Source of the DNA: Archaeoglobus profundus DSM 5631
GTDB taxonomy: Archaea > Halobacteriota > Archaeoglobi > Archaeoglobales > Archaeoglobaceae
Assembly: GCF_000025285.1 (NCBI RefSeq)
Contig: NC_013741.1
Span: forward strand, 1,364,001-1,428,000
Direction of reading: 5' to 3'
Length of the DNA stretch: 64,000 nt
Shown: positions 1-64,000 of the stretch, one piece after another
Layout of the letters: each line of letters begins with the position of its first letter
Position numbering within the stretch: the stretch's first letter is position 1
The notes under the pieces: model-generated
Told to the model about the DNA's origin: nothing
Seen by the model: only the letters and a program-made list of their open reading frames with translations
The model's database searches: none
Position numbers and translations under genes: made by a program

Positions 1-285
1 GAAGTTGATGTCGAAAAACCTACAAAAGTTGTGATAGTAAGCTTTAGAGGCTTGGAGAAGGAGGCTTTGAAGATTGCCAATGCCATAAGGTCTAAGGCTG
101 TCACGATTACGGATGTTATGGAAAGAAGTGTTAAGAAGCAGTTAAGCTTTGCAAACGACATCTCAGCAGATTACGCTGTAATCGTTGGTGAGAAAGAACT
201 TAAAGAGGGTAAAATAGCAGTTAAAAACTTAAGAACTCAGGAACAGAGTGTTATGACCTTGGATGAATTTTTGAACAAGTTATGA
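1..285 (+). CDS. hisS: Histidyl-tRNA synthetase, C-terminal end (partial)
   Basis: The reading frame is open from the first base of the window, so this is the 3' end of a longer gene. The encoded segment has the alpha/beta fold pattern of a class IIa anticodon-binding domain and ends with the typical HisRS tail (DYAVIVGEKE, then KIAVKNL and a final MTLDEFL-type helix). HisRS charges tRNA-His; this domain reads the anticodon. The stop codon overlaps the start of the thiD-like gene by four bases, so the two are probably co-transcribed. Identification rests on recognising the family from the C-terminus only; the catalytic domain is outside the window. Confidence 0.85.
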   Translation, partial: EVDVEKPTKVVIVSFRGLEKEALKIANAIRSKAVTITDVMERSVKKQLSFANDISADYAVIVGEKELKEGKIAVKNLRTQEQSVMTLDEFLNKL

Positions 286-1010
286 AAACCGTTGTAAGCT
301 TTGCTGGAGTCGATCCTAGTAATGGGGCTGGAATTTACGTTGATCTAGCGGTGATAAAAAGTTTGGGATTTCATCCCGCTGGTGTTGTTACAACCTTAAC
401 CTATCAGAACACCTGTGGCGTTAAGGGTGTTGTTAACTTGAGTGATTGTATTGAAGGGCAGGCTGATGCTGTTTTTGAGGATTTGGACATTGTCGGAGTT
501 AAGGTTGGCTTGGTTTTGAAAGGCTGTGAAGTTATAGCAAAGTACATGAAAAAAGTTGAAGTTAGTGTTGTTGATCCCGTCCTCGTATCTACAACTGGCT
601 ACGACTTTGAAAATTTAGATGTTTACAAATTCTTGGCAAAGCATTGTGAAGTTTTAACTCCCAACGTTGATGAGGCAATGGCTTTGAGTGAATGCAGAAT
701 TACTGATTTGAAATCTGCAAGGGAGTGTGCAAAGGAGATAAGCAGAACTTACGGGTGTTCAGTGGTTATAACAGGTGGAAAGCTTAAAGGTGTCGATGTA
801 ATCTTTGATGGAAAGTTCTATACGGTTGAATCAAAGCTGTTTAACTATGAAGTTCATGGAACTGGGTGCGTTTACAGTTCCGCCTTAACCTGTCATCTTG
901 CGAAGGGGTTGAATCTGTACGAAGCATGTAAGAATGCAAGAGAAGTTGTCTTGAAGGCTGTTGAAAACTCTAAGACCGTGGGAAGGTGTTTGAGAGTAGT
1001 GAATCCGTAA
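282..1010 (+). CDS. thiD: Hydroxymethylpyrimidine (phosphate) kinase, ThiD family
   Basis: This 242-residue ribokinase-fold protein begins SFAGVDPSNGAGIYVDL, the ThiD substrate-binding signature, and carries the late anion-hole motif GTGCVYSSAL near residue 195, whose GTGC is the family's catalytic segment. VDPVLVSTTG is the second conserved ThiD motif. ThiD phosphorylates hydroxymethylpyrimidine and its monophosphate in thiamine synthesis in the cytoplasm. The start is the ATG overlapping the hisS stop. The length is slightly short of the usual 260-270 residues but no motif is missing. Confidence 0.88.
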   Translation: MKTVVSFAGVDPSNGAGIYVDLAVIKSLGFHPAGVVTTLTYQNTCGVKGVVNLSDCIEGQADAVFEDLDIVGVKVGLVLKGCEVIAKYMKKVEVSVVDPVLVSTTGYDFENLDVYKFLAKHCEVLTPNVDEAMALSECRITDLKSARECAKEISRTYGCSVVITGGKLKGVDVIFDGKFYTVESKLFNYEVHGTGCVYSSALTCHLAKGLNLYEACKNAREVVLKAVENSKTVGRCLRVVNP

Positions 1011-1111
1011 CATTCAGAACTTTTAAGGGTTATGGAAGAGTTAGAATCCATCGTTCGTGACTTAAAATATTCTGATGAGGAAAGGGCAAGCTTTTACCAT
1101 CATCCGCAACA

Positions 1112-1120
1112 GTTATAAAC
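1112..1120 (+). promoter_or_regulatory. TATA box for tRNA-Gly
   Basis: GTTATAAAC lies about 25-30 bases upstream of the first base of the mature tRNA-Gly, the normal archaeal TATA distance. This is a sequence-based call with no experimental start site. Confidence 0.5.
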
Positions 1121-1142
1121 TATGTTACCTATGGTTGAACGA

Positions 1143-1216
1143 GCGCCGGTGGTGTAGCCTGGCTAACACAGGGGCCTGCCACGCCCCAGCCCCGGGTTCA
1201 AATCCCGGCCGGCGCA
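1143..1216 (+). tRNA. tRNA-Gly (anticodon GCC)
   Basis: The acceptor arms GCGCCGG and CCGGCGC pair perfectly and are followed by discriminator A. The anticodon stem GGGGC/GCCCC encloses loop CTGCCAC, giving anticodon GCC. The T arm is CCGGG-TTCAAAT-CCCGG. No CCA is encoded and no intron is seen. Confidence 0.97.
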
Positions 1217-1328
1217 CTTTTCAGCGATTGTAAATCTCATCGATTTCTTCAGTGTCAGTTTTCATTTTGAATTATCATCTGCCCTTTAAAAAAAGATAAA
1301 TAAGCCAGAGAACACGAGGGTGGAAAGA

Positions 1329-1952
1329 ATGGGAGTCTTTGAACTCGTAGTGTTGATGATGAACTATGTTGGAGTATTTGCATTTGCTGTGAGCGGTGCG
1401 CTTAAGGGAATTGACAAGGATATGGATATATTCGGTTGTGCCTTTCTGGGTCTTGCTACAGCTTTTGGAGGAGGAGTTATAAGAGACATAATCGCAGGCA
1501 ACGTCCCTCCTTTGGCATTCAGAAGCGAACCCGATTTTATCGTAGCAATCGTAGCTATAACAGTTACTATCTGTATGTATAGAAGGGTTTCTAATGTTAT
1601 TGGACTTTTACCTTACTTTGATGCCGTAGGTTTGGGAGCTTTTGCTGCGCTTGGAGGTACCGTAGCCTTGAATGCGGGACTTGGGCCGCTCGGTGTTATG
1701 TTTGCTTCTATGTTTACAGGTGCAGGTGGCGGTATAATTAGGGATGTTCTCGCTGGAGAAATTCCCCTAATCTTTACAAGGGAATTCTACGCAACCGCTG
1801 CTCTGATTGGTGGTGCTAGCCTCTACATCTTGAGTTCATTTGTCTCTCTTGAAGTGGCCATGTTCATATCAGCATTGATCACAACGATTCTTAGAATTGC
1901 ATCCATCAAATTCGGATGGAATTTGCCCAAAGTTAAGAATAGCGTTATATGA
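1329..1952 (+). CDS. TRIC-type (UPF0126) membrane channel protein
   Basis: The protein of about 207 residues has seven predicted membrane helices built as two repeats, each with the family's glycine-rich kinked motif: GGGVIRDIIAGNVPP and GGGIIRDVLAGEIPL. Prokaryotic TRIC proteins are trimeric cation channels of the cytoplasmic membrane. I chose the ATG at 1329, about 8 bases after a GAGGGTG ribosome-binding site, rather than the in-frame GTG at 1320. The last codons lie in a stretch similar to the viral sequence on the other side of Element 1 (see findings), so the C-terminus may have been altered by integration events. Confidence 0.8.
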   Translation: MGVFELVVLMMNYVGVFAFAVSGALKGIDKDMDIFGCAFLGLATAFGGGVIRDIIAGNVPPLAFRSEPDFIVAIVAITVTICMYRRVSNVIGLLPYFDAVGLGAFAALGGTVALNAGLGPLGVMFASMFTGAGGGIIRDVLAGEIPLIFTREFYATAALIGGASLYILSSFVSLEVAMFISALITTILRIASIKFGWNLPKVKNSVI

Positions 1953-1965
1953 AGCAGGAATAGAG

Positions 1966-2009
1966 ATACGCCCGGGCCGGGATTTGAACCCGGGTCGCGG
2001 GCTCGACAG
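1966..2009. repeat. attL of Element 1 (direct repeat of tRNA-Asp 3' part)
   Basis: These 44 bases are identical to 11950-11993. They comprise the acceptor 3' strand, T arm, variable loop and part of the anticodon arm of tRNA-Asp on the minus strand, without the 5' half. A further 26 or so bases to the left (from about 1940) also match the right copy with a few mismatches. Confidence 0.95.
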
Positions 2010-2811
2010 TGCGTTGATCGATTACAGGAGAGTAAAGAAGGAATTCATCAAATACTTGGAACAGAAGAAGCTTCACCCGGATACTGCTCAAAGGTATATC
2101 CACTACTTGGACAAATATCTCACAAAGCCGATTAGATCACAGGAGGATATCTTCGAGATAATGAACTCCTGTGAAAGGGGATACAATTGGCTCGCGAGAA
2201 GCATTCGAAACCTCCTCAATTTCTACGTTGAAGTCAAAGGATTAGATGAGGGAGTTGCGGAGAAGCTCAAGAAGGCTTGCAAGATGAAACCGACAGGTGT
2301 CAGAGCTATCTTCATCTCGGATGATGAGATTGTTGAGGCATGGGAAAATCATGTGATCAACCAACCCGAAGATATACGCATCCTCTTTAAGCTTCTAATT
2401 TACTCAGGAGTCAGGGCATCACATGCCGTTCCTCTCCTTAACACTTTCGACAGAGCGCAACTGATAGAGATTGAGGAGAAGGGTATTGCGAGATATCCCA
2501 TCCTTGAATTTAGCAAGGGGCAGAAGAGAGGATATTTCGCCTACATGCCTTTAGAGTTTGCGAGGGAAGAATTAAGACGGGTAAAAATCTCCTACCGCGA
2601 TTACACCGAAAGAGCAAGATACAAAAGAGTTTCAGCAAACACAATCAGAAAATGGCATTACAACTTTATGATTGAGAACGATGTTCCTGAGAGTGTTGCA
2701 GATTTCATTCAAGGACGTAAACCTGCAAGTGTTGGAGCGATGCACTACTTAGCGGTTGCACGTCAGGCAGATAGGCTTTACTCCCAGCTTGTGAACAGAT
2801 TCCCTGTCTAA
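1966..2811 (+). CDS. int: SSV-type integrase, C-terminal part int(C), separated by integration
   Basis: The frame runs through the tRNA-derived repeat (translated as RPGRDLNPG) into a tyrosine recombinase. LLIYSGVRASHA carries the first catalytic Arg, WHYNFM and FIQGRKP lie in the later catalytic region, and the Tyr in VGAMHYLAVARQ is the likely nucleophile. The frame stays open upstream to 1897, but that part is host flank. Joined at the repeat to the fragment at 11788-11993 it gives one 335-residue integrase, so the gene is probably intact only in the circle. It is clearly homologous to the integrase at 53066, including IARY, YMP and RKW blocks. In the integrated state it probably lacks a proper start and is silent. 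Confidence 0.9.
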   Translation: MRPGRDLNPGRGLDSALIDYRRVKKEFIKYLEQKKLHPDTAQRYIHYLDKYLTKPIRSQEDIFEIMNSCERGYNWLARSIRNLLNFYVEVKGLDEGVAEKLKKACKMKPTGVRAIFISDDEIVEAWENHVINQPEDIRILFKLLIYSGVRASHAVPLLNTFDRAQLIEIEEKGIARYPILEFSKGQKRGYFAYMPLEFAREELRRVKISYRDYTERARYKRVSANTIRKWHYNFMIENDVPESVADFIQGRKPASVGAMHYLAVARQADRLYSQLVNRFPV

Positions 2812-2913
2812 TTTAATTTTTAGAGAAAAGAGAGGAAAATCAAGCCTTCCGTTCAAGTGGAATTTCTATGCAACAATCAAAAGAATTTTTAATTATGATA
2901 GCATAACTTATTG

Positions 2914-3375
2914 ATGACCGATCACCTTAAAAGAGAATCCTATAGAATTGGCATTTTCGTGGAAATTTATAGGGAGTTAAGCGATAGGTATTATTGGGTT
3001 AAGTATGATTTATTGACTTCTCAACTGGAGAGAGGGCTATACATCTCAACTATGACTGATAATGGTCTCCCAATGGTAAAGATGGCTTTTAGGAACATCT
3101 TAGATAAAGATGAAATGTACAATATCTGGGACTTGTTTAGATCCTATCTTAAGAGACACTTGTATGAACTTATGAGAAAGGGGAGAGTATCTAAGAAACA
3201 AGTTTATAGGTTATTAAATAAAACTCCACCACTATCGGAGACAATAGGCAGATTTGAAGTTCGTGTTGAGGACTCATTTGGATATGTATATGGGCTATCT
3301 CTTGATGAGGCAAAGGAGTTGGGAGAAAAACTAGAGCAATTATTAGAGAACGCTTTAGTGTTAAAAGGAAGGTAA
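2914..3375 (+). CDS. Hypothetical protein of Element 1
   Basis: The product of about 153 residues is charged, soluble and of no family I recognise. It is predicted to be mixed alpha/beta, with a helical middle (residues 60-105, rich in Lys/Arg) and an acidic C-terminal helix. The ATG at 2914 follows an AT-rich TTTTTAATTATG stretch by about 25 bases, which suggests a leaderless transcript; a TTG three bases earlier is the alternative start. It stands alone between the integrase and a convergent two-gene unit. Confidence 0.6.
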   Translation: MTDHLKRESYRIGIFVEIYRELSDRYYWVKYDLLTSQLERGLYISTMTDNGLPMVKMAFRNILDKDEMYNIWDLFRSYLKRHLYELMRKGRVSKKQVYRLLNKTPPLSETIGRFEVRVEDSFGYVYGLSLDEAKELGEKLEQLLENALVLKGR

Positions 3376-3434
3376 AAATAATATTAACTTTGTCTTGACA
3401 ATTAACTCTTCAACAATTGTTGGATGAAAAGAAG

Positions 3435-3662
3435 TTAGTAAGCTCTAATATTTCGAATAATGCCAAATCGACCTCCAATGTCTACTATGGGTGAGGGGAT
3501 CCCCACTGTGGTTATATTTTCACACCTGTAGTATTGACAGTTCTCAAGCAAAATTCCTATTGGTTTGGGGATGTGATCGTCTATGCGTTTTACCCTAAAG
3601 GGAATTTCCTTATCGACTTTTCTTACGGTTGGCTTTATTTTTCGCTTTATTCTCTCGAACAT
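3435..3662 (-). CDS. Hypothetical basic protein of Element 1
   Basis: The product is 75 residues with a Lys/Arg-rich N-terminal half (FERIKRKIKPTVRKVDKE) and two Cys in CQYYRC. The ATG at 3662 lies two bases after the stop of the upstream membrane-protein gene, which argues for translational coupling; a longer frame back to a TTG at 3719 would overlap that gene in another frame. No family is recognised. Confidence 0.55.
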   Translation of the reverse strand: MFERIKRKIKPTVRKVDKEIPFRVKRIDDHIPKPIGILLENCQYYRCENITTVGIPSPIVDIGGRFGIIRNIRAY

Positions 3663-3663
3663 A

Positions 3664-3945
3664 TTAATTCCCTCTAACTTGTCTGATAATGTTCTCCCTA
3701 CCACCTTCGGCTCTGACAATTTCGTCGAAACGAGAGCTACCTTCTACATCTTCAACTAAAGTTCTCTCTGAATCAATGAGACGGACTACTACTTTTGGTT
3801 CGGACTTATGCTTAAGATTAATACCTCTAGAGTCGATAGCAGCCTCAATCTGGCTAGGTCGCCTCTTTTGGAGGAACATATGGATTATTACTGCTACAAC
3901 AATTATTCCTACAACCCCCAATATATCATATTCCGACATCATCAT
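3664..3945 (-). CDS. Single-pass membrane protein of Element 1
   Basis: The 93-residue product has one N-terminal membrane helix (about residues 8-25, ILGVVGIIVVAVIIHMFL) followed by a charged soluble tail. Three Met codons in a row make the exact start uncertain by six bases. It forms a two-gene minus-strand unit with the basic protein downstream. Small one-helix proteins are common in archaeal membrane-associated viruses, but no homologue is recognised. Confidence 0.6.
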   Translation of the reverse strand: MMMSEYDILGVVGIIVVAVIIHMFLQKRRPSQIEAAIDSRGINLKHKSEPKVVVRLIDSERTLVEDVEGSSRFDEIVRAEGGRENIIRQVRGN

Positions 3946-4244
3946 ATAAAGTGGCTTCCAACGTATATATAGGCCTTATCAAAAAGAAAATCGAAATGGC
4001 TTTAGCCAATCTTAATTCATCAACACGAAAAAAGTATTACCAACCGCTAAAACAGTATCAACTCAAAGGGTATTGGAATAGGGGTAGGTTCAAAATTTTG
4101 AACGAGACGAATTTTACATGAAGGGTGAATAAAAATGATCGTGATCGATTTAGCAATGGTTAAATACTCCCAATATCGACAAGTATCATAGAAGAGATTA
4201 AATAAATATAAAAACATTTTTATAATTTTATACTCGACATAAGA

Positions 4245-4252
4245 TTTATAAG
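4245..4252 (+). promoter_or_regulatory. TATA box of the Element 1 capsid-like operon
   Basis: TTTATAAG is the best TATA-like sequence in the otherwise gene-free stretch 3946-4303. Transcription would begin near 4275-4280, giving a short leader. The rest of that stretch is AT-rich; the only open frame I see is an 18-codon ATG frame at 4135, which I do not regard as a gene. Confidence 0.5.
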
Positions 4253-4271
4253 CTTTGGAGTTGACCTGCTT

Positions 4272-4287
4272 GAGGAGGTAGCTCCTC
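4272..4287 (+). promoter_or_regulatory. Hairpin upstream of the capsid-like gene
   Basis: GAGGAG, loop GTAG, CTCCTC form a perfect six-base-pair stem with a four-base loop just ahead of the shared GTTAGC leader. It includes an anti-Shine-Dalgarno-like strand (CTCCTC), so it could be an operator or could sequester ribosome-binding sequence. Function is inferred. Confidence 0.4.
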
Positions 4288-4291
4288 CCTC

Positions 4292-4310
4292 GTTAGCAAG
4301 GGGGTGAGAA
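4292..4310 (+). promoter_or_regulatory. 19-nt leader/RBS block shared with Element 2
   Basis: GTTAGCAAGGGGGTGAGAA is identical to 54987-55005 in front of the homologous gene of Element 2, while the DNA just upstream differs. It contains the ribosome-binding run GGGGGTGA. If this run is the true binding site, translation would start at GTG 4316 rather than GTG 4304, which matches the start of the Element 2 protein. Confidence 0.7.
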
Positions 4311-4576
4311 AGGAGGTGTTGAGTAAGATCGTAGGATTCGGGAGGAAGATCGTCAACACTTACAGGATGCTCAAGGACATGAGAGGAGAGCTCACTTTCA
4401 TCGATTGGATCAAGGGAGTCATTGTCCTTGCGATCTTGGGAGTTGGAGTTGCAATTCCGATTGTAGTTCAGACAATTCAGAGTGTCAATGTGAGCGATGC
4501 AACAACTCAGCTGATCTTAGGATTCATCCCAGCAATCACCGCTGTTGCGATACTGCTTGGATTCTTAGGTAGGTGA
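4304..4576 (+). CDS. VP1-like major capsid-type protein (spindle-shaped virus type)
   Basis: The protein is up to 90 residues, with a short basic N-terminus and two membrane helices (about residues 36-55 and 68-88) ending LLGFLGR. Its last 59 residues match the Element 2 protein at 55012 in 46 positions by hand count. Two hydrophobic helices joined by a short polar turn (QSVNVSDATTQ) is the pattern of the VP1 capsid proteins of fuselloviruses and PAV1-like viruses, so I infer a virion role. GTG 4304 is the longest start; GTG 4316 fits the ribosome-binding site better. It is the first gene of a rightward run of four. Confidence 0.75.
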   Translation: MRKEVLSKIVGFGRKIVNTYRMLKDMRGELTFIDWIKGVIVLAILGVGVAIPIVVQTIQSVNVSDATTQLILGFIPAITAVAILLGFLGR

Positions 4577-4603
4577 AGCTTTAATCCTCTCTATTTTTTA
4601 GCC

Positions 4604-4846
4604 ATGATCACAGATAGAAGAGGACAGTTCACGGTTGCGGGATTGTTTGCGTTGATGATCATGTTAATTGTAGCTGTCAAATTCCTTCCCATCATTTACG
4701 ATTATTGTGAAGAGGGAGCGCAACTTGCAGAATCAAGGGGAGACATGCTGAGCAGTTTCTTATGGAGGTTGATCCCTGTCAGCATCGTAATAGCCATATT
4801 GACATGCATCTATCACTATGCGAAACCGCTCATCCTTAGGGATTGA
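4604..4846 (+). CDS. Prepilin-like small membrane protein, conserved in both elements
   Basis: The 80-residue product begins with RRGQFTVAGLF followed by a hydrophobic stretch, the pattern of archaeal class III (prepilin) signals where cleavage falls between G and Q. A second hydrophobic segment lies at about residues 53-68. Fifty-seven of 80 positions are identical to the protein at 61910 in Element 2, including the central EEGAQLAES block. It follows the VP1-like gene by 27 bases. A membrane or virion-surface role is inferred; processing by a prepilin peptidase is a prediction. Confidence 0.75.
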   Translation: MITDRRGQFTVAGLFALMIMLIVAVKFLPIIYDYCEEGAQLAESRGDMLSSFLWRLIPVSIVIAILTCIYHYAKPLILRD

Positions 4847-4848
4847 AG

Positions 4849-5022
4849 ATGTATATCGTTGATAACGGAATTGTTAAGTTCAAGCGCAAATTGGTTAAGA
4901 CGAAGAGAGGGAATAGTAAAATCTGCTTGATTTACCTCCCGAGATTCATCGAGAAGTATGGGGATGAAGTTCTCGTTGAAGTTGACACGATAAACAAGAT
5001 CATAACGGTGAGATTCAAATGA
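4849..5022 (+). CDS. AbrB-like small DNA-binding protein (first of tandem pair)
   Basis: This 57-residue frame starts two bases after the upstream stop. KLVKTKRGNSKICLIYLP followed by GDEVLVEVD is the strand-strand-turn pattern of swapped-hairpin AbrB/MazE domains. It is close to the minus-strand protein at 54662 of Element 2, sharing RKLVK, NSK, IEKYG and EVLVEVDTINK. Its stop overlaps the start of its paralogue (ATGA). A role as element-encoded transcription factor is inferred. Confidence 0.7.
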   Translation: MYIVDNGIVKFKRKLVKTKRGNSKICLIYLPRFIEKYGDEVLVEVDTINKIITVRFK

Positions 5023-5213
5023 GAACTCCCTTATTCATCGATAAGGACGGGATGTTGAGATTTGAAAAGAAGCTTATCAAGAGATCGGATGGGAGTGGTT
5101 ATCTCATCAACCTTCCAAAATTCATCGGGAGTTTCGGGAAGGTTGCGATCATTGAAGTTGATATTAAAAACAAAACGATAATAATCAAATTCGAAAATAA
5201 TAATAAAGATTGA
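5019..5213 (+). CDS. AbrB-like small DNA-binding protein (second of tandem pair)
   Basis: This 64-residue paralogue of the gene just upstream keeps the pattern KKLIKRSDGSGYLINLP, then FGKVAIIEVD, and ends in an Asn-rich tail. It starts inside the stop codon of the first copy, so the two are surely co-translated and could form heterodimers, since AbrB folds are obligate dimers. Element 2 has only one such stand-alone gene. Confidence 0.7.
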   Translation: MRTPLFIDKDGMLRFEKKLIKRSDGSGYLINLPKFIGSFGKVAIIEVDIKNKTIIIKFENNNKD

Positions 5214-5382
5214 ATTAAAAAAGAATAAACCCTTCAAGAACCAACTTCTCCGAGACGTCGACTCACATAATAACTAAACTAAAAGGAGAAAATATATGCT
5301 CATAAGCACAGCAGACACTTAATAAATATAGGTAGGAAAAATATACAGCGTTTCCGCGTAATGAATTCGTTGGTGACGTTCT

Positions 5383-5889
5383 TTATCCCTCAGCTTTCAG
5401 GTAGCGGTGTATGGTCTCGAGACTCCTACCTGTTACTTTTGCAATATCACGGTAAGTGAATCCCTGTTCCTTGAGAATCTTCATGATGTTCTTCTCAACA
5501 TCGCTAACCTCTCTCCCATCTTTGAAGAAATAGGTGAAGATCCTTGCAATCTTCAAGCGTAAGTCTTTATCTTCCTGATCGATCTTAGCCAAAAACGATT
5601 TGACCACACTTTCAATCGTGTAAGCCGTTAAGATTCTCCCGACGTTCAAACCGACTGCATAACCTTGCCAATAGACAAATTCGAGTAAATCCTTAAGTTC
5701 ATCGGGTAAATCAACTTTCCGAACTTTACCCTTCCAACCCATTTCTTTAGCAATCTTTTCGGCAACCTCTTTCCTAAGATCGCTCTCATCTTCAAGAGTC
5801 GTTATCAAATCGATGAACTCTGGTGAGTTGATTACTTCACTTAAGCTGTCCTTCTCTACCAACACCTTAACCAATTCCTCAACACTCAT
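5383..5889 (-). CDS. Helix-turn-helix protein of Element 1
   Basis: The product is about 168 residues, mostly helical and acidic. Its C-terminus reads KEQGFTYRDIAKVTGRSLETIHRYLK, a clear helix-turn-helix with recognition helix GRSLETIHRYL. The start at 5889 follows a strong GGAGGGGATGA binding site; the frame is open back to 5937. It is the last of a leftward run from the PrimPol gene and could be its copy-number or transcription regulator. One exact GGTAGCG iteron unit lies within its 3' end at 5400-5406. Confidence 0.65.
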   Translation of the reverse strand: MSVEELVKVLVEKDSLSEVINSPEFIDLITTLEDESDLRKEVAEKIAKEMGWKGKVRKVDLPDELKDLLEFVYWQGYAVGLNVGRILTAYTIESVVKSFLAKIDQEDKDLRLKIARIFTYFFKDGREVSDVEKNIMKILKEQGFTYRDIAKVTGRSLETIHRYLKAEG

Positions 5890-5949
5890 TCTCATCCCCT
5901 CCAAAACAAACACAGCCATATACATACCTCTATACAATTATATACAGGA

Positions 5950-6141
5950 TCACCGAATCAACCTGTTCTCCTTTTTCGCAACTCTTCTTATGCAAACGGG
6001 AATGTTGCCAACCCATTTGAAGTATTTGCACCTGCCAAACTCTCCTTTTCCGCAAACAAACTCGCACAAGTATTGATCGACAATCTCACCGATTCCTGAT
6101 TGTTCGATCATTTTGATGGGATCAAACCTCACCGCCTTCAT
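5950..6141 (-). CDS. Small cysteine-containing protein, possible zinc binder
   Basis: The 63-residue product has four cysteines (CEFVC, GRCKYF, VCIRR) that could coordinate zinc or an iron-sulfur cluster. No family is recognised. It lies between the HTH gene and the ASCH-like gene in the leftward run. Confidence 0.55.
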   Translation of the reverse strand: MKAVRFDPIKMIEQSGIGEIVDQYLCEFVCGKGEFGRCKYFKWVGNIPVCIRRVAKKENRLIR

Positions 6142-6152
6142 TCTCTCTCACC

Positions 6153-6512
6153 TCAAACAGTATGCTTAAGCAACTCCTTAGCGCTCTCAAAACCGCATAA
6201 TGGATCAGTCTTGAGTTTTTCAGTCAGTTTGAGGAGAACAATGTAGCGAGGAAGTTTTCCTCCGTTCAAATCTCTTGCTCTCTTCTCCCATTCCTCCAAG
6301 CTTTCAAACCCTGAATATTTCCATAAGAGCTTTCTGAACACTTTCAAGTTTTCAAAGACTGCCACGATCTTCGCTTTGGCAAACACGATGTTTCTGCTAT
6401 CTCTAATCACGATTTCCCTTCCAATCAAATCGTGATACTTGCCATTCCTCATTGTTGCAACTACTCCCTTTCCCATCAGCTGGGAAATTGCCCGCAGACT
6501 TCTAAACCGCAT
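6153..6512 (-). CDS. ASCH/PUA-like domain protein
   Basis: The product is about 119 residues. The order is a basic N-terminus, then GREIVIRDSRNIVFAKAKIV, then a helix with GFESLEEWEKRARDLNGG and the strand RYIVLLKLTE, which matches the beta-barrel layout of ASCH domains (RNA-binding or RNA-modifying folds often found in mobile elements). The ATG at 6512 follows GAGGTGGTAAG; the frame continues to 6527. The assignment is by pattern only. Confidence 0.55.
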   Translation of the reverse strand: MRFRSLRAISQLMGKGVVATMRNGKYHDLIGREIVIRDSRNIVFAKAKIVAVFENLKVFRKLLWKYSGFESLEEWEKRARDLNGGKLPRYIVLLKLTEKLKTDPLCGFESAKELLKHTV

Positions 6513-6513
6513 C

Positions 6514-6942
6514 TTACCACCTCTCAAAACTCCTTTTCATGGAAGGAGCATGATAAACAAAATTCTTCAATAGGAAACGTCTCAGCTCTCTGTAATCACC
6601 CACAAAAACAGGTTCTTCCCGTTCAAAGTTGTAGTAATGTAATCTTGGGAATCTGATGTTCAAAGGAACGTCATAAACTGTAACTTCCTCCTCGACATCG
6701 TCAACAAACAGGAGTAGAAGTGGTGTGTTTAAGGCGGTTGCCACTCTCTTAAGGGTTATAAGCTGATAAATACTGCAGAAGTGCCGGGAAGTATGTTTCT
6801 CCTCTGCAACTAACCTTATACTGTTTCCAACTTCAAGAACGTAATCGATGTTTGTGATGACAATTCCATCATCAGTTTGAACTCCATTCAACGCTTTATG
6901 GAGGGAATTTTCAAGAAATTGTCCACAATACGGGCATCTCAT
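6514..6942 (-). CDS. Zinc-finger protein with possible PD-(D/E)XK nuclease fold
   Basis: The 142-residue product opens with MRCPYCGQ, a zinc knuckle. It then has ITNIDYVLEVGNSIRLVAEEKH, compatible with the D...(D/E)xK core of PD-(D/E)XK nucleases, followed by a helix and the strand LLLLFVDDVEEE. The start codon overlaps the PrimPol stop (ATGA), so it is co-expressed with the replication protein. Nuclease activity is a guess from the motif; the catalytic set would be D33, E48 and K49. Confidence 0.5.
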   Translation of the reverse strand: MRCPYCGQFLENSLHKALNGVQTDDGIVITNIDYVLEVGNSIRLVAEEKHTSRHFCSIYQLITLKRVATALNTPLLLLFVDDVEEEVTVYDVPLNIRFPRLHYYNFEREEPVFVGDYRELRRFLLKNFVYHAPSMKRSFERW

Positions 6943-9900
6943 GGCGAATCGACCTCTTTAACTTCCCCTTCATCAATTCCAATATCAAACTCAGAATCAA
7001 TCTCAAATTCCTCCTCGCTATTCGAATCGACAGGAATGAGAAATCCCTTGACTTCTGGGTGAAGAGATTCATAATCACTTAGAGGAATTTCGAGAACTTG
7101 ACCTGTATCCGCCTTGTATTCCCGTCCATTCACTATGATGTGGACATAGTCAATTGCCCTAACTTTGATAGTCTCTTCAACATCTAACACAGCTTTCGGA
7201 AGTTTTCCACTCTCAACAAGATACTCAACTCTCTCCCTTACTGCTTGAACTGATCCAAACTCCTTCCTAACAGCTTTGATGAATGCTGATGGTAAGAGAT
7301 CGGATGGAACAGACTTCTTGAAGTCGTTGTATATTTGTAATATCTTGTTATCAATATCAGAATATTCTTCGTCCTTTGTCGTATCTTGGTTTACAGATTC
7401 CCGTAAACTTTGATCGTCATCAGTCGAATCTTTTTTCACACTTTTATCTTGCTCTTCATCCTGTTCTTCATGTTCTTTACCTTCGTGTCCTTCCTCGTTG
7501 TCTTCTTTAGCATCCTCTTTGGTAACAGATTCAACAAACTCATTCCAAGCATCTTCTTCCTTCTTCCTTAATCCCATTGCACTCTCAACGCTGAAATCTG
7601 AAACATCTGTGTCATCGCTATTGTCTTGGTCATCTTTCGGATTATCGGGAGATTCACTTTCGGAGTTTGATCTATCCTCATAGTCTCCGCTCAGGAATCT
7701 TACAAACCCCGAGAATGAAACCTTAATTGACTTACAGTTCCTACCGTTAACCCTGTGAACTCCATACTTCCAGCCAAATCTCTCAGCTAATGATTTGAGA
7801 GAGTCAATTCCTGTATCTTTCAAAATCCTCATGACTGCGCTTGTTATTACTACATCCTCTCCTCTCAGAAATGCCCATGGGACAAACCCTTCCTGTAACA
7901 ACGCTTTTAGTCTCCTTTCTAAGGTCGTGCTTGTGTAGAGGTCATTTTGATTTTCGCCGACTATTTCGATGCGCGATATGTAACGCGCATACAAGTTGTT
8001 GATACTCTCGAGCAATCTTGCCCTGATCTCCTCGTTTATCGTCTCATTAACCTCCTCCTCAGTTTCACCTTCATAGAATTCATTCACCCACTCTGGAACA
8101 TCTAACTCTGCAAACTCGAAAGCTTCTCTAAGTAGCTCGGTAGCTAAGACTTGCCAAGCTTCCTTTAGTCTCTCAGGATTCTCTGAGATTTTTTTGAAGA
8201 TAAAACTACCTAAAAACCTTAGATCTCCAAGTCTCGGGAGAACTTCCTCTGTGAACTTCTCTATTTCATGTTGAGGAATTTCATCTGACAGAGAGAAATG
8301 GATTCCAAAAAACCGTTTTCTTACAGCACCTGTGCCGTCCAATGGTAGTTGTCCGTTCATGGTCATAAAGAATGGCGCTAACGAAGGAAACTCTATATAG
8401 ACACCGTGGGAGTGCTTTCCTCTTACGAAACGATTCTCGACAGCGCTTTTGTATTCCTCTAATAATTCCTTATTGTTAAATATCCCCTCAACCTCATTAA
8501 CAACAACAGGGAAGGTCGTCAAGCTTCTTAATCTTCCATGCTTTGCCTTTGTATCAGCATCACCGCTTCCCCTGACAATCCTTCCCTCTTCGGGAGGATT
8601 CCAAATAGACAAAATTATCTGAGCTCCAATAGTCGTCTTTCCTGTATTTCGTGCTCCATAAGCTACTAAATCTGGGAAATGAACCGCTATTGTCCCTCTA
8701 ATCTGCTTGATTGCGTAGGCAAACGGTGCAATTAATCCCCATTTGATCATTGTCGTGAATCTTTTTCCCGCTTTGCTATACCACTTAGTTCTAAGTTCAT
8801 CTAAGAGCTTGAGAGCTTTAGCCAAATCTTCTTTGGAGAATTCTTCAGGTTGCCATTTTACTGCCTTGATTTGTCCGTTGATGTAATAGAATCCCGGCTT
8901 TTCAAGCTCTCTTCTTATTTCCGCTTTTCCCTTCCTGATGAATGCTGAAATTATGGATGAGAGCGCATCCCTAAGTAATCTGGAATGTTTCACAACGCCC
9001 TCTGATTGCAGTCTCGAAATTACAACATCAAGCTCAGCCGGTCCTATTGTTAGGTTCCTAAATCCATGGAATTCGATTTCAAACTTAGTAAGTCCTCCAA
9101 GAGGATCTTCATAAACAACAACCTTGACAGGACAAATCTCCGCCACTATCTTCTCGTAAACGATTCCTCCGCTCTTATCTTCAAACGCTCTTGCAATAAT
9201 CCCTCTCTTCGGGTTTGCCACATAGTAAGCTTTCTTCCTAAAGTCGATCAAGGAGAAGATCGAATCTTTGAAAGGAGAAGATTTGCCAAGTATTTCTTCA
9301 AGATTTCTGATCAAATCTAAAGCTCTTTCCTCTCCTAACAATGTTTCTGCTATTTCTTGTAATCCTGCTTTGCCCTTGAGTTCCTCCTCAGTTGGAGGAT
9401 TGCCTCTCAATCCGTAGGTCCTATCCAAGACATAAAGCCTAAGATTTAGTTCCTCATCTTTCTCTGCTAAGAGTTCAACGATCTTTCGAGCGGAATTGTA
9501 GCTTACCCCTGCTTTTTTAAGCCATCCCGTTAGAGAGAAGACGACTAAATCGCGATAACCGACCTTGTAAATCGGTCTGAGGATATTAACGATCTCAACG
9601 ATCTTGCTCTCCTCTAATTCCCTTCCTTCCCCATCTTTAACCTCAACTCTTGGAATAGTCCTCTTTTTACCCTCTAAAAAGCTGAGAAGTGTTTGATATT
9701 CCTCCCAAGTTAATTCAGCGATCTCTTCCGGCTTGTGAACAAATCTGTAAACCTTTCCCGAGGGATGCGGAGATGGAGGAGCAACAACGTATCCTCCATT
9801 AGCCCGTATATCAACTCCCGGTCGGATACCAATCCTATTAGTGAATTTGTTGGGATCAGGATTCTTCACCTTGAGATAGTAGTGGAACCCCTTCCCTGTC

Positions 9901-10262
9901 TCGACAATCCATGTATCTAAGATCTTGCCGTAGAGATCAGGATGCTTGTCCGCTAATTCTGCTAATACTTCACTCATAACCTCTCTTGAATCAAAGTCGA
10001 CAACCGTTAAATTGCCCGAAATTTCACCTGTAACAATAGCTAAACCAAGTTTGTTCCCCTTCCTTAGAGCTGGAAAATCGGGATGTTTAAACCACTTTTC
10101 AAGCTCTTCTAAAGTTGGACGTCTCTGCTGGAACTCTTTCCATTCTACTGCCGAGATTTTGTTGCCTTTCGGATTATTCTCCGAGGGAGGAACAATTATG
10201 ACAGGGATAACGCTGAATCCTTGCTCTAAATAGTGTTTTGCCCACTCAAATAAGTCTGCCAT
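6939..10262 (-). CDS. PrimPol-helicase replication protein
   Basis: This 1,107-residue protein begins with a primase-polymerase domain (about residues 1-200) with catalytic D89-F-D91, H127 in GFHYYLKV and D151 in GVDIRANGGYVVAPPS. A helicase domain follows with Walker A GARNTGKT (536-543), Walker B VVVNEVE near 590, sensor FFMTMN and an arginine-finger-like AVRKRFF. Residues about 840-1000 are an acidic Ser/Asp/Glu-rich linker before a final folded part. The architecture is that of pRN1 ORF904-type replicases, which prime and unwind archaeal plasmids. A strong AGGGAGGTG site precedes the ATG. It is far larger than any other gene in Element 1. Confidence 0.9.
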   Translation of the reverse strand: MADLFEWAKHYLEQGFSVIPVIIVPPSENNPKGNKISAVEWKEFQQRRPTLEELEKWFKHPDFPALRKGNKLGLAIVTGEISGNLTVVDFDSREVMSEVLAELADKHPDLYGKILDTWIVETGKGFHYYLKVKNPDPNKFTNRIGIRPGVDIRANGGYVVAPPSPHPSGKVYRFVHKPEEIAELTWEEYQTLLSFLEGKKRTIPRVEVKDGEGRELEESKIVEIVNILRPIYKVGYRDLVVFSLTGWLKKAGVSYNSARKIVELLAEKDEELNLRLYVLDRTYGLRGNPPTEEELKGKAGLQEIAETLLGEERALDLIRNLEEILGKSSPFKDSIFSLIDFRKKAYYVANPKRGIIARAFEDKSGGIVYEKIVAEICPVKVVVYEDPLGGLTKFEIEFHGFRNLTIGPAELDVVISRLQSEGVVKHSRLLRDALSSIISAFIRKGKAEIRRELEKPGFYYINGQIKAVKWQPEEFSKEDLAKALKLLDELRTKWYSKAGKRFTTMIKWGLIAPFAYAIKQIRGTIAVHFPDLVAYGARNTGKTTIGAQIILSIWNPPEEGRIVRGSGDADTKAKHGRLRSLTTFPVVVNEVEGIFNNKELLEEYKSAVENRFVRGKHSHGVYIEFPSLAPFFMTMNGQLPLDGTGAVRKRFFGIHFSLSDEIPQHEIEKFTEEVLPRLGDLRFLGSFIFKKISENPERLKEAWQVLATELLREAFEFAELDVPEWVNEFYEGETEEEVNETINEEIRARLLESINNLYARYISRIEIVGENQNDLYTSTTLERRLKALLQEGFVPWAFLRGEDVVITSAVMRILKDTGIDSLKSLAERFGWKYGVHRVNGRNCKSIKVSFSGFVRFLSGDYEDRSNSESESPDNPKDDQDNSDDTDVSDFSVESAMGLRKKEEDAWNEFVESVTKEDAKEDNEEGHEGKEHEEQDEEQDKSVKKDSTDDDQSLRESVNQDTTKDEEYSDIDNKILQIYNDFKKSVPSDLLPSAFIKAVRKEFGSVQAVRERVEYLVESGKLPKAVLDVEETIKVRAIDYVHIIVNGREYKADTGQVLEIPLSDYESLHPEVKGFLIPVDSNSEEEFEIDSEFDIGIDEGEVKEVDSP

Positions 10263-10371
10263 ACTTCAACACCTCCCTAAGTAGGCATTTTTGTGTGAGA
10301 AAATCGCCACAAACTGAGGAGTCTGTATAACAGGAGTGTGGCAAATCCGAAAGCTTTATGACCTTGAACAT
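10246..10371 (-). CDS. Possible small cysteine-rich protein upstream of PrimPol
   Basis: A 41-codon frame (52 if begun at 10404) contains three cysteines in HSCYTDSSVCGDFLTQKC and ends 17 bases inside the PrimPol gene, which would couple the two. It fills the otherwise empty gap between the copG-like gene and PrimPol. There is no homologue I recognise; it could be chance. Confidence 0.35.
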   Translation of the reverse strand: MFKVIKLSDLPHSCYTDSSVCGDFLTQKCLLREVLKYGRLI

Positions 10372-10428
10372 CCTTTCTTTTCTAAGAGGAAGACACCCAA
10401 GCATTGGACAACACCTTTTTATTTTTCT

Positions 10429-10578
10429 CTAAGAATCTTTACAAGAAACACTCTTACTTTCAAGAGCTTCCGCGATGATTCTTCTTAGGACTGCTGAACG
10501 CGGATTTCTCTCTTTTTGTGCTATTTCGTCAATCCTCTTCAGTAAATCATCTGGAAGTCTCAACCCGACATATCCCAT
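10429..10578 (-). CDS. CopG/ribbon-helix-helix regulator
   Basis: The 49-residue product has the pattern MGYVGLRLPDDLLKRIDEIA followed by RSAVLRRIIAEAL, a classic ribbon-helix-helix fold. CopG proteins of this size repress plasmid replication genes; pRN-type plasmids carry one next to the PrimPol gene, as here. A GGGTGATG site precedes the ATG, and a TATA-like CTTTTAAACTT lies upstream in the shared divergent region 10579-10685. Confidence 0.8.
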   Translation of the reverse strand: MGYVGLRLPDDLLKRIDEIAQKERNPRSAVLRRIIAEALESKSVSCKDS

Positions 10579-10653
10579 ATGCCATCACCCAATGTTTTCA
10601 CTTGTGTTTAATTGTGTTGCTTTAAGTTTAAAAGGTTTTCGTTGAAAAAGAAA

Positions 10654-10663
10654 GTTTTAAATT
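10654..10663 (+). promoter_or_regulatory. TATA box for the rightward regulator gene
   Basis: GTTTTAAATT lies about 26-30 bases upstream of ATG 10686, supporting a leaderless transcript. The region 10579-10685 is the divergent promoter between the CopG-like gene and the putative winged-helix gene and is very AT-rich. Confidence 0.45.
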
Positions 10664-10685
10664 GTTTTAACTGTAAAATGTGGAT

Positions 10686-11381
10686 ATGGTCAGAGAAGCT
10701 GTCGAAAGACTAATTCAATTAATAGAAGAGGAAAAGATAGATTTTAGCGAATTTGAAGTTCTCCTAAGTGCAGAGGAAAAAACAATACTTAATGTCCTAA
10801 AGAGAAAGAAAAGAGCGATGAATATCAATGAAATTAGAAATACGATAATTGACGACTTCATCAAATTAATCAAATATTATGGACAGATAAAAGAATTAGA
10901 AGATAAGATTAGATCGTATAGCGAAGAAAGGAAACCTATCTACCCATTGCAACGAATATCGGAAAAAAAATACTCAAATCGCCTTAATCTAAAGTTTAAT
11001 ATTGACAAATCTTTTAACATAAAAGTTATAGATATTTCCTCCTTAGAGAATGAGCTTAACAATCTTAAGAGAAACAAACCACGAATGGAGTTTTGGGAAG
11101 GTGAGTTTGAAGACATACCTGAGCTGTTTATCAAAGTATATGAAGAACTTAAGCAGAGAAAGATATTGAAAAATGGGAAAATCCTTGAGAGGGATAAAAG
11201 AGTTGTTGCCGAATTAATCAACAAACACGGTATCGCAAGAATCCCATCTTACAAAACAATAGAGCGAATACTAACTGAGCTTGAGGCTGGAGGTCTTGTT
11301 GTGTCTCGACCAGATAGTGGTGGTAGAGGTAAAAAATTATACGCTATTAATCCTAAGCTATTGAAGAAATTAGAGGAATAA
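10686..11381 (+). CDS. Putative winged-helix regulator with coiled-coil middle
   Basis: The product is about 231 residues. The N-terminal part (FEVLLSAEEKTILNVLKRKKRAMNINEI, interrupted here) looks like a degenerate HTH, the middle is charged and helical, and the C-terminal part (about 165-231) has a winged-helix pattern: VVAELINKHGIARIPSYKTI, LTELEAGGLVV, then the wing SGGRGKKLYAI. It is transcribed away from the copG-like gene towards the iterons. A role in replication or partition control is inferred from position. Confidence 0.6.
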   Translation: MVREAVERLIQLIEEEKIDFSEFEVLLSAEEKTILNVLKRKKRAMNINEIRNTIIDDFIKLIKYYGQIKELEDKIRSYSEERKPIYPLQRISEKKYSNRLNLKFNIDKSFNIKVIDISSLENELNNLKRNKPRMEFWEGEFEDIPELFIKVYEELKQRKILKNGKILERDKRVVAELINKHGIARIPSYKTIERILTELEAGGLVVSRPDSGGRGKKLYAINPKLLKKLEE

Positions 11382-11400
11382 TCGAATGTTACTGTTCTTC

Positions 11401-11648
11401 CGCTACCTGCATAAAAAATATGTCAGGTAGCGCCTATCATGAATAACTAAAGGAGAGTTCTCCTCCCTTCTTTAGCCGAAAGCGAATTTTATAAGGGTAT
11501 CATATACTGCTACCGCGCTACCTCACTTATACACAAAACCCATACTTTGAATCCATAAAGTGAAAGTCAGGGTAGCGCAGGTAGCGCGGTAGCGGGTAGC
11601 AACTCAAGGTAAACCCAAAGTCGAGGTAGCGCGGGTAGCGAGGTAGCA
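11401..11648. repeat. GGTAGCG iteron cluster, candidate replication origin
   Basis: Eight exact copies of GGTAGCG or its complement lie at 11401, 11426, 11516, 11571, 11580, 11588, 11625 and 11634 (first base), and three GGTAGCA variants at 11508, 11595 and 11642. The first two form a perfect inverted repeat (CGCTACCTG / CAGGTAGCG). Several copies are spaced 8-9 bases start to start. The rest of 11382-11748 has no convincing gene. Such clusters bind replication initiators or repressors; an origin role is inferred from the intergenic position in an element that carries its own replicase. Confidence 0.75.
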
Positions 11649-11787
11649 GTTATAAACTAATATGTTATGTATAAAAGAATTGTAAAAAAGAAAAAGATTA
11701 TTCCTCTCTCTTAGCGGGAGGGATTTTCAACCCTACTGCCAACTACCTTTGGAAAACCTTATTTTATTCCCATATGATTATCCATGT

Positions 11788-12003
11788 ATGCCCCGCAAAC
11801 CTTCAGGTAGGATCGATGTATGTTTGCGCATTAAAGCCGATCTATATCAGCGTTTGAAGGAAATAGCCAGAGCTAAGGGCTGTTCTATTGCTGATCTCGT
11901 TGAACCAAAGCTTATTGAGCTTGTAGCGTTATATGAGGCAGGGATTGAAATACGCCCGGGCCGGGATTTGAACCCGGGTCGCGGGCTCGACAGGCCCGCA
12001 TGA
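11788..12003 (+). CDS. int: SSV-type integrase, N-terminal part int(N)
   Basis: The frame starts at the ATG of MPRKPSGRIDVCL and encodes an RHH-like N-terminal domain (LRIKADLYQRLKEIARAKG). It then enters the att repeat (RPGRDLNPG) and stops at 12003 in tRNA DNA. At the repeat it is in the same codon phase as the left-hand fragment, so excision restores a 335-codon gene from 11788-11993 plus 2010-2811. The frame is open to 11749 but that would lengthen the protein by only 13 residues. Integration therefore disrupts the gene, as in SSV1. Confidence 0.88.
   Translation: MPRKPSGRIDVCLRIKADLYQRLKEIARAKGCSIADLVEPKLIELVALYEAGIEIRPGRDLNPGRGLDRPA
11950..11993. repeat. attR of Element 1
   Basis: These 44 bases are identical to 1966-2009 and overlap the 3' part of the intact tRNA-Asp. 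The crossover lies somewhere within this stretch and its exact point cannot be read from the sequence. Confidence 0.95.
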
Positions 12004-12027
12004 TGGGCCGGGCTACACCACCCGGGC
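11953..12027 (-). tRNA. tRNA-Asp (anticodon GTC), integration target
   Basis: On the minus strand the acceptor GCCCGGG pairs with CCCGGGC, with discriminator G. The anticodon stem ends GCCCG after loop CTGTCGA, giving anticodon GTC. The T arm is CCGGG-TTCAAAT-CCCGG. The gene is complete because Element 1 supplies an identical 3' part. Confidence 0.96.
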
Positions 12028-12050
12028 TTGATCGCATTAGGTTTGTGAGG

Positions 12051-12060
12051 TTTTTAAAAC
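12051..12060 (-). promoter_or_regulatory. TATA box for tRNA-Asp
   Basis: Read on the minus strand GTTTTAAAAA lies about 25-30 bases upstream of the tRNA 5' end, the expected archaeal position. It remains outside the element, so integration leaves tRNA expression intact. Confidence 0.5.
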
Positions 12061-12112
12061 TTTTGCAACTCATTAGAAAGAGTTAAATAAATTGGTTTGA
12101 GCTTTGCGAACG

Positions 12113-12700
12113 ATGTTCAAGTGCGTTCAGTACAGCTGGGACGATGTCTACAAGCTTTGTAAGGAGCTTGCAAGGAAGATCAAGAATTCAGGATTTAAAC
12201 CAGATGCTATAGTGGCCGTTGCAAGGGGAGGATGGGTTCCTGCGAGAATTTTGGCGGACTTTTTGCTGATCAGGGAGCTATACAGTGTTAAGGCCGAGCA
12301 CTGGGGAATAGTTGCAACCGTAACTGGTAAAGCTAGGATAACGCAGCCACTCATGGTTGACCTGACTGGAAAGAGCGTCTTAGTTGTAGATGATGTTGCA
12401 GACACAGGTGAGACTGTGGAGATAGTTGCCCAGCATGTGAGGGAGAAGAATGCAAAAGAAGTCAGAACTGCAGTAATAGACTTCAAACACACATCCAAAT
12501 TTGTCCCGGATTACTATGCGAGAGAGATGGAAAAGTGGGCATGGATTGTCTATCCTTGGAGTATCTACGAGGATGTTAAGGATCTGATAGTGAAGCTTAA
12601 TGAGGGTGGAAATGCGGAAGAAATTGCCAGAAAGTTGGAGGAGAAATTCAACCTGAAGGTGGATCCTTCAGTCGTTGAAGAAGTTTTGAAGGATTGCTGA
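12113..12700 (+). CDS. Purine-type phosphoribosyltransferase
   Basis: The product is about 195 residues with the PRPP-binding signature VLVVDDVADTGET near residue 90 and the N-terminal AVARGGWVPARIL hood segment of xanthine-guanine/hypoxanthine phosphoribosyltransferases. It would salvage a purine base with PRPP. The next gene, an adenine deaminase homologue, makes hypoxanthine, so the pair forms a purine salvage unit. A TTAAATAAATT element about 28 bases before ATG 12113 suggests leaderless transcription; the TTG at 12104 is less likely. The precise base cannot be told from sequence. Confidence 0.82.
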   Translation: MFKCVQYSWDDVYKLCKELARKIKNSGFKPDAIVAVARGGWVPARILADFLLIRELYSVKAEHWGIVATVTGKARITQPLMVDLTGKSVLVVDDVADTGETVEIVAQHVREKNAKEVRTAVIDFKHTSKFVPDYYAREMEKWAWIVYPWSIYEDVKDLIVKLNEGGNAEEIARKLEEKFNLKVDPSVVEEVLKDC

Positions 12701-12739
12701 TTTCACAAACGTCAAATATTTTGATTACTTCTTACGATC

Positions 12740-14425
12740 ATGCAAGTTGAAGAGCTAAAAAAGCTGATAGATGTAGCTTCTGGTAGAAGAAAGGCGGATT
12801 TGGTTATAAAGAATGCCGAGATCGTGAATGTTCTGACGGAGGAATTTATCAAAGCGGATATAGCTGTTTGTGGTGATAAGATTGCTGGAATCGGTAATTA
12901 CGACGGAATTAAAGAGATTGATGCAAGCGGACTTTACGCAGTTCCCGGTTTGATCGATGGGCATACACATTTGGAGATGTCGATGTTAAGTGTTACCGAA
13001 TTTGCAAGGTTGGTTGTTCCTAGAGGGAACACAAGCGTAGTTGCCGATCCTCACGAGATCGCAAACGTTTTGGGTAGAGATGGGATAAGGGTTTTGATCG
13101 AAGAAGCAAAGACCACACCGCTTAAAGTGTTCTTCGAAGTTCCATCTTGCGTTCCCTCTTCACCGCTCGAGACACCCGGAGCTATTATAACTGCTGAAGA
13201 TGTTGCGGGAATACTTGAATGGGAGAGTGTCATAGGTTTGGCTGAAGTAATGAACTATCCCGGTGTTGTTAATTGCGATGAAGATGTTTTGAAGAAGATT
13301 GCCGTTGCTAAGGCTAAGGGAAAGATTGTAGACGGGCACAGTCCTATGCTTAGAGGAAAGGAGCTGAACGCATACATCTCATCTGGAATAGGCTCGGATC
13401 ACGAATGCATTGATGAAGAGGAGGCAATGGAGAAGCTTAGATTGGGAATGAGATTGATGATTCGAGAGGGATCTGCTGCGAGGAACTTAGAGTCTCTCTT
13501 GAATGTTGCAAAACTTGGAAATCGCTGGACTATGCTTGTAACAGATGGAGACAGAACTATCAGAGATTTGATGGAGAAAGGATACTTGGATTACTGCTAC
13601 AGGAGGGCAGTTGAAGAAGGGATAGATCCGATAAAGGCTTTACAGATGTGTACGATAAATCCAGCTGAGTATTTCGGAATAAACGCTGGTTTAATTGCTC
13701 CTTCAAGAATTGCGGATATTGTTTTGCTAAGAAACTTGGAGAAATTTGAAGTTGAGAAAGTTATAGCGAATGGTGAGGTTGTTGGCGAGATAAAAAGGGT
13801 GTACACCTATCCAGACTTCGTTAAGAGCAGTGTCAAGCTCAAAAAGCCGATAACTCCAGAGGACATTAAGATAGAGGGTAAGGGAGTTGCGAGGATAATC
13901 AAGGTGATAGAAGGTGAGATAGTCACCGGAGAAGATAGAGAATATGTGGAGGGAGTTGATGTGAACAGAGACATTCTCAAAATTGTAGTTGTTGAGAGGC
14001 ACAAAGCAACGGGGAACGTAGGGAAAGCGTATATAAGAGGATTTGGGCTTAAGAGAGGTGCGATAGCTCAGAGCATAGCGCACGATGCACACAACATAGT
14101 GGCTGTTGGTGTTAGAGATGAGGACATATGCAAGGCTGTAAACAGGATTGCCGAGTTGCAGGGCGGAATTGTTGTCGTGGATGGGGATGTTAAGGCAGAG
14201 TTACAGCTGAACATAGCTGGATTGATGAGTGAGGAGAGGGCTGAGGTAGTTGCGGAGAAGTTGGATAGAATACATGAAGAAATCAAAAGGCTGGGATGCA
14301 AGCTGAAGAGTCCGATTTTGGCTTTGTCCTTCATGGCTCTGCCGGTAATACCAAAGTTGAAGGTTACAGACTTGGGACTGGTTGATGTTGAGGAGTTTAA
14401 GGTTGTTGACGTCTTTGTTTCGTAA
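12740..14425 (+). CDS. ade: Adenine deaminase
   Basis: This 561-residue amidohydrolase contains VPGLIDGHTHLEMSM (metal-binding HxH), ADPHEIANVLG, VDGHSP and the aspartate in VTDGDRTIRD, in the order and spacing of the Ade family, and its length is normal. The enzyme deaminates adenine to hypoxanthine. It lies 40 bases after the phosphoribosyltransferase gene with little room for a separate promoter. Confidence 0.92.
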   Translation: MQVEELKKLIDVASGRRKADLVIKNAEIVNVLTEEFIKADIAVCGDKIAGIGNYDGIKEIDASGLYAVPGLIDGHTHLEMSMLSVTEFARLVVPRGNTSVVADPHEIANVLGRDGIRVLIEEAKTTPLKVFFEVPSCVPSSPLETPGAIITAEDVAGILEWESVIGLAEVMNYPGVVNCDEDVLKKIAVAKAKGKIVDGHSPMLRGKELNAYISSGIGSDHECIDEEEAMEKLRLGMRLMIREGSAARNLESLLNVAKLGNRWTMLVTDGDRTIRDLMEKGYLDYCYRRAVEEGIDPIKALQMCTINPAEYFGINAGLIAPSRIADIVLLRNLEKFEVEKVIANGEVVGEIKRVYTYPDFVKSSVKLKKPITPEDIKIEGKGVARIIKVIEGEIVTGEDREYVEGVDVNRDILKIVVVERHKATGNVGKAYIRGFGLKRGAIAQSIAHDAHNIVAVGVRDEDICKAVNRIAELQGGIVVVDGDVKAELQLNIAGLMSEERAEVVAEKLDRIHEEIKRLGCKLKSPILALSFMALPVIPKLKVTDLGLVDVEEFKVVDVFVS

Positions 14426-14500
14426 TTACCTTTTAGCTTAAGAGCGTAGCGTATGGTGAGTGTTATGTTTAAATTACCTGTCATCTAGGATATGAAGGCA

Positions 14501-14547
14501 ATGATGACAGGGCCCCTCTGACTGGTGATGAGGGTCTTGAGTGCTGA
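14501..14547 (+). ncRNA. C/D box small RNA (2'-O-methylation guide)
   Basis: All four boxes are present in order: C ATGATGA (14501-14507), D' CTGA (14518-14521), C' TGATGA (14526-14531) and D CTGA (14544-14547). The guides are 10 and 12 bases and the D'-C' gap is 4 bases, typical of archaeal dual-guide sRNAs bound by L7Ae, Nop5 and fibrillarin. A TATA-like TTTAAATT at about 14468-14475 lies about 25 bases upstream, and a T run follows at 14550. The targets, probably rRNA or tRNA, were not determined. Confidence 0.85.
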
Positions 14548-14580
14548 GCTTTTTATACAATTAAAGCGGATTACCCTAGA

Positions 14581-15210
14581 ATGTCGTTAAAAGCAGATCT
14601 GCACATCCATTCAAATCACAGCGACGGGAGGAGTAGTGTTAGAGAGATCTTGGAAACTGCGATAGCTAAAGGACTCAAAGCTATTTCAATAACCGATCAT
14701 GACAACATAAACGGCTCGCTCGAAGCTATCGAGATAGTCAAGGAAGAGCATCTGCCAATAGTTGTGATCAGAGGTGTTGAGATTTCAACAGCTCAGGGAC
14801 ACCTTTTGGCTTACGGAATAAATAGAGACGTGGATAAAGGTATAGATCTTGTCGAGGCAGTCAAAATCGTCAAAAAGCTCGGTGGAATAACCTCCTTAGC
14901 TCATCCTTTTCAGTTTTATAGGCAAGGAGCTTGCAGACTCAGATATTTCAAAGTGGTCGATTGTATCGAAGTTTTCAACGCCAGAAGTCTTCCGATCTTC
15001 AACTCGTTGTCAAACTTCTTCAGGAGAAAATACGGAAAGGGAATTACTGCCGGTAGTGATGCCCACAAAGCTGAATTTGTTGGAAGTGGTGTCGTCATGC
15101 TTGAAAAGGCAAGCGATGAGAAGTTGATAATGAATGCATTGAAAAACGGACAATGCATTGTCGAGGGCGAAATTTCCATTAAAAATGTTTTCTGGCGCAT
15201 TGTTAAATAA
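14581..15210 (+). CDS. PHP-domain phosphoesterase
   Basis: The 209-residue protein has the PHP metal motifs: ADLHIHSNHSDG, ITDHDN, RGVEIST, SLAHPF and a late GSDAHK. Small stand-alone PHP proteins hydrolyse phosphoesters such as nucleoside 3',5'-bisphosphate or histidinol phosphate; this one cannot be assigned a substrate. TTTTTATAC at about 14550 lies some 28 bases upstream of the ATG, so the transcript is probably leaderless. Confidence 0.85.
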   Translation: MSLKADLHIHSNHSDGRSSVREILETAIAKGLKAISITDHDNINGSLEAIEIVKEEHLPIVVIRGVEISTAQGHLLAYGINRDVDKGIDLVEAVKIVKKLGGITSLAHPFQFYRQGACRLRYFKVVDCIEVFNARSLPIFNSLSNFFRRKYGKGITAGSDAHKAEFVGSGVVMLEKASDEKLIMNALKNGQCIVEGEISIKNVFWRIVK

Positions 15211-15213
15211 CTG

Positions 15214-15741
15214 TTAAGCTTCCCTCACGGTCAAAACGAGCCCAAATATTATCATAACAAATGCTGCTCTGAGCATAAGTCTAAAACCGAAGAACTCTGC
15301 CAAAAAACCGCCCAACAATGGCCCGATAACCCATCCAATGTGAACTACGGTGTTGTAAACGCCCATACTCTCTCCCCTTCTCTCACTTATATCCGCAATG
15401 TACGCCGGTGCGTTAACTCCCAAAGTAGCCCAAGCAAAGCCTTCAAGCACGTGAATTGGATAAGCAAAGATGTAGTCGTTGATTATGGAGTAAAGAAGCA
15501 TGACCAAGCCGAAAAATATCTGAGAGAGAACAATCAAACTCTTCCTACCGATGATATCAGAAACCTTACCTACAGCTATGGAAACAATTGCCCCGGTCAG
15601 AGCGCCTGTGGTAAAAAGGGAGCCAACAACCATTTCGCTAGCGTTCAACTCCTTTGATATGTATATCGGCAGAATTGAATAAAACATTCCAGAGGTTATC
15701 ATGAGAGGTAAAAGGCTAAGGCAAAATCTAACGACCCTCAT
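15214..15741 (-). CDS. Half-length MFS transporter
   Basis: The 175-residue product matches only the N-terminal six-helix half of a major facilitator: the loop 2-3 motif GKVSDIIGRKSL is present, and APAYIADISERRGESMG resembles the loop 4-5 region. The stop comes after helix six and the PHP gene ends three bases away, so no second half exists here. The start overlaps the stop of the HD gene. It could be a degraded transporter or a working half that dimerises. Confidence 0.75.
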   Translation of the reverse strand: MRVVRFCLSLLPLMITSGMFYSILPIYISKELNASEMVVGSLFTTGALTGAIVSIAVGKVSDIIGRKSLIVLSQIFFGLVMLLYSIINDYIFAYPIHVLEGFAWATLGVNAPAYIADISERRGESMGVYNTVVHIGWVIGPLLGGFLAEFFGFRLMLRAAFVMIIFGLVLTVREA

Positions 15742-16259
15742 ATCTCCTCACAGAACTTTAACTCCTTTTTAATCTGCTCGTAAAACTTGACCAAAAACTC
15801 ATGCCTATCTTCAGCCAATTCCCTTGCCGTTCTTGTGTATAGCATGTCTTTGAGCTTGAGTAACTTCTCTTCGAAGTGCTTTAGAGTTTCTTCTATTGAT
15901 CTGCCCTTCTCCCCGCTGAAAAGGAATGCTCTTGCAATCCCTATAGCTCCAATAGCATCCAGCTTGTCAGCATCACTTAAAACCTTAGCTTCGAGAGTTT
16001 TTGGTTTAACACCTGAGGAGAATGAGTGTGCTTCGATGCAGTGTACAACTTCCTCTATAAATTTCTCATCGTAACCTTCTCTCCTCAAAATCTTTCTCGC
16101 GAGCTTTGCAGATTCTATTGCATGATTTGGCCTATCTCTCGCTATGTCGTGTAGTTCTGCCGACTTTCTCACAACTTCAACGTTTGCCCCTTCCTTCTCG
16201 GCAATGTAAACTGCCAATTTCACAACCCTCTCAACGTGACCTTTATCGTGAGATGTCAT
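15738..16259 (-). CDS. HD-superfamily hydrolase
   Basis: The 173-residue protein has the HD signature: N-terminal SHDKGHVERV, AELHDIARD with the HD pair, then VVHCIEAHSF and LSDADKLDAIGAIG. These are metal-dependent phosphohydrolases of the YedJ/small-HD type. Its ATG overlaps the stop of the preceding fusion gene and its stop overlaps the MFS start, so the three form an operon. Confidence 0.85.
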   Translation of the reverse strand: MTSHDKGHVERVVKLAVYIAEKEGANVEVVRKSAELHDIARDRPNHAIESAKLARKILRREGYDEKFIEEVVHCIEAHSFSSGVKPKTLEAKVLSDADKLDAIGAIGIARAFLFSGEKGRSIEETLKHFEEKLLKLKDMLYTRTARELAEDRHEFLVKFYEQIKKELKFCEEI

Positions 16260-16966
16260 AGTCTCTTCCTAATAACAGCTTTAACACCGCTTCTCTCTTC
16301 AAATTCGGCAACAACTTCCAGCCATTCTGGATTTAAAGCTTGATAAATGTCGTTGAAGACCTTGCAAACCACAGCCTCATGATGCATCTTCTTGTCAGCA
16401 AACAATTTGAAGTAGGAATCGAGTGATTCGTACTCCAAAATCCTGTCTTTGGGTTTGTATCTGATTTTAATAGTCCCAATATCCCTCAAGCCCGTGACAG
16501 GGCAGATGCACGTGAATTTTGTGTACGTGAACTCCGCCTCATGATCAGAGTAAACGTTTGGAATAGTTCTTAATGGAGTTTCAAGCTCCTTTAAGGCCCT
16601 TACAAGCTCCTCTTCACTCCTAACAACTTTGTTTGCGAAGTAAATCGGCCAAGGAGATCTAACCTTTTCAGGACAAAAAGCTACTACTGGCTTACCCTTC
16701 ATAGCCGATATTACCACTTCCGCCATAGCCCCAAAGCTCGGATGTTTTGCTACTAGAACGATCACATCGGCCTTTTCGCAAAGTTCCAGATCCCTTGTAA
16801 CTATCTCTCTACAAAGCTCCTCGTTATCTCTAAAATCATCAACGTGACTGTAATCGTGCTCGAACTGATCCAGAACTTCGAAACCTTCTTTTCTCAAAAT
16901 TTCTTGGATCTTTTTTATCTCCTCCTTATGACCGTAACCTATCGATCCGCAAACCATCACTTTCAT
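16256..16966 (-). CDS. Fusion of deoxyribosyltransferase-like domain and QueF-like domain
   Basis: The product is about 236 residues. The first part (MKVMVCGSIGYGHKEEIKKI, interrupted here, through KADVIVLVAKHPSFGAMAE) has the Rossmann-like pattern of nucleoside 2-deoxyribosyltransferases. The second part has QueF hallmarks: CICPVTGLRDIGT with the nucleophile Cys and conserved Asp, LEYESLDSYFKLF and HHEAVVCKVFNDI. QueF reduces preQ0, while archaeal QueF-like proteins make archaeosine from preQ0-tRNA. The usual NADPH-binding lysine-rich motif looks altered here, which favours an amidinotransferase or other role. I chose ATG 16966; the frame is open to 17047. Confidence 0.75.
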   Translation of the reverse strand: MKVMVCGSIGYGHKEEIKKIQEILRKEGFEVLDQFEHDYSHVDDFRDNEELCREIVTRDLELCEKADVIVLVAKHPSFGAMAEVVISAMKGKPVVAFCPEKVRSPWPIYFANKVVRSEEELVRALKELETPLRTIPNVYSDHEAEFTYTKFTCICPVTGLRDIGTIKIRYKPKDRILEYESLDSYFKLFADKKMHHEAVVCKVFNDIYQALNPEWLEVVAEFEERSGVKAVIRKRL

Positions 16967-17017
16967 GGAACTCGAAGCACCGCAGAATTTATATGGATAG
17001 CTTTGCTGTCTTGTGTC

Positions 17018-18238
17018 ATGCGAGAGATAATCGAACTTAAGGGTCACATAATAGACTCGATGATACTGCCGAGAATTTTGGACACGATAATGGACATGGG
17101 TGGAGACTTCGAGATACTTGAGCTCAGGGTAGGTAAGACCAAGACGGATGAGAGCTACTGTAAGATGATCGTTGAAGGTGACGAGAAGCTTTTTGAGGAG
17201 CTTGAGAAGTTGGGAGCTATTTTACCCAAGAAAGAGGTTAAGGTTGCTCCCGCCCCAGCCGATGGAGTTTTACCTGATGGATTCTACGCTACTACCCATC
17301 ACCCGACTTACGTTTACATAAACGGAGAGTGGAAGAAAGTCAAGCACATAGAGATGGACTGTGTAATCGTCATAGAGAACGGAGAACCCGTTTGCAAGAG
17401 GCAGGGGTTGGTCAAGAAGGGAGATCTAGTCGTAATCGGTAGGGAAGGAATAAGGGTTGAGCCGCCTCAAAGGCCGAGAGAACCCAGCGATATTTTTGGA
17501 TTCATGACTTCAGAGGTCTCAGCTGAGAAACCAGTGAACTCTCTCATAAAAAAGCTTGCAAAAGAGATGAAAAAACTTAGGGATAACAACGGCTTCATCA
17601 TTCACGTAGTTGGAACTGCAATCGCTCATACCGGAGCTGATGAGGCTCTGGCCGAGCTAATAAGGATGGGATACTGTCAGGCTTTGTTTACTGGGAACGG
17701 ATTTGCAGTGATGGATGTGGAAAAGCAATTGTTCGGAACGACTCTGGGTATGGATAAGAACACCGGTAGGGTTTACAAGGGAGGATACAGAAATCACTTG
17801 GTGGCTATAAACGAGATAAGGAAAGCTGGAAGCATAAAGAAGGCTGTTGAGATGGGAATTCTCAAGTCTGGAGTGCTTTACGAATGTGTGAAGAACAACG
17901 TCCCCTTTGTAATAGCTGGATCGATAAGAGATGACGGTCCTTTACCTGACACGATAACTGATGTCATGAAGGCTCAGGATGAGATGAGAAAGTACATCTG
18001 GGAAGCTGATGAAAGGGGAGGAATGTGCATGATCTGGGCTTCGATGCTACACGGAATAGCAACTGGTAACATGCTTCCTTCGACGATCAAGACGGTTATA
18101 GTCGATATGAACCCCTACGTCGTCACAAGACTGCTTGATAGAGGAACAACTCACGCATTGGGAATTGTCAGCGATCCTGGCGTCGTAATGCCAATGCTCG
18201 TTCAGGAGTTGAAGAAGCTTGAAAAGGGTGAAGAGTAA
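17018..18238 (+). CDS. Ornithine cyclodeaminase-type protein (LOR/SDH conserved domain family)
   Basis: The 406-residue product matches the archaeal LOR/SDH-domain family (TIGR00300 type, some members of which convert ornithine to proline). Visible are the N-terminal regulatory-like half with THHPTYVYING, HVVGTAIAHTGADEALAELI and IAGSIRDDGPLPD, the last a conserved NAD-binding stretch. TTTATATGG at about 16988 is some 28 bases upstream of ATG 17018 and suggests a leaderless start. It is divergent from the QueF-like gene and overlaps paaK by one base. Confidence 0.78.
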   Translation: MREIIELKGHIIDSMILPRILDTIMDMGGDFEILELRVGKTKTDESYCKMIVEGDEKLFEELEKLGAILPKKEVKVAPAPADGVLPDGFYATTHHPTYVYINGEWKKVKHIEMDCVIVIENGEPVCKRQGLVKKGDLVVIGREGIRVEPPQRPREPSDIFGFMTSEVSAEKPVNSLIKKLAKEMKKLRDNNGFIIHVVGTAIAHTGADEALAELIRMGYCQALFTGNGFAVMDVEKQLFGTTLGMDKNTGRVYKGGYRNHLVAINEIRKAGSIKKAVEMGILKSGVLYECVKNNVPFVIAGSIRDDGPLPDTITDVMKAQDEMRKYIWEADERGGMCMIWASMLHGIATGNMLPSTIKTVIVDMNPYVVTRLLDRGTTHALGIVSDPGVVMPMLVQELKKLEKGEE

Positions 18239-19539
18239 TGTATTGGAATTCTAGTATCGAGAGATTACCTCAAAAGGACTTGGAGGAAATTCAGGAGCGA
18301 AAGCTCAAAGCCTTAGTTTTTTACGCTTACGAGTATTCACCGTTTTATAGGCGTAAGTTTAAGGAAATTGGTTTGAACCCTTGGGATTTCAACGGCTTGA
18401 GGGATTTACACAAACTTCCTTTCACCTGTAAACAGGATTTGAGAGATAACTATCCATTTGGGATGTTTGCTGTACCTTTATCACAAATTGTTCGATTTCA
18501 CGCTTCGAGCGGGACTACTGGGAAACCTACGGTTGTTGGTTACACAAAGAACGACATAGACGTTTGGGTTGAATGCCTTTGCAGGGCTTTAACATCTTGT
18601 GGTGTTACGAACAATGACATAGTTCAGATTTCTTACGGATACGGGTTATTCACCGGTGGACTTGGATTCCACTATGCAGTTGAAAGGTTGGGTGCTACAG
18701 TCATTCCCGCCTCAGCTGGAAACACACGAAGGCAGATAGAATTGATGAAAGATTTGCATGCTACCGTGATCTGTTGCACACCATCTTACATGCTCTACAT
18801 GAGCGAAGTTGCCAAGGAAATGGGTGTAGACATTAAAAGAGATACGAAACTTAGAATGGGTATATTCGGTGCTGAACCGTGGAGTGAGGAAACTAGAAAA
18901 AGAATTGAGGATAAAACTGGAATAACTGCTTATGATGTCTACGGCACATCCGAACTTGGAGGACCACTTTTTACGGAATGTGTTGAGAGGCACGGTATTC
19001 ACATATGGGCTGACCACTACCTGATAGAGATAATCGATCCGAAGACTGGAGAACCGGTTGGAGAGGGGGAGAAGGGTGAACTAGTAGTTACTACGTTAAG
19101 CAAGGAGGCTCTACCTTTGATTAGGTGGAGGACTGGAGATATAACGTATATGGAGACTGACAAGTGCGCATGCGGTAGAACGCATCCAAGAATCATGAGA
19201 ATCCTCGGAAGAGCTGACGACATGATAATCGTTAGAGGTGTCAACGTATTCCCGAGCCAGATTGAGCATGTCTTAATGCAGATTCCAGAACTAGGAGAGC
19301 ACTACGTTATAATACTTGACAGAAAGCCTGATGGCTTGGATGAGATGACAATTCAGGTTGAACTTAGCGATAAGGCGAAAATTGACAGAACGACAGATAT
19401 CTTGGAGCTCGAAAAGAGAGTTGAAGAACTTCTTAAGGAGTATCTGAACGTTAGAGCTAAGGTTGAAATAGTGAATCCGGGAACACTGCAAAGATTTGAA
19501 GGAAAGGCTAAGAGGATAATCGACAGGAGGAAGATATGA
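18238..19539 (+). CDS. paaK: Phenylacetate-CoA ligase
   Basis: The 433-residue adenylate-forming enzyme has the AMP-binding loop FHASSGTTGKPTVVGYTKND, YDVYGTSELGGP, WRTGDI and a C-terminal GRADDMIIVRGVNVFPSQIE, all typical of PaaK. It activates phenylacetate or another aryl acid to its CoA thioester. The start (TAATG overlap) is fixed by coupling to the upstream gene. The ACT-domain gene that usually accompanies archaeal paaK follows after one gene. Confidence 0.9.
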   Translation: MYWNSSIERLPQKDLEEIQERKLKALVFYAYEYSPFYRRKFKEIGLNPWDFNGLRDLHKLPFTCKQDLRDNYPFGMFAVPLSQIVRFHASSGTTGKPTVVGYTKNDIDVWVECLCRALTSCGVTNNDIVQISYGYGLFTGGLGFHYAVERLGATVIPASAGNTRRQIELMKDLHATVICCTPSYMLYMSEVAKEMGVDIKRDTKLRMGIFGAEPWSEETRKRIEDKTGITAYDVYGTSELGGPLFTECVERHGIHIWADHYLIEIIDPKTGEPVGEGEKGELVVTTLSKEALPLIRWRTGDITYMETDKCACGRTHPRIMRILGRADDMIIVRGVNVFPSQIEHVLMQIPELGEHYVIILDRKPDGLDEMTIQVELSDKAKIDRTTDILELEKRVEELLKEYLNVRAKVEIVNPGTLQRFEGKAKRIIDRRKI

Positions 19540-19593
19540 TTTTTTATTTTTGCATTTGGCAAACAAATTAATAAGTCGGAATCAATTCACATT

Positions 19594-20187
19594 ATGCGAA
19601 TCAACCTGCAGGAGTATGCTAGGTCTTTGGGAGTTGAAGATGTCAACCTTGTTAACATCTTCAAAAAGCTCGGCTACTTCGACGATGAAATATTTAGAAA
19701 TGTAGTGGTAAATCATCCACTGATAACACTCAAATTCGACTACGGTCTAATCAAATACGAAGTGGATAAATATGGAATGGTCGTTTGCATAGAAGATGTT
19801 AACGATGAGAGCGAGAGAAGGCTTGAAGGGATCTGCAAACTTGTAGGTGCTAAATACGGCATTCTAACTGACCTCAAAAATATGATAGTTTTGCGAGAGG
19901 ATGGAGCACACTTGGACTACATTCCCAACAGGGACACTTTAAAGCTCGAACTCGGTTTGATCGATGCGTGTGCTTTGGCAATGAGCTACGAAGACTTTGA
20001 GAAGGTTGACGATGTTGATTTTGTCGTTGAGAACAGCAGATACGTCTATTCTGACATTGACAATGACAGGGTTGTAGTGTTTCTCCCTAACAGAAGGTTG
20101 ATAAACTGGCTTAGGGAGAAGAAAGTCGAATTTGAAATTCTCGACGAAGAAGAGGCTGGTAAGATAGTTGATAAGTTCATTCTCTGA
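19594..20187 (+). CDS. Conserved hypothetical protein
   Basis: The 197-residue product has no motif I can name. An N-terminal helical part is followed by FDYGLIKYEVDKYGMVV and LEGICKLVGAKYGILTDLKN, resembling the nuclease-like N-terminal domain of restriction subunits or eukaryotic-type single-domain predicted nucleases, but catalytic residues are not clear. AATTAATAAG about 26 bases upstream suggests a promoter. Confidence 0.55.
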   Translation: MRINLQEYARSLGVEDVNLVNIFKKLGYFDDEIFRNVVVNHPLITLKFDYGLIKYEVDKYGMVVCIEDVNDESERRLEGICKLVGAKYGILTDLKNMIVLREDGAHLDYIPNRDTLKLELGLIDACALAMSYEDFEKVDDVDFVVENSRYVYSDIDNDRVVVFLPNRRLINWLREKKVEFEILDEEEAGKIVDKFIL

Positions 20188-20223
20188 AGTAACGATTTTA
20201 TACTGCTTTTACAAATCTGAAAT

Positions 20224-20637
20224 ATGCTAAAACAGATCTCCGTCTTCGTTGAAAACAGGCCGGGAAAGCTTGCAGAAGTTACGGGAGTCTTATATAGGGA
20301 GGGAATAAATCTGAGGGCTTTCACGATAGCTGAAGCTGGTGACTTCGGTATCATAAGGATGGTTGTTGATAAAACCGAAGAAGCTTACAAAGCCTTGAAA
20401 TCCGCTGGATTTACCGTAGCTCTGACAGACGTTCTGGCTGTTGAGGTCAAAGATGAGCCGGGAGGTCTCTATAATATCGCAAAAGCTTTGGGAGATGCTG
20501 GTGTGAACATAGAATACGTATACGCCTTTGCTTTTGAGAAAGAAAGAGCTTTGATAATTCTGAAGCCAAACGACTTGGAAAAAGCCAGAAAAGTATTGGA
20601 GGAGAAGGGATTTTTGTTTAGAGAGAAGCTCGAATGA
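20224..20637 (+). CDS. Double ACT-domain protein
   Basis: The 137-residue protein is two ACT repeats: KQISVFVENRPGKLAEVTGV at the start and LAVEVKDEPGGLYNIAKALG from about residue 75. ACT domains bind amino acids or related ligands. Such proteins accompany paaK in archaea and are thought to sense aryl compounds or branched amino acids. The stop overlaps the next start by four bases. Confidence 0.85.
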   Translation: MLKQISVFVENRPGKLAEVTGVLYREGINLRAFTIAEAGDFGIIRMVVDKTEEAYKALKSAGFTVALTDVLAVEVKDEPGGLYNIAKALGDAGVNIEYVYAFAFEKERALIILKPNDLEKARKVLEEKGFLFREKLE

Positions 20638-21344
20638 GGTGCGAGTGTGGAGCTGAACTCAGAAGTCCAACATCTTACTGCTTAGTTTGTGGAAGGGTTC
20701 ACGCATTGGCTTGTGGGGTTTACATAGGTGAGAAAGTTTACCTTGTGGCAATTGGTAAGGTTGTAGAAACGTTATCTTTTGATATCTACGAGGAAGAGGA
20801 ATCGATAAGAAACTTATTCGAAATTTTGGCTGAGAAAATTCACGAAAGGAGGGTAAATGAAGTCTACATTAGCGGGGAGGATGAATCCAAGATTAGATTC
20901 GGATTTGAAAATGTAAGGCGGTTTGCTCTAAGCGATTTAAGGGTTTATGCGACTCAACCCCTTCCTCTTGATGAGTTTATATCTAAGCTTAGAGAATTTG
21001 TGACAAGGAAGGAGGAGTTAAGGAAAGTTGATATTCCGCCGGAGGAGAAGATTCAGGGATCCCATACTACTATTATTGGAGGAAGATTAGGTAAAGAATT
21101 TTTATATAAGGTTGCGCTTTGTGAGTACGTTAAGAAAATTGTACCGGGTGTTATAACTGGTGGAGCCTGCTCTTTGGGTGGTGGTGTGAGGTTTAAAGTT
21201 ACGAGGTGCGATGAAAAGGGCAACATTAGAGCCTTACTCATAGACGGTTCAAGCGTTCAGGAGATATACATAGTAACAACGGCGAAAAATAAGGAACAGG
21301 GAGAAGTAATATTAAGAATGCTTAAGAGCGTTTCTTCCTCCTGA
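20634..21344 (+). CDS. Zinc-ribbon protein, DUF2103-like
   Basis: The 236-residue product starts with a zinc ribbon (CECGAEL, YCLVCGRVH) and contains the conserved block GSHTTIIGGRLGKEFLYKV followed by KIVPGVITGG, which I associate with the archaeal DUF2103 predicted metal-binding family. Function is unknown. Its 3' end overlaps the convergent mbf1 gene by 23 bases. Confidence 0.6.
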   Translation: MRCECGAELRSPTSYCLVCGRVHALACGVYIGEKVYLVAIGKVVETLSFDIYEEEESIRNLFEILAEKIHERRVNEVYISGEDESKIRFGFENVRRFALSDLRVYATQPLPLDEFISKLREFVTRKEELRKVDIPPEEKIQGSHTTIIGGRLGKEFLYKVALCEYVKKIVPGVITGGACSLGGGVRFKVTRCDEKGNIRALLIDGSSVQEIYIVTTAKNKEQGEVILRMLKSVSSS

Positions 21345-21777
21345 TTACGACGACATCTCCGAGCGTTGGAGTTATGGACTTTGACTTCTGAATTTTTACC
21401 TCCTCAACCTTTTCTCTCAGGCTAATGCCTAGGACTCTTTCGAGCTTCTCAACAACATCCTTCTCGGGGGTAATTTCACCTTTCTCGATCTTTCTTATGA
21501 GTGTAGCCTTCTCTTGAATTCTCTTAGCCAAATCCTCTTGCGTCCAACCTTTTCTCTCCCTCTCCCTCTTTATGATCTCGTGAAAGTTTTCAACGAGTTC
21601 GTAGTCTTCGACTATTGGCTTTGGAGTCTTACTAACTCTCTTCTTTACAACTACTCTTGTCGGCTTTGCTTCTATACCCAACTCTTTGCACCTTTCACAA
21701 ACTGTGAGTTCACTACCTTCTACTATTATGGTGTACTTCTTACCAACAATCTTACTTCCACAAATTTCGCATTCCAT
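21322..21777 (-). CDS. mbf1: Multiprotein bridging factor 1 (MBF1)
   Basis: The protein is about 151 residues with an N-terminal zinc ribbon (MECEICGSKI, VCERCKELG) and a C-terminal Cro-type HTH (RERKGWTQEDLAKRIQEK, LIRKIEKGE), the domain order of archaeal MBF1. It is a cytoplasmic factor linking transcription and translation. An earlier in-frame start at 21783 is possible. Confidence 0.9.
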   Translation of the reverse strand: MECEICGSKIVGKKYTIIVEGSELTVCERCKELGIEAKPTRVVVKKRVSKTPKPIVEDYELVENFHEIIKRERERKGWTQEDLAKRIQEKATLIRKIEKGEITPEKDVVEKLERVLGISLREKVEEVKIQKSKSITPTLGDVVVIRRKKRS

Positions 21778-21862
21778 AGACATCACTGCCCGAACTTTGA
21801 TTTCTGCAATTAAAAAGTTTGAGGATTAACTACTTATACTCCCAATTTTAAGGTTATATCGA

Positions 21863-23086
21863 ATGAGCGAAGTTGATTACTCATACTTACTAGAAAGACT
21901 CAAGAGGTTGGAAGAAGAGTTCGAGAGGCTGAAGAAGATAGAGGAGGAATATTACAAGCTTAAAGAACACTATCGCAGACTTGAAGATGAAAAGAGGTTC
22001 ATAGAATCTGAAAGACTCAGATATGAAAGGGAGCTTAGAAGATTAAGAAGTGAAATTGAAAGGCTTAGGAGTCCTCCTCTCCTAATAGGGACTATTTCAG
22101 ACGTTTTGGATGATGGAAGGGTTATAGTTAAAAGTTCAACAGGTCCCAAGTTCTTGGTTCACGTTTCACAGTTTGTCGATCCAAAAGATTTGAAACCGGG
22201 AGCAAGAGTGGCAATGAATCAGCAGACCTTGGCTGTCGTAAGTGTTCTGCCACCTTCAAAGGATCCAATGGTCTATGCATTTGAAGTTGAAGAAAGACCT
22301 AACGTAACTTACGAGGACATCGGTGGATTGGAAAAGCAGATTGAGGAGATTAGGGAAGCAATAGAGCTTCCTCTCTTAAAACCAGAGCTCTTTGAAGAAG
22401 TTGGCATAGAGCCTCCAAAGGGAGTGCTGCTGTATGGTCCACCGGGAACGGGTAAGACACTCCTTGCTAAAGCTGTTGCGAATAAAACAAAAGCCACGTT
22501 CATCAGAGTTGTGGGAAGTGAGTTCGTTCAGAAGTACATCGGAGAGGGTGCTCGGTTAGTCAGGGAAGTTTTCGAGCTGGCAAGAGAGAAATCTCCATCG
22601 ATAATATTCATCGATGAACTTGATGCAATCGCCGCTAGAAGAACGTCAAGCGATACAAGCGGAGATAGGGAAGTGCAGAGAACTTTAATGCAGTTGTTGG
22701 CAGAGATGGATGGTTTCGATCCGAGAGGAGATGTAAAAATAATAGGTGCCACGAATAGAATCGACATACTCGATCCAGCTATACTAAGACCGGGTAGGTT
22801 CGATAGAATAATAGAGGTGCCGTTACCAAGCTACGAGGGTAGAATTCAGATATTCAAGATTCACACTCGTAAGATGAAGCTCGCGGACAATGTCGACTTT
22901 GGTGAGCTTGCGAGGATTACCGAGGGTGCCAGTGGAGCGGATATTAAAGCAATATGCACCGAGGCTGGAATGTTTGCAATCAGGGAGGAAAGAACGGTCG
23001 TAACCATGCAAGATTTCCTTAGGGCTGTTGAGAAGGTTCTCAGAAGGGACATGAGCTACAGGGAAAAGGGCGTCATGTTCGTATAA
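21863..23086 (+). CDS. pan: Proteasome-activating nucleotidase (PAN)
   Basis: The 407-residue AAA ATPase has an N-terminal coiled coil (residues 5-70), an OB-type domain, Walker A GPPGTGKT, Walker [12 protein letters not shown] and the arginine-finger segment [15 protein letters not shown]. The last three residues MFV fit the hydrophobic-aromatic-any motif that docks on the 20S proteasome, with Phe instead of the usual Tyr. PAN unfolds substrates for the archaeal proteasome. Confidence 0.94.
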
Positions 23087-23097
23087 ATTTTTTGACA

Positions 23098-23595
23098 CTA
23101 CCAATCCTCAATGAGCTTTTTAACTTTTTCAATATCTTCTTTGTCATCTTCTACTTTAAGCTGAGGCCTGTAGCCCAATTTGTCACCGTAAAGCTCAACA
23201 ACAAACCTAGCGGCAAGCTTTGCAACATTTATCATGTCTTCATCAATCTTTAAGCTTTCCCTTCTCCTTTCTCTCCTCTTATCCACGTAGTTGGGACAGA
23301 ACAGGCACTTGTAGATGTTAAGAGGTTCTGGCGCTTTCTCCTCAAAAACATCGTCGAGACTTTCGAGCATGCAGAACTTTCCATCACTGTACTTGCAGTA
23401 CTTCACCCTTTCTGACCCTATCTTCTTTGCGTAAGCTACGAGTTCGGAAATTTCAAGCGGCTTGGCCTGATATCTTTTCAGAAAGTACCATTCAAGTAAA
23501 GCTAAGATAAATTGGGAGGGAGATACTCCCTTCTCTTCGCATTTCTTTAACAACTTCTCCTCTATATCTGGAGGAATCTCTATCGTCACCTTCAT
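23098..23595 (-). CDS. RHH plus cysteine-cluster protein, partner of actin-like ATPase
   Basis: The 165-residue product begins MKVTIEIPPDIEEKLLKKCE, a ribbon-helix-helix pattern. It then has four cysteines in two pairs (YCKYSDGKFC and CLFC) that could bind metal, and ends in an acidic helix. Its ATG overlaps the stop of the actin-like gene, so the two are co-translated. RHH adaptor plus actin filament is the layout of ParRM DNA-segregation systems; this role is inferred. Confidence 0.65.
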   Translation of the reverse strand: MKVTIEIPPDIEEKLLKKCEEKGVSPSQFILALLEWYFLKRYQAKPLEISELVAYAKKIGSERVKYCKYSDGKFCMLESLDDVFEEKAPEPLNIYKCLFCPNYVDKRRERRRESLKIDEDMINVAKLAARFVVELYGDKLGYRPQLKVEDDKEDIEKVKKLIEDW

Positions 23596-24587
23596 TTCTT
23601 CTTACCCTTCTTTTCTTCAGATGACTCCTCCTTCTTTTCGGATGAAGTCTTTTCCTCTTTACTCTCTATCTTTTCGCCTTTCAGCATCTTAGCCAGTTTG
23701 TAGAATCCCTTTGCGTTTGCCGTTATGGGATCATCGGGTCTAACAACGTTTGCAATCTCCTCAAATTCCCTTTGAAATTCATCGTAGACCATCGGAAGCA
23801 GACTTCCGCCTCCAGTTAAAACCAAATTCTCGACTATGCTCGTTGAGAGACCTTCCAAGAGCATCTTGACCCTGCTTGCAACCCTGTCCACCCATCCTCT
23901 GACTATCTCTTCATAGCTTTGCATAACATCCTCCTTTCTAACTACTATCCTTTTTCCTCCCCTTATCCTCCCGACCTCCTTTTCTTCAAGCAAAAGCTTT
24001 GCCATCTCTTCTGGCGTTATACTGATTCCGAATTCATTCCTAATAAACAGTTCCAAACTCCCATATATGTCGTCAATTCCAACTAACATCGTGTCTCCCT
24101 TTAGATACTCCATATCAAACAGTACGACCACATCGGTAGTTCCAAACCCTATATCTACACAAACACCAGTCTTCTTGCCCATGTGTATTAAACTCCCTAC
24201 GGGCTGTGGCAAAAGAATTACATCGCAGTTCAAAGCCTTTCTCAAGCTGTTTGATACCTCTTCTCTCTCCTTCTTTGAAGACTTAACGGGCAGTCCGGTT
24301 GCTATGACCTCCGCTTTGCCCCCGAGCTTTTCAACGGCATACCTTGCAATTTCGATGTAAGATTGGTGCATGATCCTGCCTTCGTGTAGAGGCCTTAGAA
24401 CTTCAACATTTTCCATTGTCTGAGAAACAATCATCGCTTCTTCCCCGATATAAACCTTTTTAGTCTCTCCCTTCAAGCTCCAGTCTTTTTCCTCGCCGTA
24501 TACAACCAAGCTTGGAAAGACGACAACATTGCTTCCATCATTAGTAGCTTTTGTCAGATTAGTCCCAACATCTAAGCCTATGATCAT
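23592..24587 (-). CDS. Actin-like (ParM/Alp-type) ATPase
   Basis: The 331-residue protein has the actin-fold motifs: phosphate 1 GLDVGTNLTKA, phosphate 2 VCVDIGFGTTDVVVL and adenosine VLTGGGSLLPMVY. It ends with a Lys/Glu/Ser-rich tail of some 30 residues. It resembles plasmid ParM and the archaeal Ta0583-type actin homologues more than MreB or DnaK. Filament formation is expected for the family. The gene is divergent from pyrC. Confidence 0.8.
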   Translation of the reverse strand: MIIGLDVGTNLTKATNDGSNVVVFPSLVVYGEEKDWSLKGETKKVYIGEEAMIVSQTMENVEVLRPLHEGRIMHQSYIEIARYAVEKLGGKAEVIATGLPVKSSKKEREEVSNSLRKALNCDVILLPQPVGSLIHMGKKTGVCVDIGFGTTDVVVLFDMEYLKGDTMLVGIDDIYGSLELFIRNEFGISITPEEMAKLLLEEKEVGRIRGGKRIVVRKEDVMQSYEEIVRGWVDRVASRVKMLLEGLSTSIVENLVLTGGGSLLPMVYDEFQREFEEIANVVRPDDPITANAKGFYKLAKMLKGEKIESKEEKTSSEKKEESSEEKKGKKK

Positions 24588-24659
24588 GAATTTGCTTGAT
24601 CGGGTTGCCTAATAAACGTTCCGAAAGTTATAACTTTCATGAAAAATAAATGAAAGCTA

Positions 24660-25823
24660 ATGATAATCTATGGAAACGTCTTTTACAAGGGTAGAATAGT
24701 CGAATGCGGGATTGAGGTTGAGAATGGTGTCGTAGTTGATATTGGTAAGGATAAAAAGGGTAAAAACGTTAATGGGATAATAATGCCAGCTGGTATCGAT
24801 GTTCACGTTCACTTCCGGGACTTTAAGGAGAGTTATAAAGAAACAATTGAAAGCGGGAGCTTATCAGCCTTGTATGGAGGAGTCTGCTTGGTTGTCGATC
24901 AACCAAATACGAATCCCCCGATAGTTGATGAGGATATCTACTTCAAGAGAATGAATATAGCTAGGAAAAGCACATACATAGACTATTCACTCAATTTGGG
25001 TTTGGTTGAGAGTAATGTCGATAAAATTGACGAAATATTAAAGAAAATCGAAGAAAATCACTATGTCCCGGCAATTGGAGAGGTTTTTCTAAGGGGAAAG
25101 ATGAGTGTTAGCTACAAAACTCTTGAGAGGGCTAGAAAGACTGTCGACAAGCTTATAACGGTTCATGCCGAAGACCCGAATGAAGAGGATGATGTAGCTG
25201 CTGAGGTTAAGGCTGTTGAGAGATGCCTCAAAATTGGTAAATTCCACTTCTGTCACATATCAACTGCCAAAGCCTTAGATCTGATTTACAACTCGGAATC
25301 AACTTCCGAAGTTACACCTCATCACCTGCTGTACTCAAGAGAGATAATAAAATTCAAAGTGAATCCATCTCTGAAGAGCAATGAAGAGAGAGTAGCGCTC
25401 GTGCGAAACTTCCATAAGGCGGACATCTTGGCATCCGATCATGCACCCCATACGCTCGAAGAAAAGAGAGAGGGGGCTCCGGGATTTCCCGGCGTCGAGA
25501 CTACATACCCTATGTTCTTCTACATGGCCAAGAAAGGGTACATCAGGATAAACGATCTCGTGGAAAAATTCGTCGTTAATCCTGCAAAAATCTTCGGCTT
25601 TAATAATTACGGTGAGATAGAGGTAGGTAACTATGCGAATTTTGCAGTATTCGATCCTCACAGAGAGAAACCAATAAGAGCTAGGGATTTGCATTCCAAA
25701 GTGGGATGGACAATTTATGAAGGATTGATGGCCATATTTCCGAAGGAGGTTTACATAAGAGGAGAGAAAGTTTTGGAAGATGGAGATGTTTTGGTTGACA
25801 AGGGGTTTGGTAAAGTTATCTAA
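24660..25823 (+). CDS. pyrC: Dihydroorotase
   Basis: The 387-residue amidohydrolase has DVHVHFRD (metal ligands), DQPNTNPP, ITVHAEDP, FCHIST and LASDHAPHT in the order of class I dihydroorotases. It closes carbamoyl-aspartate to dihydroorotate in pyrimidine synthesis. The central metal-bridging lysine of other types is not obvious in the expected segment. The ATG follows the divergent actin promoter region. Confidence 0.9.
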   Translation: MIIYGNVFYKGRIVECGIEVENGVVVDIGKDKKGKNVNGIIMPAGIDVHVHFRDFKESYKETIESGSLSALYGGVCLVVDQPNTNPPIVDEDIYFKRMNIARKSTYIDYSLNLGLVESNVDKIDEILKKIEENHYVPAIGEVFLRGKMSVSYKTLERARKTVDKLITVHAEDPNEEDDVAAEVKAVERCLKIGKFHFCHISTAKALDLIYNSESTSEVTPHHLLYSREIIKFKVNPSLKSNEERVALVRNFHKADILASDHAPHTLEEKREGAPGFPGVETTYPMFFYMAKKGYIRINDLVEKFVVNPAKIFGFNNYGEIEVGNYANFAVFDPHREKPIRARDLHSKVGWTIYEGLMAIFPKEVYIRGEKVLEDGDVLVDKGFGKVI

Positions 25824-25824
25824 C

Positions 25825-25843
25825 TTTTAGTTGTTGACTAAAA
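25825..25843 (+). terminator. Perfect inverted repeat after pyrC
   Basis: TTTTAGT, loop TGTTG, ACTAAAA form a seven-base stem just after the stop codon. It lies between pyrC and the radical SAM gene and could terminate transcription or act as an operator for the next gene. Confidence 0.4.
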
Positions 25844-25881
25844 CTGCGTAAACTTCATTACTTCACTGAGCAAATTGTATC

Positions 25882-26826
25882 ATGAAGTTCGTTCAAGTTG
25901 AAGTTTCTACGAAATGCCAGTTAAGCTGTGTTATGTGCCCTCGCACGGTGTTTAGGAAAGATTGGATAAACGCAGACATGGATTTGGAGACTTTCAAAAA
26001 AATTCCTTTTAAGAAATTCGATTTCGCACACCTTCAGGGCTGGGGAGAGCCTCTTCTGAGTCCCAACATAGGTGAAATGATTGAAATCGCTAAGAAACAT
26101 TGCAGAGTTGGTTTAACAACGAATGGACTATTATTGGATGAATTTAAGGAGATCGAAAAGCTTGACTACCTTACAGTCTCCATTGCAAGTGCAGATGAGG
26201 AGAAGCATAAAAGGATAAGGAGGTGCAGTTTAGAGGAGTTAAAAGAGAAGATAAAAGCGGTTTCTTCAAAGGTTCCAGTTACTTTAGCTTTTATGATGTT
26301 GAAGGACACATATCAAGAGCTGCCTCAGATAGTCGAGATAGCGAAGGAGGTTGGAGCTAAGGAAGTTATAGCAAACAACTTGGATTACATACCTTCAAAA
26401 GAGCTTGAAAATCAGGCAATATTCCTTCAAAGTGTTGATGAAACTCCCATTGAGACTGCAAAGGTTGTTGCTGAAAAACTTGGTGTAAAGCTTACTGTAA
26501 AGCCGATAAGAATGGAGGAGGTTCTTGTATGTGCTGAAGATCCCATTAACAACTGCTTAGTAACCTATGATGGTCAAATCACTCCCTGTGTCTACCTACA
26601 CTTACCAACGAAGTCCGATAAGATTGTAAGGGTCTTTAGAGGAGAAATTGTAGAAATTGAGAAAGTTTACTTCGGAGAGGTTGGGGATAAGAAGGCTTGG
26701 AAGAGTTACTCGAATTTTAGAAAAATCTTTGAAAGGAGGAAATCTGTAATGTGGTCGGTTCTTCCAACAGAAATTCCTCCACTTCCAGACTGCTGTAAGA
26801 CCTGCTATAAGGCTTATGGAGTTTAA
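25882..26826 (+). CDS. Radical SAM protein with C-terminal cysteine cluster
   Basis: The 314-residue protein has the CxxxCxxC motif in STKCQLSCVMCPR, the GGE-like segment GWGEPLLSP, then LTTNGLLLD, and a C-terminal cluster (CLVTYDGQITPCVYL, PDCCKTCYKAYG) like SPASM or twitch domains. It would bind a 4Fe-4S cluster that cleaves S-adenosylmethionine plus auxiliary clusters. Its substrate is unknown. It is convergent with rbcL and overlaps it by four bases. Confidence 0.8.
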   Translation: MKFVQVEVSTKCQLSCVMCPRTVFRKDWINADMDLETFKKIPFKKFDFAHLQGWGEPLLSPNIGEMIEIAKKHCRVGLTTNGLLLDEFKEIEKLDYLTVSIASADEEKHKRIRRCSLEELKEKIKAVSSKVPVTLAFMMLKDTYQELPQIVEIAKEVGAKEVIANNLDYIPSKELENQAIFLQSVDETPIETAKVVAEKLGVKLTVKPIRMEEVLVCAEDPINNCLVTYDGQITPCVYLHLPTKSDKIVRVFRGEIVEIEKVYFGEVGDKKAWKSYSNFRKIFERRKSVMWSVLPTEIPPLPDCCKTCYKAYGV

Positions 26827-28145
26827 ACTGGCTTCACGTAACCCCACTTTTCCAAAGCTTTCGCCAATTCTTTATGATCCTTCGCATACTCATCGAGTGG
26901 AATTCCGAGCTTTATGGCCTCTAGAGCCTGCCTTACAGCCTTAGCTCCCGCCTTGGGTCCATCTGGATGACCCATAACACCACCACCAACCTGAATGATT
27001 ATGTCCTCTCCTAGGGCATCTATAACTCCAGCTACGTTACCCGGATGTAAACCTCCAGATGAAACTGGCATTGCTGGTTTTATGTGGTGGAACTCCTGCT
27101 TTATGTGGAAGATGTCCTTCTCATCTGGCACGTAACTGCTTTCCCTGAGTATCTTTGCATACTGAACGACCTCCCACATCCCCCCTTCAAGCTTTCCGTA
27201 ACCTGCAGTTCCTATGTGAAGTTGATCGACACCAATCACTCTGTAGAGCTTAGCTAAAACGAACATCGATATTCCGTGGTATCTGTTTCTCGTAAAAGCT
27301 GAATGCATCGCTCTATGAGCGTGAATGGCTAATCCGTAGTCGTTTGCCAGCTCTCTCATGTATTTAAGAACGCTCCATCCAGCTATGACAACATCAATCA
27401 TGACATAGGGGTTACCGTAATCAGCAACTATTTTCATTCTCTTCTCCATTTCTTTAACGTCTCCAGTGATGTTTGCAAACCAGACTTTTTTCTCTCCGGT
27501 ATCACTCTCAGCTTTATCTATGGCTTTCATTATCGCTTTAGCTCTTTCTTCAAACTTGCAGAAGTCCTGACTTGTTAAATTCTCGTCGTCCTTGATGTAA
27601 TCCATTCCACCGCTGAGAAGCTCGTAAGCCAACTTTTCAACCTCATCTGGTGTGTATCCGACTTTAGGTTTCGGAACTGTTCCTACGATTGGTCTATCGT
27701 AAACTTTGAATATTTTTCTAACATCTTTACCAAAGTTAGGTCCTTCAAAATATTTTAAGAACTCTTTTGGTAGGTAGACGTCTTCAAGCCTCAAACCGGC
27801 TACCCTTTTCATTCCAAATATGTTTCCCGCTATCGAGGCTAGTAAGCATGTTATACTCCCCCTTTCAAAAAGTTCTACGGGATAGGCTATTTTAACAATC
27901 CAAGATCCATCCTCTAAATCTATAAATTCGTAAGCCTTTGCACTCAACTTTTTTATTCTATCTTTATCACACCAATCGTAGAGAGTTGTCCAAGTTCCCG
28001 TACTACTTTCAGATGCTATTGCACCAGCAACATCCTCTATTTTAAAACCCTCTGATGGTTTAACTCTAAAAACGGCAATCAAATCTCTTTCGCTCGGCTC
28101 ATAGCTTTTGTCTACGTATTCGAAATACATTTCGAAATCTGGCAT
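26823..28145 (-). CDS. rbcL: RuBisCO large subunit, archaeal type III
   Basis: The 440-residue product has the catalytic loop GGMDYIKDDENLTSQDF with the carbamylated Lys, HAHRAMHSAFTRN, and VSSGGLHPGN and IQVGGGVMGHP phosphate loops. Its length and motifs fit type III enzymes, which fix CO2 onto ribulose bisphosphate made from AMP rather than in a Calvin cycle. I chose ATG 28145 because a TTTTTAATG element lies about 27 bases upstream; the frame is open to 28166. Confidence 0.93.
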   Translation of the reverse strand: MPDFEMYFEYVDKSYEPSERDLIAVFRVKPSEGFKIEDVAGAIASESSTGTWTTLYDWCDKDRIKKLSAKAYEFIDLEDGSWIVKIAYPVELFERGSITCLLASIAGNIFGMKRVAGLRLEDVYLPKEFLKYFEGPNFGKDVRKIFKVYDRPIVGTVPKPKVGYTPDEVEKLAYELLSGGMDYIKDDENLTSQDFCKFEERAKAIMKAIDKAESDTGEKKVWFANITGDVKEMEKRMKIVADYGNPYVMIDVVIAGWSVLKYMRELANDYGLAIHAHRAMHSAFTRNRYHGISMFVLAKLYRVIGVDQLHIGTAGYGKLEGGMWEVVQYAKILRESSYVPDEKDIFHIKQEFHHIKPAMPVSSGGLHPGNVAGVIDALGEDIIIQVGGGVMGHPDGPKAGAKAVRQALEAIKLGIPLDEYAKDHKELAKALEKWGYVKPV

Positions 28146-28173
28146 AACTCTTGTCCTATGCAACATTAAAAAC

Positions 28174-28413
28174 TTAATCGATTTTTAGGACGACCGTTCT
28201 ATTGAAGTAGTGTGGATGAAACTGCCTAATCCATTGGGGAATTGTTTCGTAATCAAACTTCATGTGGACTTTCACAGTTCCTTTATACCCCAACTTTTTC
28301 AGTTCTTTCGCAATCTCTTTATCTAATTCATCCAAAGTGTCTGCACGAATTACCAAACCGTTTCCCTCTGCAATCCACGAGAATTCAAACCTCAATCTTA
28401 ATGAAACCTCCAT
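28174..28413 (-). CDS. Hypothetical small protein upstream of rbcL
   Basis: The 79-residue mixed alpha/beta protein has a pattern of strand, DTLDELDKEIAKELKKLG helix, and strands. No family is recognised. It precedes rbcL in the same direction. Confidence 0.55.
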   Translation of the reverse strand: MEVSLRLRFEFSWIAEGNGLVIRADTLDELDKEIAKELKKLGYKGTVKVHMKFDYETIPQWIRQFHPHYFNRTVVLKID

Positions 28414-28455
28414 GAAGAATAGCCGAACACGAGGATTAAAAATTTAAGGAAAAAA

Positions 28456-28698
28456 TTAAGGTGTTACGTGTGCTATCATCGACCAGCTTATGTAGTACAG
28501 TATTGCCAATAGGATTACTGCCAGTATTAGGCTTATACCGACGAGTTTCTTTTCAACGGGGAGTATCTCCTCTTTGCCCATTATGGTGTATTCTCTTCCA
28601 CAATTTGGACATCTCAGTACTGTTCTATCCTCCATTTCAACAACGTCTGCCAGCGCTCCGCAGTTCGGGCAAGTTTCCTTCCTAACTACTTTCTCCAT
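28456..28698 (-). CDS. Zinc-ribbon membrane protein
   Basis: The 80-residue protein has a zinc ribbon (CPNCGAL, CPNCGREY) and one C-terminal membrane helix (about residues 53-72). It follows the YeiH-type gene by five bases and is likely its accessory protein. Confidence 0.7.
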   Translation of the reverse strand: MEKVVRKETCPNCGALADVVEMEDRTVLRCPNCGREYTIMGKEEILPVEKKLVGISLILAVILLAILYYISWSMIAHVTP

Positions 28699-28703
28699 TT
28701 ACA

Positions 28704-30182
28704 TCACCTCAAGAACAACCAGTGGACGTCGTGGAAGAACAACCAGCTTATGAACAGTCCTATCCACAGTATGAATCCGAAGAGGCAGACGAAGTACACT
28801 AGTGCAAGTCTTCCGAGTCCCTCCTTTTTCAGCGTTGAGAATTCTGAAATCACTCCGATGCTGAAGAACGTCAGAGCGAAGAATATCCTTCTGAAGTTGT
28901 TCATCTCACTGCTTACAGCTAATTTTAGTGGCGCCAATGCTTCAGCGTACTGTTCATAAGGAACTCCAACTACGAACGCTTGGGCAATTAGCATAACTAT
29001 GAAGAATGTCAGGAAGTAACCGATGACGAACTTTGGAAATCTGTACCATATCTCCAACTTCTCAACTTTCTCGCCCGGTCTCTTCTCTATGTAGTATACC
29101 CATATGACTGCCAGTATGAACGCCCAGACACCTATGAATATGTCAATGAATATCTTTGTTATAACAGCTGCATTTAGAATCCATCCCTTAAGTGGTGCAA
29201 ACTCTGGGTGCAATCCTGTTATCAAAGCATCTACGATCTCACCGCTCGCTGCAGCAGCTCCATCTGTCTTAACAGCCAATCCCATCCAAGCACCGGCTAC
29301 AAGTGGCTGGTTCCATAGGAACTCTACGGCCAAGAATGGTATGAACAGCAATTCTATAACTGCGAACACTATGACCAAAGATGCAACCATTACTGGTACT
29401 ATTGGCCTAGCTCTGATTGCACCACCCGTAGCTATAGCTGCAGAAACACCACAGATGGATATACCACTAGCAAGAGGTGCTGCCCACTCCCTTGTTAAGC
29501 CGAAGTATCTTCTTGCGATCCAATATACCAACGCCCAGTAGATCAGGTAAGCTTCTACTATAGCACAGATACCTCTGAACAGGAAGTTTGCAAGAATCTC
29601 TGGTGGAACAGATGGCGCTTTCAAACCTACAACTGCACCCAGTAAAACTATAGCCGTCTTAATGAACCACTCAGGCTTTGCAGCTTCCTTCAACCAGTTT
29701 GCAAACCCTTTGAATACGTTACCTATTATTAAACCGACTATAAGTGCTACTATGTATCCTGCTTCACCAGTCATGTGTGCTGACCACGGTATTCCGTATT
29801 GTTCTGGCTTTGTTGCAGCAATCCAAGCGTTGTGTCCTATAATCCAACAGATCCATGTTATGAAGAATATTACTGTGAATCCAGCAGCAAATCTACCCAC
29901 TTTCCATCCCATCGCTGCAGCTCCTATTGTGGTCAGTATCAATAGGACAATCCAAGTTACGATCAGCGATCCTATCGGGCCAAGATAAGCGTAGTTCGGT
30001 GAGCCAGGACCCATTGCCTTAGCTGGATCGATCCAGACGCTTGCTTTGACTACCCAGCCCATTATGTCGTAGCCGTAGGCTGCTGCAAGGCAGAGGAAGA
30101 ATATCAGCATTCCAAGCCACAGAGCCCACCAGTCCTCTTTTTTATATAGAGAGCTCCAATCTATTTTTCTCTCACTCGCCAT
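28704..30182 (-). CDS. YeiH/UPF0324-family membrane protein
   Basis: The 492-residue protein has about eleven to twelve membrane helices. KTAIVLLGAVVGLKAPSVP, SGISICGVSAAIATGGAI and AWMGLAVKTDGAAAASGEIV are the conserved YeiH blocks. Members are annotated as putative sulfate exporters on weak evidence; in a sulfate-reducing host a sulfur-anion role would be plausible. This version has an extra N-terminal membrane region. The start is ATG 30182; an in-frame start at 30191 is less likely. Confidence 0.78.
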   Translation of the reverse strand: MASERKIDWSSLYKKEDWWALWLGMLIFFLCLAAAYGYDIMGWVVKASVWIDPAKAMGPGSPNYAYLGPIGSLIVTWIVLLILTTIGAAAMGWKVGRFAAGFTVIFFITWICWIIGHNAWIAATKPEQYGIPWSAHMTGEAGYIVALIVGLIIGNVFKGFANWLKEAAKPEWFIKTAIVLLGAVVGLKAPSVPPEILANFLFRGICAIVEAYLIYWALVYWIARRYFGLTREWAAPLASGISICGVSAAIATGGAIRARPIVPVMVASLVIVFAVIELLFIPFLAVEFLWNQPLVAGAWMGLAVKTDGAAAASGEIVDALITGLHPEFAPLKGWILNAAVITKIFIDIFIGVWAFILAVIWVYYIEKRPGEKVEKLEIWYRFPKFVIGYFLTFFIVMLIAQAFVVGVPYEQYAEALAPLKLAVSSEMNNFRRIFFALTFFSIGVISEFSTLKKEGLGRLALVYFVCLFGFILWIGLFISWLFFHDVHWLFLR

Positions 30183-30201
30183 AACCCACACACCCCTCTC
30201 G

Positions 30202-30226
30202 TGGGCCTTGTATTCCTATCGGCCCA
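30202..30226 (-). promoter_or_regulatory. Hairpin in the leader of the YeiH-type gene
   Basis: TGGGCC and GGCCCA pair around a 13-base loop, 20 to 44 bases ahead of the start codon. A TATA-like CTATAAATATG (minus strand, 30248-30258) would put the start of transcription just upstream, so the hairpin would lie in the 5' leader. The rest of 30227-30497 holds promoters for both directions and no convincing gene. Confidence 0.4.
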
Positions 30227-30497
30227 TTATGTAGTAATTTTTTGAACATATTTATAGCTTTCGAAAATGGTAAGATAAATACCGTCCCTCTACTGCGCTC
30301 AAAAATTGAACCTTCCAGTGTGATCTCAAAGGCAATTAGTATAGTTAATCAAGACAGAACGTTAAGATATTTACTATCCAAATTGAGAAAAATAGCAAAT
30401 TTTAAATATATAGCTTCAGCGCTTCTAACGTGTGTTATCCTTTGCGACGGTGTAGCATTTAGATATTTAATCTTCAAAACGCTAAAGGGTGATAAGC

Positions 30498-30827
30498 ATG
30501 GAAAGCACGGAAGTTCTTGAAAAAATTAGAGAGGCTGAATTGAAGGTTGAAGAGGACATTGCAAAGGCAAAAGAGGAGGCCAAGGAGATTATCAACAAGG
30601 CAAAAGATGAAGCAAAGAAGATAATTGAAGATGCAGAAAAGGAAGCTGAGAAGATTAAGGCTGAAATTTTGGAAAAAGCTAAGGCTGAAATCGAAAAGGA
30701 GAAGCAAGAAGTCAAGAACTCGCTTAGTAAACAGATTTCGGAGATCGAATCAAAAGGTAAGTCAAATATGCAGAATGCTGTTGAGTTCTTGTATAAAGAA
30801 TTTGTCGGGATGATCGAGTATGCTTAA
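30498..30827 (+). CDS. atpH: A-type ATP synthase subunit H
   Basis: The 109-residue protein is a long coiled coil of Glu/Lys/Ala heptads, as in the peripheral stalk subunit H (AhaH). It starts at ATG 30498 after GGGTGATAAGC. It is the first gene of the operon H-I-K-x-K-E-C-F-A-B-D; TTTAGATATTTAATC at about 30458-30472 is the likely promoter. Its stop overlaps the atpI start by eight bases. Confidence 0.88.
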   Translation: MESTEVLEKIREAELKVEEDIAKAKEEAKEIINKAKDEAKKIIEDAEKEAEKIKAEILEKAKAEIEKEKQEVKNSLSKQISEIESKGKSNMQNAVEFLYKEFVGMIEYA

Positions 30828-32913
30828 GCCCGAAAAGATGATTAAAGTTTCTGTAGTAGGTCCCAGAGATTACTTTGAAAAAGTATCCGAAATTCTCTAC
30901 GATCTAAACGCCCTTCACATTGAGGATCCAATTGAAACCGAATATTTCAAGCTTGGCGAACCTTTTGAAAAAGCCAGTGGAGTTTCAAGAAGACTCGTTC
31001 AGCTTAGAAGCATACTGTCCTACCTAAAGCTTGACCCGGAGAAGTATTTCCCAAAGAGAAAATTCAGAGTTGATGAAATTGCAGCGGAGCTTGATGCGAA
31101 GCTTGAAGAATATCGAAACGAAGTCGGTGCTAAGATCGATAAGATAAAAGAACTTCAGGAGAAGCTTAAGGCTTTGGAAGAAGAGTTGAAAGTGCTTGAG
31201 CCATTGAAGACTTTGGGAATTCCGCCAAAGTTATTGAAGGGCTACAAGACAATTAGACCCTTTGTTGGATTCGTGAGGATTGATCCGAGACCTAAGATTA
31301 AGGAAATTACTGACGATTTCCTAGCCATTCTTAAAGACTACGGAAAGGAATACGTTGTTGCCGTCTTCGTTAAGGTTGATTACGCTGAAGATGTCTTCAG
31401 AGTCTTGCAGGAGTGCGGATTTAGAGAGGTATCTATTCCTGACATTGAAGACTTTGATGCAAGAATAAATGAAATAAAATCTGAGACATCTTCAATTCAG
31501 GAGGAGATAAAGAGACTTGAGTCCGAAATTGAGGAGACAAAGGCTAAGGAAGCAGATCTAATGTTGGCTATCGAAGAGTACTTGAGCATGGAGCTTGAGA
31601 AGTCTGAGCTGCCTTTAAGATCCCTCGTATCCAAGTACGCATTCGTAACGGTTGGATACGTTCCTGCAAAGGACTTTGAGAAGTTCAAGAGCAGGGTTGA
31701 AAGCGAGACCAATGGAAAGGTTGCTGTAGAAGTTTTGGAGGACAAAGAGAACTTTAACCCACCGACAAAGCTTACAAATCCAGCTTACGTAAGAGACTTC
31801 GAAGTTCTTTCAACAACGTATGCCATACCCAAGTATCATGAAATCGATCCGACGTGGATCATGTCCATATTCTTCCCGCTGTTCTTCGGTTTAATGCTCG
31901 GTGACATCGGTTACGGAGCCATAATCACGGCCATATCATTGTATCTCAAGAGGATATTCAAGACAGAGGGTTGGCAGAGGCTCCTGAACATTGGTGTGTA
32001 CTCCGGTATTGCATCGATAATATTTGGATTCATCTACGGTGAATGCTTCGGACCGTTTGTAGTTGGAGAAGGTCTGAAGCCGCATGAAGTACACTGGTTC
32101 GGAGATCTAATGGCGTCCATATACGCATTCAATCACGGTCACCCCATCTTTGACAGAGTTGAAGCTTTCGGTGTGAAAGCTCTGCTGTTCATAACGCTCG
32201 TCATAGGTATGTTCAAACTGCTATGGGGATTTGCATTAGGTTTCAGAAATGTGGCTGTTGAACATGGAATTAAGGAGGCAGTGCTTGAGAAGGGATGCTG
32301 GTTCTTGGGTGTCTTAGGTTTGAGCTTCATCATATTCGGTTTCGCCTACAACTTGGGTATTTTCACCGCACCACCACCCGAAGGCTTTGGAAAGTTGTTG
32401 CCAGACAACCTGTATGTATTCGGACCTTACACGGTTGAACAGGGTAGAAGCGTTCCACTGCCGATACCCGGACTTGTAAAAGGCTGGGAGGCTGGAGTAA
32501 ACATCTTCTACTTGGCAGCGCTACCCTTGCTCATAGTTTGGTTCATACTCTTCGCCAAAGCAGAGATTCCGAAGATGGGTGCGATGGGTATAATAATGGG
32601 TGTAGAGTTACTCACATGGTTCGGACAGATACTCAGCTTCGCTCGATTGCTCGCTATAGGTCTTGCATCTGTCTACTTTGCCTACGTATTCAACTACCTA
32701 ACGCTAAAGATGGCGTTCCCGCCAGGAATGGCAATACTGCCAGTCGCGATAATAGTACTATTGCTCGGACACTTGATCAACCTGATACTTGGTATCCTTG
32801 ACCCAGGTCTACAGTCACTTCGATTGCACTACGTTGAGTTCTTCACAAAGTTCTTCGAGGGTGGTGGTGTGTTGTACAAGCCGTTTGGTAGAATTAGGAA
32901 GTTTTTAGAGTAA
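30820..32913 (+). CDS. atpI: A-type ATP synthase subunit I (a)
   Basis: The 697-residue protein has an N-terminal soluble part with coiled coils (to about residue 330) and a C-terminal membrane part of seven to eight helices, including FFPLFFGLMLGDIGYGAII and the conserved arginine region FGQILSFARLLAIGLASVY. It forms the ion half-channels next to the K ring. Confidence 0.93.
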   Translation: MLKPEKMIKVSVVGPRDYFEKVSEILYDLNALHIEDPIETEYFKLGEPFEKASGVSRRLVQLRSILSYLKLDPEKYFPKRKFRVDEIAAELDAKLEEYRNEVGAKIDKIKELQEKLKALEEELKVLEPLKTLGIPPKLLKGYKTIRPFVGFVRIDPRPKIKEITDDFLAILKDYGKEYVVAVFVKVDYAEDVFRVLQECGFREVSIPDIEDFDARINEIKSETSSIQEEIKRLESEIEETKAKEADLMLAIEEYLSMELEKSELPLRSLVSKYAFVTVGYVPAKDFEKFKSRVESETNGKVAVEVLEDKENFNPPTKLTNPAYVRDFEVLSTTYAIPKYHEIDPTWIMSIFFPLFFGLMLGDIGYGAIITAISLYLKRIFKTEGWQRLLNIGVYSGIASIIFGFIYGECFGPFVVGEGLKPHEVHWFGDLMASIYAFNHGHPIFDRVEAFGVKALLFITLVIGMFKLLWGFALGFRNVAVEHGIKEAVLEKGCWFLGVLGLSFIIFGFAYNLGIFTAPPPEGFGKLLPDNLYVFGPYTVEQGRSVPLPIPGLVKGWEAGVNIFYLAALPLLIVWFILFAKAEIPKMGAMGIIMGVELLTWFGQILSFARLLAIGLASVYFAYVFNYLTLKMAFPPGMAILPVAIIVLLLGHLINLILGILDPGLQSLRLHYVEFFTKFFEGGGVLYKPFGRIRKFLE

Positions 32914-32915
32914 AG

Positions 32916-33177
32916 GAGGTGGTGTGAATGGTGGAGGCTTTGATAAGTGATGAAGCGTTTATAAAGGGTTGTGCGGCGATAGGAGCTGGTTTAGCTGTAG
33001 GTTTGGCTGGTATTGGTGCTGGAGCTGGTGAGAGTGGAATTGGAGCTGCTGCGGTAGGAGCGATAGCAGAGGACAGAGGATTCCTTGGTCTGGGACTGCT
33101 GTTCACAGTTATACCAGAAACAATCGTCATCTTCGGATTGGTCATTAGCTTCATACTGATGTTCGCTTACGGCTAAA
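32916..33177. repeat. 262-bp perfect direct repeat, copy 1 (atpK)
   Basis: By eye every base from the ribosome-binding site to just past the stop of atpK is identical to 33386-33647, offset 470 bases. Confidence 0.95.
32928..33176 (+). CDS. atpK: A-type ATP synthase proteolipid subunit K, copy 1
   Basis: The 82-residue protein has two membrane helices joined by a polar loop (AEDRGF) and carries the ion-binding Glu in VIPETIVIFGLV. Gly/Ala-rich helix one (AIGAGLAVGLAGIGAG) packs the rotor ring. It starts after GGAGGTGGTGTGA. The protein is identical to that of the second copy. Confidence 0.95.
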   Translation: MVEALISDEAFIKGCAAIGAGLAVGLAGIGAGAGESGIGAAAVGAIAEDRGFLGLGLLFTVIPETIVIFGLVISFILMFAYG

Positions 33178-33204
33178 GGACAGCGACTTCCAAATTTTTT
33201 AACT

Positions 33205-33387
33205 ATGATCGGCGAGAAATTCGTGCTGAAAATTGCTGAGAAGTTGGGAAGTGAAAAGAATATTGAGAGGTTTGTTAGATATTACTGGCTGGTATCTACA
33301 TTTAGAATGGCGGTGGGATTCACCATAATGGCTTTGATATTGTTGTTTGGGTATAAGTTTGAGGATTTGGTTAAGTGGTTAGGATGA
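33205..33387 (+). CDS. Small membrane protein between the two atpK copies
   Basis: The 60-residue protein has a charged N-terminal helix and one membrane helix (about 33-52). No family is recognised; an assembly or ring-associated role is possible from position. Its stop overlaps the start of the second 262-bp repeat. It lacks a strong ribosome-binding site. Confidence 0.6.
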   Translation: MIGEKFVLKIAEKLGSEKNIERFVRYYWLVSTFRMAVGFTIMALILLFGYKFEDLVKWLG

Positions 33388-33647
33388 GGTGGTGTGAATG
33401 GTGGAGGCTTTGATAAGTGATGAAGCGTTTATAAAGGGTTGTGCGGCGATAGGAGCTGGTTTAGCTGTAGGTTTGGCTGGTATTGGTGCTGGAGCTGGTG
33501 AGAGTGGAATTGGAGCTGCTGCGGTAGGAGCGATAGCAGAGGACAGAGGATTCCTTGGTCTGGGACTGCTGTTCACAGTTATACCAGAAACAATCGTCAT
33601 CTTCGGATTGGTCATTAGCTTCATACTGATGTTCGCTTACGGCTAAA
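33386..33647. repeat. 262-bp perfect direct repeat, copy 2 (atpK)
   Basis: This copy is identical to 32916-33177, including the ribosome-binding site and silent codon positions, which points to recent duplication or ongoing gene conversion. Confidence 0.95.
33398..33646 (+). CDS. atpK: A-type ATP synthase proteolipid subunit K, copy 2
   Basis: The protein and its gene are identical to copy 1. Doubling the gene would raise K synthesis, useful because the rotor ring needs many copies per enzyme. It is followed after 24 bases by atpE. Confidence 0.95.
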   Translation: MVEALISDEAFIKGCAAIGAGLAVGLAGIGAGAGESGIGAAAVGAIAEDRGFLGLGLLFTVIPETIVIFGLVISFILMFAYG

Positions 33648-33670
33648 AACAAATTTTCAGGGTGTCTGCG

Positions 33671-34237
33671 ATGGCACTTGAAAGCGTGATTAACGAGATT
33701 TACGAAAAGGGAAAGCAGGAAGTTCAGAGAATCAAGGAGGAGGCAGAGAAGGAGGCTGAAAGGATAATTGCTGAAGCTAAAGCTAAGGCTGAGGAAATAA
33801 TTGAGAAGGCTAAGGAGGATGCTGAGAAAGAAGCTGAAAGACTGAGAAGGCAAGAAATCTCAAGTGTAAAGCTTGAGATGAAGAGAGAAATGCTAAACAA
33901 GCAGAAAGAAATCTTGGATGCTGTATTTGAAGCTCTGAAGCAGAGGATTAAGGAAATGGACATCGAAACTAGAAAGAAGATAATCGAATCCCTGTTAAAG
34001 AATTATGCTCAGCCCGGAATGGTCGTATATTCCAACAAAAACGACGAAGATTTGGTAAAGTCAATAATTCAGGAGCTCAAGCTCGATGTCAAGTACGGTG
34101 GAAACATCGAGTGTTTGGGAGGTGTTGTATTAGAGAGTGAGGATGGTGAGGTCAGACTTAACTTAACCTTCGATGAGTTGTTAAACAACCTCTACGAGCA
34201 GAAGATGAGTGAAGTGTCTAAGATCCTCTTCGGGTGA
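33671..34237 (+). CDS. atpE: A-type ATP synthase subunit E
   Basis: The 188-residue protein has a long N-terminal charged helix (residues 1-100, with EEAEKEAERIIAEAKAKAEE) and a C-terminal alpha/beta domain with GGVVLESEDGEVRLNLTFDE, the signature of the peripheral stalk subunit E. Start at ATG 33671; an upstream GTG at 33662 is in frame. Confidence 0.92.
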   Translation: MALESVINEIYEKGKQEVQRIKEEAEKEAERIIAEAKAKAEEIIEKAKEDAEKEAERLRRQEISSVKLEMKREMLNKQKEILDAVFEALKQRIKEMDIETRKKIIESLLKNYAQPGMVVYSNKNDEDLVKSIIQELKLDVKYGGNIECLGGVVLESEDGEVRLNLTFDELLNNLYEQKMSEVSKILFG

Positions 34238-34242
34238 TAACT

Positions 34243-35265
34243 ATGTTTTCGCTGACGGGAAAGCACGCTACTTGGGCGTATATAGTTGCAAGGGTAAAAG
34301 TAATGAAAAGGAACCTCATACCCAGCGAGGAGTACAAGAAACTTCTCAACATGAGCTTTGATGAGATCGTAAGGTATCTTGAAGAGACCGTCTACAAGAA
34401 GGAGATCGACGAACTTGCCTACAAGTACAGCGGACCAAGACTTCTGGATTACGCGTTGTCTTTGAACTTAGGCAGGACATACAAGAAAATTCAGGATGTC
34501 TCATTCGGCTTGGCCAAAGAGATAATAACTGAATTCCTGAAGAGATGGGATGTCTGGAATCTCTTAACAATAATAAAGGGTAAGTTGGCCGGTGTAAGCC
34601 CAGAAGAGATTGAGGAGGCGTTGGTCCCAGTCGGTAGTTACACACTCGAGTTCTGGAAGACCTTGCTTCCAAAAGATGTCGATGAGATCATTAAAACATT
34701 CGAAGGCACTCCTTACTACGAGCACCTGTCCAAGATAGGACAGGCAAGTCTTAGTGAGATTGAAGACGAGCTTTACAAAGTCTATTACCGCAGAATTCTT
34801 TCAATGAGGCCGAGTGAACTAGCTCTAAAGCTATTTGTCGACTTCATCAAGATGGAAGTTGATATAAAGAACATCAAGACAGTCCTCAGGCTTAAGAGGG
34901 AGGATACGCCAGTTGACGAGATCATGAAGAGGATTATACCTGGAGGATTCGAATTGAGTGAAGATGAATGTGCAAAGCTCGCAGCTATGCCTTGGGACGA
35001 GTTAACAAAAGCTCTCGAAGGATACTGGTTCGGTAAGGGCATTGAAATAACGGACAAAGAGCTTTCAAGAGTAGAGATACAGTTTGACAAGGTTTGGATG
35101 CAAGAAGTAGCTAAGAGGGCTAGCAACTATCCGTTATCTATATTACCTGTGCTACAGTATATGATACTGAAGAAGATTGAAGTAGATAACCTAAGAACTT
35201 TGGGATGGGGTAAGTGGAATAACGTGCCCAACGAGGAAATTGAGGCACAGCTGGTGATACTATGA
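34243..35265 (+). CDS. atpC: A-type ATP synthase subunit C
   Basis: The 340-residue helical protein has YIVARVKVMKRNLIPSEEY and further repeats of the V-type d/C family, which link the central stalk to the K ring. ATG 34243 follows GGGTGATAACT; a GTG at 34234 is in frame. The stop overlaps atpF by four bases. Confidence 0.92.
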   Translation: MFSLTGKHATWAYIVARVKVMKRNLIPSEEYKKLLNMSFDEIVRYLEETVYKKEIDELAYKYSGPRLLDYALSLNLGRTYKKIQDVSFGLAKEIITEFLKRWDVWNLLTIIKGKLAGVSPEEIEEALVPVGSYTLEFWKTLLPKDVDEIIKTFEGTPYYEHLSKIGQASLSEIEDELYKVYYRRILSMRPSELALKLFVDFIKMEVDIKNIKTVLRLKREDTPVDEIMKRIIPGGFELSEDECAKLAAMPWDELTKALEGYWFGKGIEITDKELSRVEIQFDKVWMQEVAKRASNYPLSILPVLQYMILKKIEVDNLRTLGWGKWNNVPNEEIEAQLVIL

Positions 35266-35564
35266 AGGTGGCGGTAATAGGTGATCCGGATTTCACTTTA
35301 GGATTTAGGCTTGTGGGTATTAGGGATGTTTACGAGGTTAGTAGTGACGAGGAGATCGTTAAAGCTGTTGAGGATGTTTTGAATAGGGATGATATAGGTG
35401 TTGTTGTCATAAAGTATGACGATCTTAAGAAGTTGCCCTACACGTTGAGAAGGGAGATAGATGCGAGAGTCACTCCCACGTTTGTTGCTGTTGGTGGTGT
35501 TGGAGCGGTTGAGGAGATTAGGGAGAAGATAAGAAGGGCGATAGGTGTTGACCTATGGAAGTGA
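35262..35564 (+). CDS. atpF: A-type ATP synthase subunit F
   Basis: The 100-residue protein starts [20 protein letters not shown], the subunit F signature. It is a regulatory central-stalk subunit. It overlaps atpC before it and atpA after it. Confidence 0.93.
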
Positions 35565-37297
35565 GGACGGTAGGTTCGGTTGGAGAGATTTACAGAATCT
35601 CAGGGCCTTTAGTGGTAGCTGAAGGTTTGAAGGCAAAGATGTACGACGTCTGCAAAGTCGGTGAGGAAGGTTTGATGGGTGAGGTTGTAGGTATAAGAGG
35701 TGACAAAGTCCTAATTCAGGTTTACGAGGATACATCTGGAGTAAGACCTGGAGAGAAGGTAGTAAACACAGGAATGCCTTTGAGTGTTGAACTTGGTCCG
35801 GGAATGCTTACCACGATTTACGATGGAGTCCAGAGGCCACTGCCCGTTTTGAAAGAGGTTAGTGGTGACTTCATTGGCAGAGGAATCGAAGCTCCCGGCT
35901 TAGACAGGAAGAAGAAGTGGCACTTCAAGCCGACTGTCAAGAAGGGAGACAAGGTGAATGGTGGAGAGATAATAGGAACAGTTCAGGAGACATCGATGAT
36001 CGAGCACAGAATCCTCGTTCCACCAAACGTAAGCGGTACAATAGTTGAAATCTACGAAGGTGATTTCACGGTTGAAGATACCATTGCAGTTTTGGACAAC
36101 GGCATTGAGTTGAAGATGTACCACAAGTGGCCAGTTAGAATACCGAGACCTTACAAGGAGAAGCTACCGCCCGAGATTCCTCTGATCACGGGACAGAGAA
36201 TCCTCGATACGTTCTTCCCGGTAGCTAAGGGTGGAACTGCTGCCATTCCCGGCCCATTCGGAAGTGGTAAGACTGTTACACAGCATCAACTTGCAAAATG
36301 GGCTGATGCACAGGTTATCGTCTACATCGGTTGCGGTGAGAGAGGAAACGAGATGACTGAAGTACTGGAAGAGTTCCCAGAGCTTGAGGACCCAAGAACT
36401 GGAAAGCCCCTGATGGAGAGAACAATCCTGATCGCAAACACTTCGAACATGCCCGTAGCTGCAAGAGAAGCTTCAGTATATACCGGTATTACCATTGCAG
36501 AGTACTTCAGAGACATGGGTTACGATGTAGCTATTCAGGCTGATTCCACATCCAGATGGGCTGAGGCGATGAGAGAGATATCCGGTAGACTTGAAGAGAT
36601 GCCCGGTGAAGAAGGTTATCCAGCCTACTTAGCCTCAAGAATTGCTGAGTTCTATGAGAGAGCTGGAAGAGTTAAGACGTTGAGCGGTCACATCGGAAGT
36701 GTTACTGTCGTTGGTGCAGTTTCACCACCGGGTGGAGACTTCTCTGAGCCTGTAACACAGAACACCTTGAGAATTGTAAAGGTCTTCTGGGCGCTTGATG
36801 CTAAGCTCGCTGCAAGAAGACACTTCCCAGCCATCAACTGGCTACAGAGCTACAGCCTTTACGCTGACATACTGAGACCGTGGTTCGAGCAGAATGTAGC
36901 ACCGGACTGGGGTGAACTGAGAAGGTGGGCAATGGAAGTATTGCAGGAGGAAGCTAACCTACAGGAGATCGTACAGTTGGTCGGTAGCGATGCATTGCCA
37001 GATGCTCAGAGAGTACTGCTTGAGGTTGCGAGAATGATCAGAGAAATCTACCTGATCCAGTACGCTTACGACCCAGTTGACACATACTGCCCACTCGAAA
37101 AGCAGTACGACATGCTCAAGGGTATAAAGATGATCAACGACTGGATGTTCCAGGCTCTAGAGAGAGGAAAGCCAGTTGAAGAGATAATTGCAGTGAAGGG
37201 TAAGGAGAAGTTTGCAAGAGTCAAGTTCGAGAAGGACTACAAGCCACTCCTCCAGGAAGCTTTGGAGGAGATTAGAAAGAACCTCTTGGGTGAGTGA
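35555..37297 (+). CDS. atpA: A-type ATP synthase catalytic subunit A
   Basis: The 580-residue protein carries [11 protein letters not shown] (the A-subunit P-loop), the catalytic [15 protein letters not shown] and the extra A-type insertion (about residues 110-200). Full length with no intein at the P-loop, where some archaeal A subunits carry one. Confidence 0.96.
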
Positions 37298-37308
37298 GGT
37301 GGTGATTT

Positions 37309-38715
37309 ATGGGTAAGGAGTATAAGACGATAACGGACATTGCCGGTCCTTTAGTTTTTTTGGAGAAGACTGAGCCTGTAGCTTACGGTGAATTGGTTAC
37401 GATTACACTACCAGACGGATCAACGAGAAGAGGTCAGGTGCTCGATACTGCTAAGGACTTTGTAGTCGTTCAGGTTTTCGAAGGTACGAGAGGTCTAGAC
37501 AAGTCGTGCAGCGTTAGGTTTACGGGAGATGTAGTTAAGCTGAACTGTTCAAAGGACATGCTCGGTAGAATCCTCAGCGGTTCTGGTGAGCCAATTGATG
37601 GAGGTCCTAAGATAGTTCCAGAGGAGAGAAGACCCATAATCGGTGCTGCTATCAACCCGTACGCAAGGCAGTATCCAAGAGAGTTCATTCAGACCGGTAT
37701 ATCAGCTATCGACGGAATGAACACATTGGTTAGAGGTCAGAAGTTGCCGATTTTCAGCGGTTCCGGTTTGCCACACAACGATATAGCTCTGCAGATCGCA
37801 AGACAGGCTAAGGTTAGAGGACAAGAAGAGGAGTTCGCTATAGTCTTCGCTGCTATGGGTATCACGTATGAGGAAGCTCACCAGTTCATGAAAGAATTTG
37901 AAAGGACTGGTGCTTTGGAGAGAGCTGTCGTTTTCCTGAACTTGGCTAGCGACCCAGCTATCGAGAGGTTGATTACTCCGAGAATGGCGTTAACGGCTGC
38001 AGAGTTCCTTGCCTACGAATACGACTACCACATCCTAGTTATTCTGACTGACATGACCAACTACTGTGAGGCTTTGAGGGAGATCTCGGCTGCTAGAGAA
38101 GAGGTTCCGGGTAGAAGAGGATATCCGGGTTACATGTACACTGACCTAGCTACAATCTACGAGAGAGCTGGTAGAATTAGAGGTAGGAAGGGTACAATCA
38201 CGCAGATGCCAATCTTAACGATGCCCGGTGACGATATAACACATCCGATCCCGGACCTGACAGGATATATTACGGAGGGTCAGATCGTTCTGAGCAGAGA
38301 ATTGCATGCTAAGGGTATCTATCCACCTATCGACGTACTTCCATCGCTCAGCAGGTTGATGAAGGAAGGTATCGGTCCAGGAATGACAAGAGAAGATCAC
38401 AAGGAGTGGAACGACCAGATGTATGCAGCCTATGCAGAAGGTGTCGATCTGAGAGGTCTAGTGGCTATCGTCGGTGAAGAGGCGCTTTCAGAGAGAGACA
38501 GAAGGTACCTCAAGTTCGCTGATGAATTCGAGAGAAGATTCGTCAATCAGGGTAAGTACGAGGACAGAGACATCGAGTACACATTGGACTTAGGTTGGGA
38601 GCTCCTTGCAATTCTGCCAGAAGAAGAGCTTACTAAGATCAGACCAGAGTATATCAAGAAGTACCATCCGAAGTACAGGAAGAAGGCTGCTACTGAAGAA
38701 GGTGAAGCGGCCTAA
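37309..38715 (+). CDS. atpB: A-type ATP synthase regulatory subunit B
   Basis: The 468-residue protein is homologous to A but with a degenerate P-loop region ([20 protein letters not shown]), typical of non-catalytic B subunits. It starts after GAGGTGGTGATTT. It alternates with A in the hexamer. Confidence 0.96.
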
Positions 38716-38735
38716 CTTTTTCTTTCTTTTGTTTA
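38714..38735 (+). terminator. T-rich tract between atpB and atpD
   Basis: The run of T with interspersed C directly after the atpB stop resembles an archaeal U-tract terminator. As atpD follows at once, it may only lower read-through rather than end the operon. Confidence 0.3.
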
Positions 38736-38745
38736 GGGTGATTAT

Positions 38746-39387
38746 ATGGCGATTGTTAAGGTTCAGCCAACGAGAATGGAACTAATTAAGCTCAAGAGAA
38801 GGATAAAGATGGCTAAGAGAGGACACGATCTGCTTAAGAAGAAGAGAGACGGTCTTATAATGGAATTCAGAGAGCTCTTAGAAGAGGCTAAGAAGGTTAT
38901 TGGTGGAATGGCCGAGAAATACGAAAAGGCTCAGCAGAAGTTGGCTTTGGCAATAGCTGTCGATGGTATCGTCGCTGTTAAGTCAATTGCACTTTCAAGA
39001 CAGTGCGAACCACAATTCGTCATGATGAAGAAGAACATCATGGGTGTCGTGGTTCCGGTTATCAAAAGAGAGGAGAAAATCATCAAATGCGCTATTGAGA
39101 GAGAGTATGGTATAATCGGCACGACAGCAAGAATCGATGAAGCAGTTCAAGCTTACGAAGAGCTTGTTGATGCAATATTGGAGGTTGCCGAAGTTGAAAC
39201 AACGGTAAGGAGACTCATTGAGGAAATCGAAAAGACAAAGAGAAGAGTTAACGCTCTTGAATACAGAGTAATTCCGACGATGGAAGAAGCGGCGAAGTTC
39301 ATATCGTTCAAGCTTGAAGAGCAGGATAGAGAGAGCATCATTAGGTTGAAGAAGCTCAAGAGCAAGAAAGCGAAAGCTAAAAGCTAG
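38746..39387 (+). CDS. atpD: A-type ATP synthase subunit D
   Basis: The 213-residue protein has two long helices with LIKLKRRIKMAKRGHDLLKKKRD at the N-terminus (interrupted here) and RRVNALEYRVIPTMEEAAKF near the end, forming the central rotor shaft. It is the last gene of the operon; its end overlaps the convergent next gene by four bases. Confidence 0.94.
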   Translation: MAIVKVQPTRMELIKLKRRIKMAKRGHDLLKKKRDGLIMEFRELLEEAKKVIGGMAEKYEKAQQKLALAIAVDGIVAVKSIALSRQCEPQFVMMKKNIMGVVVPVIKREEKIIKCAIEREYGIIGTTARIDEAVQAYEELVDAILEVAEVETTVRRLIEEIEKTKRRVNALEYRVIPTMEEAAKFISFKLEEQDRESIIRLKKLKSKKAKAKS

Positions 39388-39848
39388 AGATACATAGCAT
39401 CCAAATCTTTTCTCTTTTCGAACTCGTAGTTAACGCTCCAGATTATGTAAAGCTTACACTTGAAAACTTCTCTCAAGGCCTTCATTAGCTCTGACTTCGT
39501 AAGTTCTTCCAAATACAAGGGAACTTGAAATTCAATCTGCTTAACGTTTTCAGCATCTGGAATCATTCTGAATTCAGCGTTTCTGAAGAGCAAATCTATC
39601 TTCCATCTGTGTATCAAGGCTCTCTTCTTCTCTTCGGGTAGAGAATGAAGAGCTTTGTAATGATCATCACTTAAAACTATTCCACTCACGACCAAAACAA
39701 TGTCCTTATGTTTTAACTTGATCACATCGCACATCTGCTTCGAGTTAGGAGGAAACTCAACTAAGAAGTGCCATTCAGCATTCTCATCCGGAACTTCAGC
39801 TTTCAGTATCCCTTCCTCAACAAGCCAACTCTTTACAACATCTTTCAT
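39384..39848 (-). CDS. Archaeal conserved protein, DUF2299-like
   Basis: The 154-residue product has VVKSWLVEEGI, WHFLVEFPPNSKQMCDVI and the ALHSLPEEKKRALIHRWKID block, which I associate with the archaeal DUF2299 family. Its fold resembles type III secretion chaperones; function is unknown. It is convergent with atpD. Confidence 0.65.
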   Translation of the reverse strand: MKDVVKSWLVEEGILKAEVPDENAEWHFLVEFPPNSKQMCDVIKLKHKDIVLVVSGIVLSDDHYKALHSLPEEKKRALIHRWKIDLLFRNAEFRMIPDAENVKQIEFQVPLYLEELTKSELMKALREVFKCKLYIIWSVNYEFEKRKDLDAMYL

Positions 39849-39955
39849 GGAGAAAGTTCGCTTACAAGCTTAAACCTTTACCATAGCTTTGATTATAAAA
39901 ATTTATGAAAGAAAAAGGCCAAATCTAATATATACGTTCGTTTAAGTCGTTCGAT

Positions 39956-40879
39956 ATGGAAAAAATAGAAAGCTTGGCAGATCAGATAATATCGCAATTC
40001 AAAAGCTTAGGCTACGATATAGATAGGAATGAAGTGGTGAAGAGGCTCAAGCTACTCATCCACGAATTTAAGGTTCCTGAGAATGAGGCTGTTAGAACTG
40101 TGAGAAACTGGATAATTAAGGAGTATGATATTCCGAGAGAAAAGGTCATAGCTGAAGCACCACTCGTAAAGATAAAAGACATAACTAAGCCGGGTCAGTG
40201 GGTAAGTCTGAAAGCTAAAGTTGTCCAGATATGGGACTCCTCAAGTCCGAGTGTTTCACAAGTTGGTTTAATCGGAGATGAGACCGGTATAATTAAATTC
40301 GTCATATGGGCTAAGTCTGGTAAGAGAGAGGTTGAGGAAGGCAAGTGCTACCTTTTCAAGAACGTCGTAACGGATAGTTTTCAGGGTAGAATGCAGATAA
40401 ATGTTGGTAGGACGAGTGAAATAATAGAGATTGATGAGGACATTCCTCTACCACCGAGAGAAATAGAGGTCGTTGGGGCTTTAGTTGCTATACAGCAGAA
40501 CAGCGGATTGATACAGAGATGTGAAAAGTGCCATAGAGTTATGACGAAGGGTATATGCCCAATTCATGGGAAGGTTAAGGGCTACGATGATTTGAGGATA
40601 AAGGGTGTCTTGGATGATGGAGAGAACATCTATGAAATAATTCTTAATGAGGACAACATAAAGGATCTTACGGGAATAGATCTGCAGAAAGCAAAGCAGA
40701 TGGCATCTGAGAGACTCGATAGGAATGCTGTCCTCTCGGAACTTAAGAAGATGTTACTCGGAAGATACTTTAAGGTTGTAGGCGTTAGAGGTGGTAGATA
40801 TCTGCTCGGTAGGAGTGTCGAAAAGATTGAGGGTGTTGATCAGAAAGAAATAGACAGACTCTTGGAGGTGCTGACATGA
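39956..40879 (+). CDS. RPA-type single-stranded DNA-binding protein
   Basis: The 307-residue protein has a helical N-terminus, an OB fold (PGQWVSLKAKVVQIWDSSSP, then GLIGDETGIIKFVIW) and a zinc finger CEKCHRVMTKGICPIHG. It would coat single-stranded DNA in replication and repair. Its stop overlaps the next gene, its usual partner. Confidence 0.88.
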   Translation: MEKIESLADQIISQFKSLGYDIDRNEVVKRLKLLIHEFKVPENEAVRTVRNWIIKEYDIPREKVIAEAPLVKIKDITKPGQWVSLKAKVVQIWDSSSPSVSQVGLIGDETGIIKFVIWAKSGKREVEEGKCYLFKNVVTDSFQGRMQINVGRTSEIIEIDEDIPLPPREIEVVGALVAIQQNSGLIQRCEKCHRVMTKGICPIHGKVKGYDDLRIKGVLDDGENIYEIILNEDNIKDLTGIDLQKAKQMASERLDRNAVLSELKKMLLGRYFKVVGVRGGRYLLGRSVEKIEGVDQKEIDRLLEVLT

Positions 40880-41541
40880 ACGGGATCAGGAGGAGAGAGG
40901 TTGCTAGGAGGGTATTTGCATACGAGCTAAACAGATCTACTTACAGATTTCCAAGAGAGGATGAAAAGTCTCCAACTTACGTTCTAACCCCGTTAGGCGT
41001 TAGGGTCAACAGGATATTTTTGGTCGGAGCTCTGCTTGATAAGGAAGAAATAAAGCCGGATTCTGGAATATGGAGGATAAGGGTAAGTGATCCAACTTCA
41101 GCCGTTTACGGTTACGTCAGCAGATTTCAGCCAGACGCATTGGAGAGTTTGATGGAGATCGATGTTCCGGAACTTGTAGCGATAGTTGGTAAGGTCAGAA
41201 CTTTTGAAGCTGGCGCGAGGATATTTGTTTCAATCAGACCAGAGTACATAGCACCAGTTGAAAGTGAAGTTAGAGATTACTGGGTTTATGAAACTGCTAA
41301 ACACACCATAGAAAGGATAGAAGCCATGGAAAAGAAAGAGGATGAAGACGTGAAATTGGCTTGGCAGATATACAATCCAAACTTAAATGAGTATAGAGCC
41401 GTAGTTAAGCAAGCACTTCTGACGCTTAAAGAGGGCGTAGTTGCTGAGGGAGAGGAAGAAGAGGAGGAAATCAAGGCATTTGAAGAAGAATTTGAGTTTG
41501 AGGAGGAGGAGTGGGATCTCAGCGACATCTTGAAAGAATAA
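40876..41541 (+). CDS. RPA-associated protein
   Basis: The 221-residue protein contains an OB fold (VFLVGALLDKEEIK-like block and RIRVSDPTSAVYGYVSRFQP) and a long acidic C-terminal tail of Glu. Archaeal RPA genes are routinely followed by such a partner. Translation is coupled by the ATGA overlap. Confidence 0.82.
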   Translation: MNGIRRREVARRVFAYELNRSTYRFPREDEKSPTYVLTPLGVRVNRIFLVGALLDKEEIKPDSGIWRIRVSDPTSAVYGYVSRFQPDALESLMEIDVPELVAIVGKVRTFEAGARIFVSIRPEYIAPVESEVRDYWVYETAKHTIERIEAMEKKEDEDVKLAWQIYNPNLNEYRAVVKQALLTLKEGVVAEGEEEEEEIKAFEEEFEFEEEEWDLSDILKE

Positions 41542-41571
41542 ATTAATAAACAGCAGTTGAGGGATTGATTC

Positions 41572-42033
41572 ATGGCGGAGATGATTATTCCGTATCCGCA
41601 ACTGAAGAAAATACTCGAAGATACATGTGAGCTGGATGTTTACAAGGCTGAAGCGAGTAAGATGATGGACATCGTAGAAAGGAAGCTCGCAGACCTCTTT
41701 GAAGTAGCCTACGATAAGGCTAGGGCTGAAGGTAGAGAAATGATCATGTTCAGAGATCTGCCTCTTACAAAGGGATTTCTCAACTCCATGGAATTGTTCA
41801 GAAAGGCTATAGAAAGGCAGAATGTCGATGTAGAGCCGATAAAGAAGTTCGTGCTTAAGGGATTGCCAGTCGATGCTCCTCTTCAGGATGAACTTGTCGA
41901 TGAGCTACCCATAATAACAGGAACGCTATTTGTTCTTATTGGAAGAGTCATAAAAGCCCTTCATCCGGATGTAGAAAGGGTTAAGGACGAGCATATTGAT
42001 GAGGCTAGGAGAGTTCTGGATTACACCCTCTGA
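41572..42033 (+). CDS. Histone-fold-like protein, DUF1931 family
   Basis: The 153-residue protein is all helical with the pattern of two histone folds ([20 protein letters not shown] and [20 protein letters not shown]). Family members form a pseudo-dimer of histone folds. Its place after the RPA genes suggests a DNA-related role. Confidence 0.78.
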
Positions 42034-42079
42034 ACTTTTTAAATTCAATTCAAATTTTTGTTCGTCAAAATAAGAATTC

Positions 42080-43321
42080 TTAAATTACTCTCTCAAAATC
42101 CTCTTCCCTGCTCAAATATTTCGTTGCATCGATCCCCCATTTCGCAGTCGTTTCATCTGCTGAAGGATCCAAACTGCTTCCTCTCGCCCCTTTAATTACG
42201 ATAAAGTCCTTATCTGCCTGAAACCTCGTAGCAATTGCGTATTCGACATCTTCGTAGCTGTAAATGTCTATATCATTATCAACGACTATAACCCCCTTCA
42301 AGCTCGGATTCGCTGATAGAGCTGCTATTATCGCATTCTTTCCATCTCCTTCCGTGATTTTTTCTATCTGGACTATCGCATGGAAGTAGCATCTGCTTCC
42401 AGTTGTCATCACAACGTTCTTAACCTTGCAAACGTTCGAAACAGCCTTGTATATCACTGGCTCGTAAGGAATACCCATGAGAACCATGTGCTCGTAGCTT
42501 GCGGGAGTTATGGAGTAGTATATGAAATCGTCGGCCAGAAACATCCTGTCTATCTCTACAACGGGCTGTTTCCTGACTTTATCGTAGGTTCCAGTTATAT
42601 CCACAAATGGACCTTCATCGACGAGCTTATCCGTTATTCTCCCCAGCAAAACTATCTCAGCGGGAGGGATCAGAAAATCTTCAATTCTGTAAACTTTCAA
42701 ACCACCCATTAAAGCTGAAGCATATTCGAACTCTTTTCCGAAGGGCAATCGAGTTGCGGAGGCAAAGAGAAAGAGGGGATGAACTCCTATGACGATCGCT
42801 ACGGGCAAATCTTTTCCCTTCTCAATTGCACTCCTCCAAAGAAGATAAGTATGGCGAGGCTCAACCAACCTTGCGACTAGCTTATCCTTACCCAAGAGCA
42901 TCATTCTGTGGATCGATGCATTGAAGGAATCTGGTTTTACATCAGCATCGATATCTTTAGCAATAACAACTCCTGCAGTGATGTACCTTCCTCCATCTTT
43001 AGGATAATACCTCAGAATCGGTAGCTCTTCCAAGTTCACATCAACCTCTTTCAGTGAAAATTCGTTTGAAATCTCGACACTACTATATCCTAAGCTTGAG
43101 AGATGTCTGCACAAATCCTCTTTTTCAATACCTAAGTATTCGCAGAGTAGATCTCTCGTGCAGATGAAGTTCTTTGCAACCCTATTCCCTTCAACGTTCA
43201 GAATTACGGGTGTTCTCTCAAGCCCTTTCTCCTTGATAAAGCGGACTACCTCATCGTGCTTAAGTTCCTCCTCAAAAATTCTAACCCTTCCTCCCAAAAA
43301 TTTTAAAGCTTCTCTGATCAT
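42080..43321 (-). CDS. UbiD-family decarboxylase
   Basis: The 413-residue protein has GVIVVDNDIDIYSYEDVEYA and IKGARGSSLDPSA, conserved in UbiD-type enzymes that use prenylated FMN. In archaea these act on aromatic or quinone precursors. Its start overlaps the prefoldin beta stop. Confidence 0.87.
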   Translation of the reverse strand: MIREALKFLGGRVRIFEEELKHDEVVRFIKEKGLERTPVILNVEGNRVAKNFICTRDLLCEYLGIEKEDLCRHLSSLGYSSVEISNEFSLKEVDVNLEELPILRYYPKDGGRYITAGVVIAKDIDADVKPDSFNASIHRMMLLGKDKLVARLVEPRHTYLLWRSAIEKGKDLPVAIVIGVHPLFLFASATRLPFGKEFEYASALMGGLKVYRIEDFLIPPAEIVLLGRITDKLVDEGPFVDITGTYDKVRKQPVVEIDRMFLADDFIYYSITPASYEHMVLMGIPYEPVIYKAVSNVCKVKNVVMTTGSRCYFHAIVQIEKITEGDGKNAIIAALSANPSLKGVIVVDNDIDIYSYEDVEYAIATRFQADKDFIVIKGARGSSLDPSADETTAKWGIDATKYLSREEDFERVI

Positions 43322-43671
43322 CCAGCTTGCACTCCGCTCAACATAGACTTAACCTTGTTCTGAAGCTCCTGCAATCTTTCTTTTAACTTCTCCTCCTGTC
43401 TACTCAAGGCCCTGATTCTAACTTCAATTGTTTCCTTTTTCTCGTTCAACTCCTTCAAAACTTCATCCTTTTTTGTCTTAACGAGAACAGTTCCGACGGT
43501 CTTGTATATTGGAGTATCTTCGCTAGCCTTCTCAACCTCCTTAATAGCCTCCTCAATTTCCCTTAGAGCGTTCTCAAGCTGAAGTTTTTGGCTTACGACC
43601 ATCTGAAGCTGTTGCTGGGTAGTCTGCAATTGAGCTATCATGTTCTGAACCTGAGGTGGTAACTCACCCAT
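43318..43671 (-). CDS. pfdB: Prefoldin beta subunit
   Basis: The 117-residue protein is two long coiled-coil helices around a beta hairpin (DTPIYKTVGTVLVKTKKDE), the beta-prefoldin pattern. It hands unfolded proteins to the thermosome. Confidence 0.93.
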   Translation of the reverse strand: MGELPPQVQNMIAQLQTTQQQLQMVVSQKLQLENALREIEEAIKEVEKASEDTPIYKTVGTVLVKTKKDEVLKELNEKKETIEVRIRALSRQEEKLKERLQELQNKVKSMLSGVQAG

Positions 43672-43704
43672 GCAAAGCCTTAAACCAACCTTTTAAAAGG
43701 TTTG

Positions 43705-43923
43705 CTACAAGACATCCAAACAAGCTTTAATCGTTCTAAGCCAAGCATTCACACTCGCTCTAAGCTCGGCCAAGTCCTCAGCTTTAATCCTTATGATAAG
43801 CTTCCCGTCAATCAGATCGATCTGAGTTTCGGTTAAAACGTGCTTTTCTTCAACTTTTAAAGCCCTGTAAAGAATTTCAGCATCCGGCAATTCAAACACG
43901 AACTCAGCCTCCAATTTTATCAC
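43705..43923 (-). CDS. pcc1: KEOPS complex subunit Pcc1
   Basis: The 72-residue protein has the Pcc1 pattern: strand KLEAEFVFELPDAEILYRAL, strands, and helix LRASVNAWLRTIKACLDVL. KEOPS makes the t6A tRNA modification. It overlaps the Brix gene, as in many archaea. Confidence 0.85.
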   Translation of the reverse strand: MIKLEAEFVFELPDAEILYRALKVEEKHVLTETQIDLIDGKLIIRIKAEDLAELRASVNAWLRTIKACLDVL

Positions 43924-44377
43924 CCCTAATCCTCATCTTGAAAACCATAACGTCCTTAAAGTAGAACTCAAGCTCGATCCATCCATTCTTTCTACGGACG
44001 TAAACCCTTTTGGGCGTATCAATCTTTCTTGCCAACTTTAAACCAGCCTTGTCCTGTGGTAAAGCACCCAAAATCAAGGGATCGAAAGGAGCTTTACCTA
44101 TAAATATAACAGGACTGTCATCCATCTTAACCTTCTCAACATTGCTTACACTGAACCTTATTCTGAGTAATAGATTCCGATTTTTATCGTAGACTTCGAG
44201 AAAAGCGGGGTTACCCTTCACTTCCTTCAAAATAGCAAGCTTGTCATCGCACATTTCAAATAGATCATCCATACTCTTCTTACCCCTGTTTATGTAAGTC
44301 CAGTTCATGAATCTTGCAAGAGCTTTCGCCAAGCTTCTAGTCCTCCTGCTCGGCTTTCTTGAAGTTGTGAGCAACAC
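43904..44377 (-). CDS. Brix-domain ribosome biogenesis protein
   Basis: The 157-residue protein opens LLTTSRKPSRRTRSLAKALA, the Imp4/Brix signature binding pre-rRNA, and includes the later FIGKAPFDPLILG strand. It is the single-domain archaeal form. Confidence 0.88.
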   Translation of the reverse strand: MLLTTSRKPSRRTRSLAKALARFMNWTYINRGKKSMDDLFEMCDDKLAILKEVKGNPAFLEVYDKNRNLLLRIRFSVSNVEKVKMDDSPVIFIGKAPFDPLILGALPQDKAGLKLARKIDTPKRVYVRRKNGWIELEFYFKDVMVFKMRIRGDKIGG

Positions 44378-44398
44378 GACAAAAATACTTTGAGATGT

Positions 44399-47300
44399 TT
44401 ATTGATATTTCGATGAAATTCTCTTCAATATCATTTCGTGAAGTTTCCTCAAAACTTCCCTCCTATCTGCCATTAAAACTACATCCTCCCTTCCCGCAAG
44501 GTACATGTTCAAGGCGAAGGGACTCACCATTGGGAGCTCTAAGATCTCAACTTTTACCCTTCCATCGGCAACCCTTCTGAGATAATCTAAAGCATTCTCT
44601 ATGTCCATGTAATCCTCAACTATCTCCCTATATGTCTCTCTCAAAACGGGGAAGCTCGGATACTTCTTCTTGAGAAGTCTTAGGAGGTTATCGGCACTTA
44701 TCTGTTGTCTGTAAACGCTCTTCTCCTTTCCCATGTAGTTTCGGAGTATCATGAAACTTCTAACAGCCACATGCCTAAACCTTCTTCTGAGAAGTTCCGT
44801 TTTATCAAGCGATGCGATTAAATCTTCCCTGAAGTTTTCCAAGCTGAAGAGTGCTTTAATCTCATCCTCGCTGAGCTTGAAAGGTAATTTGAGCATGAAA
44901 CCGTTGTCCGTTAAGCTTATCCCAACATTGCATCTCCTTTCTCTTCCAATTCTGTAGGCAAAGACCCTCGAAATAGCATCGTTAGCTCTCCTACCAACTA
45001 AGGTGTGAAAAACGTGGTAGTAATACCCATCCTCACTAAAAATCTCAATCAGAAGTCTTTCATTCGTTGGGATCTTGCTGAACTCCTCCTGCTCGTAGAA
45101 GTAATTGTATATGGCTTTAGCGGACTTGTAATCCAAGTTGTAAATCTTCATCAAGTGCTCTATCACGAATTCTGGATTCTCAATATTTTTCTCTATGAAA
45201 CCCCTGAATTCCTGAATTCTCAAGGCTAAATCGTAGCTGAGAGGGAGTTGTTCGGAGAACCAGCTTGGAATTGTAGGCTTTACCCCCTCAACCTCCTCGA
45301 CGATTATGCTCATTCCTCTCGAATAAAGATACCTGAAAGTCCTACCAGCCAAGACAAAAACGTCACCCTCAACCAGCCTTTCCGCAAATTCTTCCTCAAC
45401 CTTCCCTATGAACTTACCATCCTTGGTAACAACGCTTATCGCAACCTCATCTGGAATCGTTCCGACGTTTAAATAGTAAATTGGTCTCAAAAGTCTGCTA
45501 CGCTTTCCAAATTCTTTTCCGTCAAACCAAATTTTCCCGTAAACTTTCTCCTCCTCAAGCTCGGAAAATCTACCGCTCAGATAATTCAAAACGTCCAAGA
45601 ATTCCTCCATAGTCAAATCTTTATAGGGATAAGCTCTCTTAACAAGTCTGAAAGCTTCATCAACCTTCCACTTTCTCTCCAAAGCCATTCCGATTATATG
45701 CTGACAGAGCACATCTAACGGCTTCTTGGGGATGTGAATTCTGTCTAACCTTCTACTCAAAGCTTCCCTAACCAAAACCGTGCATTCCACAAGATCGTCC
45801 TGATCGACCACAACAATTCTTCCAACACTTACATCTTCAAGCCTGTGCCCAGCCCTTCCTATTCTCTGCAAAGCCCTGTTTATGCTCTTCGGCGACCCTA
45901 TAAGGATGACAAGGTCTATGTATCCTATGTCAATCCCCAACTCAAGGCTCGTTGAACTATTCTTTGAAATGAATCCGTTCACGATGTAGTTTTCAGTCTC
46001 TGAATTTATTATCCCGTAAGCTTCTTCAAAGTCAATCTGCTCAATTCTTACAATCCTATCGAAGAAAATATCACCCCTTGCCAAATCGAGCAGATAGTCG
46101 ATTTCGTTTAGATTTCCAAATCTTTGATAATATTTAAGAAGTTTTATTAAATTTCTTCTTGAAATATTCTTTTTACCACTTTCCACCCTCACAGGGTTAT
46201 ATCCCAACTCCTTCTGAACTCTATATGTGCTTAAACCGAGTTTGCATCTTATATTCCTTAAAACTTTTCCTATGTTTGGAAAAACGTCCCTATTGCAGTA
46301 TCCATCTCCAACTCTGTATCCTCTGTATCTTATCACCCTGTAAGGTTTCAAAATTTTAAGGAACTTTCTAAGGTATTCTCCACCCAAAACCGTAACCGTA
46401 TAGCATTTACCTCTCTTTTTAATCTCTCTACCCCTAAAAATCTGAATTTCATCGTAATTTCTTACTCTAATTGAAGAAACGATACCGAAGTGTAGTAACA
46501 AATTTCTCAAACCTTCGGCGAAATTTTTGCTGAAAGTTGTAAAACTGGCTGAGTAAATCCTACCGTTTCGAACTTCAAAGTAACCATCACCATCGAAATA
46601 TCCAGACAGAAACTCGATCTTGTGTTCGTCTGGTAGCGTGTAGATTATCTCAGGAAAATCACCAAATTTCGACTTTTTGGACATACTACCAAGTAAACCT
46701 TTAAAAATTTCAAATAGAACGCAGAAGGACAGATCAAATCTGTAAAGGTGTCTGTCACGCCTTATCTTCACCTTCAAATCGAATTCTTCTTCTACGATCT
46801 TCGCATACTTCTCAAGCATTTCTAAATCGTTGGAGTAAAATCTGAGCGCTTTTGAAGTCCAAGAACCGTCAGATAACCAAAATCCCAAGAGTCTCGCCAT
46901 CGCTTTTGTAAACTTCGTTGTCCTTATCTTGGCTTTATTCTTGTCACTCCTTATTGCTTCGATTGCGTTATCTTCAATTTCAACGTTAAAGATTTCACAG
47001 AGCTTCTTAAGAACTTCAAATCTTATCGGATACTCACCTCTAAGGCTCTTTGCAAGCTGACTTGCACTAACACCAAGAATTTTGGCAGTCTTCTTTAAAC
47101 CAAACGACTTTGCAAGAGTTCTAAGTTTGTCGAGGAAATCCCTTCTAAGTTCGATATAAGCGTTGTTAGGTAGGTAGTTCAAAATTGAGATTTCTTTTGC
47201 TTCCAATCTGATTTTTCTAACCACAGCCACAAAATCTCCAACTTTAAAGTCCTTAGCTTCTTTCCAAACCAGTCCGTTATCTAAAGTTAGAAATCTGTGT

Positions 47301-48511
47301 TCTGGGGTGCACTCTATTTCAAAGCCAAGTTTTGTCCTTATCCTGTATCCCTTACGACATTCAACTTTCAAAGGTTCTTTGAAGTTTACCAATGTAGTTC
47401 TAAAGTCCTTTAATCCCAAAATTTTTTCGTTTTTTAGATTTTTAATATCGACGAACCCTCTCTCCGTGACGATCTTCGTATTTGGTGCAACGCAAACAAC
47501 TGCTCTAAGCTTTCCTTTCTTTAATTCCTCTTCCACTTCAAGTCTGACCTCTCTCGAGAGTGAGCTGTGGTGAGCTTTTATCGGATAGTCTGGTAAAAGC
47601 TTCTTCAAGTGATAGACAACTCTTTCAGTGGCACTTCGAGTGTTTGTGAATATCAGAGCAGTCCTGCACTTTTTAATCATCTCTGCAATTGTTTTGTAGA
47701 GCTTTTCGCTTATCTCTTCAGCGGAAGTAGCGAAGAAGTCCTCTATCGGAGAGATTACTTTGATATCCATCTTTTTCTCGAACGTTACATCCGCAACTAT
47801 ACAGTCCCTTTCCCTTCCATTCTCATACCCAACCAAAAACCTCGCAACTTCATCCAGCGGATGAATCGTAGCTGATAGACCTATTCTTACCATCCTTCCC
47901 TCTTGAAGTTCTTCAAGTCTTTCTATGGAAAGTGTGAGATGCGTTCCTCTCTTGTTCTCTGCTAAAGCATGAATTTCGTCAACTATGAGATATCTAACCC
48001 CTTTGAGGTACTGAGAGAATTTCGGAGTTGAAAGAACTATTGCTAAAGTTTCGGGAGTTGTTATGAGTATGTGCGGCGGTTTTCTAAGCTGTTTAGCTCT
48101 TTCTTCGGGAGTAGTATCTCCAGTTCTCACTGCAATTCTTATCTCCTGCAAATCAACTCCCTTCTCTTTTGCAAGCTCGTATATTTCCTTAAGAGGTACC
48201 TCCAAGTTCCTCCTTATGTCGTTGTTCAAAGCCCTTAGTGGGGACACATAGACAGCGTAAACTGCATCCTCAAGCTTCCCCTTTTCAGCCAAACTCACAA
48301 GATCGCTTATTATTGGGAGAAAACCGGCTAAAGTTTTCCCGCTTCCAGTTGGAGACGTCACCAAGACGTTCTTCCCCTCCAGAGCGGGGACTATCGAATA
48401 CCTCTGCGGTGGTGTAAATGTCTTAAACCTTCTTTTGAACCACTCGGCTACTATCCAGTTTAACCTCGACAAAATCTCATCGTCGCTGTAAGCTCTGCCT
48501 TTGACAATCAT
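44399..48511 (-). CDS. lhr: Lhr-type helicase precursor with intein
   Basis: The 1,370-residue precursor has Walker A SPTGSGKT (near residue 53), the DEIH box VDEIHA (178-181), GLSATIHP and, after the intein, SSTSLELGIDIG and QRIGRAGHR. Removing the 512-residue intein leaves 858 residues, normal for Lhr-core. Lhr is a 3'-5' superfamily 2 helicase in DNA repair. ATG 48511 is preferred over an upstream TTG at 48529. The intein lies immediately before motif V-like SSTSLELGID, a conserved functional site. Confidence 0.93.
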   Translation of the reverse strand: MIVKGRAYSDDEILSRLNWIVAEWFKRRFKTFTPPQRYSIVPALEGKNVLVTSPTGSGKTLAGFLPIISDLVSLAEKGKLEDAVYAVYVSPLRALNNDIRRNLEVPLKEIYELAKEKGVDLQEIRIAVRTGDTTPEERAKQLRKPPHILITTPETLAIVLSTPKFSQYLKGVRYLIVDEIHALAENKRGTHLTLSIERLEELQEGRMVRIGLSATIHPLDEVARFLVGYENGRERDCIVADVTFEKKMDIKVISPIEDFFATSAEEISEKLYKTIAEMIKKCRTALIFTNTRSATERVVYHLKKLLPDYPIKAHHSSLSREVRLEVEEELKKGKLRAVVCVAPNTKIVTERGFVDIKNLKNEKILGLKDFRTTLVNFKEPLKVECRKGYRIRTKLGFEIECTPEHRFLTLDNGLVWKEAKDFKVGDFVAVVRKIRLEAKEISILNYLPNNAYIELRRDFLDKLRTLAKSFGLKKTAKILGVSASQLAKSLRGEYPIRFEVLKKLCEIFNVEIEDNAIEAIRSDKNKAKIRTTKFTKAMARLLGFWLSDGSWTSKALRFYSNDLEMLEKYAKIVEEEFDLKVKIRRDRHLYRFDLSFCVLFEIFKGLLGSMSKKSKFGDFPEIIYTLPDEHKIEFLSGYFDGDGYFEVRNGRIYSASFTTFSKNFAEGLRNLLLHFGIVSSIRVRNYDEIQIFRGREIKKRGKCYTVTVLGGEYLRKFLKILKPYRVIRYRGYRVGDGYCNRDVFPNIGKVLRNIRCKLGLSTYRVQKELGYNPVRVESGKKNISRRNLIKLLKYYQRFGNLNEIDYLLDLARGDIFFDRIVRIEQIDFEEAYGIINSETENYIVNGFISKNSSTSLELGIDIGYIDLVILIGSPKSINRALQRIGRAGHRLEDVSVGRIVVVDQDDLVECTVLVREALSRRLDRIHIPKKPLDVLCQHIIGMALERKWKVDEAFRLVKRAYPYKDLTMEEFLDVLNYLSGRFSELEEEKVYGKIWFDGKEFGKRSRLLRPIYYLNVGTIPDEVAISVVTKDGKFIGKVEEEFAERLVEGDVFVLAGRTFRYLYSRGMSIIVEEVEGVKPTIPSWFSEQLPLSYDLALRIQEFRGFIEKNIENPEFVIEHLMKIYNLDYKSAKAIYNYFYEQEEFSKIPTNERLLIEIFSEDGYYYHVFHTLVGRRANDAISRVFAYRIGRERRCNVGISLTDNGFMLKLPFKLSEDEIKALFSLENFREDLIASLDKTELLRRRFRHVAVRSFMILRNYMGKEKSVYRQQISADNLLRLLKKKYPSFPVLRETYREIVEDYMDIENALDYLRRVADGRVKVEILELPMVSPFALNMYLAGREDVVLMADRREVLRKLHEMILKRISSKYQ
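45959..47494 (-). other. Intein with LAGLIDADG endonuclease in lhr
   Basis: The 512-residue insert starts with Cys1 (CVAPNTKIVTERGF), has block B TPEHRF with H66, two LAGLIDADG-type motifs (LLGFWLSDG at 202-210 and LSGYFDGDG at 296-304) with catalytic Asp, and ends IVNGFISKN before extein Ser. HTH-like segments (KTAKILGVSASQLAKSL) lie between splicing and nuclease parts. The penultimate residue is Lys instead of the usual His. Splicing should join RAVV to SSTSLELG. Confidence 0.92.
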
Positions 48512-48543
48512 TTTTTGAGAAATATGCAATGGAGAATAAAAGC

Positions 48544-49149
48544 TTACCTGAGTAGGCTGAAAATCTTCCTAACCTTTCTAGCATCCAACTGTCCCGGAGC
48601 TACTGCCTTGCTTATCGAGCAATATATGAAAGGAGAGCCCAAAAAGCATGCAAATATTCGAGTCCAAGCGAAGTTTTCACCCATGAGAAATGCCACAACA
48701 TCATCGTATTCGCACAGCACTCTCGTAATAGTTAAAACATCCTCTTTACATCTACCCATCGTCGCAATTTTGAATATGTCTCCCCTCTTACCTTCTATCA
48801 AATCTCTGAGGTATTCGTAGTTCGGAGTTTCCTTGAAATTGTGGTACGACTCTATAACTTTGCACTTCATAGCTTTGAAATCTTCATCTCGCAGATCGCA
48901 CTCCAAATCGACGTAATCGGCATAGGCAGAATACCTCGAAAGCATTTCAATCCTTCTGCGTTCATCCCCCTTGTACATTCCACCTTCTTGAACTCTCCTG
49001 ATTGTAACGATTGTAGGCTTTTCAATGCCCAAAAGTTTTCTCTCATCTGGAAATACCGAAAACAAGTCTAACCTTAGTTCAATTATATCTGCAACGCTTG
49101 TGGCACTTACAACATCTGCAAAGCTTGTTGCAGATACTACTATCTTCAC
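48544..49149 (-). CDS. aroD: 3-dehydroquinate dehydratase, type I
   Basis: The 201-residue protein has IELRLDLF, TIRRVQEGG, the catalytic His in ESYHNFKETP and the Schiff-base Lys in DIFKIATMG. It converts dehydroquinate to dehydroshikimate. The N-terminus holds a near repeat VVSATSFAD/VVSATSVAD, unusual for the family. Confidence 0.9.
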   Translation of the reverse strand: MKIVVSATSFADVVSATSVADIIELRLDLFSVFPDERKLLGIEKPTIVTIRRVQEGGMYKGDERRRIEMLSRYSAYADYVDLECDLRDEDFKAMKCKVIESYHNFKETPNYEYLRDLIEGKRGDIFKIATMGRCKEDVLTITRVLCEYDDVVAFLMGENFAWTRIFACFLGSPFIYCSISKAVAPGQLDARKVRKIFSLLR

Positions 49150-49176
49150 GAAAGAATCTAAAATTATTTGCAGAAA

Positions 49177-49971
49177 TCACTTTTGGTTTCTTCTCTCTAT
49201 CTCATCAATTGCTTCCCTTGCAGATTCTTCGACATCTCCTCCCTCTTTCAAGAGCTCTTCAAGAAATTCTCTATCGCTTTCATCGCCTATATCTCCAAGT
49301 AACATCGCCACATCCTGCCTGATCCTTTCATCTTCGTGTTTTAGAAGTTCTCTCATCTTGTCTTTAACCTTCTTAACGATCTCTGGATTCTCCTTTGCCA
49401 GTTCTTCGATAGCGACCATAGCACCCAATCTTACCATGAAATCGTTGTAAGTTAGAAGATCCACAAGAACACTAGCATCTCCGTCCTTCTTAACTTCTCT
49501 AACAACATCTTCAGCACCGCCCTCCTTTAAAAGCTTTGCAAAGTACTCTTTTTTATCGTAACCCCTTTTTATCCACTCCAAAACCTCCTCTCTGCTTACC
49601 TTTCCAACAAGCTTGACCTTTCCTATAACCACTGTGGGTGTAGCCATGACATCGTATTCATCTGCAATTTCCGGGTAGTCTGTAACGTCTATTATCTCAA
49701 TCTTCTTTATGGGTAGAGAGCATATGTCTTCAACGACGTGAGGGCAGACTGGACAGAGCGGAGCTATGAAAATCTTTACCTCAGCATCAATATCTCCTCT
49801 GTCTTCAAGATTTTTTTTAAAGATCTTAAGAAACAGCTCCTTCTTCTTATCAACGTCGCCCAGTATCACGATTTCTCTGGAATTCCTTATAACAGTCTTA
49901 GGTCTCTCAGATTTCACTAGTTTGCCATTTGTAAGTCTGGCAAAATCTTCCGATGTTGTTTCTACTATCAT
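49177..49971 (-). CDS. Thioredoxin-fold protein fused to HEAT repeats
   Basis: The 264-residue protein has a first half with glutaredoxin/PDO-like fold: redox motif APLCPVCPHV (CPVC) and cis-Pro loop MATPTVVIG. The second half (about 160-264) has helical HEAT-like repeats (VRLGAMVAIEELAKE, IRQDVAMLLGDIGDE). It overlaps the next upstream gene by four bases. A redox protein with a protein-binding scaffold is inferred. Confidence 0.75.
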   Translation of the reverse strand: MIVETTSEDFARLTNGKLVKSERPKTVIRNSREIVILGDVDKKKELFLKIFKKNLEDRGDIDAEVKIFIAPLCPVCPHVVEDICSLPIKKIEIIDVTDYPEIADEYDVMATPTVVIGKVKLVGKVSREEVLEWIKRGYDKKEYFAKLLKEGGAEDVVREVKKDGDASVLVDLLTYNDFMVRLGAMVAIEELAKENPEIVKKVKDKMRELLKHEDERIRQDVAMLLGDIGDESDREFLEELLKEGGDVEESAREAIDEIERRNQK

Positions 49972-50804
49972 TCCTGATCGGTTGTTGCATCGTCGTTTAA
50001 AATTTCCTCTGGCAGTTCAACGTGGGGCTTTATCCACACACCCTTCCTTCCAACTATTGATCCCTCTACGACACAGCCCTCCTCCATGTAGACGTTATCC
50101 GCTGTGATTTTACCCAAAACAACACTACCTCTGACGAGGTAAACATCTCTACCTTCTATAATCCCGTGAACTCTGCTACCCTCTACGATAACGTTTCTTC
50201 CTCTAACGCTACCGTAAAGTTCGCTCTCTAGGATTTTTGCATCTCTACACCTAAGATTTCCCAAAACTCTACTACCATCTATTAAAACATCTTTCCTCGT
50301 CTTTATGTAATCGAGATCCACTTCTGAATTTTCTGGTATTTCCAAGGGGGATAAAAATTCTTCGGGTTCAAAAAGCTCCTCTATCTCCTCATACTTCCCC
50401 AATCTCAGCATGGCCAGAATGTAGAGGAAAATGAACATTACAATGGGCATGGGATCCTGAATTGTTATCAAACCCCTAGCCTCAAAACCGTTCTTTATCT
50501 TAACATTTCTACCTATCTCAAGATCACCGTAGACAGTTAACCTTCCCTCTATGCTCGTAAACTCACCTATGTACGCATCACCCTTGCTAATAACATCCCC
50601 CTTAACCGTACACCAAGCTCCCAATCTGACCTCTTCCTTTCCCAAAATATCTCCTTTAATCTCTGTTCTGTCTCCAACTATGACTTTTCGAGCTATTATA
50701 CCGTAACCCAGTCTTGAGTTGGCTCCTATTAATGCGTCTCCCTCAAGCACTATGCTCCTTTCATCGAACTTCGTATTTTTTGGTATCACGAGCTTCTCCA
50801 ACAT
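49968..50804 (-). CDS. Bactofilin/hexapeptide-like beta-helix protein
   Basis: The product is about 278 residues of short strand repeats with V/I and G periodicity (EIKGDILGKEEVRLGAW, GSVRGRNVIVEGSRVHGII) interrupted by a hydrophobic segment PIVMFIFLYILAML. It looks like a polymer-forming beta-helix anchored to the membrane. Function is unknown. The frame is open to a GTG at 50813. Confidence 0.7.
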   Translation of the reverse strand: MLEKLVIPKNTKFDERSIVLEGDALIGANSRLGYGIIARKVIVGDRTEIKGDILGKEEVRLGAWCTVKGDVISKGDAYIGEFTSIEGRLTVYGDLEIGRNVKIKNGFEARGLITIQDPMPIVMFIFLYILAMLRLGKYEEIEELFEPEEFLSPLEIPENSEVDLDYIKTRKDVLIDGSRVLGNLRCRDAKILESELYGSVRGRNVIVEGSRVHGIIEGRDVYLVRGSVVLGKITADNVYMEEGCVVEGSIVGRKGVWIKPHVELPEEILNDDATTDQE

Positions 50805-50805
50805 T

Positions 50806-52038
50806 TCAGGCACCGAACTTCTTCGCTTTGTTTATCAGGTCGAGTACTATATTGAACAAATCGTTTCCAGTCATTCTGTGAAGTCCACCTTTATAAGCTT
50901 TTAACTCTGAAAACTCCTCAACATCATCAGTCCTAACATCTCTGTAAACGATCGTTACTGGGACTGGGTCCGCCGTATGATCCCTAACGTTTATTGGTGT
51001 CGAGTGATCTGCTGTAACTACCAAACAGACTTCCGAAAAGTCTAAACTCAACAGAGGTTCTATAGCCTCATCAATCTTCTCTATGAAGGCCTTCTTGCCC
51101 TCAAAATCCCCGTCATGCCCGTACTCGTCTGTAGCTTTTATATGCAGTAGAACGAAATCGTACCTCTCAAGTGCCTTCAAGCTTGCCTCAACCTTCGCGT
51201 TCAAATCGGTATCCTTCCCTCCAGTTGCGCCCTTGACATCGAGAACTTCACCGCCTAAGAGCCTTACAACACCCTTTATCAAGGCAGTTCCCGATACACA
51301 TGCCAGTTTCATTCCGTATCTATCTTCAAATTTTGGCAGATGTGGAACCTTCCCAGCGCCTCTGAGTAGGAGCACGTTTGCTTTCGGAAGACCTTTTTTC
51401 TCCCTCTCTAAATTGAGGGGATGACTGTCCAGAATTTCGTGCGACCTCTGAACGAAGTAGTTCACAACTTCAGCCGTCCTTCTAGCTTTTTCATCGTCTT
51501 CGAGTGGAACACACCTCTTTACCTTCTCACCAACCTTTTTAGGATCTACATCGCTGACCTTATCCGATAGATCATCTCTGAAAACTACGGCACCTCTGTG
51601 TCCGGATCCCCTCTTGAAAACGAATTCGACTCCAAATTCACTTAAGTCAACACCTTCATTAATGGCTTTAACCAATTCATCAGTCTCACTAATTCTGCCA
51701 GCCCTCCTATCAACTACGATTTTATCGAAAACACTACCTTCTCCTTCAACAGTTCCAAAGTTTACTCTAAAAGCCACATCACCCTCCTTAAGCTCTATAC
51801 CAACTCCAGCAGCCTCGATTGGTCCTCTACCCGTATAACATTTAAAAGGATCGTAACCCAGTAAAGCTAAGTGGGCCGTATCGCTTCCCGGTCTTACACC
51901 GGGCTTTATCGTGTCCATTATGCCATTTATACCCATCTTAGCCAACTTGTTTAAGTTTGGCTTTTTTGCAGAAGAGAGAGGCGTTACATTTCCCCTATCA
52001 CCAGCGCCATCTATTATAACCATGAGAACTTTGGGCAT
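50806..52038 (-). CDS. apgM: Cofactor-independent phosphoglycerate mutase, archaeal type
   Basis: The 410-residue protein begins VLMVIIDGAGDRG (metal-binding Asp), has PGSDTAHLALLGYDP and GPIEAAGVGI, and late ATDEYGHDGD and VTADHSTP. These are ApgM motifs of the alkaline phosphatase fold. It interconverts 3- and 2-phosphoglycerate. Confidence 0.94.
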   Translation of the reverse strand: MPKVLMVIIDGAGDRGNVTPLSSAKKPNLNKLAKMGINGIMDTIKPGVRPGSDTAHLALLGYDPFKCYTGRGPIEAAGVGIELKEGDVAFRVNFGTVEGEGSVFDKIVVDRRAGRISETDELVKAINEGVDLSEFGVEFVFKRGSGHRGAVVFRDDLSDKVSDVDPKKVGEKVKRCVPLEDDEKARRTAEVVNYFVQRSHEILDSHPLNLEREKKGLPKANVLLLRGAGKVPHLPKFEDRYGMKLACVSGTALIKGVVRLLGGEVLDVKGATGGKDTDLNAKVEASLKALERYDFVLLHIKATDEYGHDGDFEGKKAFIEKIDEAIEPLLSLDFSEVCLVVTADHSTPINVRDHTADPVPVTIVYRDVRTDDVEEFSELKAYKGGLHRMTGNDLFNIVLDLINKAKKFGA

Positions 52039-52046
52039 GAAACCAG

Positions 52047-53042
52047 TTAAATGGGATATTTAAAAAGCTTCCTTAAATCGTGAGCTATGTAATCCAATAT
52101 GCTACCGCTCGCTTTGAGAAGTTCGAGATGATCCACAACATCTCTGAATACACCTCCGTTCAAGCCATTTGCAATTATGCAAGCTCCTTCAGCCGAAGCT
52201 TTTACACTGGAAAGTTTGAAACACTTAAACCCGGTATAATCCACGAATTCATCGTAGTATAGATCGAAGAATCTTCCAGAGACAACAATCTGGCAACATT
52301 TGCCAATCGAAACCTCCATAACCTTTATACCTTTTACTATGTATTCAAACATCCAACGTAAAGCTTCATCAGGGATTTCATCTATCTCGCACTTTAAAAA
52401 ATCCTTAAAACCTCCCCTAAACACCATTTCCTTTGGATAATCCTTTAAGAGTGCTACTACCTCCAAGTCCAAAGCTCCAGATGAAGAAAATGAAGGAAAA
52501 CCTGAAGTTCCACCCAAACCATCGACAATCTTACCGTCCTTAACTGCGATGAAAGAATTGAATCCGTATCCCGCTTCTACAAGCACAAAATTCTGATCCG
52601 TAAAGTTGATACCCATCTCTTTTAGCCTTACCAATGCCAAGGCAACTGAACAGACCTTGTCGCTCGTTCCCATGTCTATCTTGTTCAGCTTTCTGTAAGC
52701 TGGAACTGTCGGTAGAAGCTTTACCGATGGTATCGTATATGATATTTCACCTAAGTATTTTCTAAGAGCTTCTATCAGCAGTCTAACGCCCATAATAGGT
52801 CTATCAAAGCTTAAAGTTAGAAGTGTAAGTACTCTATCATTAAGCTCGGACAGCCTCTTAACTGGAAGTCCGTATCCAAATCCACAGGCAATAGCTTGAG
52901 GAGAATGGTCTCTCAGAAATCTTATAATCTCATTGATTTCATCCTTCAGATCCTCTATGAAGATGTAATCGATAATCCTGCCATCTTCTGAAATCATTAC
53001 ACAAGAGTCCTTTGTTCCTACATCGATGCCTGCCGTTATCAT
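52047..53042 (-). CDS. DUF1464-type predicted kinase (ASKHA fold)
   Basis: The 331-residue protein starts MITAGIDVGTKDSCVMI, an ASKHA phosphate loop, with later LVEAGYGFNSFIAVKDGKIV. It fits the archaeal DUF1464 family, called butyrate kinase-like by homology only. The frame is open to 53096 but that part is antisense to the tRNA-derived att, so ATG 53042 is the start. Confidence 0.75.
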   Translation of the reverse strand: MITAGIDVGTKDSCVMISEDGRIIDYIFIEDLKDEINEIIRFLRDHSPQAIACGFGYGLPVKRLSELNDRVLTLLTLSFDRPIMGVRLLIEALRKYLGEISYTIPSVKLLPTVPAYRKLNKIDMGTSDKVCSVALALVRLKEMGINFTDQNFVLVEAGYGFNSFIAVKDGKIVDGLGGTSGFPSFSSSGALDLEVVALLKDYPKEMVFRGGFKDFLKCEIDEIPDEALRWMFEYIVKGIKVMEVSIGKCCQIVVSGRFFDLYYDEFVDYTGFKCFKLSSVKASAEGACIIANGLNGGVFRDVVDHLELLKASGSILDYIAHDLRKLFKYPI

Positions 53043-53065
53043 GTTGACGATATGAATTGAAAGAA

Positions 53066-53956
<891 letters not shown>

Positions 53957-53961
53957 TGGGT

Positions 53962-54168
53962 ATGAATGATGGAGATTATTATGGAGAATGGTTGCATAGG
54001 GGATGTGGAGGCAATCTGATAATTCTAATTGATGCAGGTAAGAAAACAGTTGAAGGAAAAGAGATTGAAGGCTTGGTTTTCAAGCTGAAGTGCACTAAAT
54101 GTCCTTACGAGAGTGAGTTTGCTTTTCTTGGGTTTGAAGGTTTAGAAGAGGAGGGTGATGAAGAATGA
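53962..54168 (+). CDS. Zinc-ribbon protein of Element 2
   Basis: The product is about 68 residues with RGCGGNL and CTKCPYES, a two-part zinc ribbon, and an acidic end. ATG 53962 follows AGGTGATGGGT; two earlier starts are in frame. It overlaps the next gene by four bases. Confidence 0.65.
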   Translation: MNDGDYYGEWLHRGCGGNLIILIDAGKKTVEGKEIEGLVFKLKCTKCPYESEFAFLGFEGLEEEGDEE

Positions 54169-54446
54169 GTCTAAAGCACAGAATTATCAAATTCTTTGAA
54201 GAGCAAGATCCGATAAAAGAGGACTACAAGAAAATAAGAAGAGCATCATTGCTTTGTAGCATGATTGCGTTATTCTGCTTGGCAATGAGTGCCGTATTTT
54301 TAGTCTTTTTCGACGATGTAAAGCATTCGATAGTACTCTTGATATTCTATGCTATTTTCAACGAACAAGCTGAGATGTGGGATTTGGCAGAAGTCAGGAA
54401 GAAATTGTACGAATTAAGCGGTGGTGAGGAGTTATCAGGTGGTTGA
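54165..54446 (+). CDS. Small membrane protein of Element 2
   Basis: The 93-residue protein has two hydrophobic helices (about residues 28-48 and 53-66) flanked by charged helices. No family is recognised. Translation is coupled to the zinc-ribbon gene upstream. Confidence 0.6.
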   Translation: MSLKHRIIKFFEEQDPIKEDYKKIRRASLLCSMIALFCLAMSAVFLVFFDDVKHSIVLLIFYAIFNEQAEMWDLAEVRKKLYELSGGEELSGG

Positions 54447-54447
54447 G

Positions 54448-54675
54448 ATGCTGATAAGCGTTGAGAGGAGGAATTTATGTCCTCTCAAGACTACTATTTT
54501 CATAATCTGTCCTAAATGCGGTAGAAAAGGGAAATTAGGAGTAAAAAAGAAGAATGCATTCGGGCAGAGGAAGTATATGATAATTCACGAAGATGGCAAG
54601 TGCTATGTTTCTCCTCTCGACGGTGAGCTTTGGGAGGCTTTAGACAGGCTTTATTCTTCAATCAGAAAAACCTAA
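54448..54675 (+). CDS. Zinc-binding small protein of Element 2
   Basis: The 75-residue protein has ICPKCGRKGKLGVKKKNAFG, a zinc knuckle with basic residues, and a further Cys in GKCYVS. It may bind nucleic acid. ATG 54448 is the likely start; the frame is open to 54421. Its end overlaps the convergent AbrB-like gene. Confidence 0.6.
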   Translation: MLISVERRNLCPLKTTIFIICPKCGRKGKLGVKKKNAFGQRKYMIIHEDGKCYVSPLDGELWEALDRLYSSIRKT

Positions 54676-54841
54676 CTGTCATAACTTTATTTATCGTGTC
54701 AACTTCAACGAGAACCTCATTTCCATACTTCTCGATAAATGCTGGGAGATACAGCAAACAGAGTTTGCTGTTTCCGTTTCTCCTCTTGACCAATTTTCGG
54801 GTAAATCTTACGATTCCATTATCGATCTCCTCATACCTCAT
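54662..54841 (-). CDS. AbrB-like regulator of Element 2
   Basis: The 59-residue protein has RKLVKRRNGNSKLCLLYLP and GNEVLVEVDTINK, nearly the same as the first AbrB-like protein of Element 1. It is the only stand-alone copy here and is transcribed away from the structural operon, as expected for a control gene. ATG 54841 is chosen by alignment; the frame is open to 54928. Confidence 0.7.
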   Translation of the reverse strand: MRYEEIDNGIVRFTRKLVKRRNGNSKLCLLYLPAFIEKYGNEVLVEVDTINKVMTVRFF

Positions 54842-54886
54842 ATACCTGTAATACACCATTAGAGTATTGGGTGTTTCTGAAAGTAA

Positions 54887-54949
54887 GTGTATTTCGCTAC
54901 ACGAATGTCCACACAACAGTATATACATTTTTGTTCATAAGGCGAAATA
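54887..54949. promoter_or_regulatory. Divergent promoter region with inverted repeats
   Basis: The 170 bases between the AbrB-like gene and the VP1-like gene are AT-rich. GTGTA/TACAC (54887-54902) forms a small palindrome, and TATTTCGC (54890-54897) recurs inverted as GCGAAATA (54942-54949). These may be operators. A TATA-like TTAATTATATTATAATA follows at about 54951. Confidence 0.4.
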
Positions 54950-54986
54950 TTAATTATATTATAATACTATTTTTTATCGTGGTTTT

Positions 54987-55005
54987 GTTAGCAAGGGGGT
55001 GAGAA
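54987..55005 (+). promoter_or_regulatory. 19-nt leader/RBS block shared with Element 1
   Basis: This block is identical to 4292-4310. The GGGGGTGA run lies some nine bases from ATG 55012. Confidence 0.7.
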
Positions 55006-55011
55006 TGGGAG

Positions 55012-55407
55012 ATGAGGTTGGCAAGTTTGGTTGTAGGGATTGGTAGAAAAATTCTGAATGTTGGTAGAGAGAAATTAGCGTACAAGCTTGCAGAGAGGTA
55101 CGGCATCTCAAGAGAGGAGATAGAGGAAACGAAGATGGAATTTGTCGCTTGGGCTACTGAGCACAACAAGCCTTTGAACATGGCATCTTACATTGAATTC
55201 GTCAAGGATAGGAAGGGTACAGTAGGTCTCGTGGATTGGATCAAGGGAATAATAGTGCTGGCGATCTTGGGTGTTGGAGTTGCAATTCCGATTGTAGTGA
55301 ACACGGTTCAAAGCGTTTCTGTGAACGATACGACTACGCAGTTAGTTCTATCGTTCATTCCGCCAATCCTTGCTGTCACAATCCTACTTGGATTCTTAGG
55401 CAGGTAA
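55012..55407 (+). CDS. VP1-like major capsid-type protein of Element 2
   Basis: The 131-residue protein has a charged N-terminal part longer than in Element 1, then two membrane helices and the end LLGFLGR. Residues 73-131 match the Element 1 protein in 46 of 59 positions. Capsid proteins of fuselloviruses are cleaved to remove such an N-terminus, so processing here is plausible. It is the first gene of the structural run. Confidence 0.78.
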   Translation: MRLASLVVGIGRKILNVGREKLAYKLAERYGISREEIEETKMEFVAWATEHNKPLNMASYIEFVKDRKGTVGLVDWIKGIIVLAILGVGVAIPIVVNTVQSVSVNDTTTQLVLSFIPPILAVTILLGFLGR

Positions 55408-55414
55408 AGAGAAC

Positions 55415-55735
55415 ATGGACTTCCAGCTATTCATTTTTTTAACAGTAGTTGCAGTGGTTTTCATAGTTCTTGGGTTCAGAGTGTTCACTTTCTCGGTGAT
55501 TGGCTCTCTTACGATGATCATCTTGGGAGTGCTGGCGTTGCAAGGGATAACGCAAACCTACGCTTATCCCATTGAGAACAACACGAGCGTTGAATGGGTG
55601 AACATGACGGTAAACCTCCTCGAACCGCCATTGTCCTACGCAGTTCCTCTGATTTGGATTTTCATAGGTTTGGCTGGTTTGATCATCCCGATAACAAGCG
55701 GAGGTGGGAGAAGTGGCGGATACAAACTTGGTTAG
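55415..55735 (+). CDS. Membrane protein of Element 2, three helices
   Basis: The 106-residue protein has hydrophobic helices at about 4-24, 26-44 and 75-96. No family is recognised. It lies between the capsid-like gene and a soluble protein and may be a virion membrane protein. Confidence 0.65.
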   Translation: MDFQLFIFLTVVAVVFIVLGFRVFTFSVIGSLTMIILGVLALQGITQTYAYPIENNTSVEWVNMTVNLLEPPLSYAVPLIWIFIGLAGLIIPITSGGGRSGGYKLG

Positions 55736-56105
55736 TAATCAGAGCTTAAATCCTGTCGTCAGTCACATTCAGTTCCAAGAGAAGTACTATCAACCGGAAA
55801 CAGACTTAGTTACTTCTGACGTTACAAGGGCTTTTCTCAGCAGGGAAGGTGTCAATTTCGTTAGAAGAGGAACTCTGCTTGTTGCGATGCTCGAGAAGAT
55901 GGGATTCTATAATTCCGCTGAAGTCGTCAAAGAAATTCTTGGTGCTTATGCAATCGTGACTCTTGGAATGGGTAACTTTGCCTCTATGGTTACCAATTAC
56001 GCATGGGCGACAAGAGCGTTCAACTATCCGCAAGATATTCCGCAGGATGACCTCATGAAGAGCATGAAGACTGTTTTCGAGAAATTAACCCCTAAGAGGA
56101 GGTAG
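55713..56105 (+). CDS. Hypothetical protein of Element 2
   Basis: The product is about 130 residues, mostly helical, soluble, with NYAWATRAFNYPQDIPQDD near the end. GTG 55713 follows GGAGGTG by about seven bases; a GTG at 55704 is also in frame. It overlaps the membrane-protein gene. No family is recognised. Confidence 0.6.
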   Translation: MADTNLVSNQSLNPVVSHIQFQEKYYQPETDLVTSDVTRAFLSREGVNFVRRGTLLVAMLEKMGFYNSAEVVKEILGAYAIVTLGMGNFASMVTNYAWATRAFNYPQDIPQDDLMKSMKTVFEKLTPKRR

Positions 56106-56107
56106 GT

Positions 56108-56896
56108 ATGTCGAAGGTTAAAGGTGAAGAGGTTAGGCTTTTGGTTATTGGAGATGGATACATAAAGGAGAAGAAGGGTATCAAGCTGAAGGAGAGCGTA
56201 ATTATAACAGAGGATGGCAAAGGTTATCTTAGAACTCCCAAGATGGGAACGAGCTTGGAACTCTTCTTGCATGCTCATCTTGAGAGAGGCGATGAAGACA
56301 TCTCCTTGAACGACCTGTATCAGCGTTACTTTGAATTCTGCCAAGCTTACGATCTGGAGATTCTGAACTTTGACAAGTTCGTTAGAGGACTATCGAGGTA
56401 TGTTCCAATTGAGGAAGTCGTCGAGAAGGATGAAGAAGGGAAGAGCGTTGTCAAGTTGGTTGCGAAGGGCGTTTCTTTGACCAACAAAACCATCATGATC
56501 GAGAATGGAGCTGATAGATACTTCTACATAAAGAAAGGATTGTTCAAAAGAAAACAAATCCCGGTGTACGTAGTTGTAGAGGGCGTTCCTAAAACCTTGA
56601 GTTTCTCTGAGGTTAGAGGGATTGCAATCGATGGAGGAGGAAGCTTAAGGGTGATCGATGACGTTGGAATGGGGCAACTGCTAACGGAAACGCTATTGAT
56701 GGGTGCAACGATAGGCACTCAGAAGATTTTCAAGGATATTAAGTTCTTGGTGCTGATTGCTGTGGTTTTCTCAATGCTCGCCATGATATTCGGAATTTAC
56801 GACATGATCTACATGAACAACTTGGTAAAAGCCGTCCACAGCTTGCAGGGGCAGGTAAACTCTCTCGTCAACGCCCTTAAGGGTGTGATAACATGA
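56108..56896 (+). CDS. Membrane-anchored protein of Element 2
   Basis: The 262-residue protein has a soluble N-terminal part with a helical region, and near the C-terminus a membrane helix (about 215-233: FLVLIAVVFSMLAMIFGIY) and a short coiled-coil end. It may link virion or host membrane to the cytoplasm. It overlaps the next gene by four bases. Confidence 0.62.
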   Translation: MSKVKGEEVRLLVIGDGYIKEKKGIKLKESVIITEDGKGYLRTPKMGTSLELFLHAHLERGDEDISLNDLYQRYFEFCQAYDLEILNFDKFVRGLSRYVPIEEVVEKDEEGKSVVKLVAKGVSLTNKTIMIENGADRYFYIKKGLFKRKQIPVYVVVEGVPKTLSFSEVRGIAIDGGGSLRVIDDVGMGQLLTETLLMGATIGTQKIFKDIKFLVLIAVVFSMLAMIFGIYDMIYMNNLVKAVHSLQGQVNSLVNALKGVIT

Positions 56897-57279
56897 GGGT
56901 TGTTAGCAATCTTAAACAGGACATCAAGGAGATTTACGGAGAGAAGTTCGAACAGCTTGACTTCAAGTTTACAGTAATCTCGAAGAGCTATCCCTTCTTT
57001 ATTTCAGTTGTTTACAAGGCTAATTGCTTGAGCGAGATAATTTCGTTGTGCAAGGCAGTTCTTGACGAGGAGTATCTATCACCAGAGGAAGTTAAAAAGT
57101 TGATCAAGGATGCAATTATCGCTCAGCACTCACAGCTGATTGACTTGGCTGTTGATCTTGAACACCAGATGAACGAGATTTACTACTCTCAAATTCTCCC
57201 AGATCTGATCGAAGCTGGTTTCTTGACGAGATTTACTGTTCCTACTTACGTTTGGGAGGAGGATGAAGATGAGGAGTAA
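56893..57279 (+). CDS. Hypothetical helical protein of Element 2
   Basis: The 128-residue soluble protein is helical in its second half and ends in an acidic tail. Its end overlaps the ATPase start. It could be an ATPase partner by position. No family is recognised. Confidence 0.58.
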   Translation: MRVVSNLKQDIKEIYGEKFEQLDFKFTVISKSYPFFISVVYKANCLSEIISLCKAVLDEEYLSPEEVKKLIKDAIIAQHSQLIDLAVDLEHQMNEIYYSQILPDLIEAGFLTRFTVPTYVWEEDEDEE

Positions 57280-58243
57280 GGAGAGAGTAACTAACAGCGT
57301 TGTGGATATGATCAAATACGCTTACAATCCACCAGATGGCAGAAAAGCGTTTGTCGACTTCTTCATATTCTCTCCAGAGTTGATGAAAGGTGTTGGTAAG
57401 ACTTCTTTCGCTTTGAGAGTGATGTATCGAGTTTACGGCGATTGGGATGAGGCTTTGAACAAGCTCTACATGAAACCCGAAGATGCCATTCAGCTTCTCG
57501 TCGATCTAGTCAAGAAGAGGAAGAGGATCCCTGTTTTCGCAATGGATGATGTAGGAATGTGGTTGAGCGGTTTGACATTCAGCATGAGTAAGGGTAAGCA
57601 AAGACAAGCTATAACGAGCTTTTACGAATTCTACAATGCTATTAGAACGGTTTCCGCCTCATGCTTGTTCACCGCTCCTAAAAATGATATGCTGAGAACG
57701 TTGCTCGATCAGGTCAACTTCAGGATTGCGATATCACCCTATTCGGAAGAAATGAGCTTAGCGAAGATTTACAAGGTTAAGGCAACACCTATGTTCCAGA
57801 AATTCATCAAGACACATCACCAAGAGGTTTTCCCAATTAGGTTACCAGATGAAATATATCGCAAGTATGAGGAAAAGCGTTGGGATGCTCTTGAGTGGAA
57901 GGCGAATGAGTTAGTCAAAGTGTGGAGTGATGCAAAAGAGGATGTTCTCGAAGAAAGAATGCCTAATATAGTTAAAGAAGTATATATACCCACTACTCAA
58001 TCAGTAAATCCGTTAGATATATATAAAAATTATAGAATGGGAAGTCATGACACTTATGCGGATAGTGTAACTTTTCCAAAGGCATTATCTAAGAAATACG
58101 GTTTACACAAAGGTGATACTTTCGTTTGGATCGATGTAGGTTTTCCAATCGGTGTTCCAGACATTTATTTTGAAGAATTTATACAAACATTCTTTAAAAA
58201 GAAGGAGGAAGATGGCGATGCTGACATGGACAGTTCCAGCTGA
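57263..58243 (+). CDS. P-loop ATPase with C-terminal AbrB-like domain
   Basis: The 326-residue protein has a P-loop MKGVGKTSFA (Lys46) that lacks the first Gly of the classic motif, and Walker B IPVFAMDDVG (DD at 95-96), then a sensor-like LFTAPKN. It resembles the B251-type ATPases conserved in spindle-shaped viruses. Residues about 266-293 (YADSVTFPKALSKKYGLHKG) look like an AbrB/MazE hairpin. From about 57960 the codons turn more AT-rich than upstream, hinting that the tail was added. ATG 57269 is another start. Confidence 0.72.
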   Translation: MKMRSKERVTNSVVDMIKYAYNPPDGRKAFVDFFIFSPELMKGVGKTSFALRVMYRVYGDWDEALNKLYMKPEDAIQLLVDLVKKRKRIPVFAMDDVGMWLSGLTFSMSKGKQRQAITSFYEFYNAIRTVSASCLFTAPKNDMLRTLLDQVNFRIAISPYSEEMSLAKIYKVKATPMFQKFIKTHHQEVFPIRLPDEIYRKYEEKRWDALEWKANELVKVWSDAKEDVLEERMPNIVKEVYIPTTQSVNPLDIYKNYRMGSHDTYADSVTFPKALSKKYGLHKGDTFVWIDVGFPIGVPDIYFEEFIQTFFKKKEEDGDADMDSSS

Positions 58244-58487
58244 TTCTCCTCTTGCTCATCTATTAGCATTGATATTTTTCGGAGCTTGGGCGTGGGTAGG
58301 AGTCAACATGGCCTTCTCCTTCAGGAACTTCGAAATGGCTTGCAAGAAGCACAATTTGAACGATGTAGAAGTCTTCTTCAAGCCATACAAGAAATATCCT
58401 GATGAGGTTAAGCGGTTAGCTTGGAGAAGCTGGTTCAGCTTGGCTTTTTGGGTTTTGTGCACTAAATTGTTGATGTATGGTGGTTAG
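58212..58487 (+). CDS. Membrane protein of Element 2 downstream of ATPase
   Basis: The 91-residue protein has helices at about 13-32 and 67-85 with a charged middle. ATG 58212 follows GGAGG and overlaps the ATPase end; the frame is open to 58152. No family is recognised. Confidence 0.62.
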   Translation: MAMLTWTVPADSPLAHLLALIFFGAWAWVGVNMAFSFRNFEMACKKHNLNDVEVFFKPYKKYPDEVKRLAWRSWFSLAFWVLCTKLLMYGG

Positions 58488-58488
58488 G

Positions 58489-58821
58489 ATGGTTTTCGGG
58501 AAGATTAAGCAGAAGTTGTCGAGTTTGAAGATGGAAGGACAATTGGCGAAGAGTGCTGAGAAAAAATTGGAATTAGCTAACATGAAGAGAGAGGCAAGAA
58601 GATATGTTAAGCAAGCCAAGTCTGCTGGTGTTAATCTTTCTGAGGATGAAGCTCTCGCTTATATAAAGTCAAAGAGAAGAAAGGAGAGATTCTCGAAGTT
58701 GTTTACTTACGCTTCTCGTTCTTTTGGTAGTTTTGTAGGAGGTGGTAGGAGTATGGCGAGAAAGAGGAGTAGAAGGAGGAGTAGGAGAAAGGGTGGAAGG
58801 AGAAGAGGAAGGAGGAGGTGA
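58489..58821 (+). CDS. Basic nucleoprotein-like protein 1
   Basis: The 110-residue protein has a charged helical middle and a C-terminus of almost only Arg, Lys, Ser and Gly. Such tails bind DNA without sequence preference. SSV1 VP2 is a basic DNA-packaging protein, so genome condensation is inferred. ATG 58489 is two bases after the previous stop. Confidence 0.68.
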   Translation: MVFGKIKQKLSSLKMEGQLAKSAEKKLELANMKREARRYVKQAKSAGVNLSEDEALAYIKSKRRKERFSKLFTYASRSFGSFVGGGRSMARKRSRRRSRRKGGRRRGRRR

Positions 58822-58823
58822 TT

Positions 58824-58976
58824 ATGGCAAGAAGAAGGAAAAAGGATAGGTTGGGAAGGGTGATGAGTAAGGTTGCGAGAGGAAAGAAACTCTCGAGGCG
58901 GGATAGAGCGATCCTTAGTGGGGCTATTGATGGGGCTAAGAAGGCTCGTTCTGAAAGGAGAAAGAACAGGAAGTGA
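58824..58976 (+). CDS. Basic nucleoprotein-like protein 2 (50 residues)
   Basis: The frame starts MARRRKKDRLGRV after AGGAGGTGATT and ends RSERRKNRK. Nearly half of its residues are Arg or Lys. It shares the opening MAR[RK] and tandem position with the next protein. Confidence 0.65.
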   Translation: MARRRKKDRLGRVMSKVARGKKLSRRDRAILSGAIDGAKKARSERRKNRK

Positions 58977-58981
58977 TGATT

Positions 58982-59338
58982 ATGGCGAGAAAGAGGTTGT
59001 CAGGAACAAGATATAGAAAAAGGCAGAATGGTGGTAGGAAGAAGAGTAGAAGAAAAAATATTGCCAAAATCAAGAAGAAAGATCCAAGAACTGGTAGAAA
59101 AACATACTATTTGGGTTGGAGGGTCAAGGATACAGGAAAACCCGGATTGGATTCTGTTTCTGAATGTGAAAGAATTGCTAAGGCAATCTACAGAGACTAC
59201 AAAGCTGGAAGGCTGAACAAAAGGGAAGCTAATGGCAGATTTGCCAGATTGCACAATACTGTAATTCCTAAGGTCTTCAAAGGTAGAGAGAAAGTGAAAG
59301 CCCAGAAAGCGGTTGAAAAGTATTGGCACAAGTTGTAA
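58982..59338 (+). CDS. Basic nucleoprotein-like protein 3
   Basis: The 118-residue protein has a basic N-terminal third (MARKRLSGTRYRKRQNGGRK) and a helical C-terminal two-thirds. The ATG at 58982 matches the start of the 50-residue protein; two earlier start codons (58973, 58976) are in frame. It completes a run of three basic genes. Confidence 0.68.
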   Translation: MARKRLSGTRYRKRQNGGRKKSRRKNIAKIKKKDPRTGRKTYYLGWRVKDTGKPGLDSVSECERIAKAIYRDYKAGRLNKREANGRFARLHNTVIPKVFKGREKVKAQKAVEKYWHKL

Positions 59339-59348
59339 GGTGATTTAA

Positions 59349-61913
59349 ATGCCAGTTTATTATGGTGGGAGGGGTTTAGCACCTGGAACATATTACGGAG
59401 GAGGTGGTCTAAAGCCGGGAACATATACACCGAGTGGTTATACTCCTCCATCACCACCTTCTTCATCTTCAAGCGGTAGTAGTAGTTCATCTGGTGGAGG
59501 AAATGGTGGTGGAGGACATCCATCAGCCACTAAGGGAAGAGGACTCTGGGGTGCATCAGGAAAGCCGAGCGGTGGATCATCTGGAGGCAGTTCAAAATCA
59601 TCTTCAAGCTCTTCAAAGAAGACGAGTAGTGGAGGGAGCAAGAAAAGTTCTACTCCTCCTCAAGTAAGCAAGGGAAGAGGACTTTGGGGCAGTCCATCAG
59701 GTTCTGGAGGTGGTAACGAGATTTCAGGACTGATAGGAGGAGAAGGTGGATTAAGGGTTGCTGCTTCGAAAGCTAAGAAGGAAAAGATAGCTGAAATAGG
59801 ACAGATCCCTCCAGATGTAAAGATAGCAAGGACAGAATCGGAAATCAAGTCCAAGCCATATACAGAGCTTGAAGTTGAAGCTTACAAGCTGTCTAAGGAG
59901 TTAGAGAAGGAATACAATCAGCTTTTGATTGAAAAGCAGAAACTTGAGGAGCTGATGCTGAAAGCTCAAGTTCGCAACAATCCCTCTTTAGCAAGGCAGG
60001 TAAACGAAAAGATCGCTAAGTTCAATGAGAAGGTTGCAAAGTTCAATGAGAAGAGGGCAAAGCTGGAAAGAATGAGCAAGGAGCTTGAAGTTCGTGCTCC
60101 TCCAGAGGTCAAGTTCATTCAAACTATTTCCAAGATAAGAAGGGATTACGAGAAATACTTGGAATCTCAGAGGTTCGGTCCATTAAAAGGAGTTGGAATG
60201 GGAGTTTTCGACATTCTTACTGGTGCACCAATTATAGTAGCTGAAGATATACACAGAAAGAGGGCAGAAGGAGAAGCAAGGGCTGGTCTTACAAGTCCTA
60301 AAACATACTCTGAATTCTTAAGTATGCGTAATGAGGTTTTTGTCAGTCAAGTAGGTGAAAGCGTAGAATGGGCAAGGTCAAAACCGCATGAAAGCGTTCC
60401 TTACGTTGCCGCTTCGATAGTTGCAGGTGTAGGAATTGGCAAGGTTGGTGGAAGATCGATAGGTGTTGCCTCCGACATAGGAAGAAGCTTGAAGTTCAAG
60501 CTGACAGAGTTTAAGCCTACTGAGGCCTTGCTAATCACAGAGAAGGGAGCTAAGAAGATCAATCCGCAAGAACCTCTCATCCCACAGGTTGGACTCACCA
60601 AGCTTGAGACAATTAAACCAGTTGTCATGGAGACAACTGAGAAGGGATTGGTCAAGACTAAAGAAATGCTAACGCTTGTTGAGAAATCAGCTGGAGTCGG
60701 AAAGGCTTTGCAAATAAGCAGATCGGAAAAATCCGTTAGAGGAGCAGAGTTCAAGGCTAAGACAACAAGGCTTGGGTATCAGTTGGGAGGAGTAGAGCCT
60801 TTCGAGGTTCTCTACAAGTTCAAGAATCCATTAGGGCAGAAGGCTTATGCGAGAGTGCGTTATGGAGAAGGAGAGACTTCTGTCATGTTCAAATCCCCCA
60901 AGAAGTCAGGATTATTGAAGATTGCAGTTGAAGAAACTCACCCAATTGTTGAGAGGTTCGATGAGGCTTTTATCAAGCAGACTAAGCCAAAAGGAGGAAG
61001 AGGAGGGAGCAAGTCAGCAAGATCTGAAGAATTCAAGCCTGAAGAAATAGCAAGAGATTTCGAGGAGAAGGTTGGTTTTGACATATTCAAGGAACAGGCT
61101 AAGGCTAAGGAACAGGCTAAACCTACTGAGAGGACTTCTAAGGCTGAAGGGCAAGAGGTCAAAACAGTTGAGAGGACAACTGGAAGAGTTCACTACTTCG
61201 ACATAGACGTTGGAGAGTTCGTAAGGAGCGAGGTTATGAGAGGACCAAAGCCTTCGATGTTTACACCTGTAATGCCTATGGTTGCACCCGCTCTCAGCAT
61301 CCCCACAATGACGTCAATAGGTGGTTTAGATTTGCTGAATATTCCTCAAGTTTCTCCTGAAAAACCGAAAACGAAACCCGAAACTAAGCCGTTCGTCGAT
61401 TTGAGACCTTATGTAGGGACTGGAACTGGCACAGGAACAAGAGGGAGGACAAGGACAAATACAATCCCATTCGTTGGAACTGTTCCTGATATCACAGTTA
61501 CTACCGGCATAAAGCCGATCGAGGGAGTTAAAACCGCTCCATCTGTAACGACTACTCCTCCACCACCTAGCACTCCACCAAAACCTGTAAGTCCTATTCC
61601 CACCCTCGTTCCTCCATTCCTTGTCCCACCGATTCCTCAATTTGGAGGAGGAGTTGTTGGCACGACAGCAGGAGGAGTCAAGCCGACTGGTAGGAGAAAA
61701 CAATCATACGTTGGTTTACTTGCGGGATTTGCAGAATTAAACGCTTTCGAGTTGTTCACGGGTAAGAAAGGAGCTCATTTACTCGTTCCAGAGATTGCAT
61801 CTCCTTACTGGGAGAAATCTCTGGCAAGTGCAGGATTTGTTGAAGTTCCAACCGCTCAGGAGATTTTGGGTAGTAAGAAGAAAAAGAAGAAAGGGAGGGG
61901 GAAGAAGAAATGA
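59349..61913 (+). CDS. Large Ser/Gly/Pro-rich structural-type protein
   Basis: The 854-residue protein has a Gly/Ser/Pro-rich N-terminus (1-130) with a repeat KGRGLWG seen twice, then a coiled coil (about 165-250), two weakly hydrophobic stretches (275-365), a Pro/Thr-rich part (about 640-770) and a basic end KKKKKKGRGKKK. It resembles long virion or tail-type proteins in build only. Its stop overlaps the prepilin-like gene by four bases. Confidence 0.65.
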   Translation: MPVYYGGRGLAPGTYYGGGGLKPGTYTPSGYTPPSPPSSSSSGSSSSSGGGNGGGGHPSATKGRGLWGASGKPSGGSSGGSSKSSSSSSKKTSSGGSKKSSTPPQVSKGRGLWGSPSGSGGGNEISGLIGGEGGLRVAASKAKKEKIAEIGQIPPDVKIARTESEIKSKPYTELEVEAYKLSKELEKEYNQLLIEKQKLEELMLKAQVRNNPSLARQVNEKIAKFNEKVAKFNEKRAKLERMSKELEVRAPPEVKFIQTISKIRRDYEKYLESQRFGPLKGVGMGVFDILTGAPIIVAEDIHRKRAEGEARAGLTSPKTYSEFLSMRNEVFVSQVGESVEWARSKPHESVPYVAASIVAGVGIGKVGGRSIGVASDIGRSLKFKLTEFKPTEALLITEKGAKKINPQEPLIPQVGLTKLETIKPVVMETTEKGLVKTKEMLTLVEKSAGVGKALQISRSEKSVRGAEFKAKTTRLGYQLGGVEPFEVLYKFKNPLGQKAYARVRYGEGETSVMFKSPKKSGLLKIAVEETHPIVERFDEAFIKQTKPKGGRGGSKSARSEEFKPEEIARDFEEKVGFDIFKEQAKAKEQAKPTERTSKAEGQEVKTVERTTGRVHYFDIDVGEFVRSEVMRGPKPSMFTPVMPMVAPALSIPTMTSIGGLDLLNIPQVSPEKPKTKPETKPFVDLRPYVGTGTGTGTRGRTRTNTIPFVGTVPDITVTTGIKPIEGVKTAPSVTTTPPPPSTPPKPVSPIPTLVPPFLVPPIPQFGGGVVGTTAGGVKPTGRRKQSYVGLLAGFAELNAFELFTGKKGAHLLVPEIASPYWEKSLASAGFVEVPTAQEILGSKKKKKKGRGKKK

Positions 61914-62152
61914 TTAGGAATAGAAGAGGGCAGTTCACGATCGCTGGACTGTTCGCATTGCTTATTATGTTAGTCGTGAGTGTCAAGCTCCTACCTATGG
62001 TGTATCAATACTGCGAGGAAGGTGCTCAGTTAGCAGAATCTAAAGGAGATGCTCTAACAGCCTTCCTACTACGTTTAATCCCTGTTAGCATAGTTATAAG
62101 CGAGTTAATGGCAATTTACTACTACGCAAAACCGATAATAGTGAGGGAGTAG
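61910..62152 (+). CDS. Prepilin-like small membrane protein of Element 2
   Basis: The 80-residue protein matches the Element 1 protein at 4604 in 57 positions. RRGQFTIAGLF with a hydrophobic stretch fits class III prepilin signals. In Element 1 the gene follows the VP1-like gene directly, while here they are 6.5 kb apart, showing reshuffling of the module. Confidence 0.75.
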   Translation: MIRNRRGQFTIAGLFALLIMLVVSVKLLPMVYQYCEEGAQLAESKGDALTAFLLRLIPVSIVISELMAIYYYAKPIIVRE

Positions 62153-62153
62153 T

Positions 62154-64000
62154 ATGAGGCTGAAATTATTTTCACTAATTATTTTTATTGTATTATTGTT
62201 TGGGGTGGTAGGGGTAGCGAGTGCTGGAGTAATTACACCGCCGTTAGCGGATGATCCTTCTCTCGTTCTGAGATTGAGTTTTGACGACTACAAATTCTAC
62301 CATTTTGGATTTGAGCAGACATTATATGACGACAACAACAGTGAAGATTTCAATTCGTACGGATCACTATCTTATTCAACAAATTGGAAAACGGATGGAG
62401 AATACAGCTTGTATGGAGATATTAGTGGCGATGAGGCAGCCATATACGAGGCATTCGGTTACAGGATAGTAGTAACATATGATGTATTTGTTTCTGGTAA
62501 GGTAAACAACGGAGAGTTAAGAGTGCTGGTAGGCGGTTCTGTCGTAAAGAGCTATACGGGAGGAAAATACCTAAACGAAAGTGTGACTGTTCCAGCTGGT
62601 GAAGACATAAAGTTTCAATGGTATGCTCCCACTTCTAACGATCGCATACAAGCATACATAGATAACATCCGCATTCTCAAGGTTCAAGCCGACGATCAGA
62701 GCGGGAACGGTAATAACGGTAATATCTACGGTGCAAACTGGACTGTCGGGCGTTACGGTTACGCTTTGAGCTTTGATGATGGAGAATATGTTGAAGTACC
62801 TAACTCGTCAATTTGGTGGGATTGGAATGAAATAACAGTTTGTGCATGGGTCAAGTTTTTGGAGCCACGTAAAGAGAGTTGGGATAGACTTGTAGATTCA
62901 AATAGATGGACTGGTAAAGGTGCGTGGTTACTTTTCGCAGATAAGTATAGCTCAAATACACTGTTGTGGGGTGTTACTGATAAAGACGATGCAGGCAATG
63001 TATACTTTTATCAAGTTGCTTATAAAAATATACAACCCAATGAATGGTATTTCGTAGTTGGAACTTACAACGGCTCTTATGTGAAACTGTATGTAAATGG
63101 AAAGCTTGTTTCGCAAAGAGATGCACCCACAATGAACATATCTGCCAATGGCGTAATTATAGGATTTAAAAACAGTCCAACTGATGATACCTTGAGAATT
63201 ATAGATGAAGTCCGCATATACAATCGTGCTCTCAGCGATGAGGAAATCAAGGCAATGTATGAAGCCCTTCGTGTCAAATTCTACGACGAGAGCACTGGTC
63301 AAAAGATAAAAGCCAACGCTACCATCTTCAACGCCAACCACAGCATTAACCTCCAAGTCGATTCAATTACGAAAGAGGCTGTCCTGTTCCATGCTGACGT
63401 GCCAGAATACGGCAAGTATCAAGTAAAAGTCGAAGCTGGAGGATATTCTCCAAGATATTACGGTGTAAATCTAACAGATGATAAAAGAATAGAATTAGAC
63501 ACTTATTTACCTCCAAGTGACAAATCTGTGCTGATAATCTTCCAACTCGAAGATAACGCCAATTTCTATAACAACAACACGATGCTAATCCTCAAAAAAG
63601 CCTTTACAGATGGATCCAAGACTGTCTATCAGAACTACTTCGACATCGAGAAGAAATGCAGTGTTTATTTGATCGCTGACGACATTTACCACGTTTACGT
63701 TGATAACGGAATCGAAACGAAATATCTTGGAATTTACTCGAGCTCAATATCAACAACCGCAACACTCAAAATCGGCGAAGAGATCAGTCAAATTATTCAA
63801 AAAGGCGTTACACTACCCCTGCACACTGTAACCCTAATCGTTATAAAAGCCCTAAAACCCTACGCTCACGTTCCAATAGCTATTAGAGACACAGTTCACG
63901 GCAACAGCTATGTAGTCTACACGGATGACGAAGGAAAAGCAGTCATTTGGGTCAATAGCACCATCCCCTACGAAATCGACGTTAACAACAGCGAGAAAGT
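62154..64000 (+). CDS. Secreted LamG/concanavalin-like protein (partial)
   Basis: The frame is open from ATG 62154 to the window end (615 codons). A signal peptide (MRLKLFSLIIFIVLLFGVVG then VASAG) precedes a beta-rich part. A LamG-type domain is seen at about residues 180-370: YALSFDDGEYVEVPNSS, ITVCAWVKF, WYFVVGTYNGSYVKLYVNGK and IDEVRIYNRALSDEEIKAMY. Further beta domains follow. PAV1 codes for LamG proteins thought to bind host surfaces; a spike or receptor role is inferred. Confidence 0.8.
   Translation, partial: MRLKLFSLIIFIVLLFGVVGVASAGVITPPLADDPSLVLRLSFDDYKFYHFGFEQTLYDDNNSEDFNSYGSLSYSTNWKTDGEYSLYGDISGDEAAIYEAFGYRIVVTYDVFVSGKVNNGELRVLVGGSVVKSYTGGKYLNESVTVPAGEDIKFQWYAPTSNDRIQAYIDNIRILKVQADDQSGNGNNGNIYGANWTVGRYGYALSFDDGEYVEVPNSSIWWDWNEITVCAWVKFLEPRKESWDRLVDSNRWTGKGAWLLFADKYSSNTLLWGVTDKDDAGNVYFYQVAYKNIQPNEWYFVVGTYNGSYVKLYVNGKLVSQRDAPTMNISANGVIIGFKNSPTDDTLRIIDEVRIYNRALSDEEIKAMYEALRVKFYDESTGQKIKANATIFNANHSINLQVDSITKEAVLFHADVPEYGKYQVKVEAGGYSPRYYGVNLTDDKRIELDTYLPPSDKSVLIIFQLEDNANFYNNNTMLILKKAFTDGSKTVYQNYFDIEKKCSVYLIADDIYHVYVDNGIETKYLGIYSSSISTTATLKIGEEISQIIQKGVTLPLHTVTLIVIKALKPYAHVPIAIRDTVHGNSYVVYTDDEGKAVIWVNSTIPYEIDVNNSEK

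Follow-up and report, generated by a model that had tools for sequence, protein, structure and literature searches.

In SaPI Rep and SCCmec Cch2, the C-terminal domains bind iterons, and replication is thought to start in that way; the SaPI5 Rep also fuses primase and helicase (PMC7581432). Phage P4 alpha is another primase-helicase, and its winged helix binds origin repeats (as described in PMC4234260). Little is known of the origins of PrimPol plasmids in archaea. In the Sulfolobus plasmid pRN1, a stem-loop of 100 nt immediately 3' of rep serves as the origin; the authors looked for iterons and found none, and no specific binding by Rep was seen (PMC4234260). For pT26-2, an origin was predicted earlier by others from GC skew, at a place which coincides with the array that we describe below, and a later survey of pT26-2-type plasmids states that the origins showed no conserved consensus and, in the portion on which we draw, reports no common origin architecture (PMC6972569). 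A winged helix is also used by TcpK of pCW3, which reads 9-nt tandem repeats at oriT through its beta-wing (PMC6137059).

We analysed a stretch of 64,000 bp from Archaeoglobus profundus DSM 5631, here called the window. A cluster of the 7-mer GGTAGCG at positions 11401-11648 had been put forward in an earlier note, made from the sequence alone, as either a replication origin or the operator of a replication repressor. In our reading, a small integrated archaeal plasmid very probably starts its replication at these repeats. The features of the element and of the array are collected in Table 1.

Table 1. Features of the integrated element and of its iteron array (window positions).
Feature	Positions	Strand	Remarks
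att copy, left	1940..2009		94% identical to 11924-11993
int(C), catalytic part of integrase	2010..2811	+	PF16795
PrimPol-helicase, putative replication initiator, 1107 aa	6939..10262	-	PF09250 at N-terminus, E 1.2e-30
C-terminal winged-helix domain of PrimPol, aa 765-870, predicted to bind the origin	7653..7970	-	AlphaFold
beta-wing of the PrimPol winged helix, aa 832-849, KYGVHRVNGRNCKSIKVS	7716..7769	-	sole PrimPol part tracking the iteron letters
Cys-rich 52-aa ORF overlapping PrimPol start	10246..10404	-	kept in most close relatives
ribbon-helix-helix (RHH, CopG-like) ORF upstream of PrimPol	10429..10578	-	
divergent regulator, C-terminal wHTH-like stretch	10680..11381	+	other wHTH proteins here in relatives
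outer divergent pair, CGCTACCTG...CAGGTAGCG, 14 bp between arms	11401..11432		same outer pair in L031
two inverted core sites, GGTAGCA and GGTAGCG, 8-bp step	11508..11522	-	
48-bp spacer, inverted to direct sites	11523..11570		67% A+T; TTATAC...AAACCC as in relatives
direct iteron block I, 3 GGTAGCG and 1 GGTAGCA	11571..11601	+	
direct iteron block II, 2 GGTAGCG and 1 GGTAGCA	11625..11648	+	
A/T-rich tract directly 3' of block II, candidate unwinding element	11649..11720		85% A+T in first 40 bp
int(N), N-terminal part of split SSV-type integrase	11788..11993	+	RHH-like (Arc-like) domain
att copy, right	11924..11993		overlaps tRNA-Asp 11953-12027 (-)

The integrated element occupies positions 1940-11993 (about 10 kb) at tRNA-Asp and is flanked by 70-bp att copies. 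As in SSV-type elements with a suicidal integrase, the integrase is split by insertion into the tRNA gene and att repeats stand at both ends. The left att copy carries, outside its tRNA part (1940-1967), int(N)-like codons for LYEAGIEI, as if an earlier related element had once integrated at the same tRNA-Asp. Two small hydrophobic proteins are encoded in tandem at 4304-4576 and 4604-4846; the match of the second to His1_capsid is sub-threshold (E 0.018), and part of the element may thus derive from something like a spindle virus. A related 8,724-bp element, L031 (genome G016, contig C8), is present as a tandem dimer with an intact integrase between the copies, which is consistent with a circular form. 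The GC-skew minimum of the window element is at 10601, outside the array; it is also outside in L031 and pT26-2 and inside in pGE2. Because the skew follows gene orientation, it was not used as evidence for an origin.

The array contains, as reported, eight exact copies of GGTAGCG/CGCTACC and three one-base variants on both strands. All three variants are GGTAGCA (11508-11514 on the minus strand, 11595-11601 and 11642-11648 on the plus strand). The perfect 9-bp inverted repeat at the left end, CGCTACCTG (11401-11409) and CAGGTAGCG (11424-11432), was found again, and the array is indeed free of genes, lying between the regulator and int(N) in non-coding DNA from 11382 to 11748. The spacing of 8-9 bases described for the right cluster holds for most steps, which are 9, 8, 7, then 30, then 9 and 8 bp, but not for those of 7 and 30 bp. 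A genome-wide count of the 7-mer, proposed earlier because an equal density throughout the chromosome would have spoken against the array, gave 121 copies of GGTAGCG in 1.56 Mb (1,563,423 bp, two contigs). The density is far from equal: that in the array is about 450 times the genome average, with about 0.02 exact copies expected per 248 bp against eight found (Poisson P about 3e-19). Similarly, no 7-mer exceeded four copies per 250 bp in 200 dinucleotide shuffles of the element, compared with the eight observed. The further copy at 5400-5406, which had been linked to the cluster, is at chance level, with one copy found against 0.7 expected for the remainder of the element, and we dropped it as a part of the system. 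The locus has two of the features of an iteron origin: within the non-coding DNA of a replicon, short direct repeats recur several times at near-constant steps, and next to them, judged by composition only, is an A/T-rich region. Between the outer pair and the inverted sites there is a BRE/TATA-like sequence, TTTAGCCGAAAGCGAATTTTATAA (11459-11494), that is nearly unchanged at two other chromosomal sites (L002 1501-1536 and L003 1501-1532), and these two copies have additional flanking sequence in common.

Relatives of the PrimPol were found in 18 of 59 Archaeoglobi genomes and on one MAG contig (L051); a search of IMG/VR for close relatives found none. Further arrays were found in 12 Archaeoglobi elements, so that 13 could be compared. 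In the closer relatives with flanking sequence, the location of the array is constant, past the gene divergent from PrimPol and ahead of int. The order is the same in all 13 elements: one or more inverted sites, a spacer, a direct block, a short gap, a second direct block, and usually an A/T-rich tract. The direct sites follow each other at 8-9 bp steps, usually as 3+3, and in 11 of the 13 the tract 3' of block II ranks in the 91st percentile of local A+T or higher. The neighbouring regulator, RHH protein, integrase, and downstream genes vary among elements with this same layout. One such difference is seen in L034, where a HicB/HicA-like pair is inserted between the iteron array and the integrase (12010-12467).

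The gap between the divergent cores was compared in 17 arrays from elements of Archaeoglobi and Thermococcales, and it is 48-53 bp in all but one, L051 (60 bp). Outside the closer group, the gap is 52 bp in pT26-2, where the array is between t26-20 and t26-21, 50 and 51 bp in pGE2, 52 bp in pTI1, and 53 bp in the element of G025. Methanobacterium virus Drs3 has divergent core sites 50 bp apart. Each of these arrays is near an SF3-type Rep. In pORA1, vir080, and HAV2, repeat clusters are found immediately 3' of Rep, but with no gap of 48-53 bp; the gap is 81 bp in pORA1 and 59 bp in vir080. The array is 3' of rep in Drs3, vir080, and pORA1, whereas in the window it is 5' of rep, past the divergent gene. 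Short-repeat clusters adjoin the Rep gene in HAV2 (L179 2771-2956), vir080 (L181 7961-8187), and pIT3 (L167 556-817); none of the three has a gap of 48-53 bp, and in pIT3 the repeats simply stand in tandem.

The cores were read on the strand of the direct blocks in all arrays. An apparent inversion of the core in L032, L033, and L038 vanishes when they are read in this way. Seven different cores occur among the 13 Archaeoglobi elements: GGTAGCG (window and L031), TGTTACC (L032), TGCTACC (L033 and L038), CGGAACA (L034 and L035), GGTAACC (L036 and L042), GGACACA (L037 and L041), and TGTAACC (L051 and G020). Most cores fit N-G-N-N-R-C-N, while those of pT26-2, L163, and pTI1 fit it only in part.

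The part of the PrimPol that tracks the core is restricted to about 20 residues after the helix LAERFGW. The wing sequence RNCKSI is paired with GGTAGCG, KTPWA with CGGAACA, QG(K/R)RI with (G/T)GTAACC, RVV(R/K)(G/A)I with TG(T/C)TACC, and RFSKGV with GGACACA. The distances between wings and between cores are correlated in a Mantel test (r = 0.60, P = 0.0008, n = 9), and partialling out the remainder of the protein leaves the correlation at 0.60; for other PrimPol regions it is between -0.10 and 0.20. The wing was first picked by eye. In the subsequent scan of 865 PrimPol windows, the peak is at aa 829-842 with a corrected P = 0.017, in a small sample of related elements, of which only 9-10 have both parts. 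With G020 added, r = 0.51 and P = 0.0015. Matching each element to the core of its nearest wing fails for L037 and, with a longer definition of the wing, also for L032 and L033. Two pairs of elements illustrate the relationship. The PrimPols of L031 and L032 are 94% identical over aa 1-760 and 40% identical in the wing, and the cores differ at four of seven letters. By contrast, the PrimPols of the window and L031 are 83% identical over aa 1-760 and 90% identical in the wing, and the cores differ at none. Since the iteron letters change together with this short piece, the plasmid's own PrimPol is the likely reader of the iterons, probably through its C-terminal wing. The RHH protein, the wHTH protein, the product of the Cys-rich ORF, and the integrase were rejected as iteron readers in the comparison across relatives.

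AlphaFold predicts a winged helix for PrimPol aa 765-870, with a core pLDDT of 84-93, and the wing strands of the model (aa 832-838 and 841-849) are the covarying stretch. The model of a longer 403-aa piece of the protein was poor outside the C-terminal domain. With Foldseek, the best match of the winged-helix model is TcpK bound to oriT DNA, a weak match (E 0.0095, probability 0.99). VIA-align gave no confident fold match, with Z < 4 throughout; a SaPI Rep comparison, 8tch_A, is among these matches at a weak Z of 3.2. The only meaningful PDB matches of the PrimPol are ORF904 structures, and its helicase region is homologous to known plasmid Reps, for example pORA1 aa 2-857. The protein combines a helicase domain with a predicted C-terminal winged helix, as is characteristic of a self-loading-helicase initiator.

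The pairing of wing and core was used for prediction in two further genomes. The G020 wing, WRYDVFKLKKKPIRGIQV, resembles that of L032, and a TG?TACC-like core was therefore expected. A pattern search limited to TGNNACC pairs located repeats of TGTAACC within the same gene module, on contig C86. This contig ends at the end of an insertion sequence whose target duplication, CTAACGGC, is found again at the start of contig C116, the contig with the G020 PrimPol. The insertion sequence (L194 10085-10180 and L039 1-100) has the ends GTGGACAGGTC and splits PrimPol near its start codon. Because the search pattern was chosen to fit the expected class, the match provides modest support. For G008, the wing KTPWA predicts a CGGAACA core; no CGGAACA array was found in this genome, which is only 54% complete.

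The iterons might instead be an operator, bound by the divergent wHTH regulator or by the RHH (CopG-like) protein and switching the integrase or the replicase. Both regulator genes adjoin the array, a TATA-like element is present at 11487-11494, and the wHTH proteins show a weak correlation with core distance (r = 0.28, P = 0.047, n = 8). However, the window and L031 agree in core and layout, although their wHTH proteins are unrelated (8% identical) and their RHH proteins only 22% identical, while the cores of L033 and L037 differ even though these two share the RHH strand IQLNVT and are nearly identical in the wHTH recognition helix (SDPVLAKH). The position also speaks against an operator: the array is on the 3' side of the wHTH gene, the promoters of PrimPol, RHH, and wHTH are about 0.8-1 kb away, and in L034 the HicB/HicA pair separates the array from int. 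We consider an operator improbable. Of the two functions first proposed, it is the origin that the comparison across relatives favours, with a layout kept across elements though the neighbours differ and a core that tracks the PrimPol wing; the core does not track the RHH or wHTH proteins.

Centromere-like partition sites typically consist of iteron arrays close to a small RHH gene. The RHH ORF could point to such a site here, bound by the RHH protein. A role in partition is nevertheless very unlikely: the element yielded no recognisable ParA-like gene, the core is not tracked by the RHH proteins (r = 0.16, P = 0.19), and in L042 the place of RHH is taken by an AbrB-like protein. That the iterons are arm-type sites for the N-terminal domain of the integrase, as might be supposed from their place just upstream of int(N) with its RHH-like N-terminus, is scarcely credible, since the cores differ at four of seven letters between the window and L032 (int(N) 77% identical) and also differ between L041 and L042 (int(N) near-identical), the window and L031 have the same core with intC only 46% identical, and pTI1 and Drs3 have the array without a nearby SSV-type int.

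We thus favour, with good confidence, the reading of the array as the origin of the integrated 10-kb plasmid, which would be active in the circular form, with its PrimPol-helicase binding the 7-bp core by the beta-wing of the C-terminal winged helix. PrimPol subunits would line up every 8-9 bp on the direct blocks and, on the other side of the 48-bp spacer, on the inverted sites. The helicase would open the adjacent A/T-rich tract, and the PrimPol domain would then lay the first primers. Since wing and iterons change together, each plasmid would keep a private origin. Beyond this element, we lean, more cautiously, towards a single replicator architecture, with divergent iterons at a distance of 48-53 bp, direct blocks, and an A/T-rich tract, that would be common to plasmids and viruses of several archaeal lineages and be read by a hypervariable beta-wing; wing and iteron would then be a recognition pair that diversifies, can possibly be decoded, and determines plasmid incompatibility. 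If these proposals are correct, such origins can be found from sequence by their architecture, and the residues that read them have been named. The natural pair L031 and L032 would suit swap tests of how initiator specificity and plasmid compatibility evolve, and the results could guide vectors for Archaeoglobus and Thermococcus.

How does this proposed origin compare with those already described? The window element resembles pRN1 in its PrimPol-SF3 helicase Rep (ORF904 in pRN1) with a C-terminal winged helix and in the small RHH/CopG gene upstream (PMC4234260, PMC3869888), and its PrimPol is ORF904-like (PF09250, E 1.2e-30). The pRN1 origin is a stem-loop in non-coding DNA 3' of rep, whereas the array in the window is iteron-based and elsewhere; the place of a pRN1-type origin is absent here because PrimPol and the next ORF overlap at the PrimPol stop (6939 versus 6942). 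With pT26-2 and pGE2 it shares iterons with divergent gaps; in those plasmids the gaps are 50-52 bp and the iterons adjoin the Rep (t26-22p type), which is without a recognisable PrimPol domain. TcpK is a conjugation accessory protein with no helicase, and the weak fold match to it (E 0.0095) is a lead only. The likeness to P4 alpha is one of description, and P4 has a bacterial TOPRIM primase. The SaPI and SCC origins are directly downstream of rep, whereas the array in the window is about 1 kb 5' of rep, past a divergent gene; here, moreover, the host is archaeal, the primase is a PrimPol, and the divergent cores are 48-53 bp apart. The kind of origin is already known from SaPI, SCC, and P4, while the archaeal version proposed here is new and is unlike the stem-loop origin of pRN1.
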